Shown here piece by piece: positions 1 to 27,361 of a stretch of 27,361 bases of DNA. Location of the stretch: contig JASMDC010000046.1 of NCBI GenBank assembly GCA_030753015.1, positions 1 through 27,361 on the forward strand, given 5' to 3'. Every line of letters starts with the position of its first letter. Within the stretch, counting starts at the first letter, position 1. Source of the DNA: Candidatus Undinarchaeales archaeon. GTDB lineage: Archaea; SpSt-1190; JASMDC01. The notes beneath the pieces were generated by a model. It worked only from the letters and a program-made list of their open reading frames with translations. It searched no databases and was not told the DNA's origin. The position numbers were made by a program, and so were the translations under genes.

Positions 1-169
1 CAACAATATATACGTTTCCGTTATGCGTTTTCAAGAACGAGGCCGTTCAGCTCAGGGGTAAAATTCTAAAAGGTGCCAGTATTCCTTGGAGAGGTTCTCG
101 CATTGGGTCACACGCTACCTTTCTCAGATCCATCACTACGGCCGAGGTAGGATCATTCCTCAGAGTAGA
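1..169. other. Unassigned left edge of the window
   Basis: No gene could be supported here. An AT-rich TATA-like stretch lies at 4-12 and another at 60-77, but no start codon followed by a credible reading frame sits 25-30 nt downstream on the plus strand. The stretch includes the 3' flank of the minus-strand membrane protein that ends at 170. The TATA at 4-12 could equally drive a minus-strand gene beyond the window edge. Confidence 0.4.
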
Positions 170-901
170 TCAGTAGCCGGGCCCCGGCGGATTGTAGTAG
201 CCGGAATAGCCGGTTGTATCGCCTGCCCGTCGGGACGCGTAGAAGGAAGGGTTCCCTCCCTGGAAGTACTGATAGGAGTAATCGTACCGCTGGGGAATGT
301 CCTCTGTCGGCTCTGTCTCGCGCTGGGTGTAGAGGAAGAGCCCCGCGGCAGTAATGACCAGCAGGCAGAGCGCTGCGATGATCGCGGTCGAGACGTCGAT
401 GAGCGGTCCTTCCTCGGGCGGACGTGCCGGTCCCCCGGTGTCGGTCGTTGACCCGGGACCATCGGACGTACCGCTGTCGGTTTCGCTTCCCGTATCCCCC
501 GCCGTCGGGATCACGCACTCCTTGACGATGATCTTGCCCTGCGCCTCTCCTGAGATGGCGCCGTCCCGCGGGACGCTGATGACGAGATAGGGGTAGGTGC
601 CAGGCCCCGCGTCAACATCGATCTCGAAGTTGAACACGAACTGGGACTCCATGTCGTGGCCGAGGTTCCAGGTGTACGCGGGCGTGACTACGAACCGTGC
701 AGCGGGCCCCGTGACGTTCGTGACGAACGGGAGGTTACCGCGCAGGAGGTTGCGAACGGTGCTCGTGATGCTGGCGGTGTCGCCCCGGCACACTTCCTTC
801 TCGGCGCCCTCGATGAACACCTCCACACGCAGCTCGCCGTAGTCGGGGGCCACGGCAAGAGCGAGCGACAGGACAATGAGCAGCGCGAGCGTCCGTCTCA
901 C
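170..901 (-). CDS. Membrane-anchored surface protein with Ig-like ectodomain and Tyr/Gly/Pro-rich tail
   Basis: This 243-residue protein has no recognised family. It begins with a short hydrophobic signal sequence (residues 1-17). A beta-rich, probably Ig-like ectodomain follows (about 20-130), then a Ser/Thr/Gly/Pro linker (about 132-165), one transmembrane helix (about 170-192) and a charged tail rich in Tyr, Gly and Pro. The predicted layout is type I: ectodomain outside, about 50 residues of tail inside. The GTG start overlaps the rtcA stop codon by four bases (GTGA), so it is probably translated by coupling from the rtcA message. The co-transcription looks positional; no functional link to RNA processing is evident. 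The extracytoplasmic domain resembles the adhesive or scaffold-like domains common on archaeal cell surfaces, but that is inference. Confidence 0.75.
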   Translation of the reverse strand: MRRTLALLIVLSLALAVAPDYGELRVEVFIEGAEKEVCRGDTASITSTVRNLLRGNLPFVTNVTGPAARFVVTPAYTWNLGHDMESQFVFNFEIDVDAGPGTYPYLVISVPRDGAISGEAQGKIIVKECVIPTAGDTGSETDSGTSDGPGSTTDTGGPARPPEEGPLIDVSTAIIAALCLLVITAAGLFLYTQRETEPTEDIPQRYDYSYQYFQGGNPSFYASRRAGDTTGYSGYYNPPGPGY

Positions 902-1926
902 ATGCCAGACCCCCGTGAACGGAGCTCGAGCACGTGCTCGCCCATGTCCTTTACTTCGAGCACGTCGCCAAGGAACATGCGTACGACGGCCATGTTGGTA
1001 CGCACGTGGGACGTATCGTGCACACGCACGCGCGATCCCGGGGCCAGTGCGATGAACGGAACGATTTGGTCGGAAAGATGAGGGTCGATGGGAAGGTCCT
1101 TCGAGAGGTTCTTCAGGAGGTCATCGGCCGCCTCCTGCCCCACGCGCTCGGCCGGTTTGCCGGGTGCTCCGAGCTCGGAACCCGCAATGTAACCTGTGTC
1201 GCTCCATACGCAGATGCCCGAGCCGGTGCAGCCCTTGTGCCCGGTCGTCGCCTCCTCTTGGATCGTCACCGGACCCAAGCCGTGCTCCTCGAGGGCGGCC
1301 GAACACGCGTTCGCCTGGCGTTGGGCGATCTTTCGCGGCAGACCGGTGCAGTAGGAGATCCCACCGACGGTCCGCGGTGGCAGTGACTCCACGCACTTCA
1401 TGGGTGAGAGAGTACTGGGACGGAAGTGGAACTCGGCCCACCCGCCCCCACGTGGATAGTAGCCCCTGGTGTTCACCGAGACGGTCCCATGGTAGCCCAT
1501 TGCGCCAAGGAACGGGAGCGTGACGTTCTTGACATAGTCTATCGGGGGGCTCCACTTCACATCGGTGCCGCCTGTGACGCTCACCTGGAGGTCACGCGGG
1601 CTCGCCAGGGCTGCAAGCATGAGGGACTGGAGCACCAGCGAGATGCTGCCGGCCGTCCCCACGTCCACGGAGAGCACACCACGCCGTGAATTCCGCGGCT
1701 CGAAAACGATGCTCCTCGAGCCCTCCTTGAGCCCGGCCACTGCACCGTTGCACAGGTCGGCCACGGCCCGGATGCCTGCCACGTGCTGCGGCCGGAGGCC
1801 CGGTTTCGGACGATCGGGTCGAATGTTCGTGATGGTCACCGGTGTCCCGGTCACCATGGAGAGCGCAACGCAGGTGCGGACTATCTGACCGCCCCCCTCC
1901 CCCATGGAGCCCTCCACCTGCAGCAC
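898..1926 (-). CDS. rtcA: RNA 3'-terminal phosphate cyclase
   Basis: RtcA converts a 3'-terminal phosphate on RNA to a 2',3'-cyclic phosphate using ATP, through a covalent enzyme-AMP intermediate. The 342-residue length is normal for the family. The N-terminus carries the hallmark EGSMGEGGGQIVRT (residues 5-18). A TNxxVVxxF segment near the C-terminus follows His307, the equivalent of the nucleotidylated histidine of the E. coli enzyme (His309). The GTG start at 1926 puts the family N-terminus in register and lies 27 nt from a TATA centre near 1953 read on the minus strand, so the transcript is probably leaderless. It is divergent from the SerA-like gene and shares its TATA element. No rtcB ligase lies beside it. 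Confidence 0.92.
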   Translation of the reverse strand: MLQVEGSMGEGGGQIVRTCVALSMVTGTPVTITNIRPDRPKPGLRPQHVAGIRAVADLCNGAVAGLKEGSRSIVFEPRNSRRGVLSVDVGTAGSISLVLQSLMLAALASPRDLQVSVTGGTDVKWSPPIDYVKNVTLPFLGAMGYHGTVSVNTRGYYPRGGGWAEFHFRPSTLSPMKCVESLPPRTVGGISYCTGLPRKIAQRQANACSAALEEHGLGPVTIQEEATTGHKGCTGSGICVWSDTGYIAGSELGAPGKPAERVGQEAADDLLKNLSKDLPIDPHLSDQIVPFIALAPGSRVRVHDTSHVRTNMAVVRMFLGDVLEVKDMGEHVLELRSRGSGM

Positions 1927-1948
1927 GAAATAAACAGGGTGCCGAAAG

Positions 1949-1958
1949 CTTAAATAAC
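1949..1958. promoter_or_regulatory. Shared bidirectional TATA box, rtcA / SerA-like gene
   Basis: The AT-rich element AGCTTAAATAAC (1947-1958) is the only TATA-like sequence between the divergent starts at 1926 (minus) and 1980 (plus). Its centre at 1953 is 27 nt from each start codon, so one element can place leaderless transcripts for both genes. Confidence 0.7.
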
Positions 1959-1979
1959 ATAGCCCGGTGGCCGCTGGCG

Positions 1980-2924
1980 GTGCCGAACGTGGGAAATGAT
2001 GATGATGGACTGCGGGTCCTGGTGGCTGACGGTCTTGCGCCGAAGGCGATCGAGCTGCTCCGGGAAAGGCTGGAGACGGTGGAGGCGAACGACAACACGT
2101 CCGAAGAGGTCCAGGCCATGCTCCCGACCTTCGATGCAGCGATTATCCGGAGCAGAACCCAGGTAAGGGCCGACCGTCTCGCCGAGCCAGGTCGACTGAG
2201 GATCATCGTCCGTGCTGGTGTCGGACTGGACAACGTTGACCTGGACGCGGCTAAGGCGGCAGGGGTCGAAGTGCACAATACGCCCACGGCCACCACACGC
2301 TCGGTCGCTGAGCACGCTCTTGCACTGATGTTCGCACTGGCACGCCACGTCGCCCGCGGGGACGCGTCCACGAAGGCGGGCCTGTGGGAGAAGAAGAAGC
2401 TCAAAGGCGTGGAGCTTGCGGGCAAGACCCTGGGTCTGGCGGGCTTCGGCCGCATCGGACAGGAGCTTGGCAGGATGTGCCAGGCACTGGGCATGACCGT
2501 CATCGCCCACGACAAGTTCGAGGACGTGGTGAGGCCATTTGCCGACGAGATGGGCGTTCCCCTCGTGTCCAAGGAAGAGCTCTTGAGGTCATCGGACTTC
2601 ATCAGCATGCACATGCCCCTGGTCGAGAGCACCCGCGGATGGATCGGGGTCGAGGAGCTAGAGGCCATGCGACCGACCGCTTACATCGTGAACACCTCGC
2701 GCGGAGGCACCATCGACGAGGACGCGCTGCTAGCAGCGCTCCGCTCAAGCACCATTGCAGGGGCCGCACTGGACGTGTTCGCAAAGGAACCAGTGAAAGA
2801 GCCTTTCCCCGAGGCACCGAACCTCGTGCTCACACCGCATGTCGCTGGCACCACGGCCGAGGGTCAGGACCGTGCAGGGCTCGATGCCGCACGTATCGTG
2901 CTCTCCTTCCTCGGACTGGAATGA
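1980..2924 (+). CDS. serA: D-isomer specific 2-hydroxyacid dehydrogenase, 3-phosphoglycerate dehydrogenase-like
   Basis: This is an NAD-dependent 2-hydroxyacid dehydrogenase of 314 residues. The most likely role is oxidation of 3-phosphoglycerate in serine synthesis. The nucleotide-binding loop GFGRIG (155-160) follows the AGKTLG segment. The catalytic trio is in place: Arg241 in NTSRGG, Glu270 in LDVFAKEP and His287 in LTPHVAG. The IIVRAGVGLDNVDL segment is typical of SerA-type enzymes. It ends after the catalytic domain and lacks the C-terminal ACT regulatory domain of long SerA, so serine feedback through ACT is not expected. Glyoxylate/hydroxypyruvate reductase is an alternative. I chose the GTG at 1980 because it is 27 nt from the TATA centre; the open frame continues upstream to 1842, but that part overlaps rtcA and the promoter. 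Confidence 0.83.
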   Translation: MPNVGNDDDGLRVLVADGLAPKAIELLRERLETVEANDNTSEEVQAMLPTFDAAIIRSRTQVRADRLAEPGRLRIIVRAGVGLDNVDLDAAKAAGVEVHNTPTATTRSVAEHALALMFALARHVARGDASTKAGLWEKKKLKGVELAGKTLGLAGFGRIGQELGRMCQALGMTVIAHDKFEDVVRPFADEMGVPLVSKEELLRSSDFISMHMPLVESTRGWIGVEELEAMRPTAYIVNTSRGGTIDEDALLAALRSSTIAGAALDVFAKEPVKEPFPEAPNLVLTPHVAGTTAEGQDRAGLDAARIVLSFLGLE

Positions 2925-2927
2925 CGG

Positions 2928-4040
2928 CTACCGATAGGCGGCCAATATGGCCCTGTAGACCTTGACGGCGGCACGCATCGACTCTATCGACACGTACTCG
3001 TCGGGCACATGCGTCATGGCCGAAGGGCCGGGCCCGAGATAGACCACGGGACAGCCCCAGGCCTCTGTGATCATCTGCCCCTCACCGTACCCGCTCATCG
3101 GTCTGAACTCTGCCGAGCCGAGCTGCGAGGAGACCGCCTCGGCAACGGGACCTGCCTCGTCCCTGCCTGTCAGGAGCGGCCCCCTGTCGTGGCGGATGGT
3201 AACGTCCTCGAGGGTGAGCCCACGTGCCTCGATCGCACCGCGGAGCAGCTCTTCGAGCTTGGCGGCGTCCAGGGACGGGACCGCAGGTCGGACATCGAGC
3301 ACGGCGTCTGCGAGGTCGGGTACCTGGTTCCCTTCCCTTCCCAGTCCTGCGCCCGTGTCGAGACCACCGTTCAGGTAGGCCAGGTTGCCGGTGGACGGAC
3401 CGAGGTCAGGGTGTGCGAACCGCTCGAGACCTATGTCACCGATGGCTCCCACCAGTCCTGTGATGGCGTTCTGGCCCCGGGACGGTTCGGAGGCGTGCGC
3501 GGTCCTGCCCCGGACGCGGAAGGACAGCTCGATAAGTCCGCGATGGGCGTGCTTGATGGTGAGGTCCGTCGGTTCCGTGACCACGACCATCTCGGGAGCG
3601 AAGGTGTGCTCGGACAGGAAGCGCTTGATCCCCCTGAAGTCGTACTCCTCACCCACGTCGAAAAGGGCCGCCCAGGTTCCGGGATCCTCCTTGCTCAGGG
3701 CTGTGACCAGGGCCGCGATAGGGCCCTTCATGTCCACGGCACCCACGCCGTGCACCCTCTCATCGCGCACCTCACCGGAAAAGGGATCCCCGGACCACGA
3801 GCTCGAGGGGGCCACCGTGTCCAGATGCGAGACGAAGAGGACGCGGGGGTCCTCGGCGCCCACGATGATGTTCCTTCTGCCGTCCTCCACGTCCTGCGAC
3901 CGCGGGGAGAGCCCGCGCTCACGCAGCACGAAGGAGAGGAACTCGCCGACGGCCCGCTCGGAGCGCAGGAGGCGATCGCCGTCCCGTTGCACGTAGCTGG
4001 GGATACGGACCAGCTCACGACAGAGGTTCACGACGTCCAT
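2928..4040 (-). CDS. M20 family metallopeptidase (ArgE/DapE/LysK-type deacylase)
   Basis: This 370-residue di-zinc amidohydrolase belongs to the family of acetylornithine deacetylase, succinyl-diaminopimelate desuccinylase and the LysW-linked LysK. The metal ligands and catalytic acid are visible: His72 in SHLDTV with the conserved following Asp, bridging Asp103 in GAVDMKG, catalytic Glu131 and ligand Glu132 in DVGEEYD, Glu156 in TEPTD, and His344 in MTHVPDE. The lid domain starts with HAHRGLIE and contains the RGRTAHAS segment. Substrate cannot be fixed; no LysW carrier or other arginine or lysine genes are nearby, so a peptidase or general deacylase is equally possible. An in-frame upstream ATG exists at 4082, but the ATG at 4040 is preferred because the TATA near 4068 is 28 nt away, giving a leaderless message. 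Confidence 0.85.
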   Translation of the reverse strand: MDVVNLCRELVRIPSYVQRDGDRLLRSERAVGEFLSFVLRERGLSPRSQDVEDGRRNIIVGAEDPRVLFVSHLDTVAPSSSWSGDPFSGEVRDERVHGVGAVDMKGPIAALVTALSKEDPGTWAALFDVGEEYDFRGIKRFLSEHTFAPEMVVVTEPTDLTIKHAHRGLIELSFRVRGRTAHASEPSRGQNAITGLVGAIGDIGLERFAHPDLGPSTGNLAYLNGGLDTGAGLGREGNQVPDLADAVLDVRPAVPSLDAAKLEELLRGAIEARGLTLEDVTIRHDRGPLLTGRDEAGPVAEAVSSQLGSAEFRPMSGYGEGQMITEAWGCPVVYLGPGPSAMTHVPDEYVSIESMRAAVKVYRAILAAYR

Positions 4041-4060
4041 GTCGCCAATCCTGTAGAAAA

Positions 4061-4073
4061 GGTTATTAATTCG
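4061..4073. promoter_or_regulatory. Shared bidirectional TATA box, M20 hydrolase / zinc-ribbon gene
   Basis: The AT-rich element GGTTATTAATTCG lies between divergent starts at 4040 (minus) and 4096 (plus). Its centre (4068) is 28 nt from both start codons. ATTAAT is itself palindromic, so TBP could bind in either orientation. No other TATA candidate exists in the 55-nt gap. Confidence 0.65.
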
Positions 4074-4095
4074 TGATAGCACCTATCCGACCGTC

Positions 4096-4230
4096 ATGAA
4101 GATCGTGTGCGCACAATGCGGACAACACTTCACACCCCAGTTCTGCTACTCCTTCAAGCGGACCTCCCTATGCGTGGAATGCCTCAGGACCTACTACACC
4201 CTTGAACCCATGCGCCCTGCCAGGGCCTAG
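4096..4230 (+). CDS. Small zinc-ribbon protein (44 residues)
   Basis: This short gene encodes MKIVCAQCGQHF followed by a second CxxC. The cysteines are C5, C8, C26 and C29 (CxxC-x17-CxxC), plus C17. That spacing suits a treble-clef or ribbon zinc site, probably with one ion. The ATG at 4096 is 28 nt from the TATA centre at 4068, which supports expression as a leaderless message. The codons match the neighbouring genes, and the frame closes with TAG at 4230. Function is unknown; such tiny ribbons in archaea often bind nucleic acid, ribosomes or transcription complexes, but nothing here decides between these. The basic C-terminus (RPARA) and central SFKRTS segment are mildly consistent with nucleic-acid contact. 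Confidence 0.65.
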   Translation: MKIVCAQCGQHFTPQFCYSFKRTSLCVECLRTYYTLEPMRPARA

Positions 4231-4265
4231 GACGGGCATCCTTACATTTACTCGAATTCGAAACG

Positions 4266-4273
4266 TTTTTATA
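4266..4273 (+). promoter_or_regulatory. TATA box for the caspase-like gene
   Basis: TTTTTATA at 4266-4273 is the strongest TATA candidate between the zinc-ribbon gene and the caspase-like gene. It sits about 24-27 nt upstream of the ATG at 4293, the usual spacing in this window for a leaderless start, and about 85 nt upstream of the TTG at 4355. Confidence 0.6.
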
Positions 4274-4292
4274 CAACCTGTCGTGCTAAGAC

Positions 4293-4382
4293 ATGGCAGG
4301 ATTCTCCTGGGCTTGGAACACCCTGGAGGAAAGGGGACATAGGGGGTACGAGAGTTGTACGAACTTAGCGAGAGCACTATAG
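4293..4382 (+). other. Short leaderless ORF overlapping the caspase-like gene start (uORF or frameshifted 5' end)
   Basis: A 29-codon frame (starting MAGFSWAWNTLEERGHRG) begins at an ATG placed exactly where this genome puts leaderless starts after a TATA box. It runs 40 bases past the point where the caspase frame opens (4343) and stops at 4380-4382. The run of five G at 4342-4346 lies where the two frames meet: adding one base there, or a -1 ribosomal slip on the GGG codon, joins this ORF directly to the caspase frame. It could therefore be the true N-terminus of the caspase-like protein, a translated upstream ORF, or an assembly artefact. Confidence 0.5.
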
Positions 4383-5425
4383 AGAGCGAGGAAGGGGCCG
4401 GGGAAAAGTATGCCGTCCTCATCTGTGGGATGGCGGACAGTTCTTCCTTCTACAACAACATATCCTTCGTCCACGACATGCTGCTGGAGAAGGGGTACAA
4501 GGAAGAGAACATCACCGTTCTCTACGACAAGGGCGATGATCCGGAGTCGTTCGACACGGTCCGGGCCCAGGGGGAGTCCAAGGAGGGGCCGGCGCGGTAC
4601 GTACCAGCATCCACATACGGCTTCTCTCCGCGGGAGGAGGGTATCGTGGACGGTGCAGCAGACCGCGAGACCATGACCAAGGTGTTCGCCGAGCTCGGCG
4701 AGAAGGTCACCGAGCGTGACGAGCTGTTCGTGTACGTCACGGACCACGGGGGACGCGTCGGCTCGGGACACAAGGCCGAGAGCACCATCGTTGTCACCGA
4801 TCCGGTGAAGGACGCCGAAAAGAGCTCTGAGGAAGGGAGCAATGCGTACCCACTCACCGTCGGATTCGAGCCGGAGTACACCAAGGCCGACGAGGACGAG
4901 GACACTCCACCCGATCCCGAGCAGCTGGAGGATCAGTACGGGGACCTCACGGAAGAGGAGCTCCTGTCCATGTTCTACGGTACCGACATCTACGGGTTCG
5001 AGGGCTTCGGCAGCTTCGATAACTACGACGAGATCACCGAGTCCGAGTTCGCCCAGATGATCAAGCCCATCAAGGCCAAGAGCGAGATCCTGGTGTTCGA
5101 CCAGTGCCACTCCGGCGGTTTTGCTGACCGCTTCGGCAGGGGCAACCGTGTGGCCGTCTCGGCGTGCCGCGCCAACGAGTCGTCCTACATCTCCCACCCG
5201 ATGGACGGATTTCCGGCGACGTTCTTCGGCGCGCTCCGGGGACGTGACTACGACGGCAACGCGATCGACGCGGACCTCAACGGCGACGGCAAGATATCCA
5301 TCAAGGAGGCCTACCAGTACGCGCTCGAGAACGATGAGTTCGCCAACGGCGATGACGGGTGGTTCACCGAGCACCCGCTGCTCATCGCACGGAACCGCGA
5401 CGCTGACGAGGCGTTCATCGATTAG
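4355..5425 (+). CDS. Caspase-like (C13/C14, clan CD) cysteine peptidase with EF-hand
   Basis: This is a clan CD cysteine-peptidase fold protein of 356 residues. The domain starts with KYAVLICGMAD (residues 18-28). The catalytic dyad is visible as His131 in YVTDHGG, after a hydrophobic strand, and Cys251 in LVFDQCHSGG. Between them lies an acidic insertion (about 177-205). A canonical EF-hand loop, DLNGDGKISIKE (307-318), has Asp/Asn ligands at positions 1, 3 and 5 and the Glu at position 12; the FDNYDEITESEF segment at 221-232 may be a degenerate second site. There is no signal peptide or membrane segment, so it is predicted cytoplasmic unless the N-terminus differs. As read, the frame is closed by a TAG at 4340 and the only start is the TTG at 4355 with a G-rich sequence before it. 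A 5' frameshift is likely (see findings). Its tail overlaps the convergent membrane gene. Confidence 0.82.
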   Translation: MYELSESTIESEEGAGEKYAVLICGMADSSSFYNNISFVHDMLLEKGYKEENITVLYDKGDDPESFDTVRAQGESKEGPARYVPASTYGFSPREEGIVDGAADRETMTKVFAELGEKVTERDELFVYVTDHGGRVGSGHKAESTIVVTDPVKDAEKSSEEGSNAYPLTVGFEPEYTKADEDEDTPPDPEQLEDQYGDLTEEELLSMFYGTDIYGFEGFGSFDNYDEITESEFAQMIKPIKAKSEILVFDQCHSGGFADRFGRGNRVAVSACRANESSYISHPMDGFPATFFGALRGRDYDGNAIDADLNGDGKISIKEAYQYALENDEFANGDDGWFTEHPLLIARNRDADEAFID

Positions 5426-6744
5426 GCGAGCGGGGCTGCTATCCCGAACGTGACGTACGCCATGTAGATCGACAGCGCCAGTCCTGACCATACTGCGAGC
5501 CGGTGGCCCGCGCGCGGGAAGCCGCTGACGGCCATCTCGACGAGCCCTGCTGCCATGAGCACCGATGCTTGGGGGAGTAGGGGGACGAACCAGCCGGGAC
5601 CGTACGCTCCCGTCATTCCCTCCACGAACGGGTGGGCCAGCACGTAGGCGACCATGGGGACCAGGAACAGGAGCAGTATTACGCCCTGCTCCACGGTGAT
5701 GAGCGCCTTCCATCCCCGCGCGAGGAACACCAATCCCCCCACCACGATCAGGAATGCGGCGAGATAGGTCGGATTTCCGTCCGTGACGCCCGGCCACGCA
5801 AGCGACCGTGCGAGGTGCCCGCTCTCATCCACGACCCGTACAAGCCCGAGACCGGGATCCGTGACCATCTGGATCCGTCCAAAGATGAGCGGGAGCACGA
5901 TGCAGCTGGTGAGGATCACCCACACGACCGAGTGGGCCGCGGTCACCGCCCCCTCGCTCTTGAGTATGAACGCAAGGATGATCATCACGAGGAAAGGGAG
6001 GAGAACGGGGACGACCGTCCGCTCCGCTCCAGAGGCCAGCTCACCCAGATCGTCCGCACTGTATGCCCATACCCCGTAGGGCAGGAGCATCGTTGCGAGG
6101 AAGAGCACGGCCGGCACCATGTGTCCCGCCGGAACGGACCGGCCTAAGAGGGTCCTAGCCACGGCCACCGCCGGGATGAGGAGGTACGCGAGCGGCTCGA
6201 GCTGGACGGCGCACCCCAGGGCGAACCAGAGAGCCACCAGAGGTCGCGCCTTGCCGGTTTTGAACGAACGGACCATCGACAGCGCCACCAGCGAGACGAC
6301 GAGCGGGAGGTAGCCCCCCTGCCACGGCCCGAGAGCGTACCGAGTAACAGTGAACGGGAGAGTGAGGTAGAACAATCCTGCAAGGAGCCCCGTCTCGGCA
6401 CCCCCTACTGCGCGCCCGATGCGTGACACCAGGAACGCAGTGGCGAGGTGCACGAGCAGCATGACGTGCACGAGCGGTCCGGTGCCAGTGCCCGCTACGA
6501 GACCAACGGCGACATGAAGGAGCGTCCCGAGCGGTCCTGTTGGGACGCCCAGTTCTCCTGTCGGGCCCATGCTCGGGAACACGCCGTCCTCCAGTGCCTC
6601 CCGGGCCAGGGACGCGGCGGGCGCACCGGTGTTCCTGGATGCCGCTCCTGGTGCTGCCCAGAGGCCGAAGATCAGGGCTGCGAGAAGTGCCGCGGCAAGG
6701 ATGTGATCCGGGTCCGGTGGTTCCAGCACCCTTCTTGCGGCCAC
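5422..6744 (-). CDS. Polytopic membrane protein, GT-C glycosyltransferase-like
   Basis: The 440-residue product is mostly hydrophobic, with roughly ten or more transmembrane helices. The pattern of loops and helices resembles GT-C glycosyltransferases that use polyprenyl-phosphate sugars (PMT/ArnT-like), including an N-terminal helix, a charged first extracytoplasmic loop containing GVFPSMGPTGE, and a helix pair around LAGLFYLTLPF. No definitive DD/DE catalytic motif was identified, so the enzyme class is tentative and a generic membrane protein remains possible. The GTG start at 6744 is 26-27 nt from the TATA centre near 6770 (minus strand). It lies downstream of the unrecognised gene at 6795-7685 but seems to have its own promoter. 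The last codons overlap the convergent caspase-like gene by four bases. Confidence 0.6.
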   Translation of the reverse strand: MAARRVLEPPDPDHILAAALLAALIFGLWAAPGAASRNTGAPAASLAREALEDGVFPSMGPTGELGVPTGPLGTLLHVAVGLVAGTGTGPLVHVMLLVHLATAFLVSRIGRAVGGAETGLLAGLFYLTLPFTVTRYALGPWQGGYLPLVVSLVALSMVRSFKTGKARPLVALWFALGCAVQLEPLAYLLIPAVAVARTLLGRSVPAGHMVPAVLFLATMLLPYGVWAYSADDLGELASGAERTVVPVLLPFLVMIILAFILKSEGAVTAAHSVVWVILTSCIVLPLIFGRIQMVTDPGLGLVRVVDESGHLARSLAWPGVTDGNPTYLAAFLIVVGGLVFLARGWKALITVEQGVILLLFLVPMVAYVLAHPFVEGMTGAYGPGWFVPLLPQASVLMAAGLVEMAVSGFPRAGHRLAVWSGLALSIYMAYVTFGIAAPLA

Positions 6745-6764
6745 GCTCCTTTAAAGGTCCTCCC

Positions 6765-6774
6765 GCTTAATAAG
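6765..6774 (-). promoter_or_regulatory. TATA box for the GT-C-like membrane gene
   Basis: Read on the minus strand this is CTTATTAAGC, centred about 26-27 nt upstream of the GTG start at 6744. A second AT element, CTTTAAAG (6749-6756), is too close to the start to act as its TATA box. Confidence 0.55.
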
Positions 6775-6794
6775 GGTGCCGTCAGGCTGATGGT

Positions 6795-7685
6795 TCAGAG
6801 CCGGTCGAAGATCTGACACTTGAGCGCGATAGCGGTGCTGAGGCTATGTCCTTCGAACATAACGGAGCGGACGATGTTCTGGATGTAGAACCGGGAGGCG
6901 GCGTTGGGCGTCTGCACCGTAAGGCCGTCCATGATGGTCGTGCGCTCGTCATAGGGGTCGATGGTGCACTTGCGCCGTTCGGCCTCCTTGCCCACTAGAC
7001 GTGCGAGCTCGCTGATGTTCACGAACACCATGGCGACCACCTTGCCCCCTTTCACGAGGCGGCGGGCCTTGGGCCATAGCCAACGCGTGTAGGGGCGCTC
7101 GATACCCAGGTCCTTGTCCATCCCGATGGTCAGTGATGATGGCAGCCACAGGTCACGGATCCCGACCTCTCGCTCCAGGCGCTCGGTGGCCTGTTCGAGG
7201 GGCTCGCCGGCCGGGATGCACGCGATGAACATCCCCGGTTCGGGCCGTGCGTAGGCGGCCGAACCCTGCTGCCGACAGCGGAGGACCGTGCGGGCTACTT
7301 TCCGTCGCGGACGGAGCAGCTCGTCGCGGAGCGGGAGGTCCAAGGTCATCCGGAAGGAGCGGCCACCAGCGAGCTTCTTGTCGAGCACCTCGTTCTGCAC
7401 GTTCTCTCCCAGGCGAGGAACGATGTGGATCACGGTCCCCTCGTTACTTGCGCTGAAGATGGCATGGGGTACCGGAGGGGTTTCGCGCCTCGTGAAACTG
7501 AGCCGGGCCCGCATCTCCGTCGGCGTGTCCGCAGCGACGTCCCAGTACACGTCAACGACATACCCCTGTTCCTCCAGTCCCTGACGGATGGAGTCGAGGT
7601 TCTGGTTGACGGCCGGGAGCAGTGGCGGTATATTGAGCAGCAGCTGCGAGCTCGTGATCTGCTCATCGGTCCCGCTCATGGTCAT
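6795..7685 (-). CDS. Unrecognised soluble protein
   Basis: I do not recognise this 296-residue protein. It has no signal peptide or transmembrane helix and looks like a mixed alpha/beta cytoplasmic protein. Visible landmarks are an N-terminal helical segment (SSQLLLNIPPLLPAVNQN), an internal basic stretch (RDELLRPRRKVARTVLRCR) and a C-terminal region with KCTIDPYDERTTIMDGL and a hydrophobic NIVRSVMFEGHSL segment. I chose the ATG at 7685 because an AGGAGG site lies five bases upstream and a TATA (7718-7727, minus strand) sits further back, giving one of the few leadered messages here. The ATG at 7679 is an equally acceptable start. It is divergent from the first member of the tandem two-TM family; whether they work together is unknown. 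Confidence 0.7.
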   Translation of the reverse strand: MTMSGTDEQITSSQLLLNIPPLLPAVNQNLDSIRQGLEEQGYVVDVYWDVAADTPTEMRARLSFTRRETPPVPHAIFSASNEGTVIHIVPRLGENVQNEVLDKKLAGGRSFRMTLDLPLRDELLRPRRKVARTVLRCRQQGSAAYARPEPGMFIACIPAGEPLEQATERLEREVGIRDLWLPSSLTIGMDKDLGIERPYTRWLWPKARRLVKGGKVVAMVFVNISELARLVGKEAERRKCTIDPYDERTTIMDGLTVQTPNAASRFYIQNIVRSVMFEGHSLSTAIALKCQIFDRL

Positions 7686-7717
7686 GTGCCCTCCTGTGCA
7701 CGGTGTGGCCCCGTTCG

Positions 7718-7727
7718 CATTTAACGT
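7718..7727 (-). promoter_or_regulatory. TATA box and short leader for the gene at 6795-7685
   Basis: Minus-strand ACGTTAAATG is followed by AGGAGG just upstream of the ATG at 7685. The TATA centre is about 37 nt from the start, leaving room for a leader of about 10 nt that contains the Shine-Dalgarno site. Confidence 0.55.
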
Positions 7728-7762
7728 TTTCGCCCAAGGCCGCCTCTTCACTGTCGAAGCCA

Positions 7763-7774
7763 TTATATTGGTTG
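7763..7774 (+). promoter_or_regulatory. Promoter of tandem paralogue 1
   Basis: TTATATTGGTTG is a TATA box followed by an ATTGGT extension that recurs before all three paralogues. The A of ATTGG (7767) is exactly 25 nt before the ATG at 7792, so the message is predicted to be leaderless. Confidence 0.7.
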
Positions 7775-7791
7775 CTGTCCATAAGGATGTC

Positions 7792-8490
7792 ATGACCGAT
7801 GTGCCTTGGTACGTGGACAACTATCAGGTGTTCATCCTCATCGTGCTCCTCACGATCGGGTACGGGGCCGTCGACATCATGAACGCCACGGAACGTGAGC
7901 CCGCCGGATCTACCTGGGAGGAGCGCAACGCCGACCGCCTGGAACTAATGGAGACCGCCACGACCGATGAGCTCATCGAGCTCTTGAAGGAGGACGAGAA
8001 CGATCCGCACCCGGGTTTCGAGAAGAAGTCACGGGAAATGTCCGCAGACGATGTAAAGCTGTTCGGCGGTTTAATCGTCATCATCCTCTCCTACAGCTGG
8101 TTCAAGACCTTCCAGCGGTTCAAGGAGGTCGTCGACGCCCTCGGCCCGCAGCTGGCCGTTGTGGAGGTGGTGAAGTTCATGCGTAACACCAGCCTCCACT
8201 GCACGACGCATGACGGCAGGGCCTTCTACCTCTACTACTTCGGCGGTGCAAAGCACTCTCGTGCCTACTACGAGCTGTGGATCGACACCATGACGATGCC
8301 CGATATCACGGGTGCCGAGCAGTACATAGCTGCCATCGACCATCTCGATTCGATCCTTGCGCTCCCTGGGGACACCGAGGGCAGCTGGAAGCTCACGGCC
8401 CGTCTGTCCGACGAGTGGTTCACTTCCGAGACGCCAGACATCCTCAAGACGCTGGACGCCCTCTACGCGCTGAGGGACCGGCGGCGGTGA
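7792..8490 (+). CDS. Tandem two-TM family protein, copy 1
   Basis: This is the first of three adjacent paralogues of a family I do not recognise (232 residues). It starts MTDVPWYVDNYQ, then has a transmembrane helix (about 12-30), an acidic charged insertion (about 31-85) unique to this copy, a second helix (about 89-104) ending in SWFKTFQRF, and a C-terminal cytoplasmic-type domain. That domain carries the family signature: LHCTT, DGRAFYLYYFGGAKH, AYYELWID, HLDSI, LSDEWF and ILKTLDALYALRD. An in-frame frame extends upstream to 7588, but only the ATG at 7792 fits the promoter and aligns with the N-termini of copies 2 and 3. The conserved Cys, aromatic cluster and basic residues suggest a folded sensor or binding domain rather than a known enzyme. 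Confidence 0.75.
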   Translation: MTDVPWYVDNYQVFILIVLLTIGYGAVDIMNATEREPAGSTWEERNADRLELMETATTDELIELLKEDENDPHPGFEKKSREMSADDVKLFGGLIVIILSYSWFKTFQRFKEVVDALGPQLAVVEVVKFMRNTSLHCTTHDGRAFYLYYFGGAKHSRAYYELWIDTMTMPDITGAEQYIAAIDHLDSILALPGDTEGSWKLTARLSDEWFTSETPDILKTLDALYALRDRRR

Positions 8491-8511
8491 CGGCCGGGTC
8501 CGGCTCATTTA

Positions 8512-8522
8512 TTTATTGGTAG
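8512..8522 (+). promoter_or_regulatory. Promoter of tandem paralogue 2
   Basis: TTTATTGGTAG follows further AT-rich sequence (ATTTA). The A of ATTGG (8515) is 25 nt before the ATG at 8540, the same geometry as copies 1 and 3. Confidence 0.7.
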
Positions 8523-8539
8523 CCGTGTTCACGGTGAAC

Positions 8540-9136
8540 ATGGTCGAAGCTCCTTGGTACGTGGAGAACTACCGGGCGTTCCTTCTTGCGTCGCTCCTGG
8601 CGGTCGTGCTCTTTCTGGCACCGATGTTCCCCTGGATGTTCACACCGTACATGGACGACTGGATCGATCTTGTGGAGGACGCTGACGAACCAGGGTTCTT
8701 CATGGTCATGGCGTTAATACCGGGGATACTCGGGTACTCCTATTTCAAGACCTTCCAGCGGTACTGGGAGGTGGTCGAGGCCCTGGGCGACCGTCTGGTG
8801 TCAGTGGAGGTGATCGGCTTCATGCGTCACACGAGCCTCCATTGCACGACCTACGACGGCAGGTCGTTCTATCTCTACTACTTCGGCGGGGCCAAGCACA
8901 TGCCCGCTTACTACAAACTATCGATCGACCTGCCCGGCAAGCTGCCGCGGTTCGACTCCACGCCGCACGTGGAGGCCATCTACCACTTGAAGAGTATCGA
9001 GGTCGAGTACGGTGACGAGGAGGGACAGGACAAGCTCGTTGCCAAGTTGTCCGACCAGTGGTTCGTGTCGGAGACGAAGGACATCCTAAACTCGCTTGAC
9101 GCGCTCCACAAGATACGTGACGAGAAGCGGAAGTAG
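8540..9136 (+). CDS. Tandem two-TM family protein, copy 2
   Basis: This second paralogue (198 residues) is clearly the closest relative of copy 1. It begins MVEAPWYVENYRAF and has two hydrophobic segments (about 12-35 and 53-70). It then repeats the SYFKTFQRYWEVVEALG, LHCTT, DGRSFYLYYFGGAKH, LSDQWFVSETKDIL and LDALHKIRD blocks, nearly matching copy 1. Unlike copy 1, the loop between the helices is short. It ends in a basic tail (RDEKRK). The ATG at 8540 is preferred over an upstream GTG and TTG because it fits both the promoter spacing and the N-terminal alignment with the other copies. It has its own promoter rather than sharing an operon with copy 1. Function unknown. Confidence 0.75.
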   Translation: MVEAPWYVENYRAFLLASLLAVVLFLAPMFPWMFTPYMDDWIDLVEDADEPGFFMVMALIPGILGYSYFKTFQRYWEVVEALGDRLVSVEVIGFMRHTSLHCTTYDGRSFYLYYFGGAKHMPAYYKLSIDLPGKLPRFDSTPHVEAIYHLKSIEVEYGDEEGQDKLVAKLSDQWFVSETKDILNSLDALHKIRDEKRK

Positions 9137-9156
9137 TCCGGCCGGTGCCGTAGCTA

Positions 9157-9167
9157 TTTATTGGTTG
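9157..9167 (+). promoter_or_regulatory. Promoter of tandem paralogue 3
   Basis: TTTATTGGTTG repeats the element before copies 1 and 2. The A of ATTGG (9160) is 25 nt before the ATG at 9185. Confidence 0.7.
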
Positions 9168-9184
9168 TACCGCACAGAGGATGC

Positions 9185-9775
9185 ATGCCGGAGATCCCCG
9201 TGCACATCGAGCGGTACCAGCAGTTCCTGGCAGTTGGGATCATCGTGGGGCTCATCGTCGTGAGCGTGTACTTCCATGAACGACTCCCCTGGGGTGACAC
9301 TGTCAAGGACCTCTTCCCGACAGATACTCGTGCAGCACTGATAGCTCACATAGCTCTCATTGTGATTGGCCTCACCAGCCTCGCTCTGGCGCTCACGGGC
9401 GAGCGGTTCGTCTGGGCGCTCGACGCCCTTGCCACTCGCCTGGGTACGGCCGAGGTCCACGGCTCAATGTGGAGCGGGATCCTCCGTTGCACGACCCCCG
9501 ACGGAAGGAGCTACTTCCTGTATTACTATCCTGGCAGAAAGCACACTCGCGCCTACTACGAGCTCTGGCTGGAGCTACTGACCGAGCTCGAAGACCTCGA
9601 TTCCGGCGAGCATATCACGGCCATCGACCATCTGGAGAGCATAGCCGTGCGGCCGGGGGATGGCGGAGGCCCGGCGAGACTGGTCGCACACCTCAACGAG
9701 AGCGCAACGTCGACGGACGCTCTTCCCAGAACCCTGGACGCGCTGTTCGAGCTCAGGGACCACAGGCGACAGTGA
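9185..9775 (+). CDS. Tandem two-TM family protein, copy 3
   Basis: This third, most divergent paralogue has 196 residues. It begins MPEIPVHIERYQQFLA, then has a first helix (about 14-30), a loop and a second helix (about 51-70). The C-terminal domain keeps the family landmarks LRCTT, DGRSYFLYYYPGRKH, RAYYELWLEL, AIDHLESI and TLDALFELRD, but SDxWF has become NESAT and the KTFQR block is lost. The conserved Cys and the Tyr cluster persist, so those are the best candidates for the functional core. The ATG at 9185 fits the promoter and the family alignment; an upstream TTG frame (9161) would put the promoter inside the gene. Confidence 0.73.
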   Translation: MPEIPVHIERYQQFLAVGIIVGLIVVSVYFHERLPWGDTVKDLFPTDTRAALIAHIALIVIGLTSLALALTGERFVWALDALATRLGTAEVHGSMWSGILRCTTPDGRSYFLYYYPGRKHTRAYYELWLELLTELEDLDSGEHITAIDHLESIAVRPGDGGGPARLVAHLNESATSTDALPRTLDALFELRDHRRQ

Positions 9776-9785
9776 GAACTGATCG

Positions 9786-9990
9786 TCATTCGACCTTGAT
9801 GCTCTTCTCCTTGATCTCGTTCAGTATCAGGTTCGTTTCCGTCCTTTCGATGAACTCGTACGTCTGTATATTCTTGAGGAACGCGTCCATGGATTTCCTG
9901 TTCTTCAACTTGGCGATGATCACGACATCGAAATGCCCGGTAACGTCGTAGACGGTAAAGACGTGCGGATTGATGCGCGAGCTTCTCGGA
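9786..9990 (-). pseudogene. Lrp/AsnC C-terminal ligand-binding domain remnant
   Basis: Read on the minus strand, this frame encodes about 68 residues that match the C-terminal effector domain of Lrp/AsnC regulators: NPHVFTVYDVTGHFDVVI, then KSMDAFLKNIQ and ERTETNLILNEIKE at the end. The DNA-binding helix-turn-helix half is absent. No ATG, GTG or TTG exists before the beginning of the domain, and an in-frame stop (TGA) occurs about 18 codons upstream of NPHV. It is therefore a truncated gene or a displaced fragment. Free-standing effector domains do occur in archaea, but they need a start codon, which I cannot find here. The upstream sequence changes into an unrelated plus-strand coding remnant. 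Confidence 0.65.
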
Positions 9991-9993
9991 TAG

Positions 9994-10095
9994 GAGCTCT
10001 TTCAGAAGTTCGCTGAGACGAAGGAGAGGGAAGCGGAAGAGTCCAGGGTAGCTGTCACCGACTGGGACCTCGAGAAATACCTGGAAGCGTGCTAG
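9994..10095 (+). pseudogene. C-terminal coding remnant of an unknown gene
   Basis: This open frame of 33 codons plus a TAG stop has coding-like composition and encodes an acidic-basic helical tail (KFAETKEREAEESR, then DWDLEKYLEAC). It directly follows an in-frame TAG at 9991-9993 and has no start codon. Its amino-acid content and reading direction differ from the Lrp remnant beside it, so two gene ends seem to have been joined here. The parent gene is not recognisable from such a short tail. Confidence 0.4.
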
Positions 10096-10108
10096 AGGAT
10101 GGCCTGTA

Positions 10109-10807
10109 TCAGTGCAGACTGCGCCGCACGTCCGCGGGCGGGAAGTGACCGACCCAGGCCACGGCCACCGCCGCGAGCAGCAAGGGCCTGGTCACGAGGA
10201 TGAACCATGTCACGCCCCATGTCGCCTCAGCGTAGGCCGCTATCAGCGCTAGGAGGAAGGAGATCGCGCACGCCGCCAGGCGGTACATCATCATCTTGCT
10301 CCGTGCCTTGAAGGAGAGGAGAGGTATGGCCAGCGCAAGGACCGCTCCCGGTATGAGGCCCCACAAGGTCAGTATCCCCAGGGCAGTGCGGTCGTTGACG
10401 AACCAGGAGGTCCCCCAGACACCAAGGCTGTAGACGCCCAGACCCCCTTGCCATACGAGGACGCTGGCAGCCACACCCACCAGGAGCAGGAGGGTCGGGA
10501 GGCGTTCAGCGATCCCACCCGAGCGGTTTTCCGACATGAGGCCCACGAGGTAGGATGCCACCGGCACCGAGAGCACGCCCTGGACCACGAGGGCAAGTAG
10601 GAAGAGGATCCTGTCGATCCGCGGGAGGCCGATGCTGCCGGCCAGCTGACGCAGCCCGATGAGACCGTAGAGCAGTGTGGACAGGAGCCAGAAGACCGTG
10701 ACGCTGTCCGCCAGCCGGTCACGGAGCTCGACTAGCCGCGAAGCGAGGACGGCTGTGGCTGCCGCGAGCAACAGTGCACTGCATCCATTGAGCAAGTTGC
10801 CAATCAC
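10109..10807 (-). CDS. Polytopic membrane protein of unknown function
   Basis: This product of 232 residues has about seven hydrophobic helices and few charged residues. Short loops carry the segments RLVELRDRLADS, SENRSGG, WFVNDRTALG and SFKARSKMMMYR. No family motif is recognised; it could be a small sensor domain, a transporter-like protein or an uncharacterised methanogen membrane protein. The GTG at 10807 is preferred because an AGGAGG (10819-10824, minus strand) lies 11 nt upstream and a TATA (10846-10856) is further back. The frame stays open far upstream into the glmM gene on the other strand, but that part is a shadow. It is divergent from glmM with separate TATA boxes. Confidence 0.65.
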   Translation of the reverse strand: MIGNLLNGCSALLLAAATAVLASRLVELRDRLADSVTVFWLLSTLLYGLIGLRQLAGSIGLPRIDRILFLLALVVQGVLSVPVASYLVGLMSENRSGGIAERLPTLLLLVGVAASVLVWQGGLGVYSLGVWGTSWFVNDRTALGILTLWGLIPGAVLALAIPLLSFKARSKMMMYRLAACAISFLLALIAAYAEATWGVTWFILVTRPLLLAAVAVAWVGHFPPADVRRSLH

Positions 10808-10845
10808 AGCAATGTCTACCTCCTGCAACTGGAGAGCACCACATG

Positions 10846-10856
10846 CTTTATAATGC
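10846..10856 (-). promoter_or_regulatory. TATA box for the membrane protein at 10109-10807
   Basis: Minus-strand CATTATAAAGC is centred near 10850, predicting transcription from about 10823 and a leader of about 16 nt carrying AGGAGG. Confidence 0.6.
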
Positions 10857-10880
10857 TGAACCCGTGGCCGCGCCCGGGTG

Positions 10881-10893
10881 TTAAACATAAAAG
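10881..10893 (+). promoter_or_regulatory. TATA box of the glmM-glmU operon
   Basis: TTAAACATAAAAG lies 25-30 nt upstream of the ATG at 10917, which predicts a leaderless glmM-glmU message. The divergent membrane gene has a separate TATA at 10846-10856. Confidence 0.65.
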
Positions 10894-10916
10894 GGTTGCC
10901 CGACCCACTCCACGCG

Positions 10917-12320
10917 ATGGGAGCGCTCTTCGGCACTTCGGGCATGCGGGGAATCGTCAACCTCGAGATAACGCCACCACTGGTACTCAAGACCGGGATG
11001 GCGCTGGCGGCATCGCTGGACCACTGCGGCAGCGTCGCCGTGGGGACGGACCACCGTACCTCTGCGGAGGCCATCAAGCGCGCTATGGTCGCGGGCATTC
11101 TGGCAGGCGGATGCAACGTGATGGACGTCGGATTGGCCCCCACCCCGACAATCGTGTACGCAGGTTCCAAGCTCGGGTGCGACGCGTCCGTGAGCATCAC
11201 CGCCTCGCACAATCCGCCCGAGTACAACGGCATCAAGCTCTGGAATTCCGACGGCTCGGGTTTCTCACGGGAGCAGGAGGCTGATGTCGAGGAGCTCATC
11301 CTGGGCGCTCAGGTGCCAGGCGTCGAGTGGAACAACGTCGGCAGGGTGTTCCAACGCCCGCACGCCTCACGCACTCACATCGATGCGATCATCACGGCCC
11401 TGGGCCATGTGGACGGGTTCTCTGTTGTGTACGACGGCGGGTGCGGTGCCGGATCAAAGGTCACTCCCTACCTCCTCCGTGAGCTGGGGTGCAAGGTGTT
11501 CACGCTCAATGCCAACCCCGATGGAAGGTTCGATCCGAGGGACCACTTGCGGGGCGAGCCCCTCCCGGCCGCGGGTGATTGGAACCGCATTGCGGACCTG
11601 GCCAACCTCGTCGACACGGTCTTTGCGACCGAGGCCGATTTGGGGCTGGCCAATGACGGTGACGCGGACCGTGTGCTCGTCGTGGACGAGACCGGTACTG
11701 TTGTCCCTCCTGATGTGCTCATCGCCTTCTTCGCCGAGCAGGCACTGAAGGAGAAGAAGGGCGGTACAATCGTCACCACCGTCGAAAGTTCGATGCTCAT
11801 CGAAGAGGTCGCCAAGAAGAACAAGGGCAAGGTCGTGCGCACTCCCGTGGGTGACGTGTTCGTCTCGCGGGCGGTGAAGGAGCACGGTGCGCTCCTTGGT
11901 GCCGAGCCCGCGGGGACCTTCATATTCCCTGACCTTCACCTGTGCCCCGACGGCCCGTTCTCGGCAGCGTGTGCGGTGCGGGTGCTCGCTGAGCACGGCA
12001 GGCCGCTGTCCGAGATCCTGGCCGTGTACGAGCGCTACCCCATGGGTCGGCTCCGTCTCGAATGTCCCAATGAGCGCAAGGCGACTGCCATGGACGCCAT
12101 CGCCGTGGAGCTCGAGGACGCTCTCTCGGGGATCAAGGGCATCGATACCGCTGACGGCATCAGGGCCGAGCTCAAGGACGGTTGGATCCTGGTGCGGCCC
12201 TCCGGCACCGAGCCCATTCTACGGATCACCACCGAGGCACGGGACCAGCAGGCGCTCGACACCACGCTCGAGGCCGCTCAGGAGGCCGTGGGCGACATAA
12301 TCGCCCGGGTGACGCGGTAG
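10917..12320 (+). CDS. glmM: Phosphoglucosamine mutase / phosphohexomutase
   Basis: This alpha-D-phosphohexomutase has 467 residues and probably interconverts glucosamine-6-phosphate and glucosamine-1-phosphate for UDP-GlcNAc synthesis. All four family signatures are visible: GTSGMRG near the start (6-12), the phosphoserine loop TASHNPPEYNGIK with the catalytic Ser97, the magnesium loop NDGDADR, and the phosphate-binding loop RPSGTEP near the end. The sugar-binding GAEPAG is also present. The ATG at 10917 gives the normal family N-terminus and fits the TATA; an upstream TTG frame would include the promoter. The stop codon is one base before the GTG of the nucleotidyltransferase gene, so the two form an operon. 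Substrate preference (glucosamine versus mannose) is inferred from that partner. Confidence 0.88.
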   Translation: MGALFGTSGMRGIVNLEITPPLVLKTGMALAASLDHCGSVAVGTDHRTSAEAIKRAMVAGILAGGCNVMDVGLAPTPTIVYAGSKLGCDASVSITASHNPPEYNGIKLWNSDGSGFSREQEADVEELILGAQVPGVEWNNVGRVFQRPHASRTHIDAIITALGHVDGFSVVYDGGCGAGSKVTPYLLRELGCKVFTLNANPDGRFDPRDHLRGEPLPAAGDWNRIADLANLVDTVFATEADLGLANDGDADRVLVVDETGTVVPPDVLIAFFAEQALKEKKGGTIVTTVESSMLIEEVAKKNKGKVVRTPVGDVFVSRAVKEHGALLGAEPAGTFIFPDLHLCPDGPFSAACAVRVLAEHGRPLSEILAVYERYPMGRLRLECPNERKATAMDAIAVELEDALSGIKGIDTADGIRAELKDGWILVRPSGTEPILRITTEARDQQALDTTLEAAQEAVGDIIARVTR

Positions 12321-12321
12321 C

Positions 12322-13458
12322 GTGGAAGCGGTCATCCTCGCCGCCGGCCAAGGGACGCGGATGCGCCCCATCACGCCCGGTGTCCCCAAATCGCTCATCC
12401 CCGTGGCCAACCGCCCATTCCTCTCCCTTGTCGTGGACCGGGTACGGGCAGCTGGTGCAAAGCGTATCGTGGTAGTGGTCTCCCCGGAGAACCGTGACGC
12501 GATCCAGAACGCGCTGGATGACGTACAGGTCGCGGTCCAGGAGGTGCCCCGCGGTACCGCCGACGCTGTGGCGGCCGCTGAGAACGCCGTAACGGACGAC
12601 TTCCTCCTGGTCAACGGCGACACTCTCATCGAGGTGGACGACCTTCGCCGCCTTGCGGACGAATCAGGTTGTGCCATGGGGCTCGCGCGTGTGGACGATC
12701 CCTCTGCGTACGGCATCGCTGAGGTCGTCGACGGTCGCGTGGTGGCCATCGACGAGAAACCCGAGCATCCCCGGGGCGACCTCGCCAACACCGGTACCTA
12801 CCGGCTCACCAGGGCGGTATTCGATGCCATCCGGCGGACGCCGCTCTCGGAACGGGGCGAGCTGGAGCTTACTGCTTCTCTCATGCTCCTGCACGAGCGA
12901 GGGACACCGGTGCATGCATGCCTCATCGAACGCGGGTGGCGTGATTTCGGTGCCCCCTGGCACGTGCTCGACCTCAACGACGAGGCGCTGGCCGTGCTCG
13001 AGGCCCCCACACCACGGATCGACGGCGCCATCGTCAACGGCCCTGTGGTGCTGGGCACAGGGTGCACGGTGGGCGAGGATGCCATCATCCAGGGTCCTGC
13101 TGTGGTCGGCAACGGGTGTGAGATCGGTGCCGGTGCACGCATCGGTCCGGGATCGTCCGTGGGCGCGGGGTGCGTGCTGGGTGACGGGAGCGTCGTGGAG
13201 GGCTCGGTCCTGTGCGAAAGGGTCACGGTCGGTGATGGTGCGCAGGTGCTCTCCTCCGTGCTCGGGGCCGGGGCGACCGTGGGGATGGCGGCCACTCTTC
13301 TGGACACGAACGACGACAGCTCGACGGTCCGGATGACCGTGAAGGACAGGGACCTCGACACAGGCCGCACGCGGTGCGGTGCACTGGTCGGGTGCGGTGC
13401 CGCCGTGGACGACATGGAGGTCGTGTTCCCGGGATCGCTTGTGTTTGCGATGGAATGA
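12322..13458 (+). CDS. glmU: GlmU-like bifunctional sugar-1-phosphate nucleotidyltransferase/acetyltransferase
   Basis: This 378-residue protein has two parts. The N-terminal Rossmann-type nucleotidyltransferase starts EAVILAAGQGTRMRP and has the PKSLIPVANRP signature with the catalytic Lys. It keeps the VNGDTLIE metal/nucleotide site and the IDEKPEHP segment. The C-terminal half (from about 225) contains hexapeptide repeats of a left-handed beta-helix: GAIVNGP, LGTGCTVGEDAIIQGPAVVGNGCEIGAG and VGAGCVLGDGSVVEG. This is the archaeal GlmU-type arrangement, predicted to make UDP-GlcNAc from GlcN-1-P with acetyl-CoA and UTP. A glucose-1-phosphate thymidylyl- or mannose-guanylyl-transferase remains possible, as the hexapeptide region is short. 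The GTG start is one base after the glmM stop, indicating coupled translation. Confidence 0.82.
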   Translation: MEAVILAAGQGTRMRPITPGVPKSLIPVANRPFLSLVVDRVRAAGAKRIVVVVSPENRDAIQNALDDVQVAVQEVPRGTADAVAAAENAVTDDFLLVNGDTLIEVDDLRRLADESGCAMGLARVDDPSAYGIAEVVDGRVVAIDEKPEHPRGDLANTGTYRLTRAVFDAIRRTPLSERGELELTASLMLLHERGTPVHACLIERGWRDFGAPWHVLDLNDEALAVLEAPTPRIDGAIVNGPVVLGTGCTVGEDAIIQGPAVVGNGCEIGAGARIGPGSSVGAGCVLGDGSVVEGSVLCERVTVGDGAQVLSSVLGAGATVGMAATLLDTNDDSSTVRMTVKDRDLDTGRTRCGALVGCGAAVDDMEVVFPGSLVFAME

Positions 13459-13460
13459 CC

Positions 13461-13497
13461 GTGAACTACCCCTCTCAGAAGGGGACTTCCCGCCGAA
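13461..13497 (+). mobile_element. Solitary IS200/IS605-type end hairpin (copy 1)
   Basis: Starting two bases after the glmU stop, GTGAACTACCCC is followed by CCCCT, a six-base loop (13474-13479), AGGGG and then ACTTCCCGC. The GAACTACCCC–hairpin–GGGG–CTTCCCGC arrangement is the one found at the right ends of IS200/IS605-family elements, next to TnpB and its guide RNA. There is no transposase or TnpB gene within this window, so this is a solo end or a tiny non-autonomous element, or it has been reused as a 3' hairpin for glmU. Identification rests on my recognition of the sequence. Confidence 0.55.
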
Positions 13498-13508
13498 ACG
13501 TAAAAAAG

Positions 13509-13521
13509 AGTTAAAAAAACG
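13509..13521 (+). promoter_or_regulatory. TATA box of the B12-binding radical SAM gene
   Basis: The AT-rich AGTTAAAAAAAC is centred near 13514, 26 nt upstream of the GTG start at 13540. It is part of a longer A-rich tract (13501-13519) that directly follows the IS200/IS605-type hairpin. Confidence 0.6.
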
Positions 13522-13539
13522 TACGACCAATCCACGAGC

Positions 13540-15057
13540 GTGGTAGTCTGCCTCGTCAATCCACCGCAGCTGTCCACACCCTACCAAGTGACGGACGGCC
13601 TCATGCCGCCCCTTGGCATCATGTTCCTTTCCGCAGTGCTCAAGAAGGAGGGGTTCGATGTGCACGTAATCGATGCACCGGGCGAGGCATCGACGAATCG
13701 GTACGAGCATGACGGGAACCCGCTCCGCGGCCTCGGGATCGAAGCGATCATCGAGCGCATCCCCGAAGGGACGCGGCTCGTGGGGATCGCCGGTATCTTC
13801 TCCATGAACCACCACGTACTCATGGAGCTTGCCCATTCCGTCAAGGAACGGTTGCCAGATGTCATCGTGGTCGTCGGGGGGTCACATGCGACCGCCGTGG
13901 CCGAGTACGTCATGAAATCCGAGGATGTTGATGTCGTGTGCCTGGGGGAAGCTGAACGCTCGCTGCTCGCCCTTTGCCACACCCTGGAGCGTAACGGATG
14001 GCGGACGGTCCCAGCCGACCTTGCTGGGATCGCGGGGATAGCCTACCGTGACGGGGAGCGTATCGTAGTCAATAGGGACGTGGAGCTCATCGACGACGTG
14101 GACGCTATTCCCTATCCCGACTGGAAGAGCGTGCCCATGGAGACCTACTACACCTCTAAAGAAGCGAATGGACCGGTATGGACCGATCGCTGGGTACCGC
14201 TGCTCTCCTCACGGGGCTGTCCGTACGACTGTGCCTTTTGCAGCACACCGGCCATATGGCGTCGTCGATGGCGTCCGCGCGACCCGGTCAAGCTCATCGA
14301 CGAGATAGCCTGGCTCCAGCGTGAGCATGGGATCCAGGAGGTGCACTTCGAGGACGAGAACATGAGCACCGATCCCAAGAGGCTGGAAGCGTTCTGTGAC
14401 GAGCTCGTACGACGGGACATCGGTATCAAGTGGCAGGCAGCGAACGGAATGCGCGCCCACGGCCTCGACAGGGAGCTGCTGACAAAGATGGTCGCCTCCG
14501 GGTGCACGAACCTCGTGCTCGCCCCCGAGTCAGGTTCCCGCTGTCTCCTCCGTGAGGGACTTAACAAGGACATCGACCTGGACGAGATCGCGCAAGCTGG
14601 TCGGACCGCCCACGGACTGGGACTGCGTACGTCCACATTCTTCATGATGGGCATGCCCGGGGAGACACGAAGGGACGTCGCCCGGACCCTGGTATATCTC
14701 ATGCGGCTGGCGTTCGCTGGGGTGGACGAGTGCTCGATCGGGCAGTTCGTGCCTCTCCCCGGGAGCCGTCTGTTCGACCGACTGCGCTCCGAGGGACGGA
14801 TCGAGCTCGATGACGCGTTCTTCCGCTCGCTCACGGCAATGGGCGATCTCTCCTCGTCACGCTCGTGGTCCGAGCACTACTCCAATCCGGAGCTGAAGAT
14901 ATACCAGCTGATCGGCCTCGGCCTGTTCCACGTCACCCGGCTCGTGTTCCATCCCGTGAGCACGGCACGGACCTTCGCCAATGTGCTCAAGGGACGGCAG
15001 GAGCTGAAGAGCGAGCGGTTCCTCATCTCGAAGCTACGCCGGTTTAGAGGTAGATGA
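13540..15057 (+). CDS. B12-binding-domain radical SAM protein
   Basis: This 505-residue protein has an N-terminal cobalamin-binding-like domain (about 1-165; start VVCLVNPP, then MPPLGIMFLSAVLKKEGF). The radical SAM core has the cluster motif CPYDCAFC (C227, C231, C234) in SSRGCPYDCAFC. The SAM core continues with the conserved EVHFEDENMS, a glycine-rich PESGS and FFMMGMPGET. The axial-ligand motif DxHxxG typical of B12 mutases is absent, as is usual in this class. Such proteins (class B) add methyl groups to unactivated carbons or make rearrangements, for example in lipid, cofactor or secondary-metabolite synthesis. Methanogen targets could include lipids or cofactors, but the substrate cannot be inferred. 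The GTG at 13540 is 26 nt from the TATA centre. Its end nearly meets the convergent lipoprotein gene. Confidence 0.8.
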   Translation: MVVCLVNPPQLSTPYQVTDGLMPPLGIMFLSAVLKKEGFDVHVIDAPGEASTNRYEHDGNPLRGLGIEAIIERIPEGTRLVGIAGIFSMNHHVLMELAHSVKERLPDVIVVVGGSHATAVAEYVMKSEDVDVVCLGEAERSLLALCHTLERNGWRTVPADLAGIAGIAYRDGERIVVNRDVELIDDVDAIPYPDWKSVPMETYYTSKEANGPVWTDRWVPLLSSRGCPYDCAFCSTPAIWRRRWRPRDPVKLIDEIAWLQREHGIQEVHFEDENMSTDPKRLEAFCDELVRRDIGIKWQAANGMRAHGLDRELLTKMVASGCTNLVLAPESGSRCLLREGLNKDIDLDEIAQAGRTAHGLGLRTSTFFMMGMPGETRRDVARTLVYLMRLAFAGVDECSIGQFVPLPGSRLFDRLRSEGRIELDDAFFRSLTAMGDLSSSRSWSEHYSNPELKIYQLIGLGLFHVTRLVFHPVSTARTFANVLKGRQELKSERFLISKLRRFRGR

Positions 15058-15059
15058 GC

Positions 15060-16913
15060 TCAGGTGTCCTGCCAGCAGTTTCCGTCCAGACCGCACTCCG
15101 CATCCTGGGGACAGCCACACACCTGGCATGCGGGTACGAGCCCCCGTTCTCGTACGCAAAGGAACGGCTTCACTGCGGAGCATGAGCCGTGGTTGGTTCC
15201 ATCGTCACATATCTGGTCCGGATCGTAGCACCGATCGTCGGAGTAGCACCCCATGCCGTCCGGACAGCCGCAGAGGGCGCAGTCGGGGATGAGCGATGGT
15301 TTGTCCGGCTCGCAGTAGTTACCGCCGCCGGCCGCACAGGTGCCCGCTGGTGTACCGTCCGCGCATGACTCGTACGGGTAGGGAAGGAACCAGCCACGGA
15401 TGCCCCCGGCGTCGTCCATGGTCCCCGATGCACGGGCCGTGGTCTCGATGAACCTGCTTGCCCCGTCGCTGAACGTGACGTGGAGGAGGACGTGGTTGAT
15501 GGTGCGTGGCGCGGACAGGCTGTCCGAGTCGACGTAGGCGAACTGCAGGTGCATCCCGTACGACGCGTGCCCGTTACCTGCCATGACGAGCGCGGCCATG
15601 AGCACCGCCGAGTCACGGCAGCTCCCCCGTCCCTCAGTGAGGGTCTCCAGTGGCCACTGGGCCGTTTCGTTGGTGACCTGGTAGATCATGAGCCGGTTCT
15701 TGAGGTTGTACACCTCGTCGATGAACTGTCGTGCCGTCCGGCCATCGGTCAGGTCGCCGATCACGTCGGTGAACGCCTCCGGCCGCACGAAGGTGCGGTA
15801 GTCCGGCGTGGTGAGGTTCTCCTCCGTGCAACCAGGGCAGGAGATGGGCCGGTAGTACACGGGTCGGGGCGCCGATACCAGGGTGCGGTAGGTGTCCACG
15901 GGCATGTTCCACACCACGGTCTCCCCGCGATTGTCGGGGTACTGCCAACGGATCGTCCCCTCGTTGATGACAGTGTGGAATCCCTCGGGCGACGTCGTCT
16001 GTGGCCGTTCGACGCAGTACGAGCGGTCGGTGTCGCACGCATGGTCCGGCGGGCAGTCCGCATCCGTCCGGCAGCACAGTGTCCCCGCAAGGCAGCACAC
16101 CCCTCCTGCACAGTTACCGCTCGCGCACTCGCCCGATGCATTACAGTCGCCACCATTGGGCACGTGCGTGACGGTCGGGGACGGTGAGGGTGTGGATGAC
16201 GGTCCGGTCCCGTCCCCCGTACAGGCCGACTCGGCATGGTCGCACGCCATCCCTCCGGGACAGTCGCGGTCATCCTGGCAGCATGTCCTGCCCACGGTAC
16301 AGCACACGCCGTTGATACAGTTGTCGCTGAGGCACTCATCGTCCACGGTGCACGGCATGCCGTTGAGCCGCGTGGCCTCAGGTACCGTCCCCCCGCTCCC
16401 CGGTGTAGGTACCTGACTGGTGCCTGCCACGCAGTAATAACGGTCCGTGTCGCACTGCTCCTCCGGGCCGCAGTCCCGGTCATCGAGACAGCATGCATTG
16501 CCTTCGAGGCAGCACACTCCGGCCCCGCAGTTACCGCTGAGGCACATGTGGTCCCCGTCGCACATCATGCCGTTGCGGCGCGGTGCTTGGGTGGGTGAAG
16601 ATGTGGGTGCTGGTGTTTGCGAGGGTGTCGGGAGTGGGATGCAGAAGGACCGGTCGGTATCGCAGCGATCCCCATCGTCACAGTCACGGTCGGTGCTGCA
16701 ACAGTCCCTCCCGAGCAGGCAGCATATGCCGTTCCGGCAGTTGCCGCCGAGGCACTCCATATCATCGGAACAGGGCTCGCCGATCCCGGACAATGGCGGT
16801 GCTGCTATGGGTAGCGTGGTGGGTGCAGGGCCCGTGTCGGTCTGCTCACCGACGCAACCCGATATGAGGACGAGTGCGAGGACGAGCGCCGCGACCATCC
16901 GTCCCGGGACCAT
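15060..16913 (-). CDS. Cysteine-rich lipoprotein with transglutaminase-like domain
   Basis: This 617-residue secreted protein begins with a signal peptide and a lipobox-like LISGC (Cys20), predicting lipid anchoring to the membrane. Four cysteine-rich modules follow (about residues 41-320), each with ten cysteines in one spacing (C-x5-C-x4-C-x4-CC-x5-CC-x5-C-x5-C-x6-C), joined by Thr/Ser/Pro linkers. A transglutaminase-like domain follows: Cys432 in GRGSCRDSA, His474 in TINHVLLHV and Glu490 in RFIETT, where the family normally has Asp. The C-terminal part holds further Cys clusters. The ATG at 16913 is 27 nt from a weak TATA (16935-16944); the longer frame starting at 16934 would include that TATA. 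The function is unknown: a surface peptidase, an adhesion scaffold or a redox-stable envelope protein are all possible. It implies an oxidative folding environment outside the membrane. Confidence 0.8.
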   Translation of the reverse strand: MVPGRMVAALVLALVLISGCVGEQTDTGPAPTTLPIAAPPLSGIGEPCSDDMECLGGNCRNGICCLLGRDCCSTDRDCDDGDRCDTDRSFCIPLPTPSQTPAPTSSPTQAPRRNGMMCDGDHMCLSGNCGAGVCCLEGNACCLDDRDCGPEEQCDTDRYYCVAGTSQVPTPGSGGTVPEATRLNGMPCTVDDECLSDNCINGVCCTVGRTCCQDDRDCPGGMACDHAESACTGDGTGPSSTPSPSPTVTHVPNGGDCNASGECASGNCAGGVCCLAGTLCCRTDADCPPDHACDTDRSYCVERPQTTSPEGFHTVINEGTIRWQYPDNRGETVVWNMPVDTYRTLVSAPRPVYYRPISCPGCTEENLTTPDYRTFVRPEAFTDVIGDLTDGRTARQFIDEVYNLKNRLMIYQVTNETAQWPLETLTEGRGSCRDSAVLMAALVMAGNGHASYGMHLQFAYVDSDSLSAPRTINHVLLHVTFSDGASRFIETTARASGTMDDAGGIRGWFLPYPYESCADGTPAGTCAAGGGNYCEPDKPSLIPDCALCGCPDGMGCYSDDRCYDPDQICDDGTNHGSCSAVKPFLCVRERGLVPACQVCGCPQDAECGLDGNCWQDT

Positions 16914-16934
16914 AAGAAGACAGGTGGCGCCCAA

Positions 16935-16944
16935 AGATTATCTA
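16935..16944 (-). promoter_or_regulatory. Weak TATA box of the cysteine-rich lipoprotein gene
   Basis: Minus-strand TAGATAATCT is centred 27 nt from the ATG at 16913. Its 5' bases include the TAG stop codon of the marker protein 11 gene, so the promoter is embedded at the end of the upstream gene. Confidence 0.45.
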
Positions 16945-17925
16945 CCTATCGATAACGGGGACGGTCACAGCATCGCGCCATCGCCGGTGGTAGGCGAGCG
17001 CCGCCATGGCACCGATGCACCCGCGCCTGCCCGTGACCGGTTCAAGGCCGACGGAGGGAAGGGTCGCGGCCGTGCTGAACGTGTCATCAATGCTCACCAC
17101 AGCTCCCCTTGCGGCCCGACCGAAGAACGAGAGCGCTGGTGGGACGTCCCGGCCATGGAGCCAGGCCAGCCCCGTGTGCTCGGACAGGGTCCACTTCTCC
17201 AGGAGGTGGCGGGCCCTTCGCAGGAGAGCGTCACGTCCGTCCGTTGGTACGGCGAGCGTGATCGCGGTGGCCACGCAGTTGCGCGTTCGGTGTGGGGCGC
17301 TGGGGTAGAGCTGGGCGAGAGCGTGGTAGAGATAGTCTCCCAGTCCACCTTCCTGGAGCGCGGTCCCGAGGGTGTGACACAGGGACCACGTGGATCCCTC
17401 GTCCTCGGTGTCCGTGTCGTCGACACCCAGTACGACCTTCTCCCGGAGCGGGAGCACGACCGTGGCAGAGCTCTTTCGTGAGCCTCCCGGGGGTTCGTGG
17501 ACCACGATGCGCAGCACACCCTTGGCGAGCCCGCGGGAGATACATGCCCCGACCCCACCTCCGCCGAGACCGTGGTACGTGACACGCACCTCATCGGCCT
17601 CCCGGTCCACGACCACAGCACCGATACCCGCGGGGCGGAGGCCAGGTACCAGTTCTGGCTCGACATCACCGGTACACAGGTCATAGATGGCGAGCGTCCC
17701 CTCACGTTGCGCGCTGGTGACCAGCTTACTGGCGGCCGGGTAGTGGTGGCCTGTCCATGCAGCACCGCCGAGGCAGCTGCCCTCCTCTACGAGCTCGACG
17801 AACGTGGGATCCGCTGGATCGACCGTGGCAGTGATCCGCTTCGTGGAGGTCGCCCAGGGGACGTCCGCTACCAGGGAACGCAGCTCCGAGGGCAGGTGCT
17901 CACCGGGTGACAGCTCCAGCGCCAT
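16942..17925 (-). CDS. mmp11: Methanogenesis marker protein 11
   Basis: This 327-residue protein carries the family hallmark LGVDDTDTEDEGSTW (about 166-180), along with HRTRNCVATAITLAVP and the C-terminal RRGCIGAMAALAYH segments. The family (TIGR03280-type) is confined to methanogens and relatives, and no biochemical role is established. The DDTD motif resembles the nucleotide-binding motif of tRNA-Ile2 agmatinylcytidine synthetase (TiaS), so a nucleotide- or RNA-linked activity is possible, but the TiaS zinc and TCK-like domains are missing. The ATG at 17925 is 27 nt from the TATA centre at 17952; the frame remains open far upstream because GC-rich sequence seldom has stops. The gene is divergent from mtxX and shares its promoter element. 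Confidence 0.8.
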   Translation of the reverse strand: MALELSPGEHLPSELRSLVADVPWATSTKRITATVDPADPTFVELVEEGSCLGGAAWTGHHYPAASKLVTSAQREGTLAIYDLCTGDVEPELVPGLRPAGIGAVVVDREADEVRVTYHGLGGGGVGACISRGLAKGVLRIVVHEPPGGSRKSSATVVLPLREKVVLGVDDTDTEDEGSTWSLCHTLGTALQEGGLGDYLYHALAQLYPSAPHRTRNCVATAITLAVPTDGRDALLRRARHLLEKWTLSEHTGLAWLHGRDVPPALSFFGRAARGAVVSIDDTFSTAATLPSVGLEPVTGRRGCIGAMAALAYHRRWRDAVTVPVIDR

Positions 17926-17943
17926 GGCACCGACGCCGCTGAC

Positions 17944-17956
17944 AAGCTTAATAAAC
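17944..17956. promoter_or_regulatory. Shared bidirectional TATA box, mmp11 / mtxX operon
   Basis: The element AAGCTTAATAAAC (17944-17956) is almost identical to the one between rtcA and the SerA-like gene. Its centre, 17952, is exactly 27 nt from both the mmp11 ATG (17925, minus) and the mtxX ATG (17979, plus). Confidence 0.72.
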
Positions 17957-17978
17957 CATGCGCCCGGTGGTGGAGGGT

Positions 17979-18827
17979 ATGGGGGCCACCGTGTGGGAGG
18001 CGGTCGTGGCCATGGCACGGGAAAGACCGTCCAAGGTGGCGCTTGGCATGCGTCCCGGTGTGTCCCCTGATGATGACGCCTTCCTTGCCGACGCTGAGCG
18101 GTTCCGATCAGAGGGTTTCGGTTGCCCGATCGTCGTGACGCTCCCCGGTGTGCAGGTCCCCGGCGAACTGGACGTGATCGAGGCCAAGGATCCCGAGCGT
18201 GAGCTCGTCCGCCTGCTGGCCGACGGCGAGGTGGATGCTGCCGTCCGCGGTGCCCTGGACGCCGCAACGACCCTGGGGCACCTGAAGCGCGCCTTCAACG
18301 TCCCTTCGCTCTGTCGTATCGCCCTCCTTCGTGCTGCGAACGGGCAGGAGTTCTTCCTCGCGCCCGTGGGCGTGGTGGAGGGTGCTGCAATGGTCGACCG
18401 TCTCGAGCTCGTGCGACGGTTCACCGAACTGGCCGCACTCCTTGGGATCGAGCCCAAGATATCGGTGCTCGCCGAGGGCAGGATGGAGGACCGTGGGCGA
18501 GGCCGAACCGTGGAGGAGAGCCTTCACGAGGCCGAGCTCATCACGAAGCTGGCCCGGGACCGTCTCGGAGTGACGGACGTCCGGATGACGGGCATCGTCA
18601 TCGAGGAGGCCTTGGAGGACGGACCTCGTCTCGTGCTGGCGCCGAGCGGACCTACCGGCAATCTAGTGTTCCGGAGCCTCGTGTACCTGGGCGCAGGGGA
18701 AGCTCTGGGTGCCCCCGCCTGCTCCCTCCGCCGTCCCTTCGTGGACGTGTCCCGTGGTCGAACGGACGTGCTCAATGCCATGGTCTTCGCGTCCGCGATG
18801 GTGGCCGGGGGATGGGATAATGGGTGA
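17979..18827 (+). CDS. mtxX: Methanogenesis marker protein 4, MtxX-type
   Basis: This 282-residue protein shows the fold of the phosphate acetyl/butyryltransferase family. Conserved segments include KVALGMRPGVS near the start, DAAVRGALDAATTLGHLKRAF (split here) and the C-terminal LVLAPSGPTGN and FVDVSRGRTDVLNAMVFAS. It matches the MtxX/marker 4 family (TIGR03270-type), which is annotated as a methyltransferase but has no firmly proven reaction. Its position as the first gene of the coenzyme B-type operon suggests a role in cofactor metabolism. The ATG at 17979 is chosen for the TATA; the alternative ATG at 17958 would overlap that TATA. Its stop codon overlaps the start of the ThDP enzyme gene by eight bases. 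Confidence 0.82.
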   Translation: MGATVWEAVVAMARERPSKVALGMRPGVSPDDDAFLADAERFRSEGFGCPIVVTLPGVQVPGELDVIEAKDPERELVRLLADGEVDAAVRGALDAATTLGHLKRAFNVPSLCRIALLRAANGQEFFLAPVGVVEGAAMVDRLELVRRFTELAALLGIEPKISVLAEGRMEDRGRGRTVEESLHEAELITKLARDRLGVTDVRMTGIVIEEALEDGPRLVLAPSGPTGNLVFRSLVYLGAGEALGAPACSLRRPFVDVSRGRTDVLNAMVFASAMVAGGWDNG

Positions 18828-20346
18828 TCTGGCCCACGCGCTGGCCGACACACTGGCCGCGCTCGGCTCCCGTCGATGCATGTGCAACCCTGGCCAGGAC
18901 GTCGTTGCCGTTATCGATGCCCTGGAGGGCAGTATGGGGACTACCATGTTCCCAACAGAAGTGGGGGCAGGATTCGCCGCTGACGGGTATCGTCGTGTGG
19001 ACCCGCGGGGGACGGACCTTCCCGTGTGCGTCGTGACCGGCAAGGCCGGTGCCGCACACCTCGCCCTCCCGCTCGAGAACGCGTTCGCCGACGGAGTCGG
19101 GATGCTCGCAGTGACGGGCAGGTGCACCGTGGAGCTTGCGACGGTGAGCGTGGCAAACGTCGACATCGGCGATAACACCAGCAAGGGCCTTCCTGAAGTG
19201 GTGAACGCCTTCGAGCTCGCATGTACGCCACCGCAGGGTCCGGCGCTCGTCACGCTCGACCGTACGGCCCAGTACGGACCGGCCGAAGCAGCGCCCCGTG
19301 AGCTTACCTTCGGGCATCGCGATCCCTCTCCGCGCGATGTGGAACAGGCCACGGACATCATCGCGAGCGCCGAACGACCGCTCATCCTCCTGGGCACTGG
19401 CTGCCTGTCAGGGGACGTGGAGGGCCTGCGCGAGGCCGTGACGGCCATCGGGATCCCCTGTGTGACCTCGATGCCTGCGCGGGGTGTCGTGGACGAGGAG
19501 CTCGAGCAGTGCCTCGGTCCTGCCGGTATGCGCGGCAAGGCAGCAGCGAACGACGCCCTGCGCGGGGCCGACGCTGTCCTCGCCGCTGGCTGCTCACTCT
19601 CTCATCTGACGGTCCCCGTCGGTGCACTGGACGGCACGCGTGTGTTCCGGGTGGACGTACGTGGGCAGGCCGATGCCGATACGGATGCTGCGGCCTTCGT
19701 CACAGCGACCCTACACGCCGTCGATGAGCGTGAGCCGTGGGTCCGGGCCGATGGACCGCTCGTGTACGAGGGTTCGTTCGCGGCACCGGTCGCGGTATCG
19801 TCGATCATGGACACCCTCCGCCCCGGCGACTGCCACGTCTATGATGTGGGGGCGTTCTCCATGTGGGCGTGTGCTGCCGGCACCGTCCGTGAGCCGGGAT
19901 CCTTCCTCATGCCCCATAACGTGTACCCGCTCGGGTACGCCGTCCCGGGGGCCATCGGCGCCCTCATGCGCGGGACACGAGAAAGGATCGTGGCCGTGTG
20001 CGGCGATGGAGGTTTTGTCGCATCGCTGGCCACCCTCCCTATGGCCGCTGAGCACGACATCACGATCGTGGTGCTCGATGACGGGGGGATGGACATCATC
20101 CGCCAGCGGCAGGTCGAGCGAGGGCTCTCCACTTTGACCTCGCACCTACCCCGGACCGATCCCGTGGCGTTAGCGCGTGGCTGTGGCATCGAGTCCGTGC
20201 GTGTCGACCGTCGCGAGGACCTTGTGGCCCAGCTCGAGGGTGCGGGCCGCGGAGCGCTCCTAGTACACTGTCGGCTGGAGCGGGGCCCCAGGATCCTGGG
20301 CGCTCTGGATGGCAACAATTTTAAAGTCAGGGATGGTTCGGGATGA
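18820..20346 (+). CDS. Three-domain ThDP-dependent enzyme, acetolactate synthase-like; candidate 2-oxosuberate decarboxylase
   Basis: This 508-residue protein is a thiamine-diphosphate enzyme of the IlvB-like, three-domain type: a PYR domain (about 1-165) with the catalytic Glu47 in TEVGAG, a middle domain (about 170-320) and a PP domain (about 330-500). The Mg-ThDP motif begins with GDG at 395-397. The paired Asn of the usual motif is Asp420-Asp421 here, followed by GGMDII. The PYR domain begins MGDLAHALADTLAALG. The middle domain argues against sulfopyruvate decarboxylase (ComDE), which lacks it. Acetolactate synthase is possible, but no regulatory subunit lies alongside. Its place between mtxX and aksA-aksF makes non-oxidative decarboxylation of 2-oxosuberate to 7-oxoheptanoate, in coenzyme B synthesis, an attractive role; this is inference. 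Confidence 0.75.
   Translation: MGDLAHALADTLAALGSRRCMCNPGQDVVAVIDALEGSMGTTMFPTEVGAGFAADGYRRVDPRGTDLPVCVVTGKAGAAHLALPLENAFADGVGMLAVTGRCTVELATVSVANVDIGDNTSKGLPEVVNAFELACTPPQGPALVTLDRTAQYGPAEAAPRELTFGHRDPSPRDVEQATDIIASAERPLILLGTGCLSGDVEGLREAVTAIGIPCVTSMPARGVVDEELEQCLGPAGMRGKAAANDALRGADAVLAAGCSLSHLTVPVGALDGTRVFRVDVRGQADADTDAAAFVTATLHAVDEREPWVRADGPLVYEGSFAAPVAVSSIMDTLRPGDCHVYDVGAFSMWACAAGTVREPGSFLMPHNVYPLGYAVPGAIGALMRGTRERIVAVCGDGGFVASLATLPMAAEHDITIVVLDDGGMDIIRQRQVERGLSTLTSHLPRTDPVALARGCGIESVRVDRREDLVAQLEGAGRGALLVHCRLERGPRILGALDGNNFKVRDGSG
20316..20326 (+). promoter_or_regulatory. Internal TATA-like element before the radical SAM gene
   Basis: CAATTTTAAAG inside the end of the ThDP gene is centred 26 nt before the GTG at 20348. 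It could start a shorter leaderless transcript for the radical SAM-aksA-aksF part of the operon. Confidence 0.45.
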
Positions 20347-20347
20347 C

Positions 20348-21358
20348 GTGGTCGGTCACATCCTGCAGCTGAAAGCAGAGCTCCTCGCTGATGGCCGGGT
20401 CCGCCTTCATCCGGGCGTTTCCACGATCGGCATCATCTCCGCCCCAACCGCAGGACCGGCAGCGGGCGAGTCTACCGTGTTCATCCGCCTTGACGGCTCC
20501 CGGGTGCGCCTCAGGCTCGACGACCATGCACGTGTGGCCCTGACGGCCGAGGGGACGCTCGAGCGTGACGGTGAGGTCATCGCCACCGGTGTCAAGCTTG
20601 AGCCCGTTGTGGCACACTGCCCGGAACAGGTGTACACGACCGTGGTCCCAGGATGTATCCACAAATGTGCATTCTGCGCCCTTTCGGGGCACGTAGCTGC
20701 CGCCCGCTCCGAGGAGATAATTATTTCACGTATCGAGCATGCATTCAAGTCATCGGTGGTTGTCCCCGTGGCGCTCACGTCCGGTGTGTCACCCGACGGT
20801 TCCGAGCTGGACCTCTGCGTGAGAGTCGTGAATCGCATCAAGGACAAATGGCGCGTGGTCCCGGTCGGAGTGTCGATCTGCATCAAGGACAAGAAGGACC
20901 TCGAGCGGCTCCTTGAGGCCGGGTGCGACGAGATCAAGATCAACCTCGAGGTGGCCGATCCGGACATCCTTCGCAAGGTGTGCCCCCATAAGGACCGGGA
21001 CGCCATCATCGCTCTCATGAAGGAGGCCGTTGAGATGTTCGGCCGGGGCAGAGTGTGCTCCAATATCATCCTCGGCCTCGGGGAGAGCGATCAGGCCGTG
21101 CTGGACACCATGAAAGAGCTTGCAGCAATAGGGGTCGTGGCCAACCTGCGACCGTTGGAGGTGACGCTGGCCGTTGAGCCCGCCCTGGAGCGTGCTCTGG
21201 GGATCGGGGGTTTCGCTCGACCGCAGGCCGACCGGCTCATCCGGCTGGCAGAGGCGCAGTGCAAGATCCTCGCCAAGCACCGTCTTTCGGCCTCCGGTAT
21301 GGACACGATGTGCTCGGCATGCACGGGGTGTGACCTGGCTCCTGGAGAGGACCTGTGA
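20348..21358 (+). CDS. Radical SAM protein with C-terminal CxxCxxC
   Basis: This 336-residue protein has the radical SAM cluster motif CIHKCAFC (C103, C107, C110 from the GTG start). It starts with a short N-terminal domain carrying RVRLHPG and FIRLDGSRVRLRLDD. Later landmarks are the TSGVSPDGSEL segment, EIKINLEVADPD and ILGLGESDQ, as in class A radical SAM barrels. A C-terminal CSACTGC (C322, C325, C328) could bind an auxiliary Fe-S cluster or be a zinc knuckle. The GTG at 20348 is one base after the preceding stop and 26 nt from an internal TATA; an upstream ATG at 20333 would overlap the ThDP gene. Its reaction is unknown. Location between the ThDP enzyme and aksA suggests coenzyme biosynthesis, and a sulfur-insertion role is possible. 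Confidence 0.75.
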   Translation: MVGHILQLKAELLADGRVRLHPGVSTIGIISAPTAGPAAGESTVFIRLDGSRVRLRLDDHARVALTAEGTLERDGEVIATGVKLEPVVAHCPEQVYTTVVPGCIHKCAFCALSGHVAAARSEEIIISRIEHAFKSSVVVPVALTSGVSPDGSELDLCVRVVNRIKDKWRVVPVGVSICIKDKKDLERLLEAGCDEIKINLEVADPDILRKVCPHKDRDAIIALMKEAVEMFGRGRVCSNIILGLGESDQAVLDTMKELAAIGVVANLRPLEVTLAVEPALERALGIGGFARPQADRLIRLAEAQCKILAKHRLSASGMDTMCSACTGCDLAPGEDL

Positions 21359-21370
21359 GGTGACCGGGGC

Positions 21371-22543
21371 GTGGTGCGCGAGCTGACGGACGTGGGAGCG
21401 GCATCACTGTACGCACAAAGGATACGACTGAAGGGGCCGATCGAGCTCTACGATTCAACTCTCCGGGACGGCGAGCAGACCCCTGGCGTGTGCTTCACCC
21501 CTGACGAGAAGGAGGCGATCGCGCGCGAGCTCGACGCAGTGGGCGTACCCATCATCGAGGCCGGATTCCCTGTGGTATCGCCCAAGGAGGCCGAGGGCGT
21601 CAGGCGGATCGTGGCTGCTGGACTCGACGCGCGGCTAGTGGCGCTCTCGCGACTCAGGGATGAGGACATCGACGTCGCCGTGGACTGCGGTGTGGATGGC
21701 GTGCTCCTCTTCATCGCGAGCTCGGACGTCCATCTCGACCACAAGCTCCACATGGACCGGGAACAAGTACTGGAGGCCGTCGCCTCTAAGGTTGCCTATG
21801 CTCGCGACCGTGGGCTCCGTGTCCAGTTCACTCCCGAGGACGCGTCCCGGACAGATCCTGCATTCCTCAAAGAAGTGCTCGCCACTGCCGAGTGGGCGGG
21901 TGCCGAGCGTGTGGGCGTGGCCGATACCGTGGGTATCCTCGATCCGGCAGCGACCAGACGGCTGGTGCGTACGGCCATGGAGGCCGTGAAGGTACCGGTC
22001 TCCGTCCACCTCCACAATGACCTGGGTCTGGCGACCGCGAACACCCTTGCAGCCTTCGAGGAGGGGGTCGTGGCCGCTGCCGTGACGGTGAACGGCATCG
22101 GCGAGCGTGCCGGAAACGCCTCCCTGGAAGAGGTCGCTGCGTCGCTGGCCGTCCACTACGGGTACGACTGCGGCATCGACCTCTCCCGACTCACAGAGCT
22201 ATCCGAGCTCGTCTCCCATCTCACGGGCATACCCGTACCAGGCAACAAGGCGGTGGTCGGCCCCAATACGTTCACCCACGAGTCCGGTATCCATGTGGCC
22301 GCAGTACTGGAGGAGCCTGCCACCTACGAACCGTTCCCAGCTGAGCTCGTGGGAGGGCGGCGCAACCTTGTGTTCGGCAAACACAGCGGACGGAAGGCCG
22401 TGCGCCACCTCCTTCGGAAGGAGGGTCTCGCTCATGGTCCCGATGCCGTCGGTCGCGTGCTGGCACTGCTCAAGGACGTGGAGGGGCCGTTGACCCATCG
22501 GGAGCTGATTGTGCTGACAAGGGACGGGGGTACGATGCAGTGA
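21371..22543 (+). CDS. aksA: Homocitrate synthase-type 2-oxoacid elongase (AksA)
   Basis: AksA condenses acetyl-CoA with 2-oxoglutarate, 2-oxoadipate and 2-oxopimelate in the elongation pathway to 2-oxosuberate, a coenzyme B precursor. The 390-residue sequence has the signature YDSTLRDGEQTPG with Arg32 and Asp33, the metal-binding His213 and His215 in VHLHNDLG, and GIGERAGNASLEEVA. Length excludes the C-terminal regulatory LeuA domain, matching AksA or NifV rather than 2-isopropylmalate synthase, although citramalate synthase cannot be excluded. The GTG at 21371 has GAGGTGA seven bases upstream, beginning in the radical SAM stop codon, and the gene overlaps aksF by four bases (GTGA). That placement next to a dehydrogenase of the same pathway strengthens the assignment. 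Confidence 0.85.
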   Translation: MVRELTDVGAASLYAQRIRLKGPIELYDSTLRDGEQTPGVCFTPDEKEAIARELDAVGVPIIEAGFPVVSPKEAEGVRRIVAAGLDARLVALSRLRDEDIDVAVDCGVDGVLLFIASSDVHLDHKLHMDREQVLEAVASKVAYARDRGLRVQFTPEDASRTDPAFLKEVLATAEWAGAERVGVADTVGILDPAATRRLVRTAMEAVKVPVSVHLHNDLGLATANTLAAFEEGVVAAAVTVNGIGERAGNASLEEVAASLAVHYGYDCGIDLSRLTELSELVSHLTGIPVPGNKAVVGPNTFTHESGIHVAAVLEEPATYEPFPAELVGGRRNLVFGKHSGRKAVRHLLRKEGLAHGPDAVGRVLALLKDVEGPLTHRELIVLTRDGGTMQ

Positions 22544-23544
22544 CCATACCTCTCGTGGTGGTCCGTGGCGATGGTGTGGGGCCCGAGGTCGTTGACGCGG
22601 CCCTTGCGGCAGCATCCCCCCTTCTGGACGGCTTCGAGCTCGTGGAGGCCCGGATGGGGTTGACATGCTACCGGGAGACTGGGAGCGCGCTGCCCGCGGA
22701 CACGCTCGAGATGCTACGGGACGGAGGGCTCGCCCTCCTTGGCGCGGTCCAGACCCCGCCCAACGCCCATTACAGCTCGCCATTGTTACGTATGCGACGG
22801 GAGCTCGACCTGTTCGCCAACCTGCGCCCGGTCCGCGACCTCCGTGGCGGGCCCGTCGACCTGGTGGTCGTGCGGGAGAACCTCGAGTGCCTGTATGCCG
22901 GTCTCGAAGGCGGTAATGAGGACACTGCCCTGGCGATCCGCGTGATCACACGACAGAATTGCGAGAGGATATCGCGGTTCGCTCTGGAGCTCGCTCGTGA
23001 CCGGTCGGAGGATCACCGGAAGGTGACCTGCGTGCACAAGGCCAACGTACTGGCCCAGACCTGCGGTCTCTTCCGAGACACCTTCACCAGGGTGTCCGGG
23101 GACTACCCGGACGTGCCCGTGGACGAGCTCCATGCGGATGTGTGCGCCATGCGGATGGTCATGGATCCAGGCTCCATGGACGTTCTTGTCACCACCAACA
23201 TGTTCGGTGACATCCTCTCCGACCTGGCCGCGGGACTGGTCGGCGGCCTTGGCACGGTGCCCTCGGGCAACATCGGCGAGCGATGCGCGGTGTTCGAGCC
23301 CGTCCACGGTGCCGCACCAGACATCGCTGGGAAGGGTGTGGCCAATCCGGCCGCCGCCATCCTCTCGCTCGCCATGCTGCTCGAGCATGCGGGGGACATT
23401 GACGGTGGTCGCCGCCTCTCCCGCGCGGTCGAGTCGTGCGTGCTCGCAGGGGAGACCACACCGGACCTTGGCGGGTCCCTTGGCACCGACGCGGTCGCTA
23501 GGGCGGTCCTGCATCGGCTGGAGACCGATACGGTGGAGGGATGA
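22540..23544 (+). CDS. aksF: Homoisocitrate/isopropylmalate dehydrogenase family protein (AksF)
   Basis: AksF oxidatively decarboxylates homoisocitrate and its longer homologues, using NAD(P), after AksA and the AksDE isomerase. The 334-residue sequence begins [17 protein letters not shown]. It has the substrate site [11 protein letters not shown], the [13 protein letters not shown] segment, the acidic metal ligands in [21 protein letters not shown] (split) and the signature [14 protein letters not shown] with [19 protein letters not shown]. It shares its start with the aksA stop codon (GTGA overlap), so the two enzymes are translationally coupled. A LeuB-type 3-isopropylmalate dehydrogenase is possible in principle, but no leu genes are nearby. 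The aksD and aksE isomerase genes are not in this window. Confidence 0.85.
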
Positions 23545-24188
23545 GGTTGCGCTGGAACGCTCACGTGATGCTCGCGCTGTGCGGACTTCCTGTCATGGCA
23601 CGCCTCCTGCCCGGCTTCGACCTGTTGGCGGACGGGTTTGTGGCCGCCGTAACGCTCTGTCTGGCCGCCATGCTCCCCGACTTCGACCGGGTGGAGGGGC
23701 TGGACCAGGTTCCCGGCTACCTAACGGGCGTCTGGCGACGCACTCTGGCAGGATGCGTGGTGCTCTATCCCCTGTTCCTCGTAGCCCGTTACATGAATGG
23801 CTGGCGCCCTGTCACACCGGACCTGGGGCTCATGCTGCTGCTCTTGGTCCTGGTCGTGGCCTCGTTCGTGGTGCTTGCCATCGCGTTCGCGCTCCTCACA
23901 CGCCTGCTCGGCCTCGCCCATCGGAAGCTACTCCATTCCCTCGTGCTACCGGTCACTGGCGCTGCTGCTGCCATGATTGAGGGCATTCCCATCATAGTCC
24001 CTGTAGCGTTCGTTCTTGGTTTCGGTTCCCATGCACTGGCCGACGCGCTCACACCGTCCGGTGTGTACCCGTTCTATCCCCTCTCGACCCGCCGGATCTC
24101 CCTGGACGTCGTACGCACCGGCGGGTGGGGCGAGCGCTCCTTCTTGGTCGTGTTCTTCATCACGTTCGTGGCCCTGAGTATATTCTAG
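23541..24188 (+). CDS. DUF457/YdjM-type membrane metal-dependent hydrolase
   Basis: This 215-residue integral membrane protein ends the operon. Conserved elements of the membrane metal-hydrolase family are visible: an N-terminal [25 protein letters not shown] and, near the end, [21 protein letters not shown]. The His and Asp residues lie at the ends of the hydrophobic helices, consistent with a metal site at the membrane interface. Four or five transmembrane helices are apparent. The ATG overlaps the aksF stop by four bases (ATGA), which makes it part of the message. Its link to coenzyme B synthesis is unclear and may be only positional. Confidence 0.78.
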
Positions 24189-24210
24189 CTGGCCTTGGCC
24201 GGCGAAAGGC

Positions 24211-24220
24211 ACTTAAAGCA
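24211..24220 (+). promoter_or_regulatory. TATA box of the coiled-coil membrane protein gene
   Basis: ACTTAAAGCA is centred about 26 nt before the ATG at 24240, predicting a leaderless transcript. Confidence 0.55.
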
Positions 24221-24239
24221 TCACAGGCGTTGCGATAGT

Positions 24240-24644
24240 ATGCTCAGGCCGCTCAGGGAGGAGGTCCAGCGACTCGAGACTCAGGACTATGCGATGCTCG
24301 GTTCCGTTGTGATAATCCTGGCCCTCGCATGGCACCAGTTCCTCACAGAGATGCCTTTAACGAACGTGACCGAGGAGAGCCAGACGGTCTTTATAATCTC
24401 CGGGCTGTTCGACCTTGTGCTCCTGCTGTTCATTCTCAATCTGCTCTTCCACCTCCACCGCATTGAGCGCCGGCTCGAGGGAGAGGTCGAGGCCGTGGAG
24501 GCCGAGGTCAAGGACATCGAGGACGAGGTCGAGGCTGTTGAGGATGAGGTCCATGAGGTTGAGGCCGAGGTCAAGGCCGTCGAGCATGAGGTAGAGACCG
24601 AGCTGGAGCGTTCACGGAAGAAGCGCAGCAAGCGGAAGAAGTAA
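24240..24644 (+). CDS. Two-TM protein with perfect-heptad coiled coil
   Basis: This 134-residue protein has two hydrophobic segments (about 17-34 and 49-73) joined by a short loop. A long charged region follows in which the unit EVxxVEx repeats about six times at a strict seven-residue spacing (about 82-123). Val and Val/Ile fall at the a and d positions, so this is a parallel or antiparallel coiled coil of about six heptads. It ends in a Lys/Arg-rich tail (KKRSKRKK). The ATG at 24240 fits the TATA; the upstream frame starting at 24195 would include it. Function unknown; it may be an oligomerising membrane scaffold. The Glu-rich repeat also makes a low-complexity DNA repeat at 24477-24601. 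Confidence 0.72.
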   Translation: MLRPLREEVQRLETQDYAMLGSVVIILALAWHQFLTEMPLTNVTEESQTVFIISGLFDLVLLLFILNLLFHLHRIERRLEGEVEAVEAEVKDIEDEVEAVEDEVHEVEAEVKAVEHEVETELERSRKKRSKRKK

Positions 24645-24768
24645 CGGTCACGGGCCCCTGTCGAGATCCTTTTCCAGGACCTCGCGTACCTTTCTTGCGT
24701 CCCTCGTCGCTCTCCCAGCCCTCGCGAACAGCTATTTAAGTTTGAATGCACAGGACCGCATCGGGCCC
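24645..24768 (+). other. Non-coding gap with TATA box before the glycosyltransferase-like gene
   Basis: This gap of about 120 bases contains no credible gene. A TATA (GCTATTTAAG, 24731-24740) is centred near 24736, about 33 nt before the ATG at 24769, allowing a leader of about 6 nt. No RNA gene structure was seen in the pyrimidine-rich part at 24645-24730. Confidence 0.55.
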
Positions 24769-26343
24769 ATGGCGGATGCTACAGCGCTCATCAACGCCTC
24801 CTATCCGCTCGTGCTCTATGCCAACCTTGCGGCCATCGTGCTCGCCCTCGTGGGGTTGCGCGCGACGTTCACCCGAAGGCTAGCTCCATTACATCGCTCG
24901 TTCCCGTTGCTGGCCATGCTCATCATCGGAGGGTTCGCCCTTCGTGCCGTCCACGGAGTCCAGGTTGACCCCCTCTGGTCCTCTGGCCAGGAGCTACGTA
25001 TCGTGGCCAAGGGGCTTCTCCTCAACCACGAGCTAGCGGACTGCGGGTGGGGGAGCTTCGCGGAATGCGACCGGCCTGGACCACCGGGTCACCCGAGCGG
25101 CTACTCGGCCATGCTAGCTGCGTGGTTCTCGCTCTTCGGTGTCACGCTCTGGTCGGCCCGCGCCTTCTCCCTTTTCGCTAGTACGCTCGCAATCCCGCTC
25201 GCATACATAACTGCATTATTGTTGTGGGATGACCGCCGCGCCGCCGAGGGGGCCGCGCTCATCACGACCGTTCTCCCATGGATCGTGAACTTCGCGGGGC
25301 ACGGGGACCTCGTCCCGGTGACCGCACCATGGGTGCTCCTCTGCGTGTCCGCTTTAGCGCAGGCGGTCCATACTCGGAGTCGCGGACACCAGATGCTCAC
25401 CGTGCTAATCGTGTGCTACGCGGTGCACCTCTCTCTTGAGAACGGGCTCCTCCTGGCCATCCTTGTGCTACTGCCCATCGTTCGACGGATGCTTCCCTTC
25501 CTGGTGGCGGCGCTCTTGGTGCTACCGCTGATCGCATGGCACCTGGATATACCGGGCCATTTCCAACCAGGGGACGCGTCCTCTGTGACACCCTTGGGGA
25601 TGTTCACCATCGAGGCGTTCCTCAGGGACGTTCCCGCCATTGTGAGGGGCCTTATCGCTCCTGATTCGTTCGGATTAATTCCCCTGATCCTCGTCGCGTG
25701 TGCCCTGATAGGGGGGAGGGATCGCCGAGGCAGCACACTGGCGCTGGCGCTCCTTGCCGCGATCTACCTCGTAACGTACGGTGCCTATTGGACCGAGGAC
25801 GTCCACGAGTACCTCCCATTGCCCTTCACTCTTCTTGCGGTCCTGGGTGGACGGGGCCTCGTTGTACTCGCGGGCTGGACAGGGGACGATGATGCCGGCC
25901 GCACACTCGCCGTAGTCGCCATGGTCCTTGCCCTCTCGATTTCCTATGGTCGGTTCTCAACGGTGTACCCGACACTATCCACTCCGGAGGACCTGGTCGC
26001 CGCATCGTCCGTCGCATCGCCAGATGGATATGTGATGACCTCGAGCTGCAACGGTGCACGCGCCCTCCTATTCGCACGCGATGATGTCAGGGCCATATGT
26101 AGCGTCTACGGACTCGAGGTCCTTGAGAGCGGGCTCGCTGAGCGGACGGACGTTCACTTCCTTCGCTCCTGGGAGTGCGACGCCCAGGACGGCTTCTACC
26201 TCCCCAAGCGGGACAGGTACAATCTCTTCTGCCGCTCCATCGAGCGCAACTTCGACATGACCTTCGAAGGTAGCCACGGGGATATAATGGCCTATCGCCT
26301 TTCCCCACGACCGATTGGTGAGCGGTACATTCCCGGGAGCTGA
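24769..26343 (+). CDS. GT-C-type membrane glycosyltransferase-like protein
   Basis: The 524-residue protein has about ten transmembrane helices and a soluble C-terminal part (about 420-524). The architecture and the first extracytoplasmic loop, with VDPLWSSGQE, are like polyprenyl-phosphate-sugar dependent glycosyltransferases (PMT_2/ArnT). The loop PPGHPSGYSAMLAAWFSLFG followed by SARAFSLFAS is typical of this group. Such enzymes decorate surface glycans, S-layer proteins or lipids in archaea, in keeping with the glmM-glmU pair elsewhere in the window, but no donor or acceptor can be specified. The start at 24769 (MADATALINAS) fits a short leader; an upstream TTG at 24742 would overlap the TATA region. 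Confidence 0.7.
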   Translation: MADATALINASYPLVLYANLAAIVLALVGLRATFTRRLAPLHRSFPLLAMLIIGGFALRAVHGVQVDPLWSSGQELRIVAKGLLLNHELADCGWGSFAECDRPGPPGHPSGYSAMLAAWFSLFGVTLWSARAFSLFASTLAIPLAYITALLLWDDRRAAEGAALITTVLPWIVNFAGHGDLVPVTAPWVLLCVSALAQAVHTRSRGHQMLTVLIVCYAVHLSLENGLLLAILVLLPIVRRMLPFLVAALLVLPLIAWHLDIPGHFQPGDASSVTPLGMFTIEAFLRDVPAIVRGLIAPDSFGLIPLILVACALIGGRDRRGSTLALALLAAIYLVTYGAYWTEDVHEYLPLPFTLLAVLGGRGLVVLAGWTGDDDAGRTLAVVAMVLALSISYGRFSTVYPTLSTPEDLVAASSVASPDGYVMTSSCNGARALLFARDDVRAICSVYGLEVLESGLAERTDVHFLRSWECDAQDGFYLPKRDRYNLFCRSIERNFDMTFEGSHGDIMAYRLSPRPIGERYIPGS

Positions 26344-26355
26344 CGTAAAGGGAAG

Positions 26356-26363
26356 GTATAAAC
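26356..26363 (+). promoter_or_regulatory. TATA box of the HAD phosphatase gene
   Basis: GTATAAAC is centred about 29 nt upstream of the GTG at 26389, predicting a leaderless transcript. Confidence 0.6.
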
Positions 26364-26388
26364 GGGAGTTGCAGGGCACGAGCGTACA

Positions 26389-27255
26389 GTGCCCATCACG
26401 CATGTGATCCTCGACTGGGATGGTACGATCACCGACATCGATCGCGAGTCGCAGTCATTCCAAGAGCTCTATCCTCAGCTCTTCTGTGAGCGTCTAGGCA
26501 TCGATCAGGAGACCTACCGCACCATGTTCGATGAGCTACGGGATGATGTGCTCAGTGATCCCGGACTGGGCTTCGAAATACTCGGCTATGATGTGGTCCC
26601 TGCAGCGGCCGATCCGTACCTATTGACCCAGAAGACCATCCAGGTGACGCTCCAGCAGCTACGGGACGGGAGCCTCGATGTCCCGCACGCGGACCTTCCC
26701 GATGACGAGAGCGCCTTCCTGATCGACCTGTACAAGGACGCGGTCGGACGAGCTGAGAACGAAGCGTACTTCAGGGATGGGAAGGACGCCACCAAGCGGT
26801 TCCTTGATGACCTCATCACGCACAAGGACGTCGCAATCGTGACGAACTCGAGCACGGCGAAGGTCGAGGCCCAGCTCGGTGAGCTAGGCTACACGAACGA
26901 TGACATTTCACACTTCACGATCAGAGGTAACGCAAAGAAGCTCTTCGTTACCCCATCGTACGACAGCCTCCCCGACGAGGTGACACCGCCCGGATTTCCG
27001 AGAGCTGTCCAACTTCGGAGGGGCCACTACAACGATGTACTCACGGACCTGGAACAGCAGGGCTACTCGCCGGAGAGCACGGCGGTGGTCGGCGACTGCT
27101 ACGAGCTAGACCTCGCCCTCCCAGAGGTTCTTGGCTATGCCACCGTCCAGTTCGCCACGCCATTCACACCGGAGCACGAGAGAGCCTACAACGAGGGCAA
27201 GGGACCGACCTGCTTCGTTCGGACTTACGGTGAGCTGAGCGAAGCGCTCTGCTAG
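26389..27255 (+). CDS. HAD superfamily hydrolase
   Basis: This 288-residue protein has the HAD motifs: motif I DWDGTITD with the nucleophile Asp9 and acid/base Asp11, motif II IVTNSS (Thr152), a basic residue in the Lys183-Lys184 region for motif III, and motif IV VVGDCYELDLALP with Asp236 and Asp241. A helical cap is inserted between motifs I and II. The typical role is hydrolysis of small phosphate esters in the cytoplasm; a specific substrate cannot be named. The GTG start matches the TATA at 26356. No operon partner is evident. An IS200/IS605-type hairpin begins seven bases after the stop codon. Confidence 0.78.
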   Translation: MPITHVILDWDGTITDIDRESQSFQELYPQLFCERLGIDQETYRTMFDELRDDVLSDPGLGFEILGYDVVPAAADPYLLTQKTIQVTLQQLRDGSLDVPHADLPDDESAFLIDLYKDAVGRAENEAYFRDGKDATKRFLDDLITHKDVAIVTNSSTAKVEAQLGELGYTNDDISHFTIRGNAKKLFVTPSYDSLPDEVTPPGFPRAVQLRRGHYNDVLTDLEQQGYSPESTAVVGDCYELDLALPEVLGYATVQFATPFTPEHERAYNEGKGPTCFVRTYGELSEALC

Positions 27256-27261
27256 GTACCA

Positions 27262-27300
27262 GTGAACTACCCCTAGCTGACGCAAGGGGCTTCCCGCTTC
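27262..27300 (+). mobile_element. Solitary IS200/IS605-type end hairpin (copy 2)
   Basis: GTGAACTACCCCT, a loop (27275-27284), AGGGG and CTTCCCGCTTC repeat the arrangement of the copy at 13461, in the same orientation and again just after a stop codon. The sequence matches IS200/IS605 right-end hairpins. No TnpB or TnpA gene was found in this window, though the element could continue beyond its right edge. Confidence 0.55.
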
Positions 27301-27329
27301 GACGCTGTTTCCAGCTCCACGGGCGCATC

Positions 27330-27344
27330 GGGTGGTCCCCACCC
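27330..27344 (+). repeat. Small hairpin near the right edge
   Basis: GGGTGG (27330-27335), a three-base loop and CCACCC (27339-27344) form a perfect six-base-pair stem. It lies 30 nt beyond the IS200/IS605-type hairpin and could belong to the same element or be chance in GC-rich DNA. The window ends at 27361. Confidence 0.35.
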
Positions 27345-27361
27345 TGAGCGATCCTGAATGT

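Follow-up and report, generated by a model that had tools for sequence, protein, structure and literature searches.

Background

Methane-producing and methane-oxidising archaea need coenzyme B. Among the described systems closest to the present locus are the Aks pathway (AksA, AksD/E and AksF), the MJ0663 family of ThDP-dependent proteins and the XcbA family (DUF7714), which belongs to bacterial coenzyme M synthesis. The product expected from non-oxidative decarboxylation of 2-oxosuberate, 7-oxoheptanoate, is the same compound as pimelate semialdehyde. As the first-pass annotation of this DNA had stated for established genes, no gene for 2-oxosuberate decarboxylation is named in the literature searched, and a 2025 paper terms the coenzyme B pathway 'still unknown' (PMC12068725). 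The MJ0663 family was recognised in 2016 as a relative of acetolactate synthase (ALS, AHAS) distinct from it, with no function assigned and no mention of operons (PMC5311999). The locus described here lies in a window (the whole stretch of DNA analysed) of 27,361 nucleotides from a Candidatus Undinarchaeales archaeon, in which an MJ0663-like gene is placed in one operon with aksA- and aksF-like genes.

Organisation of the gene cluster

Six genes from mtxX to ydjM, with open reading frames and identified by HMM, form one operon on the + strand at 17958-24188. The first, mtxX (mmp4; 17958..18827, start at 17958 or 17979), encodes a phosphotransacylase-like protein with a full-length TIGR03270 match of 173.9 bits, just under the cut-off of 190; its best PDB match is MTH_231 (9nzy), followed weakly by the phosphotransacylases 1yco and 1r5j. 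The mtxX stop codon ends at 18827 and the next gene begins with an ATG at 18820, an overlap of 8 nt. This second gene (18820..20346, +) encodes the MJ0663/arCOG02000-like ThDP-dependent enzyme, the candidate 2-oxosuberate decarboxylase, with the Pfam domains TPP_N, TPP_M and TPP_C all above cut-off. It overlaps by 14 or 38 nt, depending on the choice of start (20333 or 20309), the gene of a radical SAM protein with a C-terminal TMCxxCxxC motif (20309..21358, +; PF04055), which is followed after a gap of 12 nt by the aksA-like gene (21371..22543, +). The latter encodes a 2-oxoacid chain-elongating synthase of 390 aa in the short form, with HMGL-like and HCS_D2 domains only and without the LeuA regulatory domain. 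The aksF-like gene of the homoisocitrate dehydrogenase family (22540..23544, +; Iso_dh) and the gene of a YdjM-type membrane protein (23541..24188, +; PF04307, 41.5 bits against a cut-off of 29) complete the operon, each overlapping its predecessor by 4 nt.

Divergent from the operon is mmp11 (16942..17925, - strand, start ATG at 17925), encoding methanogenesis marker 11, a TiaS TCKD-domain protein that matches the TiaS_TCKD Pfam model and lies above the TIGR03280 cut-off (267 against 255.8 bits). It is separated from mtxX by 32-53 nt, and the intergenic region (17926..17957) contains the AT-rich AAGCTTAATAAACC, which may hold a shared promoter.

The first-pass annotation had the six genes running together with overlaps or gaps of at most 12 nt, and both the start-codon spacing and the HMM identities agree with this. 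Its statements that no acetolactate synthase small subunit gene is adjacent to the ThDP gene, and that the middle domain sets the enzyme apart from ComDE, are borne out by the absence of such a gene from the locus and by the presence of TPP_M. The AksA and AksF identities that it gave hold at the family level, as judged from the domains above, with scores short of the equivalog cut-offs: the AksA-like protein is below the cut-off of every listed NCBIfam equivalog, and the AksF-like protein scores 360.7 (LEU3_arch), 342.8 (AksF2_Meth) and 222.9 bits (leuB), all below cut-offs, the AksF equivalogs being missed with 342.8 and 322.8 bits against 540 and 500. The nearest relatives of the window AksA (54-57%) are those of family f12, which lie inside an aksA-aksD-aksE cluster. 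The description as a coenzyme B-type operon is upheld in so far as aksA/aksF-like and mtxX genes are linked, but the host is without detectable McrA, ComE and COG1900, and the label 'coenzyme B operon' for the cluster at 17958-24188 is one that we infer.

The ThDP' family and its linkage to aks genes

Phylogenetic trees split canonical AHAS (100/99) from a set, here called ThDP', that is made up of the window protein and of the additional ThDP protein, one per genome, encoded in f12, f24/f44 and f5/f36/f79/f87 genomes; the f24/f44 sequences are presumably MJ0663 orthologues, as their lineage and length suggest. The window protein groups with the methanogen members of ThDP' with weak support (67/85 and 65/88), its homologues are 21-30% identical to it and stand on long branches, and a scan of genome contigs with the single protein found no relative. 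An active-site signature was defined here from an alignment of 25 ThDP' family and 31 archaeal AHAS sequences. Arg220 and Arg237 (window positions) are present in 25/25 family sequences including that of the window, and both together in none of the 31 AHAS, which carry Lys (26/31) and never Arg at position 220 and His (31/31) at position 237. Three other ThDP proteins also do not have both arginines.

The MJ0663 family is found in class I-type methanogen genomes. In the gene-neighbourhood comparison that the first-pass annotation had proposed, four genomes belonging to three families, besides the window, have ThDP' at a distance of about 2 kb or less from an AksD or AksF gene: the neighbour is HacA_Meth/AksD in G163 and G181 (817 and 830 bits; cut-off 550), AksF_Meth in G129 (634 bits; cut-off 500) and a homologue of AksF in G080. 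In f12 genomes and several of family f36, 20-47 kb separate the gene from aksA/aksD. Members from f5/f36/f87-type genomes retain AHAS-like residues, and several of these genomes have the gene next to an acetyl-CoA synthetase-like gene, not aks. A naive binomial estimate for 4 linked cases out of 19, with genome size set at 1.5 Mb and the aks genes taken as four and scattered, gives p of about 4e-4, which is suggestive only, because relatedness is ignored. Absence of homologues from most coenzyme B-producing methanogens had been named beforehand as an argument against the assignment; the absence found extends to about half of the sampled methanogen families, the class II-type genomes being without the ThDP' family.

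A second gene set

Most methanogen families without ThDP' carry the radical SAM protein of the window type and DUF7714 instead. Full-length relatives of the window radical SAM protein are present in f29, f35, f58 and f82 genomes (class II-type methanogens), and by name in Methanosarcinales, Methanomassiliicoccales, Methanothrix, ANME and Hydrothermarchaeum. The window clade has 100/100 support, the C-terminal TMCxxCxxC motif is invariant in 12 sequences, and the protein shows LipS2/BioB-type homology in addition to this three-Cys motif. When co-occurrence was counted in 41 genomes, both proteins were found in 11, DUF7714 alone in 1 and neither in 29. ThDP' and the window-type radical SAM protein are mutually exclusive, except in the host of the window (G000), which has both sets.

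The second set is also linked to aks genes, as evident from a locus (L243) where a complete aksA/D/E/F set, with DUF7714 directly 3' of aksF, lies beside the radical SAM gene, and from several Methanomassiliicoccaceae-type loci, where the radical SAM gene has AksA, DUF7714 or both within a few kb. In Hydrothermarchaeum, mmp11, the radical SAM gene and DUF7714 are adjacent. Weak radical SAM matches in G164, G098, G188, G101 and G138 were rejected as belonging to a related MSMEG_0568-type clade and not to that of the window. The MSMEG_0568-type gene forms one run of overlapping genes with mmp11 and mtxX in G164, and adjoins mmp11 in the Archaeoglobaceae-like G098 and G188, in which only long LeuA-type ORFs were found. 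Comparison of the DUF7714 model (pLDDT 94) with the PDB yielded nothing convincing (query-normalised Foldseek TM <0.3, VIA Z <=5.8), and no fold is therefore claimed for it. Class II-type lineages probably have another solution for the decarboxylation step.

Host genome and proposed function

The window corresponds to contig C58 in a MAG of 3.85 Mb and 98.9% completeness. In the rpoB tree the host is the first branch of a 100/100 clade, in which its class-mates have 0.6-1.1 Mb. No McrA (PF02249) was detected in this MAG, nor KARI/IlvC (PF01450), which matched in 14/14 control genomes; no match to a ComE-like protein or domain is listed for the genome, and no COG1900/HcyBio was found in it. These absences suggest that the host is probably no methanogen and may not produce coenzyme B. 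Methanogenesis markers can outlast the loss of Mcr (PMC9635834), and Met12, another Mcr-less archaeon, has also lost aksA-F (PMC11176372). AksD/E-like isomerases are encoded away from the operon, on contigs C24 or C27, and a DUF7714 homologue on C34 (75 bits; XcbA cut-off 150). Judged by sequence, the other ThDP genes of the host encode IolD-like and IorA-like proteins and short beta subunits of ferredoxin oxidoreductases, and the gene in the operon is accordingly taken as the sole AHAS-like gene of the genome.

By homology, the AksA-like synthase, the AksF-like dehydrogenase and the AksD/E-like isomerases would elongate 2-oxoglutarate to a 2-oxo-dicarboxylic acid. The ThDP protein would then convert the elongated diacid, most likely 2-oxosuberate, non-oxidatively to 7-oxoheptanoate and CO2, with Arg220 and Arg237 predicted to contact the distal carboxylate of the substrate. 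We give an even chance to the proposal that what the ThDP enzyme decarboxylates is the product of AksA/AksF, in all probability 2-oxosuberate. The independent aks linkage and the active-site signature strengthen this assignment; in the form put forward by the first-pass annotation, it gains from the evidence against AHAS, the aksD/aksF linkage and the lack of a gene named for the step in the papers searched, and is weakened by the distance of the homologues elsewhere (21-30% identity), by the AU result for WINDOW+AHAS, and by the absence of the family from class II-type genomes and of detectable McrA, ComE and COG1900 from the host.

The radical SAM protein, together with the DUF7714/XcbA-like protein encoded on C34, may add or reduce sulfur, a speculation prompted by the LipS2/BioB-type homology, the place of XcbA in the bacterial coenzyme M route and the absence of COG1900. 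Likewise speculatively, MtxX (phosphotransacylase-like) and Mmp11 (with its TiaS kinase-type domain) may serve to activate the acyl chain and to couple it. Since Mcr, ComE and COG1900 are not detected, the pathway may end in coenzyme B or in a thiol related to it. The wider proposal, that an archaeon without detectable Mcr has retained an operon for 2-oxoacid elongation, serving coenzyme B or a new thiol akin to it, and joins the class I ThDP set with the class II radical SAM/XcbA-like set, is put forward tentatively, as somewhat doubtful. If it is true, mtxX and mmp11 would be parts of cofactor assembly and not of Mcr maturation, and the usual Mcr-associated reading of both markers would change.

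Alternative substrates and products

Because the host is without Mcr, the semialdehyde released from an elongated 2-oxo diacid may feed a different product, such as pimelate on the way to biotin, or else a thiol cofactor of a new kind. The identity of 7-oxoheptanoate with pimelate semialdehyde, the lack of detectable McrA, ComE and COG1900, and the pairing of mmp11 with the related radical SAM gene in G098 and G188 favour such a product; but the nearest AksA relatives belong to aks clusters of probable methanogens, mtxX, mmp11 and DUF7714 are methanogen-associated elsewhere, and the scan of the window genes turned up no biotin gene. We regard this outcome as unlikely.

Also unlikely is an incidental position in the operon, with the ThDP protein acting as a carboligase or decarboxylase on an unrelated 2-oxoacid. 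Its predicted model (mean pLDDT 79) has an AHAS-like fold (VIA Z about 37) that is nearly as close to pyruvate oxidase, benzaldehyde lyase and glyoxylate carboligase as to AHAS, and as modelled this fold does not fix the substrate; high divergence from all homologues is likewise compatible with another one. The overlapping genes of the operon with AksA/AksF, and the recurrence of the ThDP' family near aks genes, argue against it.

The reading as acetolactate synthase within a leucine/valine operon (IlvB-LeuA-LeuB) is rejected as highly improbable. The best NCBIfam models for the protein are those of AHAS, LeuA- and LeuB-like genes are among its neighbours, and the AU test does not reject a WINDOW+AHAS constraint (p 0.108), with the protein outside the 100/99 AHAS clade. 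Against this, the score of 141 bits is far below every AHAS cut-off, no small subunit gene is adjacent and the AksA-like protein is without the regulatory domain. The equivalents of Lys256, Arg377 and Trp574 (Arabidopsis numbering), kept in 31/31 archaeal AHAS, correspond to N, L and R at the aligned columns of the window protein, which retains the catalytic Glu and the ThDP Asp. On the loss of these substrate residues and the absence of KARI/IlvC from the host, the ThDP protein is judged not to be an acetolactate synthase.

A foreign origin of the contig, which would make the genome-wide absences irrelevant to the operon, is very unlikely. The estimated contamination of the MAG, 5.0%, speaks for it, but the contig matches the others of the bin in composition, with a GC content of 0.636 and a tetranucleotide correlation (r) of 0.944 with pooled G000.

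Comparison with known systems

The MJ0663 family offers an assayable candidate for the decarboxylation in class I methanogens, and the radical SAM and DUF7714 pair, tracking class II-type genomes, a second concrete candidate set. The window protein resembles the AHAS large subunit (IlvB) in overall fold, catalytic Glu and ThDP motif, but differs in the absence of the K256, R377 and W574 equivalents, of a small subunit and of KARI in the genome. With ComDE sulfopyruvate decarboxylase it would share the reaction type, in which an acidic 2-oxoacid loses CO2 without oxidation and yields an aldehyde, whereas ComDE has separate ComD/ComE-type chains without TPP_M and the window protein is a single three-domain chain with it. 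Common to the Aks pathway are the AksA- and AksF-like genes with a synthase free of the regulatory domain; the window genes, however, are below the equivalog cut-offs and embedded with mtxX, ThDP and radical SAM genes in a host without detectable McrA. The link to the XcbA family is through the homologue on C34, although this host copy, at 75 bits, is under the XcbA cut-off; the family adjoins aksF at L243 and is found near AksA in Methanomassiliicoccaceae. The MJ0663 family of Methanococci has in common with the window protein the Arg/Arg signature, the three-domain ThDP fold and the status of a gene extra to canonical AHAS, whereas the window copy is only 21-30% identical and stands in an operon with mtxX, the radical SAM gene, aksA and aksF.

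The complete aks set (aksA, aksD, aksE and aksF) and a DUF7714 gene of the XcbA family are clustered at locus L243 (1202-9105), adjoining a gene for a class II-type radical SAM protein, the clade to which that of the window operon belongs; the DUF7714 gene lies immediately 3' of aksF. The host genome (G000) carries a DUF7714/XcbA-like gene apart from the window operon, on contig C34 (34420-35271; L306, L307). Alignment A3 revealed invariant Cys residues in this family, and its AlphaFold model is confident, with no clear match on comparison with the PDB.

Radical SAM genes of the related, separate MSMEG_0568-type clade overlap mmp11 in the comparison genomes G164 (L095/L056), G098 (L094) and G188 (L097), and mtxX comes next as well in G164. 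Short AksA is apparently absent from G098 and G188.

A gene for a ∼650 aa protein adjoins that of the candidate 2-oxosuberate decarboxylase family (ThDP') in f5, f36 and f87-type genomes (L124-L129); where tested, at L124, the product is acetyl-CoA synthetase-like.

G000 (3.85 Mb) is the first branch of its class (L204), its class-mates among the genomes compared being of 0.6-1.1 Mb. Elsewhere in the window, the products of three tandem genes (7588-9775) are paralogues with an HCTT.DGR.F.LYY-like motif in common, the first being without a Pfam match. The large Cys-rich protein encoded at 15060-16934 (minus strand), with several repeated Cys-rich blocks, is probably secreted, and the gene at 4355-5425 encodes a legumain-like Peptidase C13 protein in this archaeal host.
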